NCBI GenBank assembly: GCA_017557405.1 | Contig: JAFYYV010000003.1 | Span: 27,873 to 91,872, forward strand | Length of the DNA: 64,000 nucleotides | Direction: 5' to 3' | From: Prevotella sp. | Lineage (GTDB): Bacteria; Bacteroidota; Bacteroidia; Bacteroidales; Bacteroidaceae | Part shown: piece by piece, positions 1 to 64,000 of the stretch | Layout of the letters: every line of letters starts with the position of its first letter | Numbering within the stretch: position 1 is the first letter of the stretch | Position numbers and translations under genes: made by a program | The notes under the pieces: generated by a model | Told to the model about the DNA's origin: nothing | The model's input: the letters and a program-made list of their open reading frames with translations, nothing else | Databases searched by the model: none

Positions 1-1031
1 AACGGAAGATACAACCCGAGCAGTTGGCTTATATCGAGAGTTTTGTGGATTCGATGGAGCAGGTTATCCAATCGGATTATTTTGCCGACCCTCAACGTGG
101 TTACGCTCGCTATATTGATGTGCCATCGTTTGTGGATTATTTTATCCATACCGAGTTGAGCATGAATGCCGATGGCTACAAGCGCAGCGCTTATTTCTAC
201 AAGGAAAAACTACATGCTGACGGAACGGGCGGCAAAATGGTGGCAGGACCTGTGTGGGATTATAACTTGGCTTACGGAAACTGCAATTTCTGCAATGCCG
301 ATAATCCTGAGGCTTGGTGTTTCGAGGGTGGCAACACGCAGCCTACACCCGCTTTTTGGCAGCGCTTGTTGCAAGATCCTGCTTTTCGAAAGGCTGTGAA
401 AATGCGTTATAAAGAATTGCGCAAAGGGGTGCTGAGTGATAAAGCCATCAATGATTATATTGATCATCATGTCAAGTTATTGGCTCCAAATATTGATCAT
501 CACTTCGAGGCTTTTCCTGAATTGCTGACATCTGGTGAGCAGGATGAACAACCGCAGATGACTTCACCCTTTGGATTTCCTCCTATGGGAGGCGGTTTCC
601 CGCAAATGCAAGGCGGTTTTCCACCCATGCAGGGCGACTTCCCACAAATGCCAGTAGGCTTCCCTCGCATGGGAGGTGGTTTCCCAATGCCTGGTGGTTT
701 TTCTATGCCCGACTCCATACCGCAATTCCCAGGTGGTTTTCCCCCTATGGGAGGTGGATTCCCGCCTATGGGAGGTGATTTTCAGATGCCAGGCGGCTTC
801 CCGGATATGGGTGGCTTCGGAGGTGGAAATGCCCTCAGTTGGTTCGCGGCTTATCGCGTCAGCTCGTATGAAGAGGAGATTGTCATGTTGAAGAAGTGGT
901 TTGCCGACCGATTTGCTTTCCTCGACCGCAACATCGACCGATTTGACAAGGATTGGGAGCCTAACATACAAGAATTGCGTGAAACGAGAATGCCGCAATT
1001 CGGTTCTCCTTTTCCCTTTTCTCCCTTTTAA
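1..1031 (+). CDS. CotH kinase family protein, 3' part
   Basis: The frame is open from the left edge, so the gene starts outside the window and only about 340 C-terminal residues are seen. The visible segment has the typical CotH-family sequence: a YxDxxSFVDYF stretch, then GPVWDYNLAYGN, which matches the conserved GPxWDxDxAxGN block near the end of the kinase-like fold. CotH proteins are atypical protein kinases; those of Bacteroidetes are usually exported. After the domain comes a Gly-Phe-Pro-Met-rich segment (about bases 565-835) with many GGFPPM/GGFPQM-like units, and then a charged tail. The function of the repeat is unknown; it may be a flexible or self-associating surface segment. Family assignment is solid, substrate unknown. 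Confidence 0.85.
   Translation, partial: RKIQPEQLAYIESFVDSMEQVIQSDYFADPQRGYARYIDVPSFVDYFIHTELSMNADGYKRSAYFYKEKLHADGTGGKMVAGPVWDYNLAYGNCNFCNADNPEAWCFEGGNTQPTPAFWQRLLQDPAFRKAVKMRYKELRKGVLSDKAINDYIDHHVKLLAPNIDHHFEAFPELLTSGEQDEQPQMTSPFGFPPMGGGFPQMQGGFPPMQGDFPQMPVGFPRMGGGFPMPGGFSMPDSIPQFPGGFPPMGGGFPPMGGDFQMPGGFPDMGGFGGGNALSWFAAYRVSSYEEEIVMLKKWFADRFAFLDRNIDRFDKDWEPNIQELRETRMPQFGSPFPFSPF
565..835 (+). repeat. In-frame GGFPxM-type low-complexity repeat
   Basis: About ten imperfect units of 6-8 residues built on GGFP followed by P/Q and M occur in the CotH-like protein. The underlying DNA is repeated too (GGAGGCGGTTTCCC, GGTGGATTCCCG and similar), so the number of units could change by slippage or recombination. 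Confidence 0.8.
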
Positions 1032-1066
1032 TGAGGGGAGATGATGCTTAATTACAAATGCCGAAG

Positions 1067-1149
1067 TCAAAGCTATGCAATGAGGGGCTCAAAGCTATGC
1101 AATGAGTCGGTCAAAGGATATAAATGACACTGTCAAAGTTATGCAATGA
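1067..1149 (+). repeat. 22-nt periodic TCA-N11-TGA array, cluster 1 (4 units)
   Basis: Units of 17 nt lie at 1067-1083, 1089-1105, 1111-1127 and 1133-1149. Each begins TCA and ends TGA and is separated from the next by exactly 5 nt. Units 1 and 2 are identical (TCAAAGCTATGCAATGA); the other two vary inside. The array starts 36 bases after the CotH-like stop codon. Confidence 0.9.
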
Positions 1150-1260
1150 CAAACACCACTTTTTCCCACCCAATTGTGCACTTTTCTGTGAAAAAATGAT
1201 GATTTTTCACGCTAACAAGCGTGAAATTACCAAAGGTTGAATGCTTTCAGAATACCCTCG

Positions 1261-1579
1261 TGTGACAATTGGGACAATTAGACAACATTTTTTTGCGTGC
1301 TCCAATTTTGAGTTATTTTCGCAGAGGATTGATTATCAATAAGTTATATAATATAATTAATATATATTAATAATTATAATTAATAATTTAACTATAAATT
1401 AACATAAACTATAGCTTATTTTATAGCTTTTTTGAGCGATTTTGATGCTTGTTGATACAAATTTTAACTGAGAAACTCCCCGTTTTCAACATGCTAAAAA
1501 TCTCCTTTCCTTGGGAAGAGGTTGGGAGGGGTTATTAAGCATGAAAAAACAATTGTCCTAATTGTCACAATTGTCACAA
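1261..1579. repeat. Inverted GTGACAATT repeats around an AT-rich core
   Basis: The left arm (1261-1285) carries TGTGACAATT, GGGACAATTA and GACAA. The reverse complement of the right arm (1553-1579) reads the same with one mismatch and one extra base. The 267 bases between the arms are strongly AT-rich at the left and contain the CCTCCC-type element at the right. A similar arrangement lies at 59360-59590. Confidence 0.75.
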
Positions 1580-1624
1580 TTAGGTGCACGATGGTCGAAG
1601 AGTCGTTGAGTTTTTCGTTATTTG

Positions 1625-1656
1625 TTTGTTTTATTAGCGAAAAGGTTGTATCTTTG
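1625..1656 (+). promoter_or_regulatory. Bacteroidetes-type promoter
   Basis: TTTG at 1625-1628 and TATCTTTG at 1649-1656 are spaced by 20 bp, the arrangement expected for the Bacteroidetes primary sigma factor. Transcription would start near 1661, about 48 bases before the chosen ATG at 1709. Confidence 0.75.
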
Positions 1657-1708
1657 CAGAGAAGAGGGGGGGAGTTTACCTAAATGCTATTTTTATACGA
1701 GTTTTATA

Positions 1709-4504
1709 ATGAAATCTAGACATATTCTGAGATTGCTTGTTGGATTGCTGGCTGTTGGTTGTTGGGCGATGGAAGCTCAAGCCGATGATTTGGATTCAAT
1801 TGCCAATCGGTTGGCAGAGGTTGGTCGTCAGCAGGTCCAAGAGAAGATATATATTCATACTGACAACGAATGTTATTTCATAGGCGACACTTTGTGGTAT
1901 AAGGCATACGTGCTTCGCGCCGATGATTTGCGGCAGAGCGACATGAGTAGAATGGCCTATGTGGAATTGTTGTCGCCAGATGGTTTGGTGGTGGAGCGCC
2001 AATGCATTGTCACGGGAGCAGGAGGATATGCTTGTGGCCAATTCGCTTTGCAAGATTCGTTGTATTCGGGGTATTATGAGTTGCGTGCTTATACGCGCTG
2101 GATGCTGAATTTCAACGTGAGCGAACGGGAGTATACGCGTGAAGATCGTTTTTTGTTTTACAACAACCAGATGTGTAAGGATTACTATCGCGACTGGGAT
2201 GGATTGTTCTCGCGTGTGATTCCTATTTATAGTAAACCAGAAGTCGCTGGCGATTGGGATGGCAAGTACATGTATGGAAGACCGAAGCAGGAAATCGTGA
2301 ATACCAAGAAAGATAAATTGTCGGTGGATTTCTACCCTGAGGGAGGCAATCTGGTGGAAGGCGTGAAGAGCCGTGTGGCATTTGAGGTGAAGGATGGAAA
2401 TGGCGAAAGGATTGATTTGGAGGGTCGGCTCGACGATGGTTCGCAAGTGAAAGTGCTTCGTGAGGGACGTGGAGTGTTTGAGTACACGCCTTCTGGCAAG
2501 TCTCAGCGGTTGACTTTTAATTGGAAGGAGAAGGAATACGATTTTGCGTTGCCAAAAGCAAGTAAGTCGGGTGTCGTGTTGATGGTGAAAGACGAGAAGG
2601 CTGCACGTAGCGGAGCCTCGCATTGGAAGGTGGAGTTGTCTCATTCATCGGATATGAGTGGAGTGCCCGTGGGTGTGGCTGTGCTTTGCAGAGGTCAACT
2701 CGTTGGTTTCGAGAAAGTTACGCTTGGAGAAAAGAACCAGGAAGTGTCGCTCCCGACATCGCTTCCAACAGGCGTGAATGATGTGCAGATTGTTGATGCC
2801 GAGGGAAATACATTGGCTTCGCGCCTCATTTTTGTCAATGGAAACGACCGAGCGTTGCCTGTAGAAGTGGATCTGGGTGGTAGGATGGATTTCATGCCGT
2901 ATGAGAAAATTGGTGTGACGGTCACTTCTGATTCACAATTGGTATCACCCGACACAGAAGGCACAACCTTCTCTATTTCAGTGAGAGACGCGCAAACCGA
3001 TGACCCTACTTACGACGATGGCGACATGCTGAGTGAGATGCTGCTGACGAGCGATTTGAAAGGCTTCGTGGCTCATCCTGCTTATTATTTTGAACGCGAT
3101 GACGCCGAACATCGAGCCGCATTGGATTTGCTGATGATGGTGCAAGGTTGGCGAAGATACAAACCTGTGGATTCGTTGCGTTACAAGCCTGAGGTGACGA
3201 TGACCATCGAGGGTAGTGTGAACAAGATGCTGTCGTTGCCGATTCTTTATATAGATGATGTGGAAAAACTGAACGCCCGTCCGTCATTGGCTGAAGAGAT
3301 GCTACAGTTGTTGGATAATATGACGGGTGCGACAACGATTGGAGATTCTGATCAAGATGCTGACGCCGAAGAAAAGGCCTCGACTGAAGAAGAGCCCGTT
3401 GAAGCTGAAGAATGGGAAGGCTCGTTGGGCGTGAACCACAAAAAGTTACGCAAGGAAGTGCTTGTTGAGGCCGAAATAACGACTGGCGTGGAGAGCGCGG
3501 GAGTTGTTCTGAAGACGCAGAACGGTGGTCATTTCTTTTTCCAAGTACCACCCTTCTATGGAAAGGCGATCCTCTTCATGAAGGCCTATGCAGAGAAGGA
3601 TTCGTTGAAGAGGGGGATGACTTCGCGGCAAGACAAGAAAGTGCTTGATGAAGAGAGTTACCCTGACTATTACGTGAAGCGAGACTTGTTCTACCCTGTG
3701 TTCAGTCATCCCTACGATTTCTATCAAACCCACCAACCTGAAGCCAAGAAGACCGAAGACATAGAAGAGCAAGACGTTAAACAAAACGGAAAACTGGAAG
3801 GTGAGCATACGTTGCAGACGGTGAATGTGGAGGCTCGTCGTCGTGGTAGAAGGGCTATTGATTATAACAAACCAGCCTATGTGGTGGATGCTTACGACTT
3901 ATACAACGAAGCAACCGATCGCGGTCTTTCATGGGGAATCCCGAACATGGGAACATTCCCTCCAATAGCGTGTTATACGGTGTATGGCAATATGAACCGT
4001 TATAATTCATATAATGTGAGGGCTCAAATTGGTGAATACATTTTTTACCGCAATTACAGCGAAGGTGAGATGACAAACGTGAAGAATCGCGGTATTGGCG
4101 CGACATTCAATGATTTGCATCTGAAGAGGATTGAGAATTTCCGCTTCTTCACTGACTATGAGCCGAGGAATGCCGATGTGCGTTTGCCTGAAAGCATGAA
4201 TCGCGCGGACATTACGGTTGTGTATGAGACGATTCCCGATGATGGTAAGCGCTATACTTACCGCGATCGCCGGTATGTATTGGATGGATTCGCATTTCCT
4301 GAGGATTTTTACAATCCTGATTACAGCCAAATGCCACTTCCTGCTCCAACTGATTATCGTCGCACGCTCTATTGGAATCCGAATGCGAAGATGGATGCAG
4401 ACGGAATATTCCATGTGGACTTGTACAACAATTCTCATGAAACACGCGTGAAAGTCAGTGTGGCAGGTGTGATGAAGGATGGTCGGCTGATCAAGCAAAA
4501 ATGA
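1709..4504 (+). CDS. Exported MG2-domain protein with plug-like C-terminal region
   Basis: The 931-residue protein begins with a signal peptide (MKSRHILRLLVGLLAVGCW, cleavage near AQA). The open frame extends further upstream, but 1709 is chosen because a promoter lies at 1625-1656 and the signal peptide starts here. Residues about 30-130 resemble the macroglobulin-like MG2 domain found in large Bacteroidetes exported proteins (KIYIHTDNECYFIGDTLWYKAYV). An acidic Glu-rich linker lies near residue 560. The part around residues 700-850 (LQTVNVEARRR onward) resembles a TonB-receptor plug, but no 22-strand barrel follows, so it is not a transporter by itself. The DNA lies upstream of a sugar transporter and glycosidases, which suggests envelope or glycan-related work. 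Function is inferred only from domain likeness. Confidence 0.7.
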   Translation: MKSRHILRLLVGLLAVGCWAMEAQADDLDSIANRLAEVGRQQVQEKIYIHTDNECYFIGDTLWYKAYVLRADDLRQSDMSRMAYVELLSPDGLVVERQCIVTGAGGYACGQFALQDSLYSGYYELRAYTRWMLNFNVSEREYTREDRFLFYNNQMCKDYYRDWDGLFSRVIPIYSKPEVAGDWDGKYMYGRPKQEIVNTKKDKLSVDFYPEGGNLVEGVKSRVAFEVKDGNGERIDLEGRLDDGSQVKVLREGRGVFEYTPSGKSQRLTFNWKEKEYDFALPKASKSGVVLMVKDEKAARSGASHWKVELSHSSDMSGVPVGVAVLCRGQLVGFEKVTLGEKNQEVSLPTSLPTGVNDVQIVDAEGNTLASRLIFVNGNDRALPVEVDLGGRMDFMPYEKIGVTVTSDSQLVSPDTEGTTFSISVRDAQTDDPTYDDGDMLSEMLLTSDLKGFVAHPAYYFERDDAEHRAALDLLMMVQGWRRYKPVDSLRYKPEVTMTIEGSVNKMLSLPILYIDDVEKLNARPSLAEEMLQLLDNMTGATTIGDSDQDADAEEKASTEEEPVEAEEWEGSLGVNHKKLRKEVLVEAEITTGVESAGVVLKTQNGGHFFFQVPPFYGKAILFMKAYAEKDSLKRGMTSRQDKKVLDEESYPDYYVKRDLFYPVFSHPYDFYQTHQPEAKKTEDIEEQDVKQNGKLEGEHTLQTVNVEARRRGRRAIDYNKPAYVVDAYDLYNEATDRGLSWGIPNMGTFPPIACYTVYGNMNRYNSYNVRAQIGEYIFYRNYSEGEMTNVKNRGIGATFNDLHLKRIENFRFFTDYEPRNADVRLPESMNRADITVVYETIPDDGKRYTYRDRRYVLDGFAFPEDFYNPDYSQMPLPAPTDYRRTLYWNPNAKMDADGIFHVDLYNNSHETRVKVSVAGVMKDGRLIKQK

Positions 4505-4555
4505 GTTTCTCCTTTTTCACTCAAAAGGTTTTATAATAGGAATCAATAATTCAAA

Positions 4556-5875
4556 ATGATGGAACATAACAATCGCTGGTTCATTTATTTCATTTGTATG
4601 GTGTCTGCTATGGGAGGCCTGCTCTTTGGTTACGATTGGGTGGTCATAGGAGGCGCCAAACCGTTTTATGAACTATTCTTCGGCATTAGTGACAGCCCTG
4701 TTCTTCAAGGTTTGGCTATGACAACTGCATTGATTGGTTGTCTGGTGGGGGCGATGGTGGCTGGTGCTGCAGCCGACAAGTACGGTCGCAAACCTTTGTT
4801 GATGCTCTCGGCGATGTTATTCACCATCTCTGCCATTGGTACAGGATTGTTCAATGATTTCACTTTGTTCAATATTGCCCGCTTCATCGGAGGAATCGGC
4901 ATAGGAGTCGCATCTGCATTAGCGCCGATGTATATTGCTGAGGTCAGCCCTACTGAGATTCGTGGTCGTATGGTCAGTTTGAACCAAATGACCATTGTGT
5001 TGGGAATTCTTTCTGCTCAAATTGTGAACATGTTGTTGGCTCGCGAATCTTCAGACACTATCAACCAAGCATGGAATGTGGAGTGGGGATGGCGTTGGAT
5101 GTTTTGGGCGGAGACATTACCTGCTGCCTTGTTCTTGGTGATGAGTTATTTCATCCCTGAGAGCCCCGTCTATATGAAACTAAAACAGGAGAAGAATACG
5201 TTACCAAACCAAAAACAGAAGGCTGGGTTGAGCGAACTGTTTCAACATAAATATGCAAAAGTGTTGTTGCTGGGTTTGGTGATTGCTGTATTCCAACAAT
5301 GGTGTGGAACGAATGTCATCTTCAACTATGCACAAGAGATATTTGTAGGTGCTGGGTTTGATGTAGATGCTATGTTCATCAATATTGTCATCACGGGCAT
5401 TGCCAATGTTGTGTTTACTATTGTGGCGCTTTATACGATTGAGAAATGGGGTCGTCGCACCTTGATGTTGATAGGTGCAGGAGGGCTCGGGTTTATATAT
5501 CTGATACTCGGCACATGCTATTTCATGGGTGTTACTGGAGTGATGATGGTCGCCCTTGTAGTGGCTGCCATATCCGTTTATGCGATGACTCTCGCTCCTG
5601 TTACATGGACCTTGTTGGCTGAGATTTTCCCCGACAAGATACGAGGAATAGCGATGGCCACTTGCACATTTGCACTTTGGGTGGGATGTTGCACGCTTAC
5701 ATTCTCATTCCCTTCCATGAATGCGGCTCTGGGTAGCAGCGGCACTTTCTGGATTTATAGCGCCATCTGCCTCTCTGCTTTCTTGTTCCTTTTCTTGAAA
5801 TGTCCCGAAACAAAAGGCAAGAGTCTTGAAAAACTGGAACAGGAATTAGTGGAGCAATCCACCTCTAATTTATGA
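4556..5875 (+). CDS. Sugar porter (MFS) family transporter
   Basis: The protein has 439 residues and about 12 hydrophobic segments. It shows the sugar-porter signatures: GGLLFGYDWVVIGG in helix 1, DKYGRKPLL between helices 2 and 3, RFIGGIGIGVAS in helix 4, PESPVYM after helix 6, EKWGRRTLM between helices 8 and 9, and PETKGKSLE at the end. This is the XylE/GLUT-like group that imports monosaccharides, usually with protons, across the inner membrane. ATG codons at 4556 and 4559 are both possible starts. It sits 51 bases after the MG2 protein and 34 bases before the DUF5107 gene, so it probably imports the sugar released by the glycosidases that follow. The exact sugar cannot be read from the sequence. 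Confidence 0.9.
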   Translation: MMEHNNRWFIYFICMVSAMGGLLFGYDWVVIGGAKPFYELFFGISDSPVLQGLAMTTALIGCLVGAMVAGAAADKYGRKPLLMLSAMLFTISAIGTGLFNDFTLFNIARFIGGIGIGVASALAPMYIAEVSPTEIRGRMVSLNQMTIVLGILSAQIVNMLLARESSDTINQAWNVEWGWRWMFWAETLPAALFLVMSYFIPESPVYMKLKQEKNTLPNQKQKAGLSELFQHKYAKVLLLGLVIAVFQQWCGTNVIFNYAQEIFVGAGFDVDAMFINIVITGIANVVFTIVALYTIEKWGRRTLMLIGAGGLGFIYLILGTCYFMGVTGVMMVALVVAAISVYAMTLAPVTWTLLAEIFPDKIRGIAMATCTFALWVGCCTLTFSFPSMNAALGSSGTFWIYSAICLSAFLFLFLKCPETKGKSLEKLEQELVEQSTSNL

Positions 5876-5909
5876 ACTGACAAACTCATAAACTAATACA
5901 CTCAAACTC

Positions 5910-8900
5910 ATGGTAAAAGCATGGAGAGAAACAGTCGTCATTCCCACGTATGAAGTGGGGAAGATGGAAAAAGCCCCGATGTTTATGGAAAAAAGAGTCT
6001 ATCAAGGCTCTTCTGGTGTCGTCTATCCTTATCCTGTCATAGAGAAGGTGAGTGATGAAAAAACAGACAAAGAGTGGCAAGCCATTTGGCTTGAAAACGA
6101 ATACATAAAAGTCATGGTGTTGCCAGAACTTGGCGGACGTATTCAAATGGCATACGACAAAGTGAAACAACGTCACTTCGTCTATTATAACCACGTTATC
6201 AAACCTGCACTTGTCGGACTTACTGGGCCTTGGATTAGCGGAGGCATCGAATTCAATTGGCCACAGCATCATCGTCCTTCCACATATCTTCCCGTTGACT
6301 CTAAAATCGTAGAGAACGAAGATGGCTCTGTGACGGTTTGGGTCAATGAAATCGAACGTATGATGCACCAAAAAGGTATGGCTGGATTCACATTGCGACC
6401 TGGTTGTGGCTATCTCGAGATACAAGGGCGTGTTTCAAATCCCGCACCGCTTCCACAAACTTTCCTTTGGTGGGCGAATCCTGCCGTTGAAGTCAACGAA
6501 CAATACCAAAGCGTCTTTCCACCCGATGTCAATGCTGTTTTTGATCACGGAAAACGAGCCGTATCCACTTTCCCTATTGCCACAGGTACCTATTATAAAA
6601 TGGACTACTCTGCTGGCGTTGACATCTCGAATTACAAGAATATCAAGGTACCCACATCCTATATGGCTGTCAACTCGAAATACGATTTCGAGGGCGGCTA
6701 TGAGAACGATACGCATGGTGGTATGCTACACGTTGCCTCCCACCACTTCTCTCCTGGCAAGAAGCAGTGGACGTGGGGTTATGGTGATTTTGGACGAGCT
6801 TGGGATCATAATCTGACGGACAAGGATGCTCGAGGTGTGTTCCGCCCCTATATCGAACTCATGGCGGGTGTGTATACAGAGAATCAACCTGACTTCTCGT
6901 GGTTGATGCCCTATGAGGAAAAGCAGTTTGTGCAGTATTTCATGCCCTATCGCGAGCTGGGCATCGTAAAACAAGCCTCCAAAGACTTTATCTTCAACAT
7001 TGAGCAAACCGAACAAGGTGTTCATTTCAAGATTCTCGCTACCTCCAAGCAGGAGGTTCGTCTTGTGCTTTGTAGTGACAAGGGTAAACAACTCTATAAC
7101 AAGGTGGTGAATCTGTCGCCAGAGGCTGTCTTTGAAGAGACAGTTGATGTCAAAGACACAGCGTTTGATGAACTGACGTTTGCCATTTGCAAACACCCAG
7201 CCCTTAACACCCTTCACTCAAATCATCACCCGCTATTTGAAAGCCAACCCTTGTTGTCGTGGCACGCAGAGAATGATGACATTCGTCCTATTCCTGATGC
7301 TGCCGAAGCAGCCCTCCCACCTGTCGATACCAAGACCAACGATCAACTCTATCTTACGGGTCTGCATTTGGAGCAGTATCGTCATGCTACGTGGAGTGCG
7401 CTAGATTATTATGAAGAAGCATTGCGTCGCGATCCCAATGATGTGAGATGCCTCAATCAGACGGGACTTTGGTATCTGCGGCGTGGACGATTCAAAAAGG
7501 CGGAGCCCTATCTGAGGAAAGCCGTGAAGATTTGGCAGAAGCGCAATCCGAATCCATATGATGGTGAGGCCATTTTCAATCTGGCTCTTTGTCTGAAATA
7601 TCTTCACCGTATGTCTGAAGCCTATGAACTCTTTTGGAAAGCCACATGGAACAAAGCATGGGCTGATGCCGCCTATTTTGAGGCTGCTTGTATTAGTACA
7701 TCGCAAGGGCGTTATAATGATGCGTTAGATGAACTGAATCGAGCTCTCGTCTTCAACAATTGTAACCACAAGGCTAGGGCTTTGAAAGCCTCTGTCTTGC
7801 GCTTGCTTGGTTTGAAGAATGAGGCATTAGCATGGATACAGGAGTCGTATAAATTGGATCCCTTCAACTTTGGTTGTATGTTCGAGGAACACCTGTTGAC
7901 TGGTCAATCATTCTTAGTCCTCTCCTCGAAAGAAGGAACTCATTCCTCGACTTTCGTTCCTCGAGATGGTGTATTTAACTATCACGAATTGGCGCTCAAC
8001 TATGCACAAACAGGACTTTGGCAAGAATGTATCGAAATCTTACAAGATGTGACTCAGCATCCGCTTACCTATTATTATTTAGGTTGGGCACAACTCGAAC
8101 AAGGAAAGACTGACGAGGCAAAGGCTTGCTTCCAGAAAGCTGAGTCCATCAAACCAGATTATTGCTTCCCCAATCGGTTGGAAGATATCCTTGCATTAGA
8201 GGCTGCCAAAAGGCTGAATCCTGAGGGTGCATATGCTCCCTACTATCTTGGTTGCTTATATTATGACAAGCGGCAATATGATGTGGCAATTGAGAATTGG
8301 GAACTATCCTCGCGCCTTGCTCCTGATTATCCTATGGTTTGGCGGAATTTGGCTTTGGCTCGCTTCAACAAACAAGGTCGCCGTGAGGAGGCTTTGGAGT
8401 ATATGGAGAAGGCGTTTGATTTGGACAAGACAGATGCTCGTATGCTCATGGAATTGGATCAACTTTACAAACGAATGAAGAAACCTTCTGTCGAACGGCT
8501 TGCCTTTTTGCAGCAGCATTCAGACCTCATCCAACAGCGTGATGATTTGATTCTCGAGGAAATCACTTTGCTCAATCAACTAGGACGTTATGAAGAAGCT
8601 ATACACAAACTTGATGCACACCATTTCCATCCGTGGGAAGGTGGAGAAGGAAAAGTCACTACGCAGTATCAGGTTTGCCGATTGGAATTGGCGAAGCAGC
8701 ATCTTAAGGATTCACAAGCCCCCAAAAAAGCAATTGATTTATTGAAAGAATGTTTGACCTTCCCTTGTCATTTGGGAGAAGGGAAACTTGAAACCGCTCA
8801 AGATAATGATTTCAACTATTACTTGGGTGTGGCTTATCAGATGATGGGTGATGTTGAGCAGGCTCGTTATTATTGGCAATTGGCCACTCAAGGCCCACAA

Positions 8901-9290
8901 GAACCCGCAGCGGCACTCTATTACAACGATTCGAAGCCCGAGAAGATATTCTATCAGGGGTTGGCTTTGCGTCAGTTGGCTGAGTTGTCGGAAGACGCAG
9001 AGGAAAAAGCTCGTCTGAATGGTGAGGCAAATGGTCGTTTCTATGGTTTGGTCAATTATGGTAAGCAACATCTTTTTGAAACGCCAGTGATGGATTATTT
9101 TGCTGTTTCGTTGCCTGATATGTTGGTTTGGGATGATGACCTTGGTGAGAGGAACCGCCTTCATTGCCTCCATTTGTTGGCACTTGGCTATTATGGTCTT
9201 GGTGATCATGTGCGTTCCGAGCGTTATCTGAATGAATTGCGTTCTGCTGCTCCAAATGGTGAGTATAATCTGACAATTGATTGTATATGA
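5910..9290 (+). CDS. DUF5107 domain and TPR protein
   Basis: The N-terminal 350 residues match the DUF5107 type of protein (VMVLPELGGRIQMAYDK, GGIEFNWPQHHRPSTYLPV, NPAVEV), which has a beta-sandwich fold like those of aldose epimerases and glycoside-binding enzymes. The rest, from about residue 490 to 1100, is a long series of tetratricopeptide-like repeats (for example ALDYYEEALRRDPNDVRCLNQTGLWYLRRGRF). No signal peptide is seen, so it is probably cytoplasmic. The family is common in gene sets for sugar use; a glycosidase role has been suspected, but the reaction is not established here. The stop codon overlaps the ATG of the GH35 gene as ATGA, so the two are translated in a coupled way. Bases 7924-7967 look like an intergenic-type repeat read in frame. 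Confidence 0.8.
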   Translation: MVKAWRETVVIPTYEVGKMEKAPMFMEKRVYQGSSGVVYPYPVIEKVSDEKTDKEWQAIWLENEYIKVMVLPELGGRIQMAYDKVKQRHFVYYNHVIKPALVGLTGPWISGGIEFNWPQHHRPSTYLPVDSKIVENEDGSVTVWVNEIERMMHQKGMAGFTLRPGCGYLEIQGRVSNPAPLPQTFLWWANPAVEVNEQYQSVFPPDVNAVFDHGKRAVSTFPIATGTYYKMDYSAGVDISNYKNIKVPTSYMAVNSKYDFEGGYENDTHGGMLHVASHHFSPGKKQWTWGYGDFGRAWDHNLTDKDARGVFRPYIELMAGVYTENQPDFSWLMPYEEKQFVQYFMPYRELGIVKQASKDFIFNIEQTEQGVHFKILATSKQEVRLVLCSDKGKQLYNKVVNLSPEAVFEETVDVKDTAFDELTFAICKHPALNTLHSNHHPLFESQPLLSWHAENDDIRPIPDAAEAALPPVDTKTNDQLYLTGLHLEQYRHATWSALDYYEEALRRDPNDVRCLNQTGLWYLRRGRFKKAEPYLRKAVKIWQKRNPNPYDGEAIFNLALCLKYLHRMSEAYELFWKATWNKAWADAAYFEAACISTSQGRYNDALDELNRALVFNNCNHKARALKASVLRLLGLKNEALAWIQESYKLDPFNFGCMFEEHLLTGQSFLVLSSKEGTHSSTFVPRDGVFNYHELALNYAQTGLWQECIEILQDVTQHPLTYYYLGWAQLEQGKTDEAKACFQKAESIKPDYCFPNRLEDILALEAAKRLNPEGAYAPYYLGCLYYDKRQYDVAIENWELSSRLAPDYPMVWRNLALARFNKQGRREEALEYMEKAFDLDKTDARMLMELDQLYKRMKKPSVERLAFLQQHSDLIQQRDDLILEEITLLNQLGRYEEAIHKLDAHHFHPWEGGEGKVTTQYQVCRLELAKQHLKDSQAPKKAIDLLKECLTFPCHLGEGKLETAQDNDFNYYLGVAYQMMGDVEQARYYWQLATQGPQEPAAALYYNDSKPEKIFYQGLALRQLAELSEDAEEKARLNGEANGRFYGLVNYGKQHLFETPVMDYFAVSLPDMLVWDDDLGERNRLHCLHLLALGYYGLGDHVRSERYLNELRSAAPNGEYNLTIDCI

Positions 9291-11380
9291 TAAGAATACT
9301 ATTGCTCTTGGCTGTATGGATTGTTAGTACACTTTCAACATCTGCATCTCCCTTTGGCAAACAAATCACATGGGATGCAAGGAGTTTGTTGATTGATGGT
9401 CGACGTGTTTGTCCTGTGATGGGCGAAATCCATTACTCACGTGTGCCGCAAATGGAATGGGCTCAAGAGGTTTGCAAGATGAAGGAAGGTGGCGTTACCA
9501 TCATCTCCACATATGTGTTCTGGAATCATATAGAAGAAATCGAGGGACAGTTTGATTGGAGTGGACAGCGTGATTTACGTTCGTTCCTTGAAGTTTGTCA
9601 GCGCGAGGAAATGCCCGTTGTGCTACGTATAGGTCCTTTCTGTCATGGTGAAGTGCGCAATGGTGGCATTCCTGACTGGTTGTTCAAAAAGAGAGATGAG
9701 GGACCAATAAAGATGCGTAGTGAGGATTCTCGTTTCCTGCACTATGTGGAACGATTGTTTCGCCAGATTTTCACGCAGATTCAAGGGCTACAATGGAAGG
9801 ATGGTGGCCCTGTGATGGCTGTTCAGTTTGACAATGAATATCGTGGTCGAGGTGAATATTTGATGGCATTGAAACGTATTGCTTTGTCAATCGGTTTTGA
9901 TTTGCCATTTTATACACGCACAGGTTGGCCCGAGTTGAGCACTCCTGTTCCGTTCGGTGAGATGATCCCATTATATGGCGACTATGCTGATGGTTTTTGG
10001 GACAAGGACATCAAGGAGGGTGCGGGTGATTATTGGAAGGCATTCCATTTCAAGGCTTTCCGCTCTTCAACAGCCATCGGTACAGATATGTTGGGTGACG
10101 CCTTACGTGATGCAGAAAAGAAAAAAGATAAAGAAGAATATCCTTATTTCACATGTGAGTTGGGTGGTGGAATGGTAACAGCTTACCATAAACGCCCATA
10201 TATGTATCCTGAAGATGCACTTTCGATGGCTATTGTGAAATTGGGGAGTGGCTCGAATCTGTTAGGTTATTACATGTATCATGGTGGAACGAACCCCGAA
10301 GGGAAACTTACAACGCTGAATGAAAACCAACATACTTTAGGCACTGCAAATAACGATTTGCCTATTAAGTCATACGAGTTCCAAGCTCCATTGGGTGAGT
10401 TTGGTCAACGAACACCAGTTTATTATCGTCTTCGTCCTCTCCATTTGATGCTTCGCGATTTTGGAGAGCGGTTGGCTGGGATGGATGTGGTCTTTTCTAA
10501 AGATGAATCAATACCGAAGCGAGGTGAAGATACGAAACTTCGTTGGACTTATCGCACAGATGGCGAGAGCGCTTTCGTTTTTGTGAACAATTATGAGCGC
10601 TTTGCTGATTTGAAAGCAAAGAGTGGTGTGCAGTTCGATGTTTGTGGTGTGAAATTCCCACGCCGTGAGATGACGATTCCAGCTTCATGCATGGCTGTGT
10701 TTCCAGTGAAAGTGGCAGGTTTGGATTATGCGACGGCTCAGTTGTTAGCTATTCGTGGCAACGATGTCTTTTTAATGCAAGTGCCAGGAGTGCCCACAGA
10801 GATGCGAATAGCTGGAAAGACTTACTCTAACGTGAAACCTAAAGGAATGAGAGAACCTGTCCGCTGTTCTTTTGGAGGAGCAAAAGGTAAGAAACAAGAG
10901 GTTGGCTACAACTATTATTTGCTGAAAGCTGAAGATGCTGAGAAGTTTGAACTTCTTGAAGATGAAACAAAGAAAAAGATACAAGAAGCGCTTGAATTCA
11001 GTAAAATAAAGGAGTGTGGACCATTACGGGAAATAAAGAAAGGACCTGCCAGAGTGGCTGAGGCTCCTAACGATGAGGATTTCGAGCAGGCGGCTGTTTA
11101 CGTCATCAATCTTCCTGAGGAGAGAGGGGGGCGGCTTTTGCTGGACATTGAATATCAAGGGGATTGTGCACGATTGTACGCCAATGGGAAGTTGTTGGAC
11201 GATAATTTCTACAATGGTCGTCATTTCCAATATGGCTTGTGGCGTCTACCAGAAGATGTCCGACAATTGGAACTCCGCGTGCTGCCTTTGCAACCCGATG
11301 CGCCCATCTATTTACCTCGTGAGGCTAACAAAAGAGCTGGTGAAAAGGTGGTGGGAGTGAAAGTAAAGATTATTGATTAG
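9287..11380 (+). CDS. GH35-type glycosidase (beta-galactosidase-like)
   Basis: The start is set at the ATG at 9287, which overlaps the previous stop codon as ATGA; the protein then starts with a clear signal peptide (MIRILLLLAVWIVSTLSTSA). The TIM barrel shows the GH35 order: MGEIHYSRVP near residue 50, GGVTIISTYVFWNHIE, RIGPFCHGEVRNGGIPDWL, then FDNEYRG with Glu184 as the expected acid/base and CELGGG with Glu291 as the candidate nucleophile. The usual sequence around the nucleophile (EFWTGW-like) is not kept, so this is a divergent member. The C-terminal part has beta-sandwich domains. The protein is probably periplasmic. The substrate is likely a beta-galactoside or a related side chain, by family only. 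Length is 697 residues. Confidence 0.8.
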   Translation: MIRILLLLAVWIVSTLSTSASPFGKQITWDARSLLIDGRRVCPVMGEIHYSRVPQMEWAQEVCKMKEGGVTIISTYVFWNHIEEIEGQFDWSGQRDLRSFLEVCQREEMPVVLRIGPFCHGEVRNGGIPDWLFKKRDEGPIKMRSEDSRFLHYVERLFRQIFTQIQGLQWKDGGPVMAVQFDNEYRGRGEYLMALKRIALSIGFDLPFYTRTGWPELSTPVPFGEMIPLYGDYADGFWDKDIKEGAGDYWKAFHFKAFRSSTAIGTDMLGDALRDAEKKKDKEEYPYFTCELGGGMVTAYHKRPYMYPEDALSMAIVKLGSGSNLLGYYMYHGGTNPEGKLTTLNENQHTLGTANNDLPIKSYEFQAPLGEFGQRTPVYYRLRPLHLMLRDFGERLAGMDVVFSKDESIPKRGEDTKLRWTYRTDGESAFVFVNNYERFADLKAKSGVQFDVCGVKFPRREMTIPASCMAVFPVKVAGLDYATAQLLAIRGNDVFLMQVPGVPTEMRIAGKTYSNVKPKGMREPVRCSFGGAKGKKQEVGYNYYLLKAEDAEKFELLEDETKKKIQEALEFSKIKECGPLREIKKGPARVAEAPNDEDFEQAAVYVINLPEERGGRLLLDIEYQGDCARLYANGKLLDDNFYNGRHFQYGLWRLPEDVRQLELRVLPLQPDAPIYLPREANKRAGEKVVGVKVKIID

Positions 11381-11382
11381 AA

Positions 11383-14300
11383 ATGAAAACTGTGGGTTGG
11401 AATATGAGAAGAATCCTTTTATGTATATTGGTTCTTGGGTGTTGCATGATGGCAGTTGCCCAAACCAAGATTGATTTGCGTGGAGAATGGCAATTCCATC
11501 AAGGGGATGCTACACTTCCTGTCGTTTTCGATGATGTGATAACACTTCCTGGTTCGATGCTGACAAATGGAAAGGGCAACATAGTCTCAACGAAGACACA
11601 ATGGACAGGCTCACTCTACGACTCTTCGTTTTATTTCAACCCCTACATGGAGAAATATCGGGTGGAGGGACAGATGAAGTTTCCGTTCTTCTTGACCCCC
11701 GAAAAGCATTATGTTGGAACAGCCTGGTATCAGAAGAAAGTAATTATCCCAAAGTCTTGGAAGAAACAACGTGTCGTGTTGTTCCTCGAGCGTCCCCATA
11801 TTGAGACCACTGTCTATGTGAACGGCACTGAGGTAGGGCACATGATGTCGTTGTCGGTTCCTCACGTATTCGACCTGACGCCATACGTGGTGTGTGGGAG
11901 CGAGAACACCATTGCCATCAAGGTGTATAATGGTATAGAGAACGTCTGTGTGGGACAGGATTCGCATAGTGTGACCGATCAGACACAAGGAAACTGGAAC
12001 GGTATCGTGGGGCGTATGGAATTGCAAGTACATCCCAAAAGATTCATCGAACATATTCGCGTGTATCCCGATGCTGCGAATCATAAAGCGCGGGTTCGAC
12101 TCTACATGAATGAGTGGGGTGAAAAGAAATTGCCAGAGTTGTATTTAAAAGCCCAATTGAAAAACAGCCATCGGCAGCATGTGGTGGAGAAGCGAGTGAA
12201 AGCGAGCGAACTTAACAACTTAACAACTCAGAAACTCACGGACTCATTCATAGAGATAGAGCTCGACATGACCGAAAATTGTGAATTGTGGAGCGAATTC
12301 AATCCTGCTTATTATGAATTGACTGCCACATATGCTGGAGATACCGTTCGCACGTCTTTTGGTATGCGCGACATCAAGATCGAAGGAAGACAGTTTTATC
12401 TGAACGACCATCCCATCTGGTTGCGAGGAACGGTTGAGAACTGTTGTTTTCCCGCCACAGGTTATCCGCCCACCGATGTGGAATCGTGGCTGCGTGTGTT
12501 GCGCAAATGCAAAGAATATGGACTCAACCATATTCGTTTCCACTCCTATTGTCCTCCCGAAGCCGCTTTCGAGGCTGCCGATCAGGTGGGCATCTATCTG
12601 CAACCCGAAGGGCCATCGTGGCCGAATCATGGAGTGAGATTACGTAGAGGCATGAACATTGATCAATATTTGATTGACGAATGCAAAGCCATGCTCGATA
12701 ATTATGGTAACCATCCTTCGTTCACGATGATGGCTGCAGGCAACGAACCAGCTGGCGATTGGGTGCCATATTGCCGCGATTGGGTGAAAACCATGCACGA
12801 ATACGATTCCACGAAGGTCTATTGTGGTGCTTCGGTAGGTGGTGGATGGGCATGGGATTATGGTAGTGAATACCATGTGAAAGGTGGTGCGCGTGGACTT
12901 GAATGGGATCGCAAGGCTCCATCGTCTGATGATGATTACTTCGATGGAATCGCATTCCCACGCAACTACAAGGATACTCAACCCAACCAGACGCCCATCA
13001 TCGCGCATGAACAAGGGCAATGGTGCGCTTTCCCCGATTTCAAGGAGATTTCGCAATACGACGATTGCGCGTATAAGGCTAAGAATTTCGAAATCTTCCG
13101 TGACCTGTTGCGCGATAATGGGATGGCTTTACAAGCCGAGAAGTTCTTGAAAGCCAGTGGGAAACTACAGACGTTGGCTTACAAATATGAGATGGAGCGC
13201 AATCTGCGAACGCCCGATTATGCCGGATTCCAACTGCTGAGCCTCAATGATTATAGTGGTCAGGGAACGGCACTCGTGGGGCCACTCAATGTGTTTTGGC
13301 GTGAGAAAGGTTATGTTGACGCCCGCGAGTGGCGCGAGTTTTGTTCTCCTGTTGTGCCGTTGGCAAGATTCCCCAAGTTTGTATATACCACGAGCGACAC
13401 GCTTCGTGTTCCTGTGGAGGTCTATAATGCAAGTTCAGCCGCTCTAAAGAATGCCAAAGTGACTTATCAATTGACAACTTCCAACACCCAGCAACTGCTT
13501 TCCCAACGCGACATTCCTGTGGGTAAGAACAACGAGGTGGGGGAGGTTGTTTTTGCTTTGAATGCTTTCAGGGCTCCTTGCAAAGTCACCCTGGCTGTTT
13601 CCATAGCCACTGAAGAATTGAAGACACAAAATCATTGGAACTTCTGGGTGTACCCAACAGACAATTTACAATTACCCAACACCCAACCCTACATCACCGA
13701 TTCGCTCGATGCAAAAGCTTTGTCGGTGCTGGAAAAAGGTGGCGATGTGCTCATCACGGCTGCTGGAAAGGTGCGCTATGGAAACGATGTGCGCCACACG
13801 TTCCTACCTGTTTTTTGGAACACTAGTTGGTTCAAGATGAGACCTCCGCATACTACGGGCGCCTATATCCAGAGTGACCATCCTGTTTTCCGCGATTTCC
13901 CCACCGATGATTGGCAAGACCTCCAGTGGTGGGAGCTGACAAATCGAGCGCAAGTGATGAATCTTTCGGAGTTCCCTGCCGATTACCAACCCATTGTGCA
14001 ACCCATTGATACGTGGCACGTCAGTCGTAAGTTGGGCATGCTTATCGAGGCGCGGGTGTTGAAAGGCCGACTCCTCATGACCACGATGGACATTATGTCC
14101 CACCTTGACACACGACCCGTTGCACGCCAATTGAGGCAATCGATTCTTTCCTACATGCAGAGCCCGAGTTTCCAGCCGCAAATCACTTTGCAACCTGAAA
14201 TCATCACCCATCTCTTCGAGCGAACGGCTCCACCTGTCAATATGTTTACCAACGAGTCGCCCGATGAGTTGAAACCGAAAATCAAACCCGTGTCTGTGTT

Positions 14301-15084
14301 CTTGACTGCTGGGCAATCGAATGCTGATGGGCGAGTGTACAACACGGAGTTGCCGTCCTTTATCCGTGAGAATGGTTACAAGCATCTGCGTTATGCTAAT
14401 GTGACGAAGGAGAGCAAAAAGCAATTTGGCGACCGCATCTTCGAGGAGGGTGGCCGTTGGGCGTTCTGCGATGTGGTGAACTATTTGATTGACCAACAGG
14501 CCGAGCAGGATTTTTATAGTGTGAAATGCACCTATGGCGGTACGGCCATCGATACGGCAGCCACCGAAGCTCGTCTTCCCGTTTGGTGCGCTGATGCTGA
14601 GTGGATTTCGCGGAATGCGGCCTATCGCGGCGATATTGCCACAGGCAAGTCATTGACGAAAAGTCTGACAGAAGGTTTTACCGACTTGGTGGATGGTGAA
14701 CTATCCAAACTTCCACAAGGCTACGAGGTGAAGGCCATCATGTGGCATCAGGGGGAGAGCGATCGAGCGAAGGCGGACCACTATTACAAGAATTTCAAGG
14801 AAATGATTGCCTATATGCGTGAGGCGGTCTATCAGAAGACGGGCGATGAACGTGCTCGAAAGTTGCCGTTCATCTTTGGAACCGTTTCCCATGCGAGCAA
14901 ACAATATAATGCGAAGGTGGAAGAGGCCCAACTTCGTGTGGCGAGCGAAGACGCGAATGTTTACTGCATCGATATGAGCCAGGCAGGATTACGTAGCGAC
15001 CAGTTGCATTTTGATTCTCTGTGGACGGAGAATCTGGGAAGGCGTATGTTCAACGTTCTGAAGGAGATTGGTGCGGTGAAATAG
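11383..15084 (+). CDS. GH2-type glycosidase fused to SGNH carbohydrate esterase
   Basis: This 1233-residue protein combines two enzymes. After a signal peptide (a second possible start is the ATG at 11404, directly before MRRILLCILVLGCC), residues 25-330 form the sugar-binding and immunoglobulin-like domains of GH2. The barrel carries GNEPAG with Glu455 as the expected acid/base and AHEQG with Glu543 as the candidate nucleophile. From about residue 965 a sialate-O-acetylesterase-like (SASA) domain follows: AGQSN with Ser979 as nucleophile, WHQGESD at 1121-1127, and a DQLHF motif near the end that supplies the His. The pair suggests an acetylated, glycosidically linked side chain as substrate, cleaved in the periplasm. 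The gene starts 2 bases after the GH35 stop. Its 3' end overlaps the convergent queH end by 35 bases. Confidence 0.8.
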   Translation: MKTVGWNMRRILLCILVLGCCMMAVAQTKIDLRGEWQFHQGDATLPVVFDDVITLPGSMLTNGKGNIVSTKTQWTGSLYDSSFYFNPYMEKYRVEGQMKFPFFLTPEKHYVGTAWYQKKVIIPKSWKKQRVVLFLERPHIETTVYVNGTEVGHMMSLSVPHVFDLTPYVVCGSENTIAIKVYNGIENVCVGQDSHSVTDQTQGNWNGIVGRMELQVHPKRFIEHIRVYPDAANHKARVRLYMNEWGEKKLPELYLKAQLKNSHRQHVVEKRVKASELNNLTTQKLTDSFIEIELDMTENCELWSEFNPAYYELTATYAGDTVRTSFGMRDIKIEGRQFYLNDHPIWLRGTVENCCFPATGYPPTDVESWLRVLRKCKEYGLNHIRFHSYCPPEAAFEAADQVGIYLQPEGPSWPNHGVRLRRGMNIDQYLIDECKAMLDNYGNHPSFTMMAAGNEPAGDWVPYCRDWVKTMHEYDSTKVYCGASVGGGWAWDYGSEYHVKGGARGLEWDRKAPSSDDDYFDGIAFPRNYKDTQPNQTPIIAHEQGQWCAFPDFKEISQYDDCAYKAKNFEIFRDLLRDNGMALQAEKFLKASGKLQTLAYKYEMERNLRTPDYAGFQLLSLNDYSGQGTALVGPLNVFWREKGYVDAREWREFCSPVVPLARFPKFVYTTSDTLRVPVEVYNASSAALKNAKVTYQLTTSNTQQLLSQRDIPVGKNNEVGEVVFALNAFRAPCKVTLAVSIATEELKTQNHWNFWVYPTDNLQLPNTQPYITDSLDAKALSVLEKGGDVLITAAGKVRYGNDVRHTFLPVFWNTSWFKMRPPHTTGAYIQSDHPVFRDFPTDDWQDLQWWELTNRAQVMNLSEFPADYQPIVQPIDTWHVSRKLGMLIEARVLKGRLLMTTMDIMSHLDTRPVARQLRQSILSYMQSPSFQPQITLQPEIITHLFERTAPPVNMFTNESPDELKPKIKPVSVFLTAGQSNADGRVYNTELPSFIRENGYKHLRYANVTKESKKQFGDRIFEEGGRWAFCDVVNYLIDQQAEQDFYSVKCTYGGTAIDTAATEARLPVWCADAEWISRNAAYRGDIATGKSLTKSLTEGFTDLVDGELSKLPQGYEVKAIMWHQGESDRAKADHYYKNFKEMIAYMREAVYQKTGDERARKLPFIFGTVSHASKQYNAKVEEAQLRVASEDANVYCIDMSQAGLRSDQLHFDSLWTENLGRRMFNVLKEIGAVK

Positions 15085-15643
15085 AAAACTCGCAACCGCA
15101 ATACTGTTGGTTGTAGAATCCGTATTCCTTCAATAGTTGGTTGCGTCGGTCGCTGAGGCCTCCTTTTCGCCAGTTTTGTGCCCAGAAAACTGTGCCAGGC
15201 ACGACCTCTTCTGCGACAAGTCCGGCGCGATTGATTTGCTCGATGTTCTTCCACCGTGATGATGCTAAGGTTGTAGTAAAGTACTTCAACCCTAGCATTT
15301 TTGCTTTACGGGCAGCCTCTATGAGTCGAAAAGTGAAGCATTGCTCGCATCGCCGACCCCGTTCTGGTTCGTTTTCCAATCCGCAGACGCCTTCCAACCA
15401 TTGTTCGTGATTGTAATCGCCGTCAATCCATTGAAGCCCAAGGCTCTCAGCGTGCCGTTTGCTCTCTTCTTTTCTGATTTCATATTCCTCACGCGGATAG
15501 ATGTTCGGATTGAAATAGAAAATCGTAGGACGCACATCGTTGGCCATCATCCATTCAACGATGGCTGACGAACAAGGGGCACAACAGGCATGCAGCAGCA
15601 CCTCTTGCGCGTCTTCGGGCTTTTCAATGGGCGGTCGTTTCAT
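15050..15643 (-). CDS. queH: Epoxyqueuosine reductase QueH
   Basis: The 197-residue protein is of the QueH (former DUF208) family, which reduces epoxyqueuosine to queuosine in tRNA, the last step of queuosine synthesis, and does so without the cobalamin of QueG. The conserved cysteine motifs are seen: HACCAPCSSA near residue 15, RCEQCFTFRL near residue 98, and QQYCGCEFS near the C-terminus. The length is normal for QueH. It follows the nitroreductase gene by 3 bases on the minus strand, so they are very likely one transcript. The upstream enzyme QueA is coded at 54697-55917, far away in this window. The last 35 bases overlap the 3' end of the GH2-esterase gene on the other strand. Confidence 0.93.
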   Translation of the reverse strand: MKRPPIEKPEDAQEVLLHACCAPCSSAIVEWMMANDVRPTIFYFNPNIYPREEYEIRKEESKRHAESLGLQWIDGDYNHEQWLEGVCGLENEPERGRRCEQCFTFRLIEAARKAKMLGLKYFTTTLASSRWKNIEQINRAGLVAEEVVPGTVFWAQNWRKGGLSDRRNQLLKEYGFYNQQYCGCEFSISPHQSPSER

Positions 15644-15646
15644 GGT

Positions 15647-16273
15647 TTATTTGGCAAAACCGATGGGATGGTTGAGAACAAGGAACTGACCTTCACCGAA
15701 TCCCAATTCTTTCTGCAAGGTCTCCTGATCCATCATGGCGCGTGCCACAGTGCCCATTCCCAGCGCGGTGCAAGCCAGATAGATGTTCTGCGACACATAG
15801 CCAGCATCGCAAAAAGCCCAATCGCGGTTTGGACGGCGCTCGTTCCTCTGGTCGCTCACAAGCAGGAGCGAGACAGGGGCTTCCTTGACCGATGCCTGCA
15901 TTCCAGCAATGGGGCCACGAAGATCCTTGTCCAATACTTTCACGAGCGCGTTCCCTTTGGCGTCATAGAGCCATGTGCCGTCGGCGCGGCAGACATAGAC
16001 CTTGATGTCCTGAATGTTGCGAGCAGTCGGGTTGGTCAACTTCCCCGATTCGGGGCGGTTGATGCCGCAGGCAGCCCATAGGATAACCGACAGATGCTCG
16101 TTAGAAAGTTCGCTCGACACGAACTCGCGAATCGACTGGCGCATCTTTAGAGCGTCCATCAGCGTCATCTTTGTCAACTTCTCAGGTTGCGGAGTCGGCA
16201 GTTGTATTCTCTCTTGTGCGGTGGCCACGATGCACATCAGTGCTGCAATAGCCGAAATGATGGTTCTTTTCAT
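15647..16273 (-). CDS. Exported nitroreductase-family protein
   Basis: The 208-residue protein starts with a signal peptide (MKRTIISAIAALMCIVATAQ) and continues with a nitroreductase fold: MRQSIREFVSSELSNEHLSVILWAACGINRPESGK, then the FMN-binding C-terminal part (DAGYVSQNIYLACTALGMGTVARAMMD). The family members are FMN-dependent oxidoreductases; the SagB-like subgroup includes thiazoline oxidases. Export is unusual for an FMN enzyme, but exported versions are frequent in Prevotella and Bacteroides. The physiological substrate is unknown. It leads the transcript with queH. Its promoter is seen at 16357-16388, giving an about 80-base leader that contains the C-rich hairpin at 16291-16335. Confidence 0.85.
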   Translation of the reverse strand: MKRTIISAIAALMCIVATAQERIQLPTPQPEKLTKMTLMDALKMRQSIREFVSSELSNEHLSVILWAACGINRPESGKLTNPTARNIQDIKVYVCRADGTWLYDAKGNALVKVLDKDLRGPIAGMQASVKEAPVSLLLVSDQRNERRPNRDWAFCDAGYVSQNIYLACTALGMGTVARAMMDQETLQKELGFGEGQFLVLNHPIGFAK

Positions 16274-16290
16274 GTTGTTTGGTGTTGGTT

Positions 16291-16335
16291 AGCCCCTTCC
16301 CGACCTCCCCCCGTAGGGGAGGAGAAGGTTGGGTG
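16291..16335. repeat. C-rich dispersed repeat with hairpin
   Basis: The segment GCCCCTTCCCGACCTCCCCC, then GTAGGGGAGGAGAAGG, can fold by CTCCCC/GGGGAG. Related sequences occur at 58818-58857 and, inverted and more divergent, at 1500-1535. Here it would be part of the leader of the nitroreductase-queH transcript. Confidence 0.65.
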
Positions 16336-16356
16336 TTAGTTGTATTTAATCATTTA

Positions 16357-16388
16357 CAAAAGTAAGGCTTTTCATCCAATCCACCAAA
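16357..16388 (-). promoter_or_regulatory. Promoter of nitroreductase-queH
   Basis: Read on the minus strand, TTTG (16388-16385) and TACTTTTG (16364-16357) are spaced by 20 bp. The start would be near 16352. A second, weaker pair lies upstream (TAATTTTG at 16441-16434, TTTG at 16463-16460, spacing 18), overlapping the palindrome TTGTGTG-CAA-CACACAA at 16446-16462, which is a possible operator. Confidence 0.65.
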
Positions 16389-16474
16389 CGATTAACCTTC
16401 TTTTTCAATTCGTATGTTCTCACGAACACAATGCAAAATTACTAATTGTGTGCAACACACAAAAGCTTTCCCGC

Positions 16475-16800
16475 TGAAAAAACACGACAAATTTTTGTCG
16501 ACTTTTCCCTCCAATCTAGAAAAGAAAAACGTGTGAGAAAACCGTTTTTCCACTCCAATTTGCTCATTTCCCACACCCGAAATTGTCACATGTGGCATCT
16601 GAGGCTCTCATAGCTATGCTTTGACCCGCTCACATGTGGCATCTGACGCCCTCATATGCCACATCTGACAAGCTCATTGCATAGCTTTGACCCGCTCATT
16701 GCATAGCTTTGACAAAGCCAATGAATGTAAAGAAAACGGAAGTCACTGGTTATCAACAACTTCCGAAATCGCTCGTTTTCCGCGTATTTGCCCACGAGGA
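16475..16800 (+). repeat. Composite intergenic element, copy A
   Basis: In order: a GAAAAAACACGAC segment, a palindrome CGACAAATTTTTGTCG (16485-16500), CAATCTAGA (16512-16520), the 22-nt array (16586-16712), GTAAAGAAAACGGAAG, then TCAACAACTTCCG, and CGCGTATTTGC-CACGA. The same blocks, in reverse complement and in the same order, occur at 42970-43310. The two copies are clearly related but diverged, except in these blocks. No coding capacity is evident. Confidence 0.75.
16586..16712 (+). repeat. 22-nt periodic TCA-N11-TGA array, cluster 2 (6 units)
   Basis: Units lie at 16586-16602, 16608-16624, 16630-16646, 16652-16668, 16674-16690 and 16696-16712, with exact 5-nt spacers. Cores include TCACATGTGGCATCTGA (twice) and TCATTGCATAGCTTTGA (twice). 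The latter is the perfect reverse complement of the main unit of cluster 1, so units occur in both orientations. Confidence 0.92.
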
Positions 16801-17076
16801 ACTTTTTTTTCAGAAAACGAGCCTTCTCGTGGCACCAAAAATCAGAATTATCTTGACAAATCTTTGGTTTGAGTAATATAGATTGTTTTCTCTAAGGAAC
16901 TGCTTTCTGAGAACAAAGAACAATTATTCATGAACATTTCACGGCCATTCGTGTAGAATAAACGTGAATGCCCATCCATCTACGCGAGATTTGGTGGAAC
17001 TCACAAGCAAACGATTCGTTAGCAGACGATTGTGAATTAGTAGTTTCTGACTTCATTGTTTTCAGGTGTGCCATTC
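16801..17076. other. Upstream region of groES
   Basis: No gene is seen. The stretch TTGACA (16853) followed after 15 bases by TAATAT resembles a sigma-70 promoter of the E. coli type, but this is weak evidence in a Bacteroidetes genome. Nothing else is recognised before the palindrome at 17077. Confidence 0.4.
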
Positions 17077-17112
17077 TGTCAGTCTGACATGTTTGGCACG
17101 CTTTTCGTAGAA
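17077..17112 (+). promoter_or_regulatory. Palindrome and possible heat-shock promoter of groESL
   Basis: TGTCAG-T-CTGACA (17077-17089) is a perfect 6-1-6 palindrome 79 bases before the groES start. It is followed at once by TTTGGCACG and, after a spacing close to that of a sigma-54 element, TTTTCGT, where the usual GC of the second box reads GT. It could be an operator plus promoter. No TAnnTTTG box was found near groES, which supports a special promoter. Confidence 0.5.
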
Positions 17113-17167
17113 TAGTTGGCGGAAGACAACAAAATAAAACATTAAAGAAATAACAAAAACAACAATT

Positions 17168-17437
17168 ATGAACATTAAACCATTGGCAGACCGTGTGTTG
17201 GTGGCACCAGCACCGGCAGAAGAGAAGGTCGGCGGCATTATCATCCCCGACACAGCAAAAGAGAAACCTCTGCGCGGCAAGATCGTGGCAGCAGGCAGTG
17301 GAACGAAGGATGAGGAAATGATTCTGAAAGAGGGCGATGAAGTGCTCTATGGCAAGTATGCTGGCACCGAGATTGAACTCGACGGCGAGAAATTCCTCAT
17401 CATGCGTCAAAGCGACGTTTTGGCAATTATTGGATAA
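17168..17437 (+). CDS. groES: Co-chaperonin GroES
   Basis: This 89-residue protein begins [20 protein letters not shown] and has the mobile loop ([22 protein letters not shown]) that contacts GroEL, and the end [14 protein letters not shown]. It closes the folding chamber of GroEL as a heptamer in the cytoplasm. Length and order are normal. groEL follows after 37 bases, a spacer made of repeated AATTGACAATT-like sequence, so they are one transcript. The likely control element is the palindrome at 17077-17089. Confidence 0.98.
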
Positions 17438-17462
17438 CAAACAATTGACAATTTACAATTAA

Positions 17463-19106
<1,644 letters not shown>

Positions 19107-19144
19107 ACCGTTAAGCATTTGATTTGCAAACTATACTAAGCAAA

Positions 19145-19180
19145 ATGAGGGGTGGTTATATTGACCATCCCCATTTTTTT
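19145..19180 (+). terminator. Terminator of groESL
   Basis: The stem GGGGTGGT (19149-19156) pairs with ACCA and CCCC (19164-19172) with one bulged T, and seven T follow (19174-19180). It is 38 bases after the groEL stop. Confidence 0.85.
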
Positions 19181-19219
19181 GTATTTTAATGGAGTTTTAT
19201 GAAAAAAATCAAGAAAAAG

Positions 19220-19251
19220 TTTGCATAATATTCGAAACATTTGTATCTTTG
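19220..19251 (+). promoter_or_regulatory. Promoter of the orphan RNA
   Basis: TTTG (19220-19223) and TATCTTTG (19244-19251) with 20 bp between them fit the Bacteroidetes consensus. It lies after the groEL terminator and before a 135-base segment without a coding frame that ends in a strong terminator. Confidence 0.75.
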
Positions 19252-19252
19252 C

Positions 19253-19389
19253 AACGAAATTAGAAAGAATCGGGAATTTCGTTTTAACGAATCCGATAAA
19301 GATATTTTTTTGATTTGTTTTAGTAGATTAGTTTTTAAGTAGTTTGTTTTTGAAAATCGGTTGTCGTGAGACATCCGATTTTTTTTTGT
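19253..19389 (+). ncRNA. Candidate small RNA or attenuated leader
   Basis: The unit has its own promoter and terminator and no credible reading frame on the plus strand. A 9-bp stem (AACGAAATT 19253-19261 with AATTTCGTT 19275-19283) starts it. A terminator hairpin closes it (19353-19381: AAAATCGG and TGTC, GTGA loop, GACA and CCGATTTT, then a T run). ATCGG occurs in the first loop (19268) and in the terminator (19356), and CCGAT at 19291 and 19374, so the 19291 copy could pair with either ATCGG. That allows alternative folds. It may be an independent sRNA or a leader that ends before the kinase gene. Confidence 0.6.
19353..19389 (+). terminator. Intrinsic terminator with GUGA loop
   Basis: An 8-bp stem, one T-T mismatch, a 4-bp stem and the tetraloop GTGA are followed by a run of T to 19387. 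This is one of the strongest terminators in the window and it lies 32 bases before a start codon. Confidence 0.88.
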
Positions 19390-19415
19390 TATCTCCACTA
19401 AAATTATTATCTTTG
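19385..19415 (+). promoter_or_regulatory. Promoter directly before the kinase-RapZ gene
   Basis: TTTG (19385-19388) and TATCTTTG (19408-19415) are 19 bp apart. The expected start, 4-6 bases after the second box, falls on or next to the ATG at 19421. The mRNA would be leaderless or nearly so. The first box lies in the T-run of the preceding terminator. Confidence 0.75.
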
Positions 19416-19420
19416 CAACC

Positions 19421-21007
19421 ATGAAACAACTCATAGAACTTTATCGTCAATGGAGTGGGGCGGAACCTGCTCGTGTGGAAAAGTTGGCTGGGGCAGGTAG
19501 TAATCGCGAGTATTACCGGTTTTACAGCGCTAATGACATCTCTTCATCAGAGGTGGCAGGTGTTCCTGCTACGGTGATTGGCGTAGTGGGCACAAGCCGT
19601 GACGAGAATCATGCGTTCATCTATCTGACGGAACATTTCACGAAGCGACAATTGCCTGTTCCTGAGATTTTGGCGGTCAGCAACGATGAAGTGAGATATT
19701 TGCAAACCGATTTGGGTTCGGTGTCGCTTTTTGATGCTATTCGTGGTGGACGCGAAGCTGGTGGGCGATATAATCAGAAAGAGAAACAACTGTTGGTGGA
19801 CACCATACGGGCTTTGCCAAACATTCAGATTAGAGGTGCACGAGGCTTGGATTGGAGCAATTGCTATCCTCAACCCGAATTCGACCAAGATGGTGTGCTT
19901 TTCGATTTGAACTATTTCAAATATTGTTTCCTCAAAGCTACTGAATTAGATTTCCATGAACTCAAGTTGGAGGCCAATTTCCGCATGTTTGCCAAAGACC
20001 TGACGATGGAGAAGAGCGAGAGTTTCCTATATCGAGATTTTCAGGCACGCAATGTGATGTTGGTTCCAACAGCTGACGAACAACATCCAGAACCTTTCTT
20101 CATCGATTATCAAGGTGGCCGTCGTGGACCATATTATTATGACTTGGCTTCGTTCTTGTGGCAAGCATCGGCAAAATATCCCCATAAGTTACGCCGTGAG
20201 TTGATTTATGAGTATTATGACTCGTTGAAGAACTACACAGAGGTGCCATCTGAACGTCATTTCGTGGAACGACTGAGTTTGTTTGTATTGTTCCGCACTC
20301 TGCAGGTGCTGGGAGCCTATGGTTTCAGAGGGTATTTTGAACGCAAGAAGCATTTCCTTGACAGTATTCCGCCCGCAATGGACAATCTGCGCAATCTTTT
20401 GCAGATGAATGGCAATATGTTCCCATATCCCTACATGATGGACATGCTCAGACGGTTGACAGAATTGCCGCAGTTCGCCCATATTGAAGAGCCGGCGGTT
20501 AACAGAGCCGATGGATATAAGACAACCGACTCCAACATCTACAAGCCTCATCCACAGGATGGACCTGCTACGTTCTCCAAATATGATGGTAAAGGACCAC
20601 TGGTGGTAAGAGTGTTCAGTTTCTCTTATCGGAAGGGAATTCCTGAAGATGAGAGCGGTAATGGGGGAGGCTATGTGTTTGATTGTCGTTCAACGCATAA
20701 TCCTGGACGATACGAACCTTACAAAAAACTGACGGGACTTGATGAGCCTGTGATTCGTTTCTTGGAGGATGATGGAGAAATCTTGACTTTCTTGGAAAGA
20801 ATCTATGAACTGGCAGATGCTCATGTGGCTCGTTACATCCAACGTGGCTTTACATCATTGATGTTCTCGTTTGGTTGTACGGGTGGTCAGCATCGCAGTG
20901 TCTATAGTGCGCAACATCTGGCAGAACACATTCATCAGAAGTTCGGTGTGGAGGTGCGAGTCATTCATCGTGAACAGAATGTTACGCAGATTTTCAAAGC
21001 GAAATAG
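19421..21007 (+). CDS. Amino-sugar kinase (AmgK-like) fused to RapZ C-terminal domain
   Basis: Residues 1-350 form an aminoglycoside-phosphotransferase-type kinase with YRDFQARNVML (catalytic loop) and FIDYQGGRRGPYYYDLASFL (metal-binding segment). This fits AmgK, the anomeric MurNAc/GlcNAc kinase of cell-wall recycling. From about residue 395 to the end it matches the C-terminal domain of RapZ: VRVFSFSYRKGIPEDESG, VFDCRSTHNPGR, and GCTGGQHRSVY at 485-495. In E. coli that domain binds glucosamine-6-phosphate and the RNA GlmZ. The N-terminal P-loop domain of RapZ is absent. The likely partner MurU is coded at 40386-41186, beyond the SusCD island. Kinase identity is inferred from family and partner, not from the substrate residues. 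Confidence 0.85.
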   Translation: MKQLIELYRQWSGAEPARVEKLAGAGSNREYYRFYSANDISSSEVAGVPATVIGVVGTSRDENHAFIYLTEHFTKRQLPVPEILAVSNDEVRYLQTDLGSVSLFDAIRGGREAGGRYNQKEKQLLVDTIRALPNIQIRGARGLDWSNCYPQPEFDQDGVLFDLNYFKYCFLKATELDFHELKLEANFRMFAKDLTMEKSESFLYRDFQARNVMLVPTADEQHPEPFFIDYQGGRRGPYYYDLASFLWQASAKYPHKLRRELIYEYYDSLKNYTEVPSERHFVERLSLFVLFRTLQVLGAYGFRGYFERKKHFLDSIPPAMDNLRNLLQMNGNMFPYPYMMDMLRRLTELPQFAHIEEPAVNRADGYKTTDSNIYKPHPQDGPATFSKYDGKGPLVVRVFSFSYRKGIPEDESGNGGGYVFDCRSTHNPGRYEPYKKLTGLDEPVIRFLEDDGEILTFLERIYELADAHVARYIQRGFTSLMFSFGCTGGQHRSVYSAQHLAEHIHQKFGVEVRVIHREQNVTQIFKAK

Positions 21008-21032
21008 AACGCGATATAGTAAAAAAGAAAAT

Positions 21033-21078
21033 AAAAAAAAGTCGTCACTCCAAAATGTTGATGTGACGACTTTTTTTT
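21033..21078. terminator. Bidirectional terminator
   Basis: GTCGTCAC (21041-21048) and GTGACGAC (21063-21070) form a stem with eight A before and eight T after. It serves both the kinase-RapZ gene (plus) and the end of the SusD gene (minus). Confidence 0.92.
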
Positions 21079-21092
21079 ATTGATAATTATTC

Positions 21093-22994
21093 TTAGAACC
21101 CAAATCCAATCTGACCGTTCCAATCGAGGAACCAGTTGCGTTGGTCTGTAAGATCTTTCTTGATTTCACTGCGCATAGCTGCACTATTCACCTTACCGCG
21201 ACGAGCATATACTTTGTTGGCAAGGAACTGTCCCGGGTTAGGCTGACGGTAGGCGAAACGCATGATGTCGTAGAAACGTGTGCCTTCAAAAGCTAATTCC
21301 AAACCACATTCATTGAGCAGCAAACTATCGACGAAAGCAGTCTGCTTTTGCGTGAGTTCAGGAGTGTCTTTGACGATGATAACGGGCACTTCTTCAGAGG
21401 TTTCTTCACCTTCTTCGCCTTCAGCGGGCTCTTCGACCTCAGGTTTGGGAGCCTCAGGCAATACATAGTACTCGTTTAATGGTGTCCAACCAGAACCGCG
21501 GGTATGGAGACCCATTGTGTTTGGTGTGTTGGTCGGATAACGTCCAGTTGCAAATGCTTGGACAGTGTAGATAACGTAACGGTCCTCGGGGAAGTCAAGA
21601 CGACTGATCCATGTGGAGTCGCTCTCTGAGCAGTAGGGATACACAGCTTCTCGCATGACCTCGTTGTTCAGACCTGTCGACAAAATGCTGAAGGCAGCAC
21701 GTGGGAAACCGGCACCGTTCAAAGCTTCTGCTAGACGCAGGTAAATCATGGCACGGCGATAGATATGGATATGCTGCGAGACATACTTCTCAACATATGA
21801 GGTCTCGATACGATCGCCAGTAAGACGGTCGGTAGTGGTGCCATAGCTATACCAGTTGTAGAGGCGTAAGTCACCTGACAAATGCTCGGTCAATCCCTCG
21901 GGTGCGTAGTAGGTTGTTGAACCTGTTGTTCCTACACAGCAGTGTACTTGGCTCTCTGAGAGGTCGTACATGCTAGTAGAAGGCACGATGCTCACCCGAT
22001 ACTCGTTGTCCTGATTTGAATAGAAGAGGTTACGCAGTTGGCTGTAGTTACCTTCTGCGGGGATGGAGTCACCAGCAATGATCGAAATGATTTCTGAGTT
22101 CGAAGCGTAGTTCTCGGTTGTAAGACTTCCAGCCTGGGCAGATCTGAAAGAATTCCATGTTGTCGATCCTGGGCTCCAAGTGTTGTAGGTAAGTCCGATG
22201 GGGTAGGAGGAATTCTGGCCATTACGCTCATTGATGTACTTGTAATAACGCTCAGCTGCTTCGCGATAAGTCGACTTGCTGCCTGTGACGCTGGCTAACC
22301 AAAGATTCAGGTCGCCAAGGACAATGTTCACAGGGAAATAGAGCAGTCTTGAAGCTCCGTTGGTTAAGTCTCGGATGTTTCCATAGCCGGGATATTCGTT
22401 AGCCCAACGGTCTGTCAGCGGAACAAGGTCGTTGATGAAATATTCGCAAATACCTTGCAGGTCGTAGCGCGGATATTCCTTTTCTGCATCCAGTTTGGTA
22501 AGGATTGGTTCAGTGACGAAGGGCACTTTTCCATAGTTCAGCACTAGTTGCAGATAGGTCCATGCACGGATGGCTTTCACAGCGGTATACTCCCTCATGA
22601 AGATGTACTCGTTACGGTTGTTCTTCATGGATGTGTCCACTTTTGCAATGAAATAGTTGCAGTTGTTGATGACAGCATAGTAATCGCGTGGCTGGTTGTA
22701 GCGGTTTTCATCGCCGATGTTGAACATTGCCATGTCGCGCAGGTCACTGTTGGCTGTGGAGGTGATATCCACGAGGTCTCCGCGCACCTCTCCTAAGAGT
22801 ATGGTGCGGTCGCCGATTGCCTGTAATTTGTTGAGGATGCCAATGACGCTATAGATAGTGTCGGTGGCATTGTCCAGATGATCGTTCTCAGCGAAAACGA
22901 CGTGCTCTGATTCCTGGTCGAAGAAGTCGGCGCAGGATGTCATACCGCCAATAGCAAGAACTGCAAAGATGAATTTATATACTTTCGTAATCAT
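21093..22994 (-). CDS. SusD-like outer-membrane lipoprotein, pair 1
   Basis: The start is set at the ATG at 22994, where a lipoprotein signal begins (MITKVYKFIFAVLAIGGMTSC); the frame is open to 23018. Residues 30-250 show the SusD-type helical order (YYAVINNCNYFIAKVD, YTAVKAIRAWTYLQLVLNYGKVPFVTEPI), and the end has the RagB/SusD C-terminal block (ECGLELAFEGTRFYDIMRFAYRQ). It has 633 residues and a Glu-rich insertion (PKPEVEEPAEGEEGEE) near residue 510. Such proteins sit on the cell surface and close over the SusC barrel to capture a ligand. It is the last gene of the operon; the partner SusC gene lies 30 bases upstream. The ligand is unknown. Confidence 0.9.
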   Translation of the reverse strand: MITKVYKFIFAVLAIGGMTSCADFFDQESEHVVFAENDHLDNATDTIYSVIGILNKLQAIGDRTILLGEVRGDLVDITSTANSDLRDMAMFNIGDENRYNQPRDYYAVINNCNYFIAKVDTSMKNNRNEYIFMREYTAVKAIRAWTYLQLVLNYGKVPFVTEPILTKLDAEKEYPRYDLQGICEYFINDLVPLTDRWANEYPGYGNIRDLTNGASRLLYFPVNIVLGDLNLWLASVTGSKSTYREAAERYYKYINERNGQNSSYPIGLTYNTWSPGSTTWNSFRSAQAGSLTTENYASNSEIISIIAGDSIPAEGNYSQLRNLFYSNQDNEYRVSIVPSTSMYDLSESQVHCCVGTTGSTTYYAPEGLTEHLSGDLRLYNWYSYGTTTDRLTGDRIETSYVEKYVSQHIHIYRRAMIYLRLAEALNGAGFPRAAFSILSTGLNNEVMREAVYPYCSESDSTWISRLDFPEDRYVIYTVQAFATGRYPTNTPNTMGLHTRGSGWTPLNEYYVLPEAPKPEVEEPAEGEEGEETSEEVPVIIVKDTPELTQKQTAFVDSLLLNECGLELAFEGTRFYDIMRFAYRQPNPGQFLANKVYARRGKVNSAAMRSEIKKDLTDQRNWFLDWNGQIGFGF

Positions 22995-23024
22995 AATATA
23001 TCTTTCTAAATGATTCATTCTAAA

Positions 23025-26000
23025 TTACAACTTAATCTTGATGCCGGCTACAATTGAACGACTCTGGCTGAGTTGTCCGAGGTCGATACCCTGTCCAAGG
23101 ACGTTAGAGGTCATAGTGAATTCGGGATCGCTGCCGAGATATTTGGTCAGTGTGAACAAATTGTTGGCTTGCACCCAGAATTGCAGACCCTGGAGGTATT
23201 CACTGTTCAAAGGCAGGTCATAGCTCAAGGTTGCACTCTTCAGACGGAGATAACTACCATCCTCAATCCAACGATTGCTGAAACGTGAGTTTCCGAGAGG
23301 ATCTTGGAAAGTGATCTGCGGCACATCGGTATGCTGGCCTTCAACCTGCCAGCGGCGTACTAATGTTGTAGTTTGGTTCATGAAACGGCTTCCACCTTCC
23401 AATTGCGAACGCTGGTAATTGTAGACATCGTTGCCTAATGAATAGTTGAAGCGCAAGTCAAGCTTGAGGTGCTTGTAAGTGATACCTGTAAAGATGTTAC
23501 CATAGATATCAGGGTTGGGATCACCAATGAACATACGGTCAGCCTCAGTGATTTGATGGTCGCCGTTCAAGTCGGCAAAGTGTATGTCACCAGCTTTGAA
23601 ATAGGTGCGGTCTATACCGTTTTCACCGAGGATAAACAGACCGGCTGCCTCTGCTTCTGCTGACGTTGAGAAGACGCCAAGGGTCTTGTAACCATAGAAC
23701 TGGTTGGCACTCTGTCCGATTTGGGTACGGATAGTGGCACCATAGATCTCGTTGTCAATGAAGTTTTGTCCGTCAGGTAGTTGGGTGATTTCGTTCTTGT
23801 AGTGACCGACACTGGCACCAACTTCCCACTGCAAGTTCTTCAGGGAAAGGATTTTGACGGCTGCAGATACATCGAAACCTTGGTTTTTCAGTTTACCATC
23901 GTTGGTCCAGTTCTGACTGAGTCCGCTAAGGTATCCTAAGGATTGGCGGGTCAGCAGATTATCCGTGTTAGAGCGGAAATAGTTCATGCTGAGACTCACG
24001 CGGTTGTTGAAGAGGTTAGACTCTAAGCCTACGTTGAAGCGGCGAGTGGTCTCCCATTGAATCTTCGTGTTGCCGATGCCATCGAAGGACAGACCTGCGA
24101 TAGTATTCAGGAATTGTGAAGCGCTGAAGTAACTGCGAGCAGCATAGTAGTCGATGTCATCGTTACCGCTAACATCAAATCCAGCAGTCAGGCGCAGGTA
24201 ATTGATGGGCTTGATCTTTGCCAACCATGACTCGTTGCTGATAATCCATGAAGCCTGTACACCGGGGAAGACGCCCCATGCGACATCGAACATACGGAGG
24301 TTGCCACCGTCACGTCCGAAGCGTGAAGAACCTTCCACTGTTAGGTTGGTTTGGAGGAAGTAACGGCCTAGGTAGTTGTATTCAGCCTGTGCATACCAAG
24401 CCAGAGAGTTCCATTTGTCACTGGTACCGAAATCGTTGGTATTGGAAAGTTCTTTCTTCAAGAACGGCTGTTTGTCGTTACCTGTGTTGTATCCTAACAG
24501 CGAAGTCATCGAGTAAGTTTCCCAATTGATACGGGCACCTCCAAAAAGATGAACGAAATGGGCGTTGTAGCGATTGCTCCAATCCAGACGGGTGTCGCTC
24601 ATCACGGTATTTTGCTTTGCGGCCAGCGAACGAACCTCATTCTGCATATACGCACCGATACTGCCTACATAGTAGTTTGGTGTTCCGTTGACAGGAATAT
24701 AGAAGGTCTCGTTGGTATTGACCAGATTATAACTGAAGTGCTCGGAGAGTGTCAGGTTACGGTTGAAACGGTATTTGGGAGTCACTGTCAGATTCAGCAT
24801 CGAGTTCTCGAAGCGGTTCTTGTTCTCTGCCTCACCATATTCGTTGATGGCTGCTGGGTTTCCTAACTGCCAGTTATAGTTTTGGTAATTGGCTAATGCT
24901 TCCGAAAGATAGGACTCTTCTTCGATGTCAAAGTGCGTCTCTGAGAGTCTTCCACGTCCATAACTGTAGGGACTCAGGAACGGGCTCTTGATGTATGCGA
25001 GGAATCCTGGGGCAGTGGGAGTGCCTTCATCATAACCGGCAGGTGCACCATCGTTGCGGATGTTACGGGTGATATTGCCAAATGAGGCGTCAAAGCGGAT
25101 GCCAAAGCGCTCGCTGAGTGAGATGTCGGTATTGAAACGGATGTTCAATCTGCCCATGCCATTATATTTCAGCGTGCTTTGCTGATTCACGTAACCTACA
25201 GAAAGGTTGTAGTCGGCTACGTTATCACCACCTTCAATGTTAATTCCATAATTCTGCGTCATCGCTGTATGATACACGTAGTCCTTCCAGTCGGTATTCT
25301 GGTGGTACTGTGTATAATAATAGTAATCAGGATCCTCTTTCAGGAATTTGAATGTACGGTTTCGAGTGTTGGTTGTTTTCAACAACTCTGAAGCGTAACT
25401 TCTATATTGCTCTGCATCCATGATTGAGAGGAATTTCGGCTCAAAGACAACTCCTGCAGAAATGTTTGCCGTAATACGCGTAGCCATTGATTTGCTTCGG
25501 CGTGTCTTGATGAGAATGACACCATTGGCACCCTTGGCACCATATAGGGCTGTTCCATTGCGCATGACAGTCACCTTTTCGATGTCATTAGGATTGATGG
25601 TTGTTAATATGTCATTGAAGAATCCTTCATGAAGCATGGTACGTCCGTATTGCTGGTCGATGATGACATCATCAACAACAATCAGTGGCTGTGCGTTGAC
25701 ATTCAGTGAGTTCAAACCTTGAATGAACATCACATTGCCGATACCTGGTGTACCATTGCGGGTGATGCTATAAACTTGGGCGCCAAGCTGCTTCTGAACC
25801 TCATCTTTGATGTTGGCAGCATTTGTGTATTTAAAATCATCGGCTGTATAGTCATTACGCACGTTGATTTCCTTCTCGTATTCTGGTGAGAATGTCTGTG
25901 GGTAGAGCTTGACTACCTGCTGTTCTGCAGACGCTTGCAAACCAAGACGCACAGGATTGAAATCAGGCATATTGATGTATACCGAGGTAGTGAAAGTGGG

Positions 26001-26273
26001 TACTTTCAGTTTGAAGGTGCCGTCTTCTCCTGTCAGGGTACTATAACCATCTATGTTGTCTGCGCTGACGATAGTACCGGCAACAGGTTGCCCTGTAGTG
26101 GCATTAATGACGCGTCCGCGTATTTCTCTCGTAGGATACTGCTTTTGCTTCGGTGTCAGTTTGCGGGCAAGGGTTTCAATGAGGGTTTCTTCCTCGGTAT
26201 CCTCGTCCTGGGCCACAACACTTAAAGGAAAGGCCATCAGCAGTGTAAGTCCTAATATAATATATTTCTTCAT
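23025..26273 (-). CDS. SusC-like TonB-dependent transporter, pair 1
   Basis: The 1082-residue protein has a signal peptide (MKKYIILGLTLLMAFPLSVVAQ), an acidic segment, a carboxypeptidase-regulatory-like domain at about 45-135 (REIRGRVINATTGQPVAGTIVSA), a plug at about 140-260 (IQGLNSLNVNAQPLIVVDDVII, NPNDIEKVTVMRNGTALYGAKGANGVILIKTR), and a barrel to the end (final residues SIVAGIKIKL). No STN domain is present at the N-terminus, so it does not signal to an anti-sigma factor. It imports a nutrient across the outer membrane with TonB energy, together with the SusD partner coded just downstream. The linker before the plug is longer than in typical SusC. Confidence 0.92.
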   Translation of the reverse strand: MKKYIILGLTLLMAFPLSVVAQDEDTEEETLIETLARKLTPKQKQYPTREIRGRVINATTGQPVAGTIVSADNIDGYSTLTGEDGTFKLKVPTFTTSVYINMPDFNPVRLGLQASAEQQVVKLYPQTFSPEYEKEINVRNDYTADDFKYTNAANIKDEVQKQLGAQVYSITRNGTPGIGNVMFIQGLNSLNVNAQPLIVVDDVIIDQQYGRTMLHEGFFNDILTTINPNDIEKVTVMRNGTALYGAKGANGVILIKTRRSKSMATRITANISAGVVFEPKFLSIMDAEQYRSYASELLKTTNTRNRTFKFLKEDPDYYYYTQYHQNTDWKDYVYHTAMTQNYGINIEGGDNVADYNLSVGYVNQQSTLKYNGMGRLNIRFNTDISLSERFGIRFDASFGNITRNIRNDGAPAGYDEGTPTAPGFLAYIKSPFLSPYSYGRGRLSETHFDIEEESYLSEALANYQNYNWQLGNPAAINEYGEAENKNRFENSMLNLTVTPKYRFNRNLTLSEHFSYNLVNTNETFYIPVNGTPNYYVGSIGAYMQNEVRSLAAKQNTVMSDTRLDWSNRYNAHFVHLFGGARINWETYSMTSLLGYNTGNDKQPFLKKELSNTNDFGTSDKWNSLAWYAQAEYNYLGRYFLQTNLTVEGSSRFGRDGGNLRMFDVAWGVFPGVQASWIISNESWLAKIKPINYLRLTAGFDVSGNDDIDYYAARSYFSASQFLNTIAGLSFDGIGNTKIQWETTRRFNVGLESNLFNNRVSLSMNYFRSNTDNLLTRQSLGYLSGLSQNWTNDGKLKNQGFDVSAAVKILSLKNLQWEVGASVGHYKNEITQLPDGQNFIDNEIYGATIRTQIGQSANQFYGYKTLGVFSTSAEAEAAGLFILGENGIDRTYFKAGDIHFADLNGDHQITEADRMFIGDPNPDIYGNIFTGITYKHLKLDLRFNYSLGNDVYNYQRSQLEGGSRFMNQTTTLVRRWQVEGQHTDVPQITFQDPLGNSRFSNRWIEDGSYLRLKSATLSYDLPLNSEYLQGLQFWVQANNLFTLTKYLGSDPEFTMTSNVLGQGIDLGQLSQSRSIVAGIKIKL

Positions 26274-26302
26274 ATTCTTATAGTTCTTTATTCATAACTA
26301 AA

Positions 26303-28120
26303 TCAATACTTTTTCAACCAGTAATAGGTGTCGCCATCACCATGAGGACTAACTGTGAATCTTTCCTCATCGACAGTAGAGATGCCGTGAGGTACAAGCA
26401 TAATGCAGTCAATCATCAAGGTACGGGTATATTTCTTGATACTCTGCTCTCTAGGCGTAACATTGGTTTCCACCAGCAAGGAGACTTGTGGCTCTGCCTC
26501 AGTCAGTCCCCAAGTAGCACATGGGAACTTGAAGTCTTCTGCAAGCAACAAGTAGTTGACTTCGTCGGAAGTCGTGACAATGTTGTTTTGAAGCAGTTGC
26601 TTTTGTGGTTCACCTTGTTGGTCGTGGAAATTGATGGTACATTTCAGTTTAGATGGCAGACGCTGGACTTCTGTAGCATTGCTGTCGTTGGCCAGAGCTG
26701 GAGCTGTAACGAGATAGATGTCGTATCCGATGTTGGAGAGCACATTTCTGATATTGAACAGTACAGAGTGGTTAGTAGTTGGCTTAAGCTGTTCGAACTC
26801 CACGAATGCATCATCCCATATCTTTCCGTAGAACCTGTTATTGTTCATAATTCTGCGAGTGATGGGCGATACGGTAGGCTCCATCTCGTGGGAAATAGTA
26901 TTTTCGGATTTACTGACTTCCTGGATGCTTCCTTGCTCTTCTGCTTCAATGATAATCCATTGATAGAATGTATTCAGCTTGTTGATTTTCCAGTTGTCAG
27001 TTTTCATGACTTGTCCATTTGAGCACTGAATGTTTTCAGTCCCGTTGAAGATGCCTTCACTTCCGAAAGGTTTCTGTGTGTTCACGTTAGAGCGACCGCC
27101 AAATTGGTAGTAGTGGAGGTTGTTGTCGCCCCAGTTGTACTTTCTGCTTTCATATCTTTCAACAGCGATGGTCGACAAGGCAGAGTCGGTCAGATGTGCG
27201 TCGGTGTTCAACGTACGACTGAAGGTCGTGCCTGCCATGATGGCCAAACGTGCATTGGTGTAGGAAAGTGAATCGCGGAACCTTACTTGGTCGTCGTAGT
27301 TGAAATATGGTTCGTACTCCTCGATGAGTCGTTTCCATTCCTTGTTTGTTGGAACCACCATCCAGTAGGTACTGTCTTCGGTATTCAACTCTGCTTCTAA
27401 GAAGTTGTATTCAAATAGGTCATTCTGTTGTACAAATACAGAATCGAGATAGACAGTCTTACCATCTTCCAGACCACCAGCAACGCTTCGTCCCGGTATA
27501 AACTCCTTTCTATAAAAACGTGGGTTATAGAAAAAGCTTCTTACACTGTCGAGGTCGGCGTCTTTACGAAGATACTCGAATACATTGGGAAAATACTGGG
27601 CTTTTCTGTCAATGGTAAAGAGAATGCCATTGTTGTAATGCTGGTTGCTCGTCAACATTTTACTGTTGCCAAAGGCCCCAGGAGCTAACTTGGCATATTT
27701 TCCATTCATCATCACCAGAGAATCATTGCTGGTCTCTGTCAATGAATGGTTATACATAGCGATATGGTTCTGTATAAACTCCTTGATGACAGTGTTGTCG
27801 TCTTCATTCACCTTTCCCTTCTCTGCATTATAAGCCGCGATAAGTTCATCAGCCTCTTGTGCAGTGAAATTGTCATTGGTGGGGGCGAAAACCGTAAACA
27901 CCTGGCTGCTATTCAAAGCCTTATCATAACCGCAGGCCTGCACAACCTTGGCGAAGTTACTTAGGTTGCTGTTCTGAGTGATGGCTTGCCAAAGTGAAGC
28001 ATCGTTCATGCCTTCACTTTGTTGGTCATAGTGTTCATCCCAAGTGTCAGAACAGGCCATAAAGGTGAGGGCTACAAGTGCGAGCCCTATTACCTTATTA
28101 AATATACTATATCTTTTCAT
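26303..28120 (-). CDS. Fasciclin-domain lipoprotein A
   Basis: The start at 28120 (MKRYSIFNKVIGLALVALTFMAC) gives a lipoprotein signal; an ATG at 28129 is also possible. It has 605 residues. Residues 30-160 form a FAS1 domain (NLSNFAKVVQACGYDKALNSSQVFTVFAPTND, then IQNHIAMYNHSL). A second, more divergent FAS1 copy lies around 215-330 (YWMVVPTNKEW). The C-terminal third is a beta-rich region of unknown type. FAS1 domains mediate adhesion in many organisms. In Bacteroidetes, FAS1 lipoproteins are common next to SusC/SusD, where they may be surface ligand-binding proteins. It is 19-29 bases from its neighbours, so in the operon. Confidence 0.85.
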   Translation of the reverse strand: MKRYSIFNKVIGLALVALTFMACSDTWDEHYDQQSEGMNDASLWQAITQNSNLSNFAKVVQACGYDKALNSSQVFTVFAPTNDNFTAQEADELIAAYNAEKGKVNEDDNTVIKEFIQNHIAMYNHSLTETSNDSLVMMNGKYAKLAPGAFGNSKMLTSNQHYNNGILFTIDRKAQYFPNVFEYLRKDADLDSVRSFFYNPRFYRKEFIPGRSVAGGLEDGKTVYLDSVFVQQNDLFEYNFLEAELNTEDSTYWMVVPTNKEWKRLIEEYEPYFNYDDQVRFRDSLSYTNARLAIMAGTTFSRTLNTDAHLTDSALSTIAVERYESRKYNWGDNNLHYYQFGGRSNVNTQKPFGSEGIFNGTENIQCSNGQVMKTDNWKINKLNTFYQWIIIEAEEQGSIQEVSKSENTISHEMEPTVSPITRRIMNNNRFYGKIWDDAFVEFEQLKPTTNHSVLFNIRNVLSNIGYDIYLVTAPALANDSNATEVQRLPSKLKCTINFHDQQGEPQKQLLQNNIVTTSDEVNYLLLAEDFKFPCATWGLTEAEPQVSLLVETNVTPREQSIKKYTRTLMIDCIMLVPHGISTVDEERFTVSPHGDGDTYYWLKKY

Positions 28121-28139
28121 CATTGTCAATTATCAATTA

Positions 28140-30218
28140 TTAAAGATCATCTTCCATTTCACCATCACTATCAGCGCCATAGACACTCTTCGGCACCAGC
28201 TCCAGGAAGTCGAGTGCAAACTCATTGTTGTTGCCTTGCTTTCCATCGGATGCCACCCTGATTCTCATGTAATGGTCCTTGGTAGAATCAAGAAATGACT
28301 GGCTGATGATTTTACGTATACCGATATTGTATGTGATATTGTAGGCTTTGCTGCCCTGACCACCATTGTCACAATACAAGGAGCGCGGATGGGGATATAC
28401 ACCGAGGTTCTTCATACTCTTGTAATACTCGGCTTTCTGCTCTGCAGTCTGATTGTCGTAATCATCGAGGTCGCTAATAAAGTCCTCACCAATATAATAA
28501 TCAGAGTCCAAAGCCTTGGTCATATCCAGAGGAATACCTTGTGGTACGTTGTCAATATAGATTTGGGCCACGCCACGGCTATTCTGTTGTGTGTAGCCGA
28601 GTCGTACCTGCCATTCTCCGTCGAACGGTACTGGCGGCAGGCGGAATGTGATGTCATAGTTTCCTGTGAGGTTGAACTCATCCCACATATAGATATCAGC
28701 CCAACTAATAGGTCTTCTCCATGTTAATTTGCAATTGGTGGATGTCACGCCATCAAGATAGCCATCGGGGAACCACCAGTTGCGTCCGTATTTATCTTCT
28801 GTGCTTCGCTGTTGGAAGGGGTCCCCCAAAATGCGCAGACCATTCGTGATAAATTCGGGAAAGACAGTGTTGAAGTCCATGCGGATACGCACATTGTGGA
28901 CGATATCACGAACATCCTTGGTGAATGCAACGATGTCATCGACATAGAAGTAATGGCCATTGATTCCATCGTGATCGTATTCATCAACAGAAGGATCGAT
29001 ATGCTGTCCCAAGAAGTTGAACTTCGCATCGTTACGTCGGTTGATATAGCGCTGTCCCCTCTTGCAACCGCCCAAATACTTACTGACCGTGATCTTGTCG
29101 ACCTTGATCATAGTGTGAGGAAGGAGGGTGTAATGCCAGTCACAAGGATTGATAAGAGTCTCATCAATACCGATAGCACCTTCAAAGGGAGGCTTGTTGG
29201 GGATTTCCTGTGGAGTGAGGTCATCAACACCGGCAGCAATCATGTTCAGAATGTGGTACTGGACGAAGCGATGCAGGGGATTGACACTATCCGTGAGGTT
29301 TTCAAAACTATGGCCAGGCGCATTCACATCTTGGGGATAGACTTGGTCATAGATTTCGCAAGCCAGATCATAAAGGGCACGGAGGTCACCTTTCTTAATA
29401 CCATATTTCGATTCCAACAATTCGTCGGGTTCGATAAAGAATGTGTAACCGAATTTCTTGGTGTCAGGTGCTTCGTATTTTCTCTTAGCATCTTCGGCAT
29501 CACCTGAAGTAATGTAATAGTCCTCGTAATCCTTTGGATTATAGTTCTCGTCTTCAACTAGCAAGACATCATTGATAACTCCCGTGGCCAGCAGTGCATT
29601 GTAGAAGGTGCTGATTTTCGGATTCTCGCGCATAAGGTCAGTCACGTAACTGTTTGACTTTTCAATGACTGCATCGATGGGCTGGACTATACCGTTTTCC
29701 ACAGAGTCATCCTTTTGGTCGAAATAAATATGTGCTTGTCTTTCCAGATAGATAACGCCATTACTGTCGTTGTCAAACCCAGGTTCAGTTGCCAAATAAC
29801 GGTTCAGCATGTTCACCGTCGGTAATTTGTGTCCGATCATCTCATAGGTGGTGTACATGTAAGAAACCAAATGGGTACGGGCGATGGTGTCGCAGTCGGC
29901 ATCGCTCAACTGTGAGACACTGCTGAGCCCACGACCTTTGAGGAATTTTTCTACTGCATCGTTTGACGGCGCAAAGCAGGTGTAGTGGCCGTAGGTGGCA
30001 AGCAGATCCATCAAGCCGGCTCTTTCCACAATCTCTGCGAACTCGCTATATTGCGGACGTTCCGGACTTTTCAGCCAGTCGCTCATCATTTCACCCGTGA
30101 AGGTATAGAAGTATTGGCTATCAGGTTCATCGGAGCAACTGGTCAATATCAGCGTGGGAGTGAGCATTACTAAAAGTAAGGCTCCCACGATTCCTTTATA
30201 TATTGTCTTACGTCTCAT
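28140..30218 (-). CDS. Fasciclin-domain lipoprotein B
   Basis: The 692-residue protein starts with a lipoprotein signal ending in LTSC near residue 28. Residues 45-200 hold a FAS1 domain (SEFAEIVERAGLMDLLATYGHYTCFAPSNDAVEKFL). A second FAS1-like stretch lies at about 205-400 (ISTFYNALLATGVINDVLL, FGYTFFIEPDELL). The C-terminal part, 440-680, is a beta-sandwich-like region (NYDITFRLPPVPFDGEWQVRLGYTQQ) that could bind carbohydrate or protein. It is exposed at the cell surface by inference from the family. It is encoded between the SusD of pair 2 and lipoprotein A, with 8-20 base gaps. Confidence 0.83.
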   Translation of the reverse strand: MRRKTIYKGIVGALLLVMLTPTLILTSCSDEPDSQYFYTFTGEMMSDWLKSPERPQYSEFAEIVERAGLMDLLATYGHYTCFAPSNDAVEKFLKGRGLSSVSQLSDADCDTIARTHLVSYMYTTYEMIGHKLPTVNMLNRYLATEPGFDNDSNGVIYLERQAHIYFDQKDDSVENGIVQPIDAVIEKSNSYVTDLMRENPKISTFYNALLATGVINDVLLVEDENYNPKDYEDYYITSGDAEDAKRKYEAPDTKKFGYTFFIEPDELLESKYGIKKGDLRALYDLACEIYDQVYPQDVNAPGHSFENLTDSVNPLHRFVQYHILNMIAAGVDDLTPQEIPNKPPFEGAIGIDETLINPCDWHYTLLPHTMIKVDKITVSKYLGGCKRGQRYINRRNDAKFNFLGQHIDPSVDEYDHDGINGHYFYVDDIVAFTKDVRDIVHNVRIRMDFNTVFPEFITNGLRILGDPFQQRSTEDKYGRNWWFPDGYLDGVTSTNCKLTWRRPISWADIYMWDEFNLTGNYDITFRLPPVPFDGEWQVRLGYTQQNSRGVAQIYIDNVPQGIPLDMTKALDSDYYIGEDFISDLDDYDNQTAEQKAEYYKSMKNLGVYPHPRSLYCDNGGQGSKAYNITYNIGIRKIISQSFLDSTKDHYMRIRVASDGKQGNNNEFALDFLELVPKSVYGADSDGEMEDDL

Positions 30219-30226
30219 ATTGTTTT

Positions 30227-32026
30227 TTATTTTTTAGTTGTCTTTTGGTAACTCTCATCTTCACCACTACCAAAGGCTGGATTCTGCACAAGATTCAAGT
30301 TCACTTTCATCTCGTCGAGATTATATGGCCAATAGATGGCATCCATCTTGGCTAGATGGTTGCTAATCAGTCCAGCACCTGTTGTAGCTTTCTGCAAGGC
30401 GGCCGAAGCCAGTACTTGGGTGTTGCCTACACGTTGTGAGAGGCGGACAAGATCGAACCACCGCTTGCCCTCGAACATCAGTTCGCGCTGGCGCTCTTGA
30501 AGAACTAGGTTCTCCATATCGGCTTTGCTGCTGTAGTCGGCTCTGCGTAGCGTGTCAACGAGTTGGCTTTGGCAAAGAGCTCTCTTGTTGACAGCATTGA
30601 CAAGGGTAAAGGCTCTATCAAGAAGAACTTTGCTACTCTCACTGGGTTCTGCATCAGAGCCATCACTGACCATCTGCGTTAGGGCTTCAGCCTTCAGCAA
30701 CATGATATCTGTCAGACGATAGATAATCCAGTTGGATCCGTTACGGTTCTGTGTATAGCGTGAACTGTAGGTTGCACTTGGAGTTGAACCAGAGGTAACT
30801 TCAATCTCAATTGAACTCGTCGTAAATTTGTGAATGGCATTGTTGCTGCTACTGGTAGTGCTACCACTGTAAACACAATTGGTATAAATGCGGGAGTCCA
30901 ACATCTTATTGCGGTATGCATATACCTTGCGGTCCTGTCCACTATTGTCAATCTGGCTATAGATGTAATCAGTTGGAGCAACCAGACCAATCGTAGCATT
31001 GGAATTGCCATAGAAGGTATTGACGGCTCCGTTGGCTATTCCGCCACCATTATCTCCAGTATTATCATCGAAAATCAACTGGAAGATAATCTCTTGGTTC
31101 ACTTCGTCTTGATTCCCTCTGTCTCTTCCGAACAGTATTTCGTATGCATCACCGAAATAACCGCTTGATGTCGAATTGCTCACCAATGGGAAACCGTTGA
31201 ACTTTTCCTCGATGTCATTATTCTGCATGATGGTTGAAGAATTCCTCTGCTTACGGTTCTCTTCTGCAATTGCTTTCTTGGAATCAATCACCAAGTCTGC
31301 ATAACGGACGCAGTTCTGATAGTCTTTTTTCCAGAGGTAGAGTTCACAAAGCAAAGCGTGGATGAAATCCTGTGTAACACGTCCTGTCTGGTAGAGTTCT
31401 TTAGTGACAGGATAGCGTTTCACGGCGTAGTTTTTCACACTCTCCAAATCATCGATCAGTGAGTCAAGCACAGCATCGAATTTGGTAGCAGGCAGGTCCA
31501 TCTTCTGATCGTCGTCTGTAAAGGCTTCTCTCGAGAATGGCACATCGCGGAAGGCACGAATCAGATAGAAGTAGCAGAGACTGCGGAGTCCTACCATCTC
31601 GGCGATGTTGGCCTGCAGTTCACTCTCGGTATAAGCTGGATCGTCAGCAGCAACACCGGGAGCGTATTTAATCACCGTGTTGCAGCGGTTGATGACCTGG
31701 TAGAATCCCGACCAGTCCGTATATCCATTCTTGGCGTCAATGTTCTCCTTGAGCAATTTTTCAAGGCTTCCGTCGGAAGTTACATTACTGCCTGGGCCGA
31801 TATTATCGCTGCGGAATTCACCCCATACCATCATTCTCTTGATGACGGCTTCAGATTGCAGACCAGAATAGCAGCCTGCTACGATGGCGTCAACATCAGC
31901 CTTCTCATTCCAGAACTTCTCCAGAATAATTTCGTTTTGAGGCTCAATCTCCAGGAAGTCTGAGCAGGAAGAGAGACCGCAGATTGCGCAGATTGCGCAT
32001 ACTATATAATAATGTATTCTTTTCAT
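30227..32026 (-). CDS. SusD-like outer-membrane lipoprotein, pair 2
   Basis: The 599-residue protein has a lipoprotein signal (MKRIHYYIVCAICAICGLSSC) and SusD features: FLEIEPQNEIILEKFWNEKADVDAIVAGCYSGLQ at the start, YQVINRCNTVIKYAPGVA, AEMVGLRSLCYFYLIRAFRDVPF, TQDFIHALLCELYLWKKDYQNCVRYAD, and the C-terminal LQERQRELMFEGKRWFDLVRLSQRVG. It pairs with the SusC gene 12 bases upstream. It is closer to the canonical RagB/SusD type than the protein of pair 1. The ligand is unknown. Confidence 0.93.
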   Translation of the reverse strand: MKRIHYYIVCAICAICGLSSCSDFLEIEPQNEIILEKFWNEKADVDAIVAGCYSGLQSEAVIKRMMVWGEFRSDNIGPGSNVTSDGSLEKLLKENIDAKNGYTDWSGFYQVINRCNTVIKYAPGVAADDPAYTESELQANIAEMVGLRSLCYFYLIRAFRDVPFSREAFTDDDQKMDLPATKFDAVLDSLIDDLESVKNYAVKRYPVTKELYQTGRVTQDFIHALLCELYLWKKDYQNCVRYADLVIDSKKAIAEENRKQRNSSTIMQNNDIEEKFNGFPLVSNSTSSGYFGDAYEILFGRDRGNQDEVNQEIIFQLIFDDNTGDNGGGIANGAVNTFYGNSNATIGLVAPTDYIYSQIDNSGQDRKVYAYRNKMLDSRIYTNCVYSGSTTSSSNNAIHKFTTSSIEIEVTSGSTPSATYSSRYTQNRNGSNWIIYRLTDIMLLKAEALTQMVSDGSDAEPSESSKVLLDRAFTLVNAVNKRALCQSQLVDTLRRADYSSKADMENLVLQERQRELMFEGKRWFDLVRLSQRVGNTQVLASAALQKATTGAGLISNHLAKMDAIYWPYNLDEMKVNLNLVQNPAFGSGEDESYQKTTKK

Positions 32027-32038
32027 ATTCGTATCTTT

Positions 32039-35000
32039 TTAGAACTCTACAGTGATACCTAAAGTGTAAGAACGTGAGCGTGGAGTTTGTGCATTGTCGA
32101 TAGCAGGAGAGTTGCCTCCAGCAGAGATATCTGGGTCAACACCCGAGTATTTCGTGAGAACGAATGGGTTATTGGCACTAGCATACAAACTGATGCGGTT
32201 CACTCCAAGTGCACGAGCATATTTCCTTCGGATAGTGTAGGAAAGCTGTGCATAACCCATACGGAGATAAGAACCATCTTCAACAAAGCGGTCGCTGATC
32301 AATGTGTTATAGTTGGTTTCTCCATACATGGCACGTGGAATTGATGTGATGTCACCCTCTTTTCTCCAACGGTAGTTCACAGCCTGGCTCTGATTGTTGT
32401 TGTTAATCATGGCTTCTGCGTGCAGACGTGCTCTGTTGATAATCTTGTTTCCAAAACGATAGTTGAACTGTGTGCTCAGACGCCAGTCTCCATAGTTGAA
32501 TGAGAAACCGAAACCACCTGTCAATTTAGGCAATGAAGAACCGAGGTACACAATGTCGAGCGCGTTAATCTGACCATCGTGGTTGATATCTTCATAGATG
32601 GCATCACCACCGTTGAAACGATAGTTACGGCCGGTAGCATCGTTCGTGTAGTTGAACATCATGCGTACAGGATCGCCTTTACCATCAACGATGAGTTCAC
32701 CGTCTGCATTCAGGGCTACAGGTGCAGTCTTGCCTTCAGCCAGGAACTGTGTGCGTTCTTCTGGCGTCATGCGGTTGAAAGTAGAGTAGTTGTATTGGTA
32801 CACACCTTTATAGCGGAAACCGTAGATGGCACCAAGCGGGTTGTGCAACTGTACGCGTTGGAGTGTTTCATCATTGGAGAAACCGAATACCGAGTTGTAG
32901 CTGTCGAGTGTCAGGTCGTCCAATTCAAGCAATTCATTGCGGTTGTTACCAAAGTTGGCATTAGCGTCCATCGAGAACTTGCCTTTATGAATCAAACGGT
33001 TGGTGTTGACGTGGAACTCCCAACCTGTATTTCTCATCTTACCTTGGTTACGATAGGAAACTGATGTGAATCCAGAGTTTGAAGGAATGCGGTAGTTAGA
33101 CAGCAGCATGTCGGTTGTTGTCTGCCGATATCCCTCAATGGTCACTGTCAGACGGTCGTTCAAGAATCCCAAATCGATACCGCCGTTCCAGCTCGTCACA
33201 ATTTGCCATTTCATATTCGTCAAGCGGATGTTGTTCGGTCTCATGGCCTGCATGTCAATATAGCGGTCTGTAGAACTATACTTTGAGGTATACAGGTAGT
33301 CTTGACCAGGCTGGTTACCTACGCGACCCCAACTGGGACGAACGGCAAACATGGACAACCATTTTCTGGTGGGTTCCATCCAAGGCTCGTCGCTGATGAT
33401 CCACTTGGCAGAAACAGAGGGGAAGTAACCCCAACGGTGGCCCGGGCCAAATTTCGTGGTACCGTCTATACGCAACGAGGCGTCTGCGATGTAGCGTCCT
33501 TTGTAGGCGTAGTGTGCAGAGGTGGTGTAGTACATTGAACGATGTTGGCTAAACGAAGAACTCAATCCATTGATTTGTCCGCCACCTTGTGTGGTTGTGA
33601 TGCCCGACGGAGCGCCTTTCTTGTCTTCGCTCTGGCTTGTCGAAGAACCGCTGGTCAACTCGAAACGGCCCAACATCATGAATGAGTGGTCCTTATTATG
33701 GAACGCTGGTATCAATGTCAGCGTCTGTTTCGTGTTGAATGACACACTCTTAGAAGAATTGTCAGAAGTTGTGTTCACACCCTGATCCCAAGATACAGTT
33801 TTCAGTTCTTGTGGGTAGTAGCGACTCGAATAGTTATTGCTGACGTTCATTAAGACAGAACCACGCCAGTTCAACTGCCAAGAGTCGTTATCCATACCAA
33901 GCAGATGGTATTGAATAATCAGTTCTGGATTCATGTCGTAGCTGGTCTGCTTGTTCTTGGCTAGTTTGGCACTAGCCACAGGGTTCACAATACCTTTCTG
34001 GTCGTTGTTGAAGATCGAACTACCACTCTGAAGCATTGTATAGTAGGCAGAGGTGTTCTCGCCCGTTACAGGATCCTGCTCATAGATAGTCATATTTGGC
34101 ATCTTTCTCATAGCGATGTCAAGCAAACCGTCAGTATTACGGTCATTCTTCGTATATGTCAATGAGAGGTTCGTGCTAACGCGGATGCGTTCACTGATGT
34201 TATAGTCGAGTGCAACACGTGTAGAGAAACGTTGCAGCTTCTGCTTAATCATCGTACCCGTCTCATGGTCGTAACCAGCACCAATACGGAAGATTGCTTT
34301 TTCACCACCACCGCTTACGGTAACGTAGTGGTTCTGGCGAAGACCCCATTGTGTGACGGCATCACGCCAATCGGTATTGTTGTTGTACTGCTCGTATTCC
34401 GAGAACGATGGGTCGTAGTTCAATTCAGGAATGTTTGCAGCGGCGTCACTCTGCTCAGGATTGAAGTATGCCTCCTTCAGCAACATAGTATAGTCGTCAC
34501 CGTTCAGCAGATTATAGCCCTTAGGCTGATAAGTGCCCGTCAACTTCAATGAATACTGCAGTCTGGGTTTTCCTCGTGAACCACGCTTGGTTGTTAACTC
34601 GATGACACCATTTCCACCTTGTGAACCGTAGATGGCCGTAGCGGCAGCATCCTTCAATACACGGATGTCAGCGATATCCTCAGGGTTGATGTTCAGCAAC
34701 TCTGCGAATTTCTCATTGTTGGCAGAGTTGAGGTCGAAGTTGTTAAGGTCAACTTGACGAACATTACCATCGACAACAATCAATGGGTTGGCGTCTGTCA
34801 GAGTAGAGAGTGAAGTTGCACCACGCAGACGCATGGTAGAACCAGCACCCAAGTCACCAGAGTTTCCGATAATGTCAAGACCGGCGATACGTCCCTGGAT
34901 GGCTTCATCGATGGTCGTGAATGAAAGTCCTTCCACCTCTTTCATAGAGAATGACTGTGTGGCGTTGGCAATCTCTCGCTCCAGAATGGGCAATCCATTA

Positions 35001-35350
35001 CCGCCACCGACACGTCTTTCTGCCTTGACAACCACTTCATCAATTTGAGTACCTGATGACATGACGATGTCATAAGTCGTCTTATTGATGGGTTGTGTGA
35101 TGGTTTTCATAGACACGTAACTGAAACGGATCTTGTCTTTGTCGTTCTTCACTCTCATTGTGAAGTTACCGTTCAGGTCGGTTATGGTAGCCTCGATGAC
35201 ACGTCCGTTACCGTCGATTTCGCAGACGTTGACGCCCATCAGAGGTCCCATCTCGTCACTTACGGTTCCGTGAACCGATGTGATCTGTGCGCTTACAGCA
35301 GTTGTTGCCATCAGCGCTATAATGATGATGATAGATCTGAGTATTTTCAT
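32039..35350 (-). CDS. SusC-like TonB-dependent transporter, pair 2
   Basis: The 1103-residue protein has a signal peptide (MKILRSIIIIIALMATTAVSAQ), a carboxypeptidase-regulatory-like domain at 25-105 (VHGTVSDEMGPLMGVNVCEIDGNG), a TonB-box-like GTQIDEVVVKAERR near 107-120, a plug at about 125-260 (LRGATSLSTLTDANPLIVVDG, NPEDIADIRVLKDAAATAIYGSQGGNGVIELTTKRG), and a barrel to the end (YTLGITVEF). No STN domain is seen. It belongs with the SusD-like protein encoded 12 bases downstream and follows fasciclin lipoprotein C by 3 bases. Confidence 0.94.
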   Translation of the reverse strand: MKILRSIIIIIALMATTAVSAQITSVHGTVSDEMGPLMGVNVCEIDGNGRVIEATITDLNGNFTMRVKNDKDKIRFSYVSMKTITQPINKTTYDIVMSSGTQIDEVVVKAERRVGGGNGLPILEREIANATQSFSMKEVEGLSFTTIDEAIQGRIAGLDIIGNSGDLGAGSTMRLRGATSLSTLTDANPLIVVDGNVRQVDLNNFDLNSANNEKFAELLNINPEDIADIRVLKDAAATAIYGSQGGNGVIELTTKRGSRGKPRLQYSLKLTGTYQPKGYNLLNGDDYTMLLKEAYFNPEQSDAAANIPELNYDPSFSEYEQYNNNTDWRDAVTQWGLRQNHYVTVSGGGEKAIFRIGAGYDHETGTMIKQKLQRFSTRVALDYNISERIRVSTNLSLTYTKNDRNTDGLLDIAMRKMPNMTIYEQDPVTGENTSAYYTMLQSGSSIFNNDQKGIVNPVASAKLAKNKQTSYDMNPELIIQYHLLGMDNDSWQLNWRGSVLMNVSNNYSSRYYPQELKTVSWDQGVNTTSDNSSKSVSFNTKQTLTLIPAFHNKDHSFMMLGRFELTSGSSTSQSEDKKGAPSGITTTQGGGQINGLSSSFSQHRSMYYTTSAHYAYKGRYIADASLRIDGTTKFGPGHRWGYFPSVSAKWIISDEPWMEPTRKWLSMFAVRPSWGRVGNQPGQDYLYTSKYSSTDRYIDMQAMRPNNIRLTNMKWQIVTSWNGGIDLGFLNDRLTVTIEGYRQTTTDMLLSNYRIPSNSGFTSVSYRNQGKMRNTGWEFHVNTNRLIHKGKFSMDANANFGNNRNELLELDDLTLDSYNSVFGFSNDETLQRVQLHNPLGAIYGFRYKGVYQYNYSTFNRMTPEERTQFLAEGKTAPVALNADGELIVDGKGDPVRMMFNYTNDATGRNYRFNGGDAIYEDINHDGQINALDIVYLGSSLPKLTGGFGFSFNYGDWRLSTQFNYRFGNKIINRARLHAEAMINNNNQSQAVNYRWRKEGDITSIPRAMYGETNYNTLISDRFVEDGSYLRMGYAQLSYTIRRKYARALGVNRISLYASANNPFVLTKYSGVDPDISAGGNSPAIDNAQTPRSRSYTLGITVEF

Positions 35351-35353
35351 ACT

Positions 35354-37984
35354 TTAATTCCTCCTTACTTTATTAAGTTGCTCTTTCCAGGGTGTCATCT
35401 TTTCGAAGAGAAGGACACCATCTATCTGATGGACAACTGCGTCGGATGCCATGTAAGTTTCACCAGTGGACTTGAACCAGTACTCACGGCAGAAACGGTT
35501 GTAGAGACCTGGGGTCTTTACAATGTTGCGTTGGTTGCCGAGGCCGTCTCTTACCCACATCTGGCCACCTTCATTGTTGACGGTGAGGGGATAGAAACGT
35601 CCCGTCTCCAAGTTACGTCTCATCGTTTCGAAAGCGTTCTCGAACTGGCCATTCTCTGGAGCCATGTTGATGGCGATACAGTGGTCTTGAATGTGATTGC
35701 GCAGGAAATTCACGATGATGTTCTTGATGATAGCCTGTGCTTCTGCAGCTGCATCCTCACTACCCCAAATGGAGTCGGTCTGGGCCTCATAGTCTTCCCA
35801 TGTGGGCAGCAGACCATCATCTATCAACTTCGTGATAGAATTGTTCGTGGGTACATATATAGTATAATTATAGTTGTCGAGCAGGCGAAGGTTCTTGTTT
35901 CCCTGATTCTTCAAACCAGCAGTATATTTGCCTTCGGATCCTGTGCTGGCTGCCAACATATCGGCACCATCATGGTCGAGCAACTTCAGGAACTCGGAGA
36001 ACTCTTCGCGCTCCTGTAATGTCATATAGATGCTCTTATCAGTTGTCAAAGGCATTTGTTCGTTCAGTTGGTAGGACATACCGTTCATCTTCGTGTAGGT
36101 TTCATCCACAACAAGCGTCTTGTTGTTGTGATCCATCTGCCATCCACCTGCAAAGGACAGACGGCCACCTGAATCTTTGGACACACGGATGGGAGTGCCA
36201 CCCTTGGATTTGTAGAATTCGTATCCGCCATCGATGTCTCCGACGATGATCAACTGTTCCAACAGGCGCTTTAGGCAATCCTTGACGACGTCTGATGAGA
36301 CTGAAGATTGAGATGAAAGTTCGCCCAACGTAATATTACCGTTCTCGTCGATAGTACTTTCGTAACGTGTGCCCTTCACAGTCTTATTCACTTGGTCATA
36401 GGAGAAAGCTATTACGTTAGGAGCTTCCATACCATCACGCTCGTTACCGTAGGTCGCGGGATCGATATACCACAACATAGCATCGTTAGTTGGCAGAATC
36501 AGACTGTACCTCGAGTCCATTGAAAGTAAGAAGGGCAGGAAGTTCAACTGGTCAATAGCCCAATAGATGATGTTCATGGTGGAGGGGTGGGCGAGAGCGG
36601 GGTAAGCCACTGAAGCAAACTCTGCCGGTGTAAACACACGGTTGGTCATATATACCACACCGTTGCAACCCATGTAAACAGAGTCGATATCCGCCATCGT
36701 GATGCCCATCTCATTCTTGGCATCGTTCAGCACACGGTCAAATTTAGAGGGAATGGCTTCTGTTAATATGGGAAGCATATTCACGCGGATGAGCTTCTTT
36801 ATTGTCTCATGCGGGATGCTGTCTATGACACCATATTCCATTTGGAGGTCCATACCTTCCTTGTTCCACCAATTCTCCAAAGCTTGGTTCGTGGGAACGA
36901 GCAATGCACCAGCATCATAGTTCATATTGTTTTCGCCTGAATCGTCAATATATCGGTTCCACCCTGGATCGAATTTCAACAAGTCGCGAACTTTCTCTCC
37001 AGTTGGGGTGTTGTTGTAAAGACCGTTATCATCTTCCATTCTACCGTTGGCTCTCAAGTCGCTATAGTAGCGGAACACATAGACAGAGTCTTGGTTATTG
37101 TAGAGTCGGTTGTATTCTCTGGTGCCTTCAGCGTCATAATATGGTGCACTGAAGATGTCCATCAACTCTGCCCATTTAGACATGCTGGGGTGCATGTGGA
37201 TAATCTCAGCCATGTTGGGCGATGACTCGATGACACCACTTACTTTCTGGATGTAACCGTTCTTACAGGTGATGTCGCGTTCTTCTACCTTCTTACCGTT
37301 CACCCAAGCCTCGTTGATGTCGTTTGCCTGATGGTTGGTCAGCACCTCAAGGTCGGCATTGGTGAATTTGTTGATCTTCATGAAGGCGGGCAGGAAATGG
37401 ATCATCGGAGCGGGTGTGGCGTCTCTCAGTATGGGAACGCTCTTGCCGTTCTCCCTTAACTTGGCCCATGCCTCTGTCTTTGGCATCTGACTGGGCTTCA
37501 TGATCTGAACGGAGTCGTAGACGCTCACTGCAGTCTCACGTCGCATAGTACGACCTTCCTCTGGATGGTTGTCCTCACCTTGAGGTCTACCATTCGACAA
37601 CAATTCAATTAGGTAGGCATTGTTGACCATGGAGTTGTTCAGCAGAAGCTTCTTCTGCGACAAGGAGAGTTTGTCATAGCTTTTCACTCCCCACGGATTG
37701 TTCGCAAACCAAGTCTTGAACGCATCATCGTTGGCAGCAAACAAAGTCTTCGAACCTGTGTGGCTGAGCACTTCATGCTGCCCCAGGTCATCAATCAACC
37801 GCAACATCGTGGTGTAGCTTCCATCCTCCTCCAAACGCTCGTAGATAGAGTTACCCAGCCAAGAAGGTTGTCCAGTCAGGACGTCATCGTCCTTACAGCC
37901 TTGAAGCACTGAGGTCCCCACCAACAGGCATGAGGCGGCAATGGCCAGATGATGCCGTTGTTTTGAGAATAGTCTCTGTTTCAT
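35354..37984 (-). CDS. Fasciclin-domain lipoprotein C, first gene of the operon
   Basis: The 876-residue protein has a lipoprotein signal (HHLAIAASCLLVGTSVLQGC) and appears to carry four FAS1 repeats: near 45-200 (LSHTGSKTLFAANDDAF), 250-400 (DAGALLVPTNQAL), 400-590 (YSLILPTNDAMLWYID) and 660-870 (YTIYVPTNNSITKLI). Each has the (F/V)xP(T/N)N(D/N) core of the family. Arrays of FAS1 domains are typical of adhesion proteins. As the first gene of a transcript with two SusC/SusD pairs, it may bind the ligand or hold the complex at the surface. The promoter is expected in 37990-38100, where TAAATTTG (minus strand, 38060-38053) is a possible -7 box. Confidence 0.85.
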   Translation of the reverse strand: MKQRLFSKQRHHLAIAASCLLVGTSVLQGCKDDDVLTGQPSWLGNSIYERLEEDGSYTTMLRLIDDLGQHEVLSHTGSKTLFAANDDAFKTWFANNPWGVKSYDKLSLSQKKLLLNNSMVNNAYLIELLSNGRPQGEDNHPEEGRTMRRETAVSVYDSVQIMKPSQMPKTEAWAKLRENGKSVPILRDATPAPMIHFLPAFMKINKFTNADLEVLTNHQANDINEAWVNGKKVEERDITCKNGYIQKVSGVIESSPNMAEIIHMHPSMSKWAELMDIFSAPYYDAEGTREYNRLYNNQDSVYVFRYYSDLRANGRMEDDNGLYNNTPTGEKVRDLLKFDPGWNRYIDDSGENNMNYDAGALLVPTNQALENWWNKEGMDLQMEYGVIDSIPHETIKKLIRVNMLPILTEAIPSKFDRVLNDAKNEMGITMADIDSVYMGCNGVVYMTNRVFTPAEFASVAYPALAHPSTMNIIYWAIDQLNFLPFLLSMDSRYSLILPTNDAMLWYIDPATYGNERDGMEAPNVIAFSYDQVNKTVKGTRYESTIDENGNITLGELSSQSSVSSDVVKDCLKRLLEQLIIVGDIDGGYEFYKSKGGTPIRVSKDSGGRLSFAGGWQMDHNNKTLVVDETYTKMNGMSYQLNEQMPLTTDKSIYMTLQEREEFSEFLKLLDHDGADMLAASTGSEGKYTAGLKNQGNKNLRLLDNYNYTIYVPTNNSITKLIDDGLLPTWEDYEAQTDSIWGSEDAAAEAQAIIKNIIVNFLRNHIQDHCIAINMAPENGQFENAFETMRRNLETGRFYPLTVNNEGGQMWVRDGLGNQRNIVKTPGLYNRFCREYWFKSTGETYMASDAVVHQIDGVLLFEKMTPWKEQLNKVRRN

Positions 37985-38052
37985 TTTTTTGTTAATTTTT
38001 ACTTTGTTTATTAGGTTTTTATTAAATTTTCAGCTGATTTTCACTTCGGATG

Positions 38053-38060
38053 CAAATTTA
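38053..38060 (-). promoter_or_regulatory. Possible -7 box of the fasciclin/SusCD operon
   Basis: TAAATTTG on the minus strand matches TAnnTTTG, and the start would be near 38048, 64 bases before the ATG. No good TTTG box is found at the right distance, so activation by a regulator is possible. On the plus strand TAATTTTG at 38178-38185 could serve the divergent gene at 38275, also without a clear -33 box. Confidence 0.45.
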
Positions 38061-38274
38061 TATATTATTTCATAATATTGTTTTTAAAAACTTGCCAAAT
38101 TCTTTTTTTTGAATTTATATGGTACTTTTTGCAAAGTTCGTGTTACAAATTGAAATGTCGCTTTCCATGAAAACCTTTAATTTTGCGCATGGAATGATGA
38201 AAACGCTAATAACTATTCGGATTTCCCTACACATTATTATTATTAACTCTATTATTAACTATAAATTTTAACTT

Positions 38275-40257
38275 ATGAAGAAAATCTTTACTTTATTGGC
38301 TTTTGTCCTGATGGCAGGTTATGCTTTCGGACAGAAGAACTGGACGAACCTTGTCGTTAATGGCGACATGGAAGGTACTGTGCCTTCTTATGAAAGTCCA
38401 GATCAGTTGTCAGGTGACTGGAACTCTTTCTGGGTACACACATGGCCCGAAACAGCAAGTGACCAGTATCGTGGTACTGCTGACATCGTAGAGGATCCCC
38501 TGAATCCTGGTAACCACTGCGCAAAAGTCGTCATTCGTTCTGATGAAGAAGCTGTAGCAGCTGGAAACAGAGTTGAAGCCAACGGCGCTCTTGCTTCTTG
38601 GGACTGCCAGTTCTTTATTTATGCAACCGATCCTATTCCCGTTGGAAAGGAAATCCGTCTGACCATGAAGGTGAGAGCTGAAAAAGCTGGTAGCCTTGAG
38701 ACTCAGGCTCACTGGTCACCTGGTGACTACAACCACTACCAGTTGTTCGGCAATATCAGTTATACTGAAGAGTGGACAACCGTTAAGGTTGAGGCTGACG
38801 TTATCGCCGACCATGTTAAGGAAAGCGATGGCAAGGCATTCCAGAGTGTTGCCTTCAACCTCTCTACTATGAAGGATGGTAACGTGATTTATTTCGATGA
38901 CATCAAGTTGCAGGTCAGAGATCCTCAAACTGATGATGGTACTGATCCCGGTGCATGGATTAACTTCATGAGAAAGGGTATCTATTCGATGGATAATATT
39001 ACGGGTACAAGAAATGATGGTAGTACTTTCTATTGCACAAACTATACCTTCCAAGACCTTAATCAGCCTGAAGGACAGCAGCAACAGCCTGCACCCGTTG
39101 TCGAGGTTCCTGGCGAGCCTGGCGTGATGGCAGTTCATATTCCCGTTCCAGGTTATGTTATCCAAGAAGTAGAAGATCTTGATGCTGATGGCAACCAGCA
39201 GATTGACGACGATGGTAATGTCAAGATGAAGACCGTTTACTACTGGAATGATGGTAGAGAGATTGGAACTAGCGCTCCTGCAAGATGGACTTGTCAGTTC
39301 TTTGTCTCTACGCTCCACAAGATGGTGAAGGGTGAGAAGTACAGATTCAAGTTTAAGGCTAAGGCTGACAAACCTACTAAACTTGGAACTCAGGCACATA
39401 CAGGTCCTGGCGATTATGTTTCTTACAACACGTTTGGTGATGAAAACGCATTCCCCATCGGAACTGATTGGACAACCTTCGAGTTGGGTGACTTCGATAG
39501 TGTTGAAGATGCAAGCAAGCATGTCATTCCTTCTGGCGCTAACGGCTGTCAGACCATTACCTTCGACTGTGTTCCTCTTGAGGGAGACGACAACAACTTC
39601 TATCTTATCGTAGATGAGTTCTCGTTCACAGAGAAGTATGTGACTGTTGCTGACCGTACTCTCGGTTCTCATGAGGCAATCGCATTGCAGGTGAACACCG
39701 ATGAAGATGAGAAGGCTAATACAATCGATGGTACAGGCATGCTGAATACCTTCGAGGTTGCTGACTTCAGCTTCTTGAATAATGGTAAGGATGGTATTAA
39801 ATTCCCCATCATCATTGAACCCGATGATCCTGAAGAGCCGCCTATCGATTCCTTCGGTAGCCTCCTCACTTGGTCAGATGGTGGATTCGTAGGTGCTAAT
39901 GGTCTTTACATTGAGGAAGACACGGGTGTGAACCTCCGCTTCGATGAAGAGAGCGTTGATGGAAACAATGTAAACATCATGGTTTGGAATAGTCCTACAT
40001 CTGGTCTCAAATTTGCTGCAGGCGAGACTCTTGAGACTCAACTCGCAGTTTCTCAGAGTGGTTGGTACTACATCTACGATGTTACTTTGATGGGTCCGGA
40101 AGACTATGAGGCTTACCAGGCTGAGTTGGCTGGCATCAACAATGTTGTTGTTAACAAGAAGAACAATGGTATCATCTACGACCTCATGGGCCGCAAGGTG
40201 ACCAACCCGACCAAGGGTATCTACATTAAGGATGGTAAGAAGTTCATTCAGAAATAA
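38275..40257 (+). CDS. Secreted protein with two CBM4/9-like domains and T9SS tail
   Basis: The 660-residue protein has a signal peptide (MKKIFTLLAFVLMAGYAFGQ) and two related galactose-binding-like domains, near 25-220 (NLVVNGDMEG, WDCQFFIYATDPIPVGKEIRLTMKVRAEKAGSLETQAHWSPGDY) and 290-480 (WTCQFFVSTLHKMVKGEKYRFKFKAKADKPTKLGTQAHTGPGDY). The parallel motifs show an internal duplication. Residues 620-660 (NGIIYDLMGRKVTNPTKGIYIKDGKKFIQK) match the type IX secretion C-terminal signal, so the protein is exported and attached to, or released from, the cell surface. It is divergent from the fasciclin/SusCD operon and probably binds the same glycan or glycoprotein. No enzyme motif is seen. Confidence 0.85.
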   Translation: MKKIFTLLAFVLMAGYAFGQKNWTNLVVNGDMEGTVPSYESPDQLSGDWNSFWVHTWPETASDQYRGTADIVEDPLNPGNHCAKVVIRSDEEAVAAGNRVEANGALASWDCQFFIYATDPIPVGKEIRLTMKVRAEKAGSLETQAHWSPGDYNHYQLFGNISYTEEWTTVKVEADVIADHVKESDGKAFQSVAFNLSTMKDGNVIYFDDIKLQVRDPQTDDGTDPGAWINFMRKGIYSMDNITGTRNDGSTFYCTNYTFQDLNQPEGQQQQPAPVVEVPGEPGVMAVHIPVPGYVIQEVEDLDADGNQQIDDDGNVKMKTVYYWNDGREIGTSAPARWTCQFFVSTLHKMVKGEKYRFKFKAKADKPTKLGTQAHTGPGDYVSYNTFGDENAFPIGTDWTTFELGDFDSVEDASKHVIPSGANGCQTITFDCVPLEGDDNNFYLIVDEFSFTEKYVTVADRTLGSHEAIALQVNTDEDEKANTIDGTGMLNTFEVADFSFLNNGKDGIKFPIIIEPDDPEEPPIDSFGSLLTWSDGGFVGANGLYIEEDTGVNLRFDEESVDGNNVNIMVWNSPTSGLKFAAGETLETQLAVSQSGWYYIYDVTLMGPEDYEAYQAELAGINNVVVNKKNNGIIYDLMGRKVTNPTKGIYIKDGKKFIQK

Positions 40258-40279
40258 TCCTTGATTAATCAATATGAGT

Positions 40280-40315
40280 GGGGGCACTTCAGAACGAAGT
40301 GCCTCCATTTTTTTA
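40280..40315 (+). terminator. Terminator of the T9SS-tail gene
   Basis: GGGGGCACTTC and GAAGTGCCTCC (40280-40306, loop AGAAC, one G-T pair) are followed by A and seven T. It is 23 bases after the stop codon. Confidence 0.92.
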
Positions 40316-40329
40316 TTTCCATAATAAAT

Positions 40330-40360
40330 TTTGCTTTTCCCTCATTTTTTCGTACCTTTG
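40330..40360 (+). promoter_or_regulatory. Promoter of murU-guaA
   Basis: TTTG (40330-40333) and TACCTTTG (40353-40360) are 19 bp apart. Transcription would start near 40365, giving a leader of about 20 bases before the ATG at 40386. Confidence 0.8.
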
Positions 40361-40385
40361 CAGCGTAATTATTAATAAGGAATAT

Positions 40386-41186
40386 ATGGAACGAATGCGA
40401 CAGGCAATGATATTTGCTGCAGGTTTGGGTACGCGTTTGAAACCCTTGACGGACTCCATACCTAAAGCGTTGGTTAGCGTAGGAGGGCAGACTTTGCTCG
40501 ACCGAACTATCCAACGGCTTCGTGGTTTTGGTTACACTCGCTTGGTGGTCAACGTGCACCATTTTGCTGAGCAGATCAAGGATCATGTGGCACAGAATGC
40601 TGACTATCAAAGGCTTGTACGCATCAGCGACGAAACAGAAGAATTGCTCGACACGGGTGGTGGATTGAAGAAGGCCGCTCCGTTGTTTGAGGATGATGAA
40701 CCGATATTGATTCACAACGTGGATATATTGGATAATGTGGATTACGATTGGTTCCATAGGCAACACCTTGATGACGAAGATGCCGTGCTTCTTGTCAGTC
40801 GTAGGCAGACACAACGCTATCTGCTCTTCGACAATGCGATGCGGTTGATGGGATGGGTGAATACCGCAACGGGTGAGATACGAAGTCCGTTTGAATGGGT
40901 AAAGCATCCTGATGACGCTCAACTTGATGCAGATGCCCTGCAATTGAGGATTTGGAGAGGTTCGACAGAGATTGTGTTGAACATGTTTGCTTTTTCGGGC
41001 ATTCATTCGTTCTCTCCCCGTTTGTTCCGACTGATGGAGCAATTCCCTAATCGATTCGGTATCATGGACTTCTATTTGCAGACTTGTCATCGTACTCGCA
41101 TCTATGGTTGTCTGAAAGACGATCTGAAAATCCTCGATGTGGGAAAACTTGAATCATTAACGGCTGCTGAAGAATTCATCAAGTAA
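40386..41186 (+). CDS. MurU-like sugar-1-phosphate nucleotidyltransferase
   Basis: The start at 40386 is chosen because the promoter at 40330-40360 and the terminator before it exclude the longer frame. The 266-residue protein begins with the nucleotidyltransferase motif [19 protein letters not shown] (GxGTRxxxxTxxxPK). It continues with [27 protein letters not shown] and a metal-binding NVDILDNVD (where many relatives have D-x-D). It fits MurU, which makes UDP-MurNAc from MurNAc-1-phosphate in cell-wall recycling, the step after AmgK. The AmgK-like partner is at 19421-21007. guaA follows after 37 bases of AATTTGACAATTTACAATT-like sequence. Substrate is inferred from family and context. Confidence 0.82.
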
Positions 41187-41223
41187 TATACAATTTGACA
41201 ATTTACAATTGATTGTTCAACAT

Positions 41224-42873
41224 ATGCAACAAAAAATCATTATTCTGGATTTCGGTTCGCAAACCACGCAGCTTATTGGCCGTCGTGTGCGTGAGCTTGA
41301 TACATTCTGCGAGATCCTGCCCTACAACAAATTTCCCGTGGGCGACGATTCAGTCATCGGCGTCATTTTGAGTGGTTCACCTTATTCGGTTCACGACCCA
41401 GAGGCTTTCAAGGTCGATTTGTCTCAATTCGTGGGCAAAGTGCCTGTGCTGGGTATTTGCTATGGAGCCCAGTTCATTTCGTTCGCCAATGGTGGAAAAG
41501 TTGAGAAGACCAACACGCGAGAGTATGGACGCGCCCATCTGCAGTATATAGACTGCGAAAACCCACTTTTCCGTGGGTTTGAACCCCATTCGCAAGTGTG
41601 GATGAGTCACGGGGATTCCATCACAGCCATTCCTGAAGGCTTCCAAGTGATTGGCAGTACTGCCGATGTGGTGAACGCAGCATTTTATTGCGCCACCCCT
41701 ATTGGGGAAGGACAGGAGGGGACTCCAGGCGTATGGGCTGTCCAGTTCCATCCTGAGGTGTTCCACACGGTGCAAGGTTCGCTTCTGTTGAAGAATTTTG
41801 TGGTTGACATTTGCGGTTCGAAACAAAATTGGAGTGCTGCTTCGTTTGTCGATACCACTGTGGCTGAATTGAAGCAACAGTTGGGCAACGATCGTGTGAT
41901 TCTCGGTCTTTCGGGTGGTGTTGATTCGAGTGTGGCAGCTGTGTTGCTCAATCGAGCCATCGGAAATCGTCTCACTTGCATCTTTGTCGATCACGGCATG
42001 TTGCGCAAGAACGAGTTCCAGCAGGTGATGGAGGATTACAAGGTGTTGGGATTGAATGTCATAGGCGTTGATGCCAGCGAAAAATTCTTTGCCGATCTTG
42101 CTGGCGTGACCGACCCTGAGCAGAAACGCAAGATCATCGGACGCGACTTCGTGGAGGTGTTCAACGCTGAAGCGAAGAAGATTACTGATGCGAAGTGGTT
42201 GGCACAGGGTACCATCTATCCCGACCGCATCGAGTCGCTGAACATCACAGGAAAGGTCATCAAGAGCCACCACAACGTGGGGGGGCTGCCCGAGGAGATG
42301 CATTTGCAGCTTTGCGAACCTCTGAAATGGTTGTTCAAGGACGAAGTGCGTCGAGTGGGTCGTCAGATGGGAATGCCCGAGCATCTCATCACACGCCATC
42401 CCTTCCCAGGTCCTGGACTTGCTGTTCGCATTCTTGGCGACATCACTCCCGAGAAAGTTCGCATCTTGCAAGATGCTGACGACATCTATATTCGTGGCTT
42501 GCGCAATTATAAGGTGAAACTCTCTGGCGAGGAAGCCCGCAAGGTGTTGGCGGCTGGTGTACCTGCCAAACTCCTTGAAGACGGCAATAGTCAGCAGATT
42601 GAAGTCTCTCTTTACGACCAGATTTGGCAGGCAGGAGCCATCTTGCTCTCTACTGTTCGTTCGGTCGGAGTGATGGGCGACGAGCGTACCTATGAGCATC
42701 CTGTCGCTTTGCGTGCCGTTACTTCAACCGATGCGATGACAGCCGACTGGGCTCATCTGCCTTACGACTTCATGGCCAAGGTGTCGAATGAGATCATCAA
42801 TAAGGTGAAAGGCGTGAATCGCGTCTGCTACGACATCTCTTCAAAACCACCTTCGACAATCGAGTGGGAGTGA
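41224..42873 (+). CDS. guaA: GMP synthase (glutamine-hydrolysing)
   Basis: The 549-residue protein is a complete GuaA. The start at 41224 gives [24 protein letters not shown], the normal N-terminus. The glutaminase part has GICYGAQ with Cys79 as nucleophile and [11 protein letters not shown]. The synthetase part has the P-loop [14 protein letters not shown] (229 onward). The dimerisation domain ends with [13 protein letters not shown]. It converts XMP to GMP in the cytoplasm. It is about 25 residues longer than the E. coli enzyme. The start of the transcript is probably at 40365 with murU. Confidence 0.98.
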
Positions 42874-42969
42874 TATCTGCCTCCTGAAAGGTTTTGAGTG
42901 GGCTTTCAATTTTGTCAAGAAAATTCAGAATTTAGGGCCCTCAAAAAGGCCATCGTTTTGAAATAATTC

Positions 42970-43310
42970 TCATTCGTGTGCAAATACGCGAATTTTGAGC
43001 ATAGAACGGAAGTTGTTGACAATCAACAGCTTCCGTTTTCTTTACATTTTATGAACTTGTCAAAGCTATGGAATGAGGTTGTCAAAGCTATGGAATGAGC
43101 TTGTCATAGCTATGCTTTGAGGGCGTCAAATGCCACAAGTAAGCGGGTCAAAGCATATCTTTGAGGGGCTTACATGCCACATGTGACAATTCTACAGTTG
43201 AAAAATGAGGAAAAAGAAGCATCAATATGGTCTTTTCCCTCATTTTTTCGTTCTAGATTGCATGAAATAGTTGACAACTTTTCGTCGTGTTTTTTCAAAA
43301 GAAAAAACCG
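42970..43310 (-). repeat. Composite intergenic element, copy B
   Basis: This is the inverted relative of 16475-16800. TCTAGATTG (43252-43260) and GTCGTGTTTTTTCA (from 43284) are separated by 23 bases, exactly the distance in copy A. On the other side are the CGGAAG/CTTCCG hairpin, GTAAAGAAAACGGAAG (minus strand) and CGCGTATTTGC-CACGA. Confidence 0.75.
43060..43186 (+). repeat. 22-nt periodic TCA-N11-TGA array, cluster 3 (6 units)
   Basis: Units lie at 43060-43076, 43082-43098, 43104-43120, 43126-43142, 43148-43164 and 43170-43186, all with 5-nt spacers. The first two are identical (TCAAAGCTATGGAATGA). The fourth ends TAA and the last begins TTA, the only departures from the TCA/TGA ends in this cluster. 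Confidence 0.9.
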
Positions 43311-43341
43311 CTTATGGGGTGCTTGGAGAACTTGAATGGTT

Positions 43342-45069
43342 TCATCCTACGATTTCTCGTGCGCGAGCCAAAGCCAAGTCGATGTGGTTGCAGATGTTCT
43401 CCTCGCCCAGCAATTGGTTGAAACCATTGTTCTTCAGCACTTGCTCCACCTTGGGCACAACTCCCGAGAGCACGATGGTAATGCCTTCCTTCTGGCTCAT
43501 CAGACACAGGTTTTCCAAATTGTGAAGGCCTGTAGAGTCGATGAAGGGTACTTTGCGCATGCGTATGATGCGCACTTTCGGGCGATTTCCATAGCGAGCC
43601 ATAATGTCCTCGAATCGGTTTCCGGCGCCGAAGAAATAAGGGCCATTGATCTCGTAAACCTCCACACCGTTTGGAATCGTCAGGTGTTCAAGGTTTCCAC
43701 GTTCCATATCGGCATCTTCGTTGAGGTCGATTTCATCGTAGATGACGCGCACATCGGTCGTCTCCGACATGCGGCGCATGAAGAGCAGGCAAGCACAAAG
43801 CAATCCCACTTCGATGGCCACTGTGAGGTCGAAGATGATGGTGAGCAGGAAAGTCAGGATCAGTACGGTGATGTCGCTCTTGGGGTTGCGCATCAAAGCC
43901 ATAAACGACCGCCAACCACTCATTCCGTAAGCCACCACCACGAGCACGCCAGCCAGACAAGCCATTGGGATGTACTGGGCAAGTGGCATGAGGAAAAGGA
44001 AGATGAGCAGCAACACAACAGCGTGGATGATGCCGCTAATGGGAGTCCGTCCACCATTGTTGATGTTGGTCATCGTGCGGGCAATGGCTCCAGTTGCGGG
44101 GATTCCACCGAAGAGCGGCGATGCGATGTTAGCCAATCCTTGTCCAATCAATTCGGTGTTCGAACGATGATGGTCGCCTATGACACCATCGGCAACCGTT
44201 GCCGAGAGCAACGACTCAATGGCTCCAAGAACAGCGATGGTCATAGCCGGTCCTACCAAACTCTTGATAACCTCCCACGATAGCGCGGGAACAGTGGCTT
44301 TAGGGAGTGTGGAATTGATGCTGAAACGGTCGCCGATGGTTTCGATGGTGGTCACTCCAGCAAAGTTTTTCAGAAGCAAAGCCACAATCGTAATGAGTAT
44401 GATGGCGATGAGCGAGCCAGGTATTTTTCTCAAGATGCAGAGCGGTTTGTAGTTGGTGATGATGGGCCACGAGCCTATCAGCGCCACGCTGATGATACCC
44501 AAAATGGCACTCCAAGGGTCGATGTTGCCAATATTTTGGATGTAGGCAATCCATTTTTCGATGAAATCAGAAGGTACGACCTCCATGCTCATACCCAACA
44601 AATCCTTGATTTGCGTGGTAAAGATGGTAACAGCGATACCGCTTGTGAAGCCCACGATGATGGGATAGGGGATGAATTTGATGATGGTTCCCAACTTGAG
44701 CATTCCCAGCAGGATGAGGAAGACACCAGCCATCAGGGTGGCAACGGTTAGTCCTTGCATTCCATATTGGTCGATGATGCCCGCCACAATGACGATGAAG
44801 GCTCCCGTAGGACCTCCTATCTGTACGCGGCTTCCACCAAAAGCGGAAATCACGAAACCTGCCACAATGGCTGTCACGATGCCTTTTTCGGGTGAAACAC
44901 CGCTGGCAATACCGAAAGCAATAGCCAGAGGCAGGGCTACAATACCCACGATGATGCCCGCCATGAGGTCGGTCATGAAAGTCTTGCGGTCATAATTCTT
45001 CACGGCCGAAATCATCTTCGGTCGAAACACTTCTTGAACGTAGTTCTTGAAACTCAATGTGTTATCCAT
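43342..45069 (-). CDS. SulP family anion transporter with STAS domain
   Basis: The ATG at 45069 is chosen as the start (MDNTLSFKNYVQEVFRPKM); the frame is open further upstream, but that part carries the promoter. The 575-residue protein has 10-14 hydrophobic segments (MTDLMAGIIVGIVALPLAIAFGIASGVSPEKGI, the SulP signature region) and a STAS domain in the last 110 residues (VRIIRMRKVPFIDSTGLHNLENL). SulP proteins transport sulfate, bicarbonate or dicarboxylates across the inner membrane; the ion is not clear here. A -7 box TACCTTTG lies on the minus strand at 45142-45135. The neighbours give no clue to the substrate. Confidence 0.92.
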   Translation of the reverse strand: MDNTLSFKNYVQEVFRPKMISAVKNYDRKTFMTDLMAGIIVGIVALPLAIAFGIASGVSPEKGIVTAIVAGFVISAFGGSRVQIGGPTGAFIVIVAGIIDQYGMQGLTVATLMAGVFLILLGMLKLGTIIKFIPYPIIVGFTSGIAVTIFTTQIKDLLGMSMEVVPSDFIEKWIAYIQNIGNIDPWSAILGIISVALIGSWPIITNYKPLCILRKIPGSLIAIILITIVALLLKNFAGVTTIETIGDRFSINSTLPKATVPALSWEVIKSLVGPAMTIAVLGAIESLLSATVADGVIGDHHRSNTELIGQGLANIASPLFGGIPATGAIARTMTNINNGGRTPISGIIHAVVLLLIFLFLMPLAQYIPMACLAGVLVVVAYGMSGWRSFMALMRNPKSDITVLILTFLLTIIFDLTVAIEVGLLCACLLFMRRMSETTDVRVIYDEIDLNEDADMERGNLEHLTIPNGVEVYEINGPYFFGAGNRFEDIMARYGNRPKVRIIRMRKVPFIDSTGLHNLENLCLMSQKEGITIVLSGVVPKVEQVLKNNGFNQLLGEENICNHIDLALARAREIVG

Positions 45070-45409
45070 TTTCTCTGTTATCCTAAAAACAATATGTCGA
45101 GTGTGAAAAATGCTCGACCAACGAATTGAGGGTGCAAAGGTACGAAAAAAATGACATACTGAAACAGGTAGGTGGTTATAAGTATGCATTATATATGTAG
45201 AAAATGATGTAAATCAATTGGTTTCCTTTAATTATGGTTGTCAGATGAGGCTTTAATTTCAAAAGTTTCTTAAATTATAGGATTTGTGAATCTTTTTTAA
45301 TTCTTTTTAGAGTGTATCTTTCGCGTCTGTACTATTTATGTTGTACTTTTGCACTTTGTAATAAAACTCAGAAAAAGAAAGAATAAAAAAACAAAAATAT
45401 ACTAAAATT
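45070..45409. promoter_or_regulatory. Divergent promoter region of the SulP gene and bat operon
   Basis: For the minus strand TACCTTTG at 45142-45135 is a good -7 box. For the plus strand TACTTTTG at 45344-45351 is a good -7 box, about 59 bases before the moxR start. Neither has a perfect TTTG at the usual distance (GAAA and TTTC are found instead). No small gene is seen. Confidence 0.6.
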
Positions 45410-46405
45410 ATGGCAGAATCAATTGATATTCGTGAACTGACGATGCGTATAGAGCAGCAGAGCGGTTTTGTGATGAACCTGACGACAGGAATGGATCGTG
45501 TGATAGTGGGTCAGAAGCATTTGGTTGACTCGCTGCTGATTGGTTTGTTGAGTGATGGCCACATCTTGTTGGAAGGTGTCCCTGGATTGGCTAAGACATT
45601 GGCTATCAAGACGTTGGCGCAACTCATCTCGGCCGACTTCTCGCGTATTCAGTTTACGCCCGACCTGCTTCCTGCTGACGTCATCGGAACGATGATCTAT
45701 TCGCAGAAGGACGAGCGTTTCCAAGTGAAGCGCGGTCCTGTGTTCGCCAATTTCGTCTTGGCTGATGAAATCAACCGTGCTCCCGCAAAGGTGCAAAGTG
45801 CGTTGCTTGAGGCGATGCAGGAGCATCAGGTGACGATTGGCGAGAAAACGTTCGCATTGCCGAATCCGTTCTTGGTGATGGCCACCCAGAACCCCATTGA
45901 GCAGGAAGGTACCTATCAGTTGCCTGAGGCCCAGGTTGACCGTTTCATGCTGAAGGTGGTGATTGACTACCCGACACTGGATGAGGAAAAACTCATCATT
46001 CGCGAGAACTTGGCTGGCGAACTGCCTGAGGTGACACCCGTTACGACCGCAGAGGAGATTGTGAAGGCTCGTGCTGTGGTGCGCGAAGTGTATCTGGGCG
46101 ACAAGATTGAACAATACATTGCCGACATCGTGTTTGCTTCGCGCTATCCCGAGCGTTATGGCTTGTTGGAGGTGAAGGATATGATCACGTTTGGTGGATC
46201 GCCACGTGCAAGTATCAATTTGGCTCGTGCTGCAAGAGCATACGCATTCATCAAGCGCCGCGGCTATGTGGTGCCTGAAGATGTGCGTGCCGTTGCCCAC
46301 GACGTGCTTCGTCATCGTATCGGTTTGAGTTATGAGGCCGAGGCAAGCAACATCACAAGCGACGAGATTGTTTCTAAGATCATCAACAAAGTAGAGGTGC
46401 CCTAA
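45410..46405 (+). CDS. MoxR-type AAA+ ATPase
   Basis: The 331-residue protein has the MoxR order: Walker A in LEGVPGLAKT near 55, Walker B in VLADEINRAP near 120, sensor 1 in MATQNPIEQEGTYQLPEAQVDRFM near 160, sensor 2 (GGSPRASINLARAARAYA) near 265. MoxR proteins are chaperones thought to help metal insertion or activation of the von Willebrand factor (VWA) proteins encoded with them. It begins the operon with DUF58 and batA-E. The promoter is probably TACTTTTG at 45344-45351. Confidence 0.93.
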   Translation: MAESIDIRELTMRIEQQSGFVMNLTTGMDRVIVGQKHLVDSLLIGLLSDGHILLEGVPGLAKTLAIKTLAQLISADFSRIQFTPDLLPADVIGTMIYSQKDERFQVKRGPVFANFVLADEINRAPAKVQSALLEAMQEHQVTIGEKTFALPNPFLVMATQNPIEQEGTYQLPEAQVDRFMLKVVIDYPTLDEEKLIIRENLAGELPEVTPVTTAEEIVKARAVVREVYLGDKIEQYIADIVFASRYPERYGLLEVKDMITFGGSPRASINLARAARAYAFIKRRGYVVPEDVRAVAHDVLRHRIGLSYEAEASNITSDEIVSKIINKVEVP

Positions 46406-46435
46406 GCATTTCATTCTATTCCTACTGTTTCTTAA

Positions 46436-47362
46436 ATGATAAATGGAATGGAGACGAGCGAACTGATAAAAAAGGTCAGGAAGATAGAGATCAAGACTCG
46501 CGGATTGAGCGAGAATGTCTTCGCTGGGCAGTACCACACTGCCTTCAAGGGGCGTGGTATGGCCTTTTCTGAGGTTCGTGAGTATCAGTTTGGTGATGAT
46601 GTGCGCGACATCGATTGGAACGTGACAGCACGCTTCCATCGTCCCTATGTGAAGGTGTTCGAGGAAGAGCGCGAATTGACGGTGATGTTGCTGATTGACG
46701 TGAGTGGCTCGTTGGATTTCGGTACGGTTCGCCAGATGAAGCGCGACATGTTGGCCGAGATTGCCGCCACGTTGGCTTTCAGCGCCATTCAGAACAACGA
46801 CAAAATCGGCGTTGTGTTCTTCTCTGACCGCATCGAGAAATACATTCCGCCCAAGAAAGGGCGCAAGCATATCCTCTACATCATTCGCGAAATGCTGAAC
46901 TTCGAACCCCAGAGCAAGCGTACGAATGTGACGCAGGCGGTTGAATTCCTGACGCGTGTGATGAAACGCCGTTGCACGGCTTTTATCTTGAGCGATTTCT
47001 ACTTCAGGGAAGATCGAAGAGGCGAGCGAAGCGAAGAGAAGGTAGAGGGTAATGTGGGATTCGAGCACACGTTGATGATTTGCAATCGCAAACACGATGT
47101 GGTGGCGATTCAGGTTTACGACCCTCGAGCCAAGACGTTGCCTGACATCGGTTTGATGAAGGTTCGCGATGCAGAGACAGGGCATGAAATGGTGATTGAC
47201 ACGAGTTCAAAACGTTTCCGCCAAGCTCATACGCGCTATTGGTTGGAGCGTCAGTCGCAGTTGCGCGAGATATTTGCAAAGAGCAATGTGGATTGGACAT
47301 CGGTGGCGACGAACGAGGATTTCGCAAAGGCTCTGCTGCTGTTGTTCGCGCAAAGGAATTGA
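46436..47362 (+). CDS. DUF58 protein (Bat operon)
   Basis: The 308-residue protein has the DUF58 core: FKGRGMAFSEVREYQFGDDVRDIDWNVTARFHRPYVKVFEEERELTVMLLIDVSGSLDFG, with a VWA-like metal site DVSGS. No membrane segment is seen. The family occurs next to MoxR genes and probably acts with the ATPase on the Bat proteins. ATG codons at 46436 and 46448 are both possible. Around 47015-47050 the sequence GAGCGAAGCGAAGAG codes for a charged segment (RRGERSEEKVEGN) that resembles an intergenic-type repeat read in frame; it lies in a loop before the last third. Confidence 0.9.
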   Translation: MINGMETSELIKKVRKIEIKTRGLSENVFAGQYHTAFKGRGMAFSEVREYQFGDDVRDIDWNVTARFHRPYVKVFEEERELTVMLLIDVSGSLDFGTVRQMKRDMLAEIAATLAFSAIQNNDKIGVVFFSDRIEKYIPPKKGRKHILYIIREMLNFEPQSKRTNVTQAVEFLTRVMKRRCTAFILSDFYFREDRRGERSEEKVEGNVGFEHTLMICNRKHDVVAIQVYDPRAKTLPDIGLMKVRDAETGHEMVIDTSSKRFRQAHTRYWLERQSQLREIFAKSNVDWTSVATNEDFAKALLLLFAQRN

Positions 47363-47393
47363 AGATGAAGGAGGCCAATTAAAAAAGAGATAA

Positions 47394-48464
47394 ATGAGTA
47401 AGGCAAGATATATATTGGTTTGTTTGTGCTGTGTCTTTGGCATAGGAGCGAGGGCGCAAGTGCAAGTGGAACAACGAATCGACTCGATGATGATGTTGAT
47501 TGGCGAACAGGTGCATCTTACGGTAGATGTAACTGCTTCAGAGAAAGCCAAGATACAATTTCCCGAGTTGAAGCCTTCTACATACTTCGTGCCTGGCGTG
47601 GAGTTGTTGGCTGTCAGTAGTGATACGGTGGACATGAGCGGTGGAACACGCAAAGTGTCGCGAACGCTGACATTGACAAGCTTCGATGAGAACCTCTATG
47701 CTTTGCCTCCCGTGAAAGTGAAGGTGGACGGCCGCGAATACATGGGCAACCAACTGGCTTTGAAGGTGATGACGGTGGATGTTGATACATTGCATCCCAA
47801 CCAGTTCTTCCCTCCGAAAGACGTTCAGGACAATCCATTCCAATGGAGTGACTGGTCAACATTGTTCTGGCTTAGCGTCTTGTTGGTCTTGCTGGTGTTG
47901 TTGGCATATTGGTTGTTGCAACGATTGAAGGAGAACAAGCCTATCATCACACGTATTCGCATTGTGAAGAAGGTGCTGCCTCACCAAAAGGCGTTGACTG
48001 CTATCGATGAGATCAAGGCCGAGCACATGCAGACATCCGAGAATCAGAAGGACTATTATACACGTCTGACTGACACCTTGAGGCAATATATCGAGGAACG
48101 ATTCGGATTCAGCGCCATGCAGATGACGAGTTCGGAAATCATCTGCAAGTTGCGTGAAAGTGGCGACCAGACGATGATTGATGAGCTGAAGGAACTCTTC
48201 ACCACCGCCGACCTCGTTAAGTTTGCCAAGTATTCGGCCCTCTTGGACGAGAACGACATGAACTTGGTGAATGCCATTCATTTCATCGACCAGACAAAAC
48301 TTGAAGGACAACCCACCGAGGAGCGCATTGTTCCGAAGTTGACCGATGATGACAAGCGTAGTCGTAAGAACCGCATCGCCATCAAGACGGTCTTGTGGAT
48401 CTTGGCTGTGCTGATGACCGTGCTCTTGGTGTATATTGTATATCATTTGTGGTCGTTGATGTAA
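47394..48464 (+). CDS. BatD-like membrane protein (third gene of the Bat operon)
   Basis: The 356-residue protein has a signal peptide (MSKARYILVCLCCVFGIGARAQ), an extracytoplasmic beta-rich part to about residue 160 (IDSMMMLIGEQVHLTVDVTASEKAKIQFPELKP, like one BatD repeat), one membrane helix (LFWLSVLLVLLVLLAYWLLQ), a cytoplasmic part with YTRLTDTLRQYIEERFGF (a DUF4381-like motif), and a second helix at the end (VLWILAVLMTVLLVYIVYHLW). Proteins of this type stand between DUF58 and BatA in many Bacteroidetes. It may link the VWA proteins with periplasmic partners. Assignment rests on domain order and context. Confidence 0.75.
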   Translation: MSKARYILVCLCCVFGIGARAQVQVEQRIDSMMMLIGEQVHLTVDVTASEKAKIQFPELKPSTYFVPGVELLAVSSDTVDMSGGTRKVSRTLTLTSFDENLYALPPVKVKVDGREYMGNQLALKVMTVDVDTLHPNQFFPPKDVQDNPFQWSDWSTLFWLSVLLVLLVLLAYWLLQRLKENKPIITRIRIVKKVLPHQKALTAIDEIKAEHMQTSENQKDYYTRLTDTLRQYIEERFGFSAMQMTSSEIICKLRESGDQTMIDELKELFTTADLVKFAKYSALLDENDMNLVNAIHFIDQTKLEGQPTEERIVPKLTDDDKRSRKNRIAIKTVLWILAVLMTVLLVYIVYHLWSLM

Positions 48465-48495
48465 AAACAATACGACGAAACAGAAAAAGGAAGAA

Positions 48496-49494
48496 ATGGA
48501 ATTTGCAAACAAAGAATATTTCCTGCTGCTCCTGTTGCTGATACCCTATCTGTTGTGGTATTTCATGTACAGGAAGAAGAGCGAGCCTACTATTCAGATG
48601 AGCGACACGTACGCTTATCAGTTTGCTCCAAAGAGTTGGCGTATGCGCATCATGGGATTGCCCATGTTGTTGCGTTGTCTGACCTTTGTGCTGTTGGTGG
48701 TCGTGTTGGCTCGTCCACAAACGCATAATGCTTGGGATAGCAAGACAGTCGAGGGCATCGATATCATGCTGGCGATGGATGTGTCGACCAGTATGTTGGC
48801 TGAAGATCTGCGCCCCAATCGAATGGAGGCAGCCAAGGATGTGGCTCGCGAGTTCATCTCTGGTCGTCCGAGCGATAACATTGGCTTGACCATCTTTGCT
48901 GGAGAGGCTTTCACGCAATGTCCCATGACGACTGACCATGCGAGTTTGCTGAATCTCTTGCAAAGTGTTCGTACTGATATTGCAGCAAGTGGATTGATGT
49001 CGGATGGAACGGCAGTGGGTATGGGATTGGCTAATGCGGTATCTCGACTGAAGAACTCGAAGGCGAAGAGCAAGGTTGTGATCTTGCTGACCGATGGTTC
49101 GAACAACATGGGTGATTTGTCTCCTATGACGAGCGCTCAGATAGCCAAGAGCCTTGGCATCAGGGTTTACACCATTGGTGTGGGAACGAACAAGGTGGCT
49201 CGTTATCCTATGCCTGTGGCTGGTGGCGTCCAGTATGTGAACATACCTGTGGAGATCGATACGAAGACGTTGAGCGACATTGCTGCTGTGACCGATGGAA
49301 ACTTCTATCGTGCCACGAACAATCAGGAATTGAAGCAAATCTATAGGGACATTGACAAATTGGAGAAGAGCAAGATGAATGTCACGAAGTATTCGAAACG
49401 TTATGAAGCCTATCTGCCATTTGCCATTGCCGCGTTCTTGGCGTTGCTGTTGGAGATACTCCTTCGGACAATGGTGCTGAGACGCATTCCTTGA
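48496..49494 (+). CDS. batA: BatA, VWA-domain membrane protein
   Basis: The 332-residue protein has two N-terminal membrane helices (YFLLLLLLIPYLLWYFMY; LLRCLTFVLLVVVLARPQ), a VWA domain with the metal-ion site AMDVSTSM (DxSxS) and LLTDGSNNMGDLSP, and a C-terminal helix (LPFAIAAFLALLLEILLRTMV). This is the arrangement of BatA of the Bacteroides fragilis aerotolerance operon. It works with BatB in the inner membrane, and the operon is known to support oxygen or stress tolerance. The gene follows the BatD-like gene by 31 bases. Confidence 0.93.
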   Translation: MEFANKEYFLLLLLLIPYLLWYFMYRKKSEPTIQMSDTYAYQFAPKSWRMRIMGLPMLLRCLTFVLLVVVLARPQTHNAWDSKTVEGIDIMLAMDVSTSMLAEDLRPNRMEAAKDVAREFISGRPSDNIGLTIFAGEAFTQCPMTTDHASLLNLLQSVRTDIAASGLMSDGTAVGMGLANAVSRLKNSKAKSKVVILLTDGSNNMGDLSPMTSAQIAKSLGIRVYTIGVGTNKVARYPMPVAGGVQYVNIPVEIDTKTLSDIAAVTDGNFYRATNNQELKQIYRDIDKLEKSKMNVTKYSKRYEAYLPFAIAAFLALLLEILLRTMVLRRIP

Positions 49495-49566
49495 TGATTT
49501 CCAATAACGAACGTGCAAGCGTTTGGTTTGAGACAAGAATAATTGAAAAAGAGATAAAGCTGAAAA

Positions 49567-50589
49567 ATGTTCAGATTTGAGAACCCGATATTCCTCTGGC
49601 TGCTGCTCATCATTCCGTTGATGGCTGTGTTGAGATTTGTGGCTTGGAGGCAAAGAAGAAAGAAGATCAGGAAGTTTGGCGACCCCGACTTGCTGAAACA
49701 ACTGATGCCCGACGTGTCTCGCTTCCGCCCAGGTGTGAAGTTCTGGCTGTTGCAGGCAGCTTTGGCTTTGGTTATCTTGGTGATGGCTCGTCCACAGATG
49801 GGAACAAAGATCTCGCGCGAAAAGCGCAATGGTATAGAGACCATCATCTGCTTGGATATCAGCAACTCAATGAAGGCCGAGGATGTGGTTCCATCGCGAT
49901 TGGAAAAGAGCAAGTTGATGGTAGAGAATCTGGTTGACAACTTCACGAACGACAAGATTGGATTGGTGGTGTTCGCTGGCGATGCCTTTGTGCAATTGCC
50001 TATCACGAGCGATTATGTGTCAGCCAAGATGTTTTTGCAGAACATTGATCCTTCGCTCATCACCTCGCAAGGTACTGATATCGCCCGTGCCATCGCGATA
50101 GCCATGAGCAGTTTCACCCAACAAGAGGCAATCGGACGTGCCATCATTGTCATTACCGATGGAGAAGACCACGAGGGTGGTGCATTGGAGGCTGCCCAGG
50201 CTGCTCGCAAGAAAGGCATCAATGTCTTCATTCTTGGAGTGGGCGACACGAAGGGAGCTCCTATTCCTGATGGAAGTGGTGGATATATGACTGACAACAG
50301 GGGCGAAACGGTGATGACTGCGCTCAACGAGCAGATGTGCCAGCAGGTGGCTCAGGCTGGAAAGGGTAAGTATATCCATGTGGACAATACGAGCGATGCC
50401 CAGGAAAGGTTGAACGACGAGTTGGCAAAGTTGCAGAAAGGTGAGACAAACAGCGTGGTATATAGCGAGTACGATGAACAGTTCCAGGCATTTGCCATAT
50501 TGGCTTTGCTGTTGCTGGTCATTGAGATCTGCATCTTCGAGTCGAAGAATCCATTGCTGAAGAACATCAAATTATTCAAGAGGAAATGA
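49567..50589 (+). CDS. batB: BatB, VWA-domain membrane protein
   Basis: The 340-residue protein repeats the BatA plan: N-terminal helices (IFLWLLLIIPLMAVLRFVAW; FWLLQAALALVILVMARPQMG), a VWA domain with CLDISNSMKAEDV (DxSxS) and VITDGEDHEGGAL, and a C-terminal helix (AFAILALLLLVIEICIFES). It is homologous to BatA and lies after it by 72 bases. Its stop codon overlaps the start of batC as ATGA (50586-50589), so translation is coupled. Confidence 0.93.
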   Translation: MFRFENPIFLWLLLIIPLMAVLRFVAWRQRRKKIRKFGDPDLLKQLMPDVSRFRPGVKFWLLQAALALVILVMARPQMGTKISREKRNGIETIICLDISNSMKAEDVVPSRLEKSKLMVENLVDNFTNDKIGLVVFAGDAFVQLPITSDYVSAKMFLQNIDPSLITSQGTDIARAIAIAMSSFTQQEAIGRAIIVITDGEDHEGGALEAAQAARKKGINVFILGVGDTKGAPIPDGSGGYMTDNRGETVMTALNEQMCQQVAQAGKGKYIHVDNTSDAQERLNDELAKLQKGETNSVVYSEYDEQFQAFAILALLLLVIEICIFESKNPLLKNIKLFKRK

Positions 50590-51278
50590 GAACGCTCAAA
50601 TATATTATAATATGTATATGCATGGTGTTGTGCGGTTCGCTGGATGTAGCTGCGCAAACCGATAGGCAACTCATCCGAAAGGGCAACAAACTCTATCGGC
50701 AACAAAACTTTGCGAAGGCCGAGGTGGAATACCAAAAGGCGTTGGCAAAGAATCCACGCAACACCCAAGCCATGTATAATCTGGGATGTGCGTTGATGCA
50801 ACTGCAAAAGGATTCGGCTGCCGTGCAGCAATTCGAGAATGCAGGAAAGGCTGAGACTAGCAAGCTTCGAAAGGCAATGGTTTTCCACAACATTGGTTTC
50901 ATTTGCCAGAGGCATCAGATGTATGGCGATGCCATCGAAGCTTACAAGGAGAGTCTTCGCAACAATCCGTCTGACAATGAAACCCGTTATAATCTGGAAC
51001 TCTGCAAACGTCAGCAAAAGAAGCAGAACCAGAACAAGAACGATGGTGGAAAGAACGACGACCAGCAAAAAGACAAGAAAGACCAGCAAGAGAACAAACA
51101 AAACAAAGATAAAGACAAGAACAAAGACCAACAGAAGCAACAGCCCAAGGAGCAGATGAGCAAGGAGAATGCCGAGCAACTGCTCAATGCCGCCATGCAA
51201 GAGGAGAAAGCCACTCAACAACGCTTGAAGAAGGCCATGCAACATCCTCAGAAGCGGCAGTTGCAGAAGAATTGGTAA
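50586..51278 (+). CDS. batC: BatC, TPR protein
   Basis: The 230-residue protein has a signal peptide (MRTLKYIIICICMVLCGSLDVAAQ), three TPR-like repeats at 30-135 (GNKLYRQQNFAKAEVEYQKALAKNPRNTQAMYNLGCALMQ), and a very charged Lys/Asp/Gln-rich tail (about 137-195), then SKENAEQLLNAAMQEEKATQQR. It is periplasmic and acts in the Bat complex. The tail seems disordered. The start ATG overlaps the batB stop. Confidence 0.9.
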   Translation: MRTLKYIIICICMVLCGSLDVAAQTDRQLIRKGNKLYRQQNFAKAEVEYQKALAKNPRNTQAMYNLGCALMQLQKDSAAVQQFENAGKAETSKLRKAMVFHNIGFICQRHQMYGDAIEAYKESLRNNPSDNETRYNLELCKRQQKKQNQNKNDGGKNDDQQKDKKDQQENKQNKDKDKNKDQQKQQPKEQMSKENAEQLLNAAMQEEKATQQRLKKAMQHPQKRQLQKNW

Positions 51279-51299
51279 ACATACTAAGAGAAAGAGGAA

Positions 51300-53180
51300 A
51301 TGAAGAATATCAGGGATATTTGTGGATGGGACATGATGCCAGGAAGATGGACGATGATGTTGCTTGTATTCATCGCCTGCCATCTCTCTTTGACTACGAT
51401 TTCTGCCCAACAAATCTCGGTGTCGGCACCATCGCAGGTGGCTGCAGGTGAGAACTTCCGAGTTGCCTACACCATCAACACGCAGGATGTTGAGGACTTC
51501 CGTTCAGGCATCCATTCATCGGATGTCGTCGAGGTGATTGCTGGTCCTTATACGTCCTCGCAGTCGAGTTTCCAGATGGTCAACGGCCACACCACGTCGT
51601 CGTCGTCCATCACTTACACCTATACGCTCTATGCCATCAAGAATGGAACGTTCTCCATTCCTGCCGCCCAAGCGGTCGTGGGAGGAAAGCAGTTGGCTTC
51701 CAAGCCTCTGAAGATCACCATTACGGGCTCGGCTCGCAATACTACTGGTGTTCCTAATATGCATGGTGATGATGATGAGGCTGAACATCAGATGCGTGCG
51801 GCTGGTTCGAGGATCTCGGGCAACGACCTCTTCATCAAGGTCAGTGCCAACAAGCGGCGAGTGCATGAACAAGAGCCTGTTTTGCTGACTTACAAGGTCT
51901 ATACGTTGGTCGATTTGACGCAATTGGAAGGAAAGATGCCCGACCTCACGGGATTCCACACCCAAGAGGTTCCTCTGCCACAACAGAAGAGTTTCCATGT
52001 GGAGAATGTGAACGGGCGCAACTATCGTTGTGTGACGTGGAGTCAGTATGTGATGTACCCGCAGATGACGGGTCAACTCGAGATTCCAAGTATTACTTTC
52101 AAGGGCATTGTCGTCCAGCAGAATCGTTCGGTCGATCCTTTTGAGGCTTTCTTCAATGGCGGTTCAGGCTATGTGGAGGTGAAACGCGACATTACGGCAC
52201 CTGGCATAACCATTCAGGTCGACCCGCTGCCCACTCGTCCAGCCAACTTCTCGGGTGGAGTAGGGCGTTTCAACATTTCCGGCCAACTCAATCACGACCA
52301 GGTGAAAGCCGGCGATCCCATCACGCTGAGGGTGGTTGTTAGTGGAGTAGGCAACCTGAAGCTCATCAAGCAGCCCGTTGTTGAGTTCCCGAAGGACTTT
52401 GATAAATATGATGCAAAGGTCACAGATAAGACGAAGTTGACCTCCAATGGCGTGGAAGGAAACATCATCTATGACTTCTTGGCTGTGCCTCGCAATCAAG
52501 GGAAATACACGATTCCGCCAGTTGAGTTGACCTATTATGACACGGGTTCCAATGCGTACAAGACCGTGAAGACCCAGCCCTTCCAACTGGAGGTGGAGCA
52601 GGGTAGTGGCAAGGCGAACTCCGTCTCCGACTATTCGGCAGAACAAGGAAAGGACATTCGTGGATTGAAGACAGGCAATGTCCAGACACACGATGTCAAC
52701 AAGTTCTTCTATGGCAGTTCAGCCTATTGGGTGAGCCTTCTGTTGCCGCTCATCGCCTTTGTGGCGTTGCTCATCATATTCCGCAAGCGAGCCATCGACA
52801 ATGCCGATTTGGGCAAGATGCGTGGAAAGAAGGCCAACAAGGTGGCTACCAAACGTTTGCGCAAGGCCAACCAACTGATGCAGAAGGGCCAGCAGAACGA
52901 GTTCTACGACGAGGTATTGCGTGCTTTGTGGGGCTATGTGGGCGACAAGTTGAACATGCCCGTTGAGCAACTCTCTCGCGACAACATCTCCGAGAAACTC
53001 ACCTCTCGAGGTGTGAGCGACGAGTATGTCGGCATGTTCATCAGTGCACTCGACGAGTGCGAATACGAGCGTTATGCCCCAGGCGATGCCGCTGGAAACA
53101 TGAACAAGACGTTCGAATCGGCCATGAAGGCCATCATGAACATCGAGGAGACCATGAAGAAAGCGGGTAAGAAGAAATAG
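51300..53180 (+). CDS. batD: BatD, multi-domain oxygen-tolerance protein
   Basis: The 626-residue protein has a signal peptide (MTMMLLVFIACHLSLTTISAQ region) and the BatD repeats: QISVSAPSQVAAGENFRVAYTINTQ at 40-150, then VSANKRRVHEQEPVLLTYKVYTLVDLTQLEG at 180-310, then ISGQLNHDQVKAGDPITLRVVVSGVGNLKLIKQP at 325-440. A membrane helix (WVSLLLPLIAFVALLIIFRKR) is followed by a cytoplasmic helical part. It is known only as a component of the Bat system, where the periplasmic immunoglobulin-like domains probably bind partner proteins. The gene follows batC by 21 bases. Confidence 0.92.
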   Translation: MKNIRDICGWDMMPGRWTMMLLVFIACHLSLTTISAQQISVSAPSQVAAGENFRVAYTINTQDVEDFRSGIHSSDVVEVIAGPYTSSQSSFQMVNGHTTSSSSITYTYTLYAIKNGTFSIPAAQAVVGGKQLASKPLKITITGSARNTTGVPNMHGDDDEAEHQMRAAGSRISGNDLFIKVSANKRRVHEQEPVLLTYKVYTLVDLTQLEGKMPDLTGFHTQEVPLPQQKSFHVENVNGRNYRCVTWSQYVMYPQMTGQLEIPSITFKGIVVQQNRSVDPFEAFFNGGSGYVEVKRDITAPGITIQVDPLPTRPANFSGGVGRFNISGQLNHDQVKAGDPITLRVVVSGVGNLKLIKQPVVEFPKDFDKYDAKVTDKTKLTSNGVEGNIIYDFLAVPRNQGKYTIPPVELTYYDTGSNAYKTVKTQPFQLEVEQGSGKANSVSDYSAEQGKDIRGLKTGNVQTHDVNKFFYGSSAYWVSLLLPLIAFVALLIIFRKRAIDNADLGKMRGKKANKVATKRLRKANQLMQKGQQNEFYDEVLRALWGYVGDKLNMPVEQLSRDNISEKLTSRGVSDEYVGMFISALDECEYERYAPGDAAGNMNKTFESAMKAIMNIEETMKKAGKKK

Positions 53181-53195
53181 AACGATTGATAATCA

Positions 53196-53990
53196 ATGAG
53201 AGAGAAGATGATGAGAAATGAAATAAAAAGGCGATTCCAATGGCGTGGCCGACTGTTCGGTCTTTTGACATTGTTGGCTTTCTTCCCGTTGACGACGATG
53301 GCTATCACCAAGCAGAATGCCGACAACGAGTATAAGAAAGGCGATTATCAGCAAGCCATCAAAGACTATCAGGAGTTGCTGAAGAAGGGTGTCTCAGCCG
53401 ATTTGTATTACAATTTGGGCAATGCCTATTTCCGCACGGACAACATCACACAGGCCGTGTTGGCTTACGAGCGCGCTTTGCTATTGCAGCCAGGCGACAA
53501 GGATATTCGATACAACCTGCAATTCGCCCGCAGCAAGACCATCGACAAAATCACCCCCGAGAGCGAGATGTTCTTCTTCACGTGGTATCGTTCGGTGGTC
53601 AACCTGATGAGTGTCGACCGTTGGGCTACGTTGGCCGTGGTGTCCATCGTGCTGGCGTTGGTGCTCTTCCTGTTCTATCTGTTTGGCAGTCGTCTGCTCA
53701 TGCGACAGATCGGCTTCTATGGCTCCATTTGCTTCTTCGTGCTGTTCTTGTTGGGCAATCTCTTTGCTTGGCAGCAGAAGCAGCAATTGGTGAACCGTCG
53801 TGGAGCCATTGTCATTTCCCCATCGGCGGCAGTAAAGAAGACGCCTGCCAAGAATGGAACCGACGAGTTTGTGATTCACGAGGGCACTCGTGTGAATATC
53901 ACCGACAAATCCATCAAGGACTGGCGTGGCGTGCGTCTCGACGATGGACGTGAAGGTTGGATAGCCGTGAATATGATAGAGGAGATTTGA
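53196..53990 (+). CDS. batE: BatE, TPR and SH3 protein
   Basis: The 264-residue protein has a signal anchor (LFGLLTLLAFFPLTTMA), two TPRs at 35-115 (ADNEYKKGDYQQAIKDYQELLKKGVSADLYYNLGNAYFR), two membrane helices (ATLAVVSIVLALVLFLFYLFGSR; IGFYGSICFFVLFLLGNLFAW), and a bacterial SH3-like domain at the end (RRGAIVISPSAAVKKTPA, LDDGREGWIAVNMIEEI). This is the known BatE order. It ends the Bat genes, but the PAP2 gene follows after 5 bases, so transcription continues. Confidence 0.92.
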   Translation: MREKMMRNEIKRRFQWRGRLFGLLTLLAFFPLTTMAITKQNADNEYKKGDYQQAIKDYQELLKKGVSADLYYNLGNAYFRTDNITQAVLAYERALLLQPGDKDIRYNLQFARSKTIDKITPESEMFFFTWYRSVVNLMSVDRWATLAVVSIVLALVLFLFYLFGSRLLMRQIGFYGSICFFVLFLLGNLFAWQQKQQLVNRRGAIVISPSAAVKKTPAKNGTDEFVIHEGTRVNITDKSIKDWRGVRLDDGREGWIAVNMIEEI

Positions 53991-53995
53991 ACACG

Positions 53996-54700
53996 ATGAT
54001 GGACTTGAACACGTTAATGGAACTCGACCGCCAGATATTGGCTTTTTTCAACGGGAGCGACTCGTTGTTCATAGACGGCGTGGCATTAACGCTCACATCG
54101 GCGCTCACGTGGATTCCGCTTTATCTGGGGTTGCTCTATATAGTCATCAAGAACAACGAGACGATGGCCCAAATCGTGCTCATCACGTGTTGTGCGCTGT
54201 TGTGCCTTTTCCTGGCCGACGGTTTGGCAGATTACATTATAAAACCGCTTGTCGGGCGATGGAGGCCCACCAACGACCCCATCATCAAATACTCAATCGA
54301 TGTGGTCAACAACTATCGTGAGACGAAATATGGATTCTTCTCCGCCCATGCTGCCAACACCATGTCGATAGCGGTGTTTTTCTCGATGTTGGTGCGGAGT
54401 CGCAAACTGACGATTGTATTGCTCTCATGGTCGTTGCTCAATTGTTGGACGCGCATGTATCTGGGAGTCCATTATCCTGGCGACATCCTTTGCGGACTTG
54501 TTTGGGGCGTCACGGTGGGCTTGTTTGTGCATCTGTTCTACCAACGCATCTATTTCAAAATCAGCCCCAAACTGAATTATGTCTCCACGCAATACACGTC
54601 CACGGGATATAGTTTGGCCGACATCGATGTGCTCATTACGCTCGTCATGTTCGTCTTTTGCTATATCATCATTCGCGGCATGCTTGTTATGAATTTATGA
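53996..54700 (+). CDS. PAP2-family membrane phosphatase
   Basis: The start is set at 53996, after the batE stop; a longer frame overlaps batE and is less likely. The 234-residue protein has about six hydrophobic segments and the three PAP2 motifs: KPLVGRWRPTND, SAHAANTMSIA (S-x-H instead of PSGH), and TRMYLGVHYPGD. It is a membrane phosphatase, possibly acting on undecaprenyl pyrophosphate or a phospholipid-related substrate. The exact substrate is not shown. Its stop codon overlaps the queA start as ATGA. Confidence 0.88.
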   Translation: MMDLNTLMELDRQILAFFNGSDSLFIDGVALTLTSALTWIPLYLGLLYIVIKNNETMAQIVLITCCALLCLFLADGLADYIIKPLVGRWRPTNDPIIKYSIDVVNNYRETKYGFFSAHAANTMSIAVFFSMLVRSRKLTIVLLSWSLLNCWTRMYLGVHYPGDILCGLVWGVTVGLFVHLFYQRIYFKISPKLNYVSTQYTSTGYSLADIDVLITLVMFVFCYIIIRGMLVMNL

Positions 54701-55917
54701 TGGATACAAAACATATCAAAATCAACGATTATAATTATCCCCTGCCCGACGAGCGCATTGCCAAATTCCCCATGGCAGAGCGCGACCAATCGCGTCTTTT
54801 GCTCTATCGTCATGGCGAGGTTTCCGACGATGTCTTCTATCGTCTGCCCGATTATCTGCCCAGTGGGGCGCTGATGGTGTTCAACAACACGAAGGTCATC
54901 CAGGCTCGTCTGCATTTTCGCAAGGAGACAGGGGCGCTCATCGAGGTGTTCCTCTTGGAGCCTGCCCAGCCAGCCGACTACGAACAGATGTTCCAAACCA
55001 CCAGCCGTTGTTCATGGCTCTGCCTCGTTGGCAATCTGAAGAAATGGAAAGAAGGCATGCTGAGTCGCACTTTCGAGGTGCATGGAAAGCAGCTGACGCT
55101 CTCCGTTGAGCGAGGCGCCATGCAAGGCACCAGCCACCTTGTCTCTTTCGAATGGGATAATCCGTCTGTTTCTTTCGCTGAGATTTTGGATGTGGTGGGC
55201 GAACTTCCCATTCCGCCCTATCTGAATCGCGACACGCAGGAGAGCGACAAGACCACCTATCAGACCGTTTACTCGAAGATCAAGGGCAGTGTGGCCGCTC
55301 CGACGGCAGGACTCCATTTCACCGAGCGTGTGCTGAAAGCCATCGACGAACGCGGCATCGACCGCGAGGAGGTGACCCTACATGTGGGCGCTGGTACGTT
55401 CAAACCTGTGAAGAGCGAGGAGATAGAGGGGCACGAGATGCATACCGAATACATCTGCGTGCATCGCCGTACGTTGGAAAAACTCATTCGCCACGATGCC
55501 CAGGCCATTGCCGTGGGTACCACCAGCGTCCGCACGCTTGAAAGCCTCTACTACATGGGCTTGAAGCTGCTGCGGAATCCCGACCTCAACGAAGAGGAGT
55601 TGCATGTCAACCAATGGGAGCCCTACGACGCGAATATGCCCGATGTGCCTGCCGTTGAGGCCATCAAGGCCATCCTCTCGTGGCTCGACCGCAATCAGCT
55701 CGAGGCGCTCCATTCCTCGACGCAAATCATCATCGCACCGGGCTACGATTACAAGATTGTGCGCATGCTGGTCACTAATTTCCATCAGCCACAAAGCACG
55801 TTGCTGCTCTTGGTGAGCGCGTTTGTGAAAGGCGACTGGCGGCGCATCTACGACTACGCCCTGGCTCACGACTTCCGATTCCTGAGCTATGGCGACAGTT
55901 CGTTGCTTATTCCATAG
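54697..55917 (+). CDS. queA: tRNA preQ1 ribosyltransferase-isomerase QueA
   Basis: The 406-residue protein matches QueA along its length: INDYNYPLPDERIAKFPMAERDQSRLLLY at the start, VFNNTKVIQARL, PIPPYLNRDTQESDKTTYQTVYSKIKGSVAAPTAGLHFTERVL, LHVGAGTFKPV, and LVTNFHQPQSTLLLLVSAF. It adds the ribosyl group of SAM to preQ1 in tRNA, giving epoxyqueuosine; QueH at 15050-15643 performs the next step. It is about 50 residues longer than E. coli QueA. The ATG at 54697 overlaps the previous stop; the ATG at 54700 is equally possible. Confidence 0.95.
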   Translation: MMDTKHIKINDYNYPLPDERIAKFPMAERDQSRLLLYRHGEVSDDVFYRLPDYLPSGALMVFNNTKVIQARLHFRKETGALIEVFLLEPAQPADYEQMFQTTSRCSWLCLVGNLKKWKEGMLSRTFEVHGKQLTLSVERGAMQGTSHLVSFEWDNPSVSFAEILDVVGELPIPPYLNRDTQESDKTTYQTVYSKIKGSVAAPTAGLHFTERVLKAIDERGIDREEVTLHVGAGTFKPVKSEEIEGHEMHTEYICVHRRTLEKLIRHDAQAIAVGTTSVRTLESLYYMGLKLLRNPDLNEEELHVNQWEPYDANMPDVPAVEAIKAILSWLDRNQLEALHSSTQIIIAPGYDYKIVRMLVTNFHQPQSTLLLLVSAFVKGDWRRIYDYALAHDFRFLSYGDSSLLIP

Positions 55918-55942
55918 AACAATTAAATCCCAGAATTGAAAG

Positions 55943-57106
55943 ATGAAAAAAGGAGACAAAGTCCGCTTCTTGAGCGAGATAGGTGGTGGTACGGTTACTG
56001 GATTCAAAGGGTCGAACATCGTGTTGGTCGAAGACGAGGATGGTTTTGAGATTCCTATGGCCATCACCGATGTAGTTGTGATTGGCGCCGAGGACTATAG
56101 CACCACCCATGTTGTCAGCAGCAAGGGGGCAGCCCCGCAGAAGCCCGACGGGCGCTCCATCAAGGCCATGATGAAGGAAGGACAGGACCAACCGATTGCA
56201 GATGATGATGCCTCTGATGAGGTTGATTTCTCGAAAGTGACCTTCAAAAAGCCTGCCGAAGAGCGCAAGGGCGGCAACCAGCTTTCTGCCTACCTGGCGT
56301 TTGTGCCCATCGATATCAAGGAGGTCACCCGCACCCGTTTCGAAAGCTACTTCGTCAACGACAGCAATTACTATATCCAATACACCTACTTGGCTGCCGA
56401 AGGAGCCAGTTGGACTTTGCGCGCGCAGGGCGAGGTGGAGCCCAACACGAAGGTGTTCATCGAGGAGTTCGGGCGCGACGAGTTGGGGCAGTTGGGTCAT
56501 GTGGCCATTCAGATGATGGCCTACAAGCGCGAAAAGGCGTTTGTCTTGAAGCCTGCCATCGACGTGCAGTTCCGCATCGATGCCGTGAAGTTCTACAAGC
56601 TCCACACCTTCCAGGAGAACGATTTCTTCGAACAGCCTGCCTTGCTCTACACCATCGTTGAGAACGACAAGGTGGCTCGGCCGCTGGTCATCGATGCCAA
56701 ACGATTGAAAGAGGAGATGTATCATGTGGAGCAGCCCGACAAGACGCGCGTTCAAAAGCCTGTTGCCAACACCACCCAAACAAAAGCCGCGCCTCGCACC
56801 ATCACGAAGCGCAAGGGCGACGAGGACGTTCTGGTGGTTGATTTGCACATCGACGCTCTGCTCGATACTACAGCGGGCATGTCAGCAGGCGACATCCTCA
56901 ACTACCAGGTCTCCTTCTTCCGTCGCATATTGGCTGAGAACGCCTCGAAGAAGGGGCAGCGCATCATCTTCATTCATGGAAAGGGTGAGGGGATTCTGCG
57001 TCGTGCGCTGGTCAACGACCTCTGCTATCGCTACAAGAGCTACACCTATCAGGACGCTTCGTTCCAGGAGTACGGCTACGGAGCCACACAAGTGACCATC
57101 AAGTAG
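55943..57106 (+). CDS. DUF2027 and Smr-domain protein
   Basis: The 387-residue protein has an N-terminal DUF2027 region (KKGDKVRFLSEIGGGTVTGFKGSNIVLVEDEDGFEIPM), a middle beta-rich domain, and a C-terminal Smr domain (VVDLHIDALLDTTAGMSAGDILNYQVSFFRRIL, HGKGEGILRRAL, YGYGATQVTIK). The HGKG motif is that of the small MutS-related nucleases or RNA-binding domains. The family is limited mainly to Bacteroidetes. No signal peptide is present. It is the last gene of the transcript that begins at moxR and ends 20 bases before the convergent HD gene. Function unknown; RNA or DNA binding is likely. Confidence 0.87.
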   Translation: MKKGDKVRFLSEIGGGTVTGFKGSNIVLVEDEDGFEIPMAITDVVVIGAEDYSTTHVVSSKGAAPQKPDGRSIKAMMKEGQDQPIADDDASDEVDFSKVTFKKPAEERKGGNQLSAYLAFVPIDIKEVTRTRFESYFVNDSNYYIQYTYLAAEGASWTLRAQGEVEPNTKVFIEEFGRDELGQLGHVAIQMMAYKREKAFVLKPAIDVQFRIDAVKFYKLHTFQENDFFEQPALLYTIVENDKVARPLVIDAKRLKEEMYHVEQPDKTRVQKPVANTTQTKAAPRTITKRKGDEDVLVVDLHIDALLDTTAGMSAGDILNYQVSFFRRILAENASKKGQRIIFIHGKGEGILRRALVNDLCYRYKSYTYQDASFQEYGYGATQVTIK

Positions 57107-57126
57107 TTCATAGTGTCCAATTTGCA

Positions 57127-57774
57127 CTATGCTTCGTGAGCGGCGTTTTCCTCCTCGAATAGTCGGTCAAAAACCTTTCTCAATGCCTTCGTGTCGGTCA
57201 GCGTGGCACGAATCTGCTTCAAGTATTCCTCGTTGGGCGAGCCTGGTATCCAAAGCGAAATATAGCCATGCGGCGAATACTTGTCTTCCATATGCTGACA
57301 GAAACGTTGCCATTGCTCCTCGCGTGACTTCTCGGGATAGTTCTCCAAACCGAACTGAACGGTGCGGCGGAACACGGTCTCGGGTTCCAGGTCGCGATCG
57401 GCCTCGGCGACTATCTTCCCATAGATGCTTCGCGGAGCATGACTGGTAGAGGCTCGATGGTCTTCCACCGCCTCGCGCATCAACTTGATTTGCTCTGCCG
57501 AGAACCACTTGCGCAGACGTTGGTCGGCTGCCAGTATCTTCCCTCCCGTGATGTGGTGGATGGCGCGCGGCCCACTCATCCCGATGTCGTGGTAGGCGGC
57601 GATGGCGTAAGCCATGTTGATGTCTGCCCCCACTCGGCGCGCCAGCACAAGACTGCGGCTGATGACGCGTTGCACGTGGCTGATGCCATGCGAACGGCCA
57701 AACTCGGCATAGCGGGGCAGGATGTTGGTCTCAACAAAGTGAACGAGGTCCAAACTAGGGGTTGTTTCCATCAT
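57127..57774 (-). CDS. HD-domain hydrolase
   Basis: The 215-residue protein has the HD order HGISHVQRVISRSLVLARR near residue 25, AIAAYHDIG near 55, and EDHRASTSHAPRSIYGKIVAEADRDLE near 110, fitting a metal-dependent phosphohydrolase of the HD superfamily. It is probably cytoplasmic and its substrate is unknown. It is transcribed from a promoter interlocked with that of menA. The leader would be about 13 bases. Confidence 0.88.
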   Translation of the reverse strand: MMETTPSLDLVHFVETNILPRYAEFGRSHGISHVQRVISRSLVLARRVGADINMAYAIAAYHDIGMSGPRAIHHITGGKILAADQRLRKWFSAEQIKLMREAVEDHRASTSHAPRSIYGKIVAEADRDLEPETVFRRTVQFGLENYPEKSREEQWQRFCQHMEDKYSPHGYISLWIPGSPNEEYLKQIRATLTDTKALRKVFDRLFEEENAAHEA

Positions 57775-57787
57775 AACCTTTGATTTT

Positions 57788-57823
57788 TTTGCAAATATAA
57801 TGTTTTATGTTTAATTTTGCAAA
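57788..57823. promoter_or_regulatory. Interlocked divergent promoters of the HD gene and menA
   Basis: Plus strand: TTTG (57788-57791), 20 bp, TAATTTTG (57812-57819). Minus strand: TTTG (57823-57820), 20 bp, TATATTTG (57799-57792). Two TTTGCAAA blocks (57788-57795 and 57816-57823) each serve as -33 of one promoter and -7 of the other. The two polymerases cannot bind together. Confidence 0.8.
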
Positions 57824-57838
57824 GAAATAGAATAATAA

Positions 57839-58771
57839 ATGAAGGGTACAATGAACTCTGAACTGAAAATCAACTCTCCTCGCGCGTGGTTTTTGGCTGC
57901 CCGTCCGAAGACGCTCACCGGTGCGGCTGTTCCCGTGATGATTGGCGCCTCGCTGGCCATAGCCGACATGCATGGGCGCATCTCGTGGTGGGCGGCGGCA
58001 TTGTGTTTGCTCTTTGCCTTCATCATGCAGATCGACGCCAACTTCGTGAACGACTATTTCGATTTCCAGAAAGGAACCGACGACGAACAGCGCCTAGGAC
58101 CCAAGCGGGCTTGCGCACAAGGGTGGGTGACACCCCGAGCCATGCGCATCGCCATTGCCATCACCACGTTGTTGGCTTGCGCAGTTGGTTTGCCGCTCGT
58201 CCTCTTCGGAGGTTGGACCATGGTGGCTGTCGGAGCCCTGTGCGTGGTCTTCTGCTTCCTCTACACCACCCATCTCTCCTACATCGGCATGGGCGACCTG
58301 CTCGTCTTGCTGTTCTTTGGCATCGTACCCGTCACAATGACCTATTATCTGGCGCTTCCCGATGGCCTGCAGACCATCTCCACGGAGTGTCTCGTGGCTT
58401 CTGTGGCATGTGGTTTGGTGGTGGATACCCTTCTTGTGGTCAACAACTATCGCGACATCGATAACGACCGTCGTACTGGAAAGCGCACGCTTATTGTCAG
58501 CATCGGCCACGCTGCCGCCGAGTGGCTCTACCTTGCGTTGGGAGTGGTTCCTTGCCTGCTGGGCATTGTCTTCGCCCTCCATGGCCACCTCTGGGCTCTG
58601 TTGCTTCCCCTCCTCTTCTATCTGCCCCTCCACATCAAGACCTTCCTCCACATGAAACGCATCGCCCGAGGGCGCGAACTCAACCACATTCTGGGGCTCA
58701 CCGCTCGCAACATCTTCATCTACGGCCTCTCCGTCTCCCTCGGTCTTTTGCTTAGTTTTTGGGGGGAGTGA
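57839..58771 (+). CDS. menA: 1,4-dihydroxy-2-naphthoate polyprenyltransferase MenA
   Basis: The 310-residue protein has about nine hydrophobic segments and the two Asp-rich motifs of UbiA-type prenyltransferases, NDYFDFQKGTDD near 64 and NNYRDIDNDRRTGKRTL near 200. The start RPKTLTGAAVPVMIGASLA is typical of MenA. It attaches the polyprenyl chain to DHNA in the inner membrane, the step of menaquinone synthesis before the last methylation. A terminator is seen at 58849-58874. The ATG at 57851 is an alternative start. Confidence 0.93.
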   Translation: MKGTMNSELKINSPRAWFLAARPKTLTGAAVPVMIGASLAIADMHGRISWWAAALCLLFAFIMQIDANFVNDYFDFQKGTDDEQRLGPKRACAQGWVTPRAMRIAIAITTLLACAVGLPLVLFGGWTMVAVGALCVVFCFLYTTHLSYIGMGDLLVLLFFGIVPVTMTYYLALPDGLQTISTECLVASVACGLVVDTLLVVNNYRDIDNDRRTGKRTLIVSIGHAAAEWLYLALGVVPCLLGIVFALHGHLWALLLPLLFYLPLHIKTFLHMKRIARGRELNHILGLTARNIFIYGLSVSLGLLLSFWGE

Positions 58772-58848
58772 AGAGCATAGTCACGATACAATACTGCCAT
58801 AGTTTCCTCCTTTTCTGGGGCCCCCTCCCGACCTCCCCCAGAAGGGTG

Positions 58849-58874
58849 AGGGGAAGGATTTTGCCCCTTTTTTT
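58849..58874 (+). terminator. Possible terminator of menA
   Basis: AGGGG (58849-58853) pairs with CCCCT (58864-58868) and a run of seven T begins in the last base pair. The stem is short and the loop is 10 bases. The C-rich repeat upstream may join the fold. Confidence 0.55.
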
Positions 58875-58918
58875 AATGGTTAATTAGTTACTTCGCTGCT
58901 GTCTATCTCCTTCGGAGA

Positions 58919-58946
58919 GATGAAAGATGAAGGATGAAAGATGAAA
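58919..58946 (+). repeat. Heptamer tandem repeat GATGAA(A/G)
   Basis: Four consecutive units GATGAAA, GATGAAG, GATGAAA, GATGAAA. A short, slippage-prone filler outside genes. Confidence 0.85.
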
Positions 58947-59197
58947 GATTATCTGCCTGGCGCCTTTGGCAAATTCCTCCGCATCTCTATCGCTTTATCT
59001 GCGCGCGCTCCCTCCTTTTCGCATCCTCCAACGCAGCGGTATTGGTGGTGCTTGATTTCGATTACAAATTTACGAAATAAATTTCAATGCTCCAAATTTC
59101 ATGGTAAAAAATATTTACAATATTTCGATTGAATGAGAGCAAAGTCAAGCTTTGCTTGAACTTAGCTGAATGTGAGAAAAATCGACGATAGTCAGCG

Positions 59198-59280
59198 TCA
59201 TTTGTGACTTTTGAGCCTGTCAAAGACCATCTTTGAGCAGACCAAAGCTAAGCAATGAGGAGGTCAAAGATGGTTTATGG
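59198..59280 (+). repeat. 22-nt periodic TCA-N11-TGA array, cluster 4 (4 units)
   Basis: Units at 59198-59214, 59220-59236, 59242-59258 and 59264-59280 keep the 5-nt spacers. The second unit (TCAAAGACCATCTTTGA) has complementary arms. The third begins CCA and the fourth ends TGG, so this cluster is the most decayed. Confidence 0.82.
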
Positions 59281-59359
59281 CGCAGCCATAGCAAAATATG
59301 CAGAAATAGGGCGATTTCATGATAATCCTTAACGAATGTTAAATCAACTCGGGCAAATA

Positions 59360-59590
59360 GTGACAAAGTGACAAAGTGACAATAAGGTGTTTTCGACCTG
59401 CCGAGGCGCATGAAGTGTGAATATTACAATTATAAATTGAAGATTTGGGTACACAAAAATGAAATGAGTGTAATATTACTAATTTTATTATAATATATAA
59501 TATCAATATTATATATTATAATAACACATGATAGAGGGGTGCGCTTGAACAAAATGAAAAGTGCTTAATGTCACTTTGTCACTTTGTCAC
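59360..59590. repeat. Perfect inverted GTGACAAA repeats around an AT palindrome
   Basis: GTGACAAA is iterated with a 9-base period in 59360-59381, and 59569-59590 is its exact 22-base reverse complement. Between them 59485-59503 and 59506-59524 form a perfect 19-bp AT-only inverted repeat with a two-base loop (59504-59505), which could extrude as a cruciform. Confidence 0.88.
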
Positions 59591-59997
59591 TTTTCATTTT
59601 ATTTGCATCCGAGGTCATGGCTAGTCTTTGCATTTTCCTCTCCAATCTTTTGTTGTTCTAGAAATAGTTTTTCTATCTCGTTTGAAGTAAAAAAAAGTGG
59701 AAGGAGTATAGCAGATTGTAGGGGTTATAAATCGTAAGTGTTAAAAAAACGAGGTGAAAAACGGGGGTGTAGAGAGCGAAAATGGGGCGATAAATGGCAA
59801 AATTAGCCAAAAAATCGAGCGAAATCGCGATTTATTGAACTCAAACCCCCGAAAATCGAGCACTAAAATCAAGGTTGGAAAGTGGTTTCAGATTGAAAGG
59901 GGAATATATTTATTTAGTTTCCCGAAAATCATCTATCTTTGACTTTGTCGAAGAAAACCTGCTTTATAGCCGTCCCTTAAAAAGGGACTCAAAATGT

Positions 59998-60028
59998 TTT
60001 GAATTGTTCTCACTAATTCGTACCTTTG
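59998..60028 (+). promoter_or_regulatory. Promoter of the lipoprotein gene
   Basis: TTTG (59998-60001), 19 bp, TACCTTTG (60021-60028). The start is expected near 60033, 44 bases before the ATG. Confidence 0.78.
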
Positions 60029-60076
60029 CACCCGTTTATCCATAAAACAACAACTCATTATAAAAACAGGTAATTC

Positions 60077-60640
60077 ATGAGCAAGAAAAGAGCCATGGCT
60101 CTGGCCATAAAATGTTACTTCATTCTTTCGTTTGTAGCCCTTTTGTCCAATTGCGCTACACAGAGGGAATCAACCATAGTAGGAGGCAAATATGATGCCG
60201 CAAAAGATGTTACAGAATTTTTTGTCTTACCCTATGGACAAGTCGCCCTTCCTGGCAAATGGGATAAATGCGGTTATAACAAAATTGCACGTCAGCAATT
60301 ATTCACTAACCAAGACTCTATCTTCGTCGCCTTCGCTTTCGGACGAACTGATAATTATGAATTCAATAAAGATGGTGCATTAAAGGGCTATGATTTCGTA
60401 AAGGCATTTTACGAATGGGAGTCCGAATATTTTAAATCGGAGGGGTTGGAGTCTCAAATGAAAGAGGATGACAGCGAGAGACAATATGTAATCTACAGAA
60501 TCTATGGAGAAAGAGTTGATACCTACTTCTTAATTGGAGAAAAGAACGGCAAAGTCAGCAATTTCTCCATCAACATCACCTCTCGATGGAATGAAAACGA
60601 GAAAATTCAATTTCTGAAGAGGATTTTCCTAACAGATTGA
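60077..60640 (+). CDS. Hypothetical lipoprotein
   Basis: The 187-residue protein begins MSKKRAMALAIKCYFILSFVALLSNC, a lipoprotein signal with LSNC as lipobox. The mature part has no motif that I recognise (TEFFVLPYGQVALPGKWDKCGYNK, ending FLKRIFLTD). It is probably anchored to a membrane from outside the cytoplasm. The gene is more AT-rich than most of the window and is isolated between the repeat-rich region and the mobile module. It has its own promoter. Function unknown. Confidence 0.75.
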   Translation: MSKKRAMALAIKCYFILSFVALLSNCATQRESTIVGGKYDAAKDVTEFFVLPYGQVALPGKWDKCGYNKIARQQLFTNQDSIFVAFAFGRTDNYEFNKDGALKGYDFVKAFYEWESEYFKSEGLESQMKEDDSERQYVIYRIYGERVDTYFLIGEKNGKVSNFSINITSRWNENEKIQFLKRIFLTD

Positions 60641-60951
60641 AAACATAATAAACAATTATAATCATGAATTCTTCACCGATTAAATTGGGTCAAAACAGAC
60701 CGAAACAAACCTTAAATCGAATCGCGTAAATCGCTGTTATACCTTAACTTAGCTTAACTTCTTCCGTTAAGCGCCTATTGCAAGTTTTCTTCTTTTAGAG
60801 TAATTTTGTACCGCCATTGTACCTCGGGTGGATGAGCAGGAGGACTAAGGGTACTTCCCTTAAATACCCTTATTTCCTCTTAAATCCGCTAAATTGGTTT
60901 CCGTCAAGAACCGCCCACCGAGAAAGGCAGAATTTTACAAAATTACTCGAT
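60641..60951. other. Boundary region before the mobile module
   Basis: No gene is seen in most of it. CTTAAC and GTTAAG (60743-60771) may form a hairpin. A promoter lies at 60778-60808. The presumed leader, about 140 bases, has the hairpin AAGGGTA/TACCCTT near 60837-60861. The open frame of the next gene runs through this leader (from an ATG at 60832), but that start is considered unlikely. A left attachment site may lie here; it cannot be fixed from one end. Confidence 0.5.
60778..60808 (+). promoter_or_regulatory. Possible promoter of the triple-HTH gene
   Basis: TTG (60778-60780), 20 bp, TAATTTTG (60801-60808). The start would be near 60813. Confidence 0.6.
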
Positions 60952-61689
60952 ATGGACAACAAACAGACTTCTCAAATTCCCAACATCCTTCTGTCCGTGA
61001 AGGATGCCTCCGTCGCCATCAGTGTCAGCACTAAGATGGTGCGCTTGCTTATTGCCTCCGGCAGACTGAAAGCCGTCAACCTCGGCAAGCGGATGACACG
61101 AATAAGCCTACAGGAACTTACAGACTTTGCCCAAGGGCAAGGTTGCGATGTCGTGCTACCTTCTTCTTTCCCTTCTTTTAATAATGACAAAAGGGAAAAG
61201 AAAAAGCCATATGTCTCCGCCAAGCCTGAGACAGGCAACGTGAATAAGAGAGCCAAGTGCCGCATGACACCAGCCAGCGACAAAGCCCCAGAAGGTGTTA
61301 CGCACGACACCCATTATACGTTGGCAGAGGTGATGAGGAAGTTTGGCATCAAGTACGGTCGATTCTATGAGGTGCGCAACCGTTTCCAACTCCCATCCGT
61401 CCATGCCTGGGGAACGACCGCTTTCAGGAAGGAGGACGTGGAGGAAGCCATTGCCAAGTACAACGAGGAACAAGGAAAGGCACAGACGGAGGCATACTAC
61501 ACCTGCTTTGACATCATGCAGAAGTTCGGTCTGGGCAAGACGCAAGTACGACGCTTTGCCGAGACTCATGGTGTCCGTATCAAGAAAGCCAAAGGCGGCA
61601 GGGCAAACCTCTACCTAAAGGCAGACTGGGAAGCAGCCCGGAAGAAAGCCGAGAAAACAAGTGCCAGCACCAAGGCGAAACGGTCATGA
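60952..61689 (+). CDS. Triple helix-turn-helix DNA-binding protein
   Basis: The start is set at MDNKQTSQIP (60952). The 245-residue protein seems to contain three winged-helix or excisionase-type units: 13-65 (LLSVKDASVAISVSTKMVRLLIASGRLKAVNLGKRMTRIS), about 123-175 (HYTLAEVMRKFGIKYGRFYEVRNRFQLPSVHAWG) and 182-240 (YYTCFDIMQKFGLGKTQVRRFAETHGVRIKKAKGG). The first is closest to the excisionase (HTH_17) type. Such a protein could bind attachment sites or control excision of the element. It is encoded just before the recombinase. The middle linker is basic. Confidence 0.75.
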   Translation: MDNKQTSQIPNILLSVKDASVAISVSTKMVRLLIASGRLKAVNLGKRMTRISLQELTDFAQGQGCDVVLPSSFPSFNNDKREKKKPYVSAKPETGNVNKRAKCRMTPASDKAPEGVTHDTHYTLAEVMRKFGIKYGRFYEVRNRFQLPSVHAWGTTAFRKEDVEEAIAKYNEEQGKAQTEAYYTCFDIMQKFGLGKTQVRRFAETHGVRIKKAKGGRANLYLKADWEAARKKAEKTSASTKAKRS

Positions 61690-62092
61690 TATTACTAATG
61701 TTGGTACTACTTCTAATGATGGTTAGAACCAATCCTGTAATCCGAGGCTCAAAACGGCTGATTTCAGACCGTTGTACCTCTATTGTAGCTTTGCGACCCG
61801 TAACTTTGCAGAGCCAATCGGAAAAAGATGTACCCCACCTTTGGAAGTGTCTTGAAACCAATGGCAATAATGAATGCGACGCAACTGTCAACCCTGTTTA
61901 TAGTATGATTTTCGCTGCAATTTCATACTCGAATGCAAAGTCAGGTTAAATCTGATGCATTGAGGGACAACATTTTAGGCTTGACCCAAACAAAGGGTGT
62001 ACCTTTGCAGACGCTTGAAATCCAGACCGCCCATGAAGGGCAAGGCAGGACAAGCGAAAATAGACAAATATAATACAATAAAAATAGCAGAT
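61690..62092. other. Promoter-rich gap before the recombinase
   Basis: Three -7 boxes are seen on the plus strand: TAGCTTTG (61786-61793), TAACTTTG (61801-61808) and TACCTTTG (62000-62007). The first has TTTC at the right distance as a weak -33 box. The last lies 86 bases before the recombinase start. An open frame from 61686 to 61949 begins within an ATGA overlap but looks non-coding. Confidence 0.5.
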
Positions 62093-63262
62093 ATGACGAA
62101 TTTATGTACCAAGGTAACAGTACGGAAGCGACCCATCAAGAACGGGCAGACATCGCTCTATCTCGATTTCTACCCACCTATCCGTAACCCGAAGACAGGC
62201 AGACTGTCCCGACGTGAGTATCTGGGATTCTACATCTATACCAATCCCACGGAGAAGTTTCAGCAGGAGTATAACCGCAGTATGCTCCAGAAGGCGGAAC
62301 TTGTCAAATGCCGCCGTACAGAGTCCATCATCAATGAGGAGTTTGGTTTCCTCGACCGCTCCAAAGGTCAGGAGAGCTTTCTTGACTATTTCAAGATGCG
62401 CATGAACGAGTCCACCAACAAAGCCAACTGGAAGGCTGCCTACAAGCACTTCGAGAATTATGCCGGTGGAGAGTGCCGTTTCTGCGACCTCTCTGTGGCT
62501 TATTGCCAGAAGTTCCTTGACTACATGCTGTCGGACAAGTGCAAGCGCAATGACAAGCTGATGATGAGCACGACCGCCAACAACCATTTCGTCAAACTGA
62601 AAGCCGCCCTACGAATGGCATATGAGGACGGACATATCAAAGAGAACATAGCCAAGAAACTTGTCAAGGCAAAGGGACACGGCAACAAACGGCAGTACCT
62701 GACCAAGGAGGAACTGTTTGCCCTGTCAAAGGCAGAGTGCAAGAGTGACGTGCTACGACGTGCCGGACTGTTCTCCTGCCTGACAGGACTACGCCTGTCC
62801 GACTGCATCCTGCTCCAATGGGAGAACATCAAGAAGTCGAGCGATGGCGGCTGGGTACTCGACATTACGACCAAGAAGACAAAGACCGATGCCATCCTGC
62901 CTATCAGCGATGAAGCACTTGCCCTATGCGGTGAGCGTGGAGAGGGTCAGGTATTTAAGAAACTGACACCGAATCTGGTTGCCGCCCACCTCAAAGACTG
63001 GATAGATGCAGCTGGCATCACCAAGCATATCACTTTCCACTGTTTCCGTCATACCTTTGCCACCTTGCAACTGGCAGGAGGCACGGACATCTACACCGTG
63101 AGCAAGCTGCTTACCCACAGCAACCTTGCCACAACACAGGTGTATGCAGAGGTAGTCAGTGAACTGAAACGTGACGCATCCGAGCGCATTTCATTGAAGG
63201 ACGATGCCAAGGAGAATGCCACTTCAGAAGAAGTAAAAAACGAAGAAACACTTGCTCATTGA
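62093..63262 (+). CDS. Tyrosine recombinase (integrase)
   Basis: The start at 62093 (MTNLCTKVTVRKRPIKNGQTSLYLDFYPP) gives the usual N-terminal arm-binding domain of Bacteroidetes integrases. The 389-residue protein has a SAM-like core-binding domain at about 110-205 and the catalytic set Arg234 (TGLRLSD), His316-x-x-Arg319 (HCFRHTFAT), His342 (LTHSNLATTQ) and Tyr351 (QVYAEV). It should integrate and excise the element at a specific site by a covalent tyrosine intermediate. All key residues are present, so it is probably active. Confidence 0.95.
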   Translation: MTNLCTKVTVRKRPIKNGQTSLYLDFYPPIRNPKTGRLSRREYLGFYIYTNPTEKFQQEYNRSMLQKAELVKCRRTESIINEEFGFLDRSKGQESFLDYFKMRMNESTNKANWKAAYKHFENYAGGECRFCDLSVAYCQKFLDYMLSDKCKRNDKLMMSTTANNHFVKLKAALRMAYEDGHIKENIAKKLVKAKGHGNKRQYLTKEELFALSKAECKSDVLRRAGLFSCLTGLRLSDCILLQWENIKKSSDGGWVLDITTKKTKTDAILPISDEALALCGERGEGQVFKKLTPNLVAAHLKDWIDAAGITKHITFHCFRHTFATLQLAGGTDIYTVSKLLTHSNLATTQVYAEVVSELKRDASERISLKDDAKENATSEEVKNEETLAH

Positions 63263-63296
63263 TATTCTTGACGTTAAATGTAAAAAGAAAATTCAC

Positions 63297-63731
63297 ATGG
63301 ATAACGCAACTAACAATCTCTCGTTCGACCAGCTGCCCAAGGCAGTCGGCGAACTGCTGACCAAGGTGGACTATGTGATTAGCCGCCTTGACGAGAAGAA
63401 GGATGCCGACGGTGCATCCTCAACCCAGGATGATGACCAGATGATGACGATGGAAGAAGCCTGTCAGTTCATTGGCAAGAAACGCTCTACGATGTACTCC
63501 CTCACATCTGAGCGACGCATCCCATACCGCAAGCGTGGCAACAAACTCTACTTCTTCAAGAAGGAACTGGTGGAATGGATTCAGAGCGGAGGGGCATACG
63601 ACAAGCCCTATACGCTCTCCGAACAGGAACAGGCAGAGTTCGATGCCCATCTGGAAGAACTGCGTCAGAAGAAAAGGCACAAGCCATTGTCACTCACAGA
63701 ATCAACCGAAGCGCAAGCCGCAAACCATTAG
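63297..63731 (+). CDS. Excisionase-like HTH protein
   Basis: The start at 63297 (MDNATNNLSFDQLPKAVGELLTKVDYVISRLDEK) gives a 144-residue protein with an N-terminal coiled-coil-like helix and an excisionase-type HTH at 49-95 (MMTMEEACQFIGKKRSTMYSLTSERRIPYRKRGNKLYFFKKELVEWIQSG). Such proteins are found after the recombinase in Bacteroides elements and usually regulate excision or expression of mobilization genes. The C-terminal part is charged. Confidence 0.88.
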   Translation: MDNATNNLSFDQLPKAVGELLTKVDYVISRLDEKKDADGASSTQDDDQMMTMEEACQFIGKKRSTMYSLTSERRIPYRKRGNKLYFFKKELVEWIQSGGAYDKPYTLSEQEQAEFDAHLEELRQKKRHKPLSLTESTEAQAANH

Positions 63732-63735
63732 TATC

Positions 63736-63939
63736 ATGACGGGACGCAAGCTTATACACATTTCCACAGGCGAACAGCCTTTCAGACACTTTACAGTGCT
63801 GTCAGCAAAATGCAGCCAGTACCCTAAGGGTGTTTTTAAGGTGTTTGGGGGAGCAAGTATAGGTTTTGCGTCCCACAAAACCACGGCTAAGAAAGCCGGA
63901 ATTAGCCAGATGTCCCATCCAGCACTTTACAACGTATGA
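63736..63939 (+). CDS. Small ORF before the mobilization gene
   Basis: The ORF of 67 residues starts 4 bases after the excisionase-like gene and ends with TGA that overlaps the next ATG (63936-63939, ATGA). This tight arrangement supports translation. I do not recognise the sequence (MTGRKLIHISTGEQPFRHF, ending SHPALYNV). It could be a small regulatory protein or just a coupling frame. Confidence 0.5.
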   Translation: MTGRKLIHISTGEQPFRHFTVLSAKCSQYPKGVFKVFGGASIGFASHKTTAKKAGISQMSHPALYNV

Positions 63940-64000
63940 ATCCCCAAACACCCAAGGAGAAGAACAGCAAGGGCGGTCGCCCGAAGAAGCCAGAGAACGA
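63936..64000 (+). CDS. Start of a mobilization-like protein, cut by the window edge
   Basis: Only 21 full codons are visible: MNPQTPKEKNSKGGRPKKPEN. The GGRPKK-type basic start is that of ribbon-helix-helix relaxosome proteins (MobA/MobC type) in Bacteroides mobilizable elements. The start codon overlaps the previous stop. Identity rests on this short stretch and context. Confidence 0.55.
   Translation, partial: MNPQTPKEKNSKGGRPKKPEN

Follow-up and report, generated by a model that had tools for sequence, protein, structure and literature searches.

Intergenic clusters of 17-bp dyad units on a 22-bp period in the Prevotella group suggest chromosome marking by an undescribed protein system or by a mobile element

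Four short repeat arrays lie in a 64,000-nt stretch (the window) of the genome of a Prevotella sp. (G000; 3.56 Mb, 54 contigs), and they raise the question of what holds their units at one strict spacing and what such arrays might do. The original prediction described four arrays with 20 units in all, each unit of 17 nt and each spacer of 5 nt; the number, the positions and the spacing all proved exact. The arrays, and the longer elements that surround two of them, are as follows.

1067..1149, forward strand: array 1, class B; four units of 17 nt with 5-nt spacers, head to tail, all TCA...TGA, intergenic
16474..16862, no strand assigned: class A element around array 2, about 390 bp, conserved in other Prevotella MAGs
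16586..16712, no strand assigned: array 2, class A; six units in mixed orientation
42911..43307, no strand assigned: class A element around array 3, missing from the orthologous interval of G586
43060..43186, no strand assigned: array 3, class A; six units, outer triplets perfect in four, in a convergent interval
59198..59280, no strand assigned: array 4, class B; four units, outer triplets perfect in two

Sixteen of the 20 units have a perfect TCA...TGA frame and the other four are off by one base (the unit at 43126 ends in TAA, that at 43170 starts with TTA, that at 59242 starts with CCA and that at 59264 ends in TGG); a degenerate unit lies in phase with array 2, at 16564-16580. Chance is a poor source for this pattern, as the window contains 11 perfect two-unit windows and each of 100 dinucleotide shuffles of it contains none. 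The arrays had been regarded as one family, and a common 17+5 plan does unite them, but two kinds can be told apart: a conserved element of about 390 bp encloses arrays 2 and 3 (class A) and is absent around arrays 1 and 4 (class B). In blastn, the element around array 2 matches loci of the MAGs RGIG7148, RUG11493 and RGIG6979 at 69-89% over 373-398 bp. MITE-like elements were also seen near some arrays (1261-1578 and 59356-59594 of the window; also in L004, L037, L063, L071 and L080); their centre is AT-rich, and their terminal inverted repeats consist of short words, 7-9 bp long and repeated in tandem, which vary from copy to copy (GTGACAAA, TGCAACAT, ATATAACA).

The same pattern is found throughout the genome. 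There are 183 matches to TCAAAGCTATGCAATGA (at most one mismatch) and 142 three-unit windows of TCA-N11-TGA-N5, and the reversed control of each search gave 0. Many of the matches lie 100-400 bp from contig ends (e.g., in C11, C12, C30, C33, C40, C44 and C50); assembly therefore seems to break at repeats beside arrays. Spacing was examined in 81 stretches of this genome (80 plus the window; 357,160 bases), which were chosen for TCAAAGCTATGCAATGA or for three-unit windows, only the latter criterion presupposing the spacing. Among their 388 perfect TCA-N11-TGA motifs, distances of up to 70 bp were 22 bp in 189 cases, 44 bp in 135 and 66 bp in 82, and five other distances occurred once each. The spacer was 5 nt in 189 of 190 adjacent perfect units. 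The prediction of a spacing fixed beyond chance is thus borne out, and it is the length of the spacer that is fixed while its sequence is free: 135 oriented TCAAA-N7-AATGA units are followed by 45 distinct spacers. Class A accounts for 20 of 71 arrays in G000; within its element, six or seven units follow a fixed order, and the flanks of the element are also conserved, both in G000 and in other named Prevotella MAGs. Class B, which comprises all other TCA arrays, has mostly four or five units and is often preceded by TTG and followed by CAA. Class B flanks are not all unique, the next 100 bp being common to another array in 26 of 51 cases and the next 600 bp in 32 of 51; nearby MITE-like repeats account for part of this sharing, as perhaps do decayed units.

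A second issue is how far this architecture extends. Three-unit TCA windows were present in nine of 150 genomes of the genus, G000 included, with only one or two windows in three of the other eight. A slightly longer pattern was present in nine of 399 genomes of the family, again with G000 included and with one or two windows in seven of the other eight; G497, in the family set, has 17 TCA windows. A four-unit scan of 84,980 species gave at least 99 matches. Among the 80 matches listed, 75 are named Prevotella, Prevotellaceae, Hallella, Phocaeicola, Bacteroides, Bacteroidales or Bacteroidetes, and five belong elsewhere; the cultivated carriers Hallella mizrahii and Phocaeicola oris are among the matches. 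Viruses were considered as carriers and rejected, with three viral contigs in the whole viral collection. TCA arrays of different species keep their outer triplets and the 17+5 plan but vary in their inner letters.

Other outer triplets occur on the same plan. The reversed TCA control matched in a few genomes, and this led to the discovery of AGT-N11-ACT arrays with identical spacing (30 windows in G118, where the arrays are near-perfect tandem copies, and 15 in G032; reversed control 0). G586, the genome of MAG RUG11493 and the nearest relative found, with orthologous flanks mostly 72-87% identical, carries TCA arrays together with GTA-N11-TAC arrays (25 two-unit windows with at most two mismatches, control 0); G000 has none of the GTA type. 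CAA-N11-TTG forms 99 three-unit windows in G061 (main contig 2.69 Mb; control 0) and none in 11 other genomes, and the pairs in G061 lie 88 times at 22 bp, 52 times at 44 bp and 17 times at 66 bp, every other distance up to 70 bp being found fewer than six times. TAA-N11-TTA forms 23 windows in G016 (at most one mismatch, control 0). A CTC/GAG type hinted at by one array of G026 was sought in 12 genomes and dropped, with 0 of 12 containing it; the reversed control AAC-N11-GTT has five matches in G026 and six in G003, which may be further outer-triplet types. The architecture, which the original prediction proposed to look for in related Prevotella genomes, does recur there, but its description as TCA-N11-TGA was too narrow: the constant is the 17+5 dyad plan, not the outer triplet, since other genomes use CAA, GTA, AGT or TAA.

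A sequence-agnostic scan of stretches not selected for arrays gave a similar result. With coding arrays counted as well, a tandem period of 22 or 44 bp was the commonest. It was seen in 7 of 17 arrays from 21 stretches of the genus (two could not be scanned because of their length), in 3 of 4 from 12 stretches of the family (one likewise unsuitable in length) and in 1 of 3 from 20 stretches that represent other families of the order; the remaining two arrays of this last set have a period of 23 bp. Shuffled sequence gave no arrays. Some of the 22/44-bp arrays have, by eye, no dyad form. Another common period in scans of this kind was 14 (2 x 7), with words such as ATTGTCA or ACTGTCA, for example in stretches L195 and L215.

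A unit consists of a 7-nt half, a 3-nt centre and another 7-nt half, the halves being drawn from a small lexicon in each genome. The outer triplets are dyad-symmetric, the phasing is constant and the spacer sequence is free, as in a cluster of operators for a dimer. As a test for hairpins, we asked if the two halves of one unit match more than randomly re-paired halves. The match is no better than random for G061 and for 8 of the 10 TCA groups; in the two largest groups, G000 and G586, pairing exceeds random at positions 6/12 and 7/11 and not at 4/14 and 5/13. Halves that appear to be read independently, joined to an invariant outer triplet, would best fit a dimeric protein, and the protein predicted to sit on each unit is kept, as a putative dimer, in the best model. 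Arrays fold better than dinucleotide shuffles of themselves (mean z of about -2.8 for 55 class B and -3.5 for 16 class A arrays; -4.7 for 100 arrays of other species), but the symmetric outer triplets alone may cause this; a structural role is conceivable. Structured RNA was rejected as an account: Rfam at the gathering threshold has 0 matches in the window and the pairing test speaks against it in most groups, although the folding scores speak for it.

Several properties only become visible when more than one window is considered, namely mutual avoidance of the arrays, a bias to the 3' ends of genes, replacement of one site type by another in phase and a link to mobile DNA. Avoidance is evident in three genomes. 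The shortest of the 71 distances that separate arrays of three perfect units in G061 measures 7,895 bp; under random placement, about 8.7 gaps below 5 kb are expected, and the observed minimum was reached in 0 of 5,000 trials (4,000 more were run). With less strict units, gaps of 5.0-14.8 kb were measured in 21 stretches of G061 that had been selected because they contain listed arrays. In G000, 1 of 46 gaps is below 5 kb against 8.2 expected (P 0.0008), on an incomplete list of places, some degenerate, that have the exact word or three perfect units (among 100 matches listed) on contigs with at least two; the stretches analysed contain 111 of the 142 perfect triple windows. In G586, 0 of 18 gaps are below 7.5 kb against 5.7 expected (P 0.0003) when one two-unit GTA pair, which has a class A element 375 bp away, is excluded, and 1 of 19 against 6.3 expected (P 0.002) when it is included.

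The arrays are also extragenic. With a crude gene caller, 70 of 71 arrays in the 81 stretches of G000 are intergenic, as anticipated from the window, and genes overlap 1 of 38 arrays in G061 and 0 of 21 in G586. Convergent intervals, which make up about a fifth of intervals, contain 39 of 117 placed arrays (14 of 37 in G061, 8 of 21 in G586 and 17 of 59 in G000, where 11 of the 71 arrays could not be placed in an interval), while divergent intervals hold 5, 4 and 16 arrays, respectively. In tandem intervals, 39 of 53 arrays are nearer the 3' end (14 of 18 in G061, 7 of 9 in G586 and 18 of 26 in G000). There is, therefore, a bias to gene 3' ends.

Whether array positions are conserved, as the original prediction proposed to check, has a mixed answer. 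In G586, where the 400 kb compared were not chosen for this purpose, 18 of the G000 arrays have a flank match of at least 200 bp; eight with a unique flank were counted, and ten were excluded because the flank match was to a dispersed repeat or weak. Three of the eight intervals contain an array of another type or class (L060 on both flanks; L031 and window array 4 on one), with a class A element and a two-unit GTA array in the interval that matches array 4. Two more have an array nearby with a gene between (window array 2 and L049). The other three have no array (L037 and window arrays 1 and 3), and the interval orthologous to array 3 has no class A element and contains a terminator-like hairpin. 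Chance would give about 6%, by rough arithmetic from 21 arrays in roughly 350 G586 intervals. A CRISPR-like array adjoins a class A element at about 3300-4300 of L169, in G586.

A change of site type within a kept register was found in G000. A TAA search of G000 gave 8 windows and a reversed control of 17, because the same arrays fit the pattern in another register; they represent a second type, with the unit [CT]AAAATA-N3-TATTTT[AG] plus 5, found in nine places of G000 (25 windows with at most three mismatches, control 4) and nowhere in the window. Each of the five places inspected has four units of this type, and decayed TCA units flank the block on both sides in the same 22-bp phase. When the five arrays were pooled over registers -3 to -1 and +4 to +7, the mean best match to G000 TCA units was 11.8 of 17 at phase 0 as compared with 7.1-8.6 at the other 21 phases; this signal peaks in L357 and L358, and L359 shows it weakly. 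In the second type, 12 of 17 unit columns are invariant (2.0 bits), partly by construction as the units were found by pattern, whereas spacer columns have 0.1-1.25 bits and 18 of 20 spacers are distinct; with units invariant and spacers nearly free, the blocks are unlike fresh copies of one another. The in-phase nesting shows that the site type was replaced while the register was kept. Two of the nine second-type arrays lie less than 5 kb from a TCA array, and inclusion of this type in the spacing analysis of G000 gives 3 of 55 gaps below 5 kb against 10.3 expected (P 0.0037). In L359, a gene resembling, by eye, that of an HU-type DNA-binding protein lies beside the second-type array.

For the GTA arrays of G586, loci were obtained for seven of the 11 listed places. 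In L263, L264, L265 and L270, an end unit resembles a G000 TCA unit more closely than do all 400 background positions, and in L275 more closely than all but two of them; the end units of L267 and L272 have no outstanding likeness to G000 TCA units. Four of the seven loci share their interval with a TCA array of G000 (L060 and L076 on both flanks, L012 and L031 on one). The GTA arrays of L265 and L270 lie between inverted-repeat arms like those of a terminator or MITE end (GGGGCTGTGTCA...TGACACAGCCCCTTTT in L270).

Neighbouring genes provide few clues. The 581 proteins whose genes lie within 2 kb of arrays include no recurring family: the largest cluster is present in six loci, and the 25 largest of those listed look like ordinary genes. 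A neighbour gene was on this ground rejected as the partner of the arrays. Y1 (RAYT-type) transposases are associated with REP/BIME elements, and a Y1 gene is present in 9 of 12 genomes, being absent from the array-bearing G586 and G032 and from G003. All three Y1 genes of G016, one of them frameshifted, are within about 0.5 kb of a TAA array; the Y1 element is common to 5 of 15 array loci and lies between two arrays in L363 and L365, while 10 of the 15 loci share no flank with another. The Y1 genes of L362, L363 and L375, which adjoin TAA arrays, have inverted flanking repeats. These genes tie a REP-type transposon to arrays in one genome, as a rider, a target seeker or a maker of them. Of the 12 Y1 loci examined in all, the 10 that come from genomes other than G016 show no array of the type known for their genome. 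Flank sharing in G061 is limited (4 of 38 arrays over the next 100 bp and 9 of 38 over the next 600 bp; none within 600 bp for 29 of 38). In orthologous comparisons, no terminal inverted repeats or target duplications were seen by eye, the flanks being too diverged for a clean empty site, and synteny was lost when the interval of L017 was sought in 119 relatives.

The original prediction was aware of no described family of this form. A literature search, with most subscription journals outside its scope, found no 17+5 arrays, and the matches listed for the HU superfamily contained nothing on arrays. The nearest families, as far as the accessible parts of the sources go, are BrickBuilt (PMC4596501), PINSR (PMC4755523), the REP families (PMC3733652) and repeats in a P. 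gingivalis resequencing paper, and the form is absent from those parts. BrickBuilt, a MITE minisatellite of Porphyromonas gingivalis, is described there as being, like the arrays, intergenic, dispersed, species-restricted within the Bacteroidales and of nearly equal tandem period, and it resembles class A in having repeats within an element with conserved flanks; its 19 copies have a 23-nt repeat with no spacer, within-element indels of 0-6% and IS5-type terminal repeats (PMC4596501, in part). The arrays differ in their 22-bp period, 17+5 form with a free spacer, near absence of length errors and far greater number of loci. Ends of the IS5 type (GAGACCTTTGCA-like, at most two mismatches) occur four times in the window against a shuffle mean of 6.2, with none within 2 kb of arrays. 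PINSR, a 188-bp repeat of Prevotella intermedia, is likewise intergenic and lineage-specific, with about 180 copies and, in the text available, no terminal repeats; it is described as a single 188-bp repeat (PMC4755523). REP/BIME elements share with the arrays an extragenic, clustered and at least partly palindromic nature and a location downstream of coding sequence, between convergent and unidirectional genes; the available account gives them 20-40 bp palindromes with GTAG or CGTC tags (PMC3733652). Inner halves that mostly pair no better than chance and a fixed 22-bp register distinguish the arrays, and the Y1 link holds for G016 but not for G586 and G032, which have arrays and no Y1 gene. 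The sites of matS, parS, Noc and SlmA are dispersed palindromes for a dimeric protein, mostly single and conserved in sequence; the arrays are also dispersed, but form phased clusters of species-specific sequence. Iterons of plasmid origins are sites of 17-22 bp at two-turn spacing, while the arrays have many loci, dyad units and no recurring neighbour gene.

Our tentative preference, held at rather less than even confidence, is that the arrays are clusters of dimer sites for fast-changing DNA-binding proteins that would organise the chromosome or insulate transcription units. A cluster, mostly of four to seven 17-bp dyad sites, would bind a sequence-specific dimer at each site, with the dimers two helical turns apart on one face of the DNA and binding cooperatively. 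Each genome has one or two site types, distinguished mainly by the outer triplet, and thus probably as many cognate proteins, the specificity of which would change fast. Between genes there are from some dozens to roughly a hundred clusters of this kind, biased to the ends of transcription units and mostly several kb apart; since these phased sites are away from promoters, a role in chromosome domains or the insulation of transcription units is suggested. A change in specificity would lead to replacement of units in place and in phase. Against this proposal are the failure to find a cognate protein, the gain or loss of arrays between G000 and G586, the often shared flanks in G000, the Y1 linkage in G016, the negative folding scores and the two second-type arrays close to TCA arrays. 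A strong rival, though a less probable one, is that non-autonomous mobile elements instead carry or target the arrays and insert near gene ends with target immunity, moved by Y1 in G016. Class A is indeed an element that is dispersed and conserved in its flanks, flank sharing extends to about half of the G000 arrays outside class A (in many cases with MITE-like elements), array sites differ between G000 and G586, and in G016 every Y1 gene adjoins a TAA array and the Y1 element recurs among the array loci, twice between arrays; a transposable element with target immunity would account for the distances between arrays, for their gain and loss, for the flanks in common and for the findings in G016. 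Most arrays of G061 and most array loci of G016, however, share no flank, and the order of units (in G061) and the spacers are scrambled with the units intact, which is not what copying from one master would leave. New site types arise in phase inside old arrays, array-bearing G586 and G032 have no Y1 gene, no array of the known type was seen in the Y1 loci of other genomes, and the element of G016 may insert at arrays rather than make them. Both readings may apply together, with the arrays as host sites exploited by mobile DNA.

Other explanations are less probable. Hairpins like those of REP/BIME elements, acting as RNA or cruciforms at mRNA 3' ends, in terminators or as gyrase targets, would suit the convergent and 3' placement, which the available part of one source reports for REPs too (PMC3733652), the folding scores of -2.8 to -4.7 and the Y1 genes beside arrays in G016; as inner halves pair no better than re-paired ones in most TCA groups and in G061, and exceed random only at the two innermost of the pairs named above in G000 and G586, we consider this improbable. 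Neutral minisatellites spread by slippage would explain the near-perfect tandem copies of G118, but they are a still weaker candidate, since units are conserved next to free spacers, length errors hardly occur, the lexicons are genome-wide and arrays avoid one another. Species-specific 22-bp tandem sites (17+5) resemble plasmid iterons, and the arrays could on that ground serve to titrate a replication initiator of plasmid or chromid type; 71 arrays of three perfect units along one 2.69-Mb contig and the lack of a recurring neighbour gene render this very improbable. It is hardly credible that the arrays block translation by stop codons in six frames. TCA and TGA at a period of 22 (1 mod 3, with TGA on both strands) do give six-frame stops in the window, where several deviations are TTA or TAA, but AGT/ACT, CAA/TTG and GTA/TAC arrays keep the plan without those stops and contradict it as a general account.

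The clusters of dimer sites that we tentatively favour would, on a broader and rather unlikely view, be a bacterial counterpart of satellite-based marking, in which fast-evolving dimers coat clusters and divide the chromosome into domains, and the clusters persist while their sequence is renewed in layers. New types would arise in phase in the middle of an old array, as satellites do at centromeres, driven by a race in which the sites, the protein that binds them and mobile elements living off the arrays take part. Should the arrays be mobile elements instead, these would keep strict helical phase, let their spacers vary freely, change their site types and show apparent target immunity, and would also be undescribed in the literature searched. 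If the arrays are clusters of dimer sites, abundant bacteria of the gut, rumen and mouth would possess chromosome-wide, phased site clusters that obey a rule of several kb between them. They would offer a handle on the organisation of Bacteroidales chromosomes and a bacterial model for the co-evolution of repeated DNA and its reader protein.
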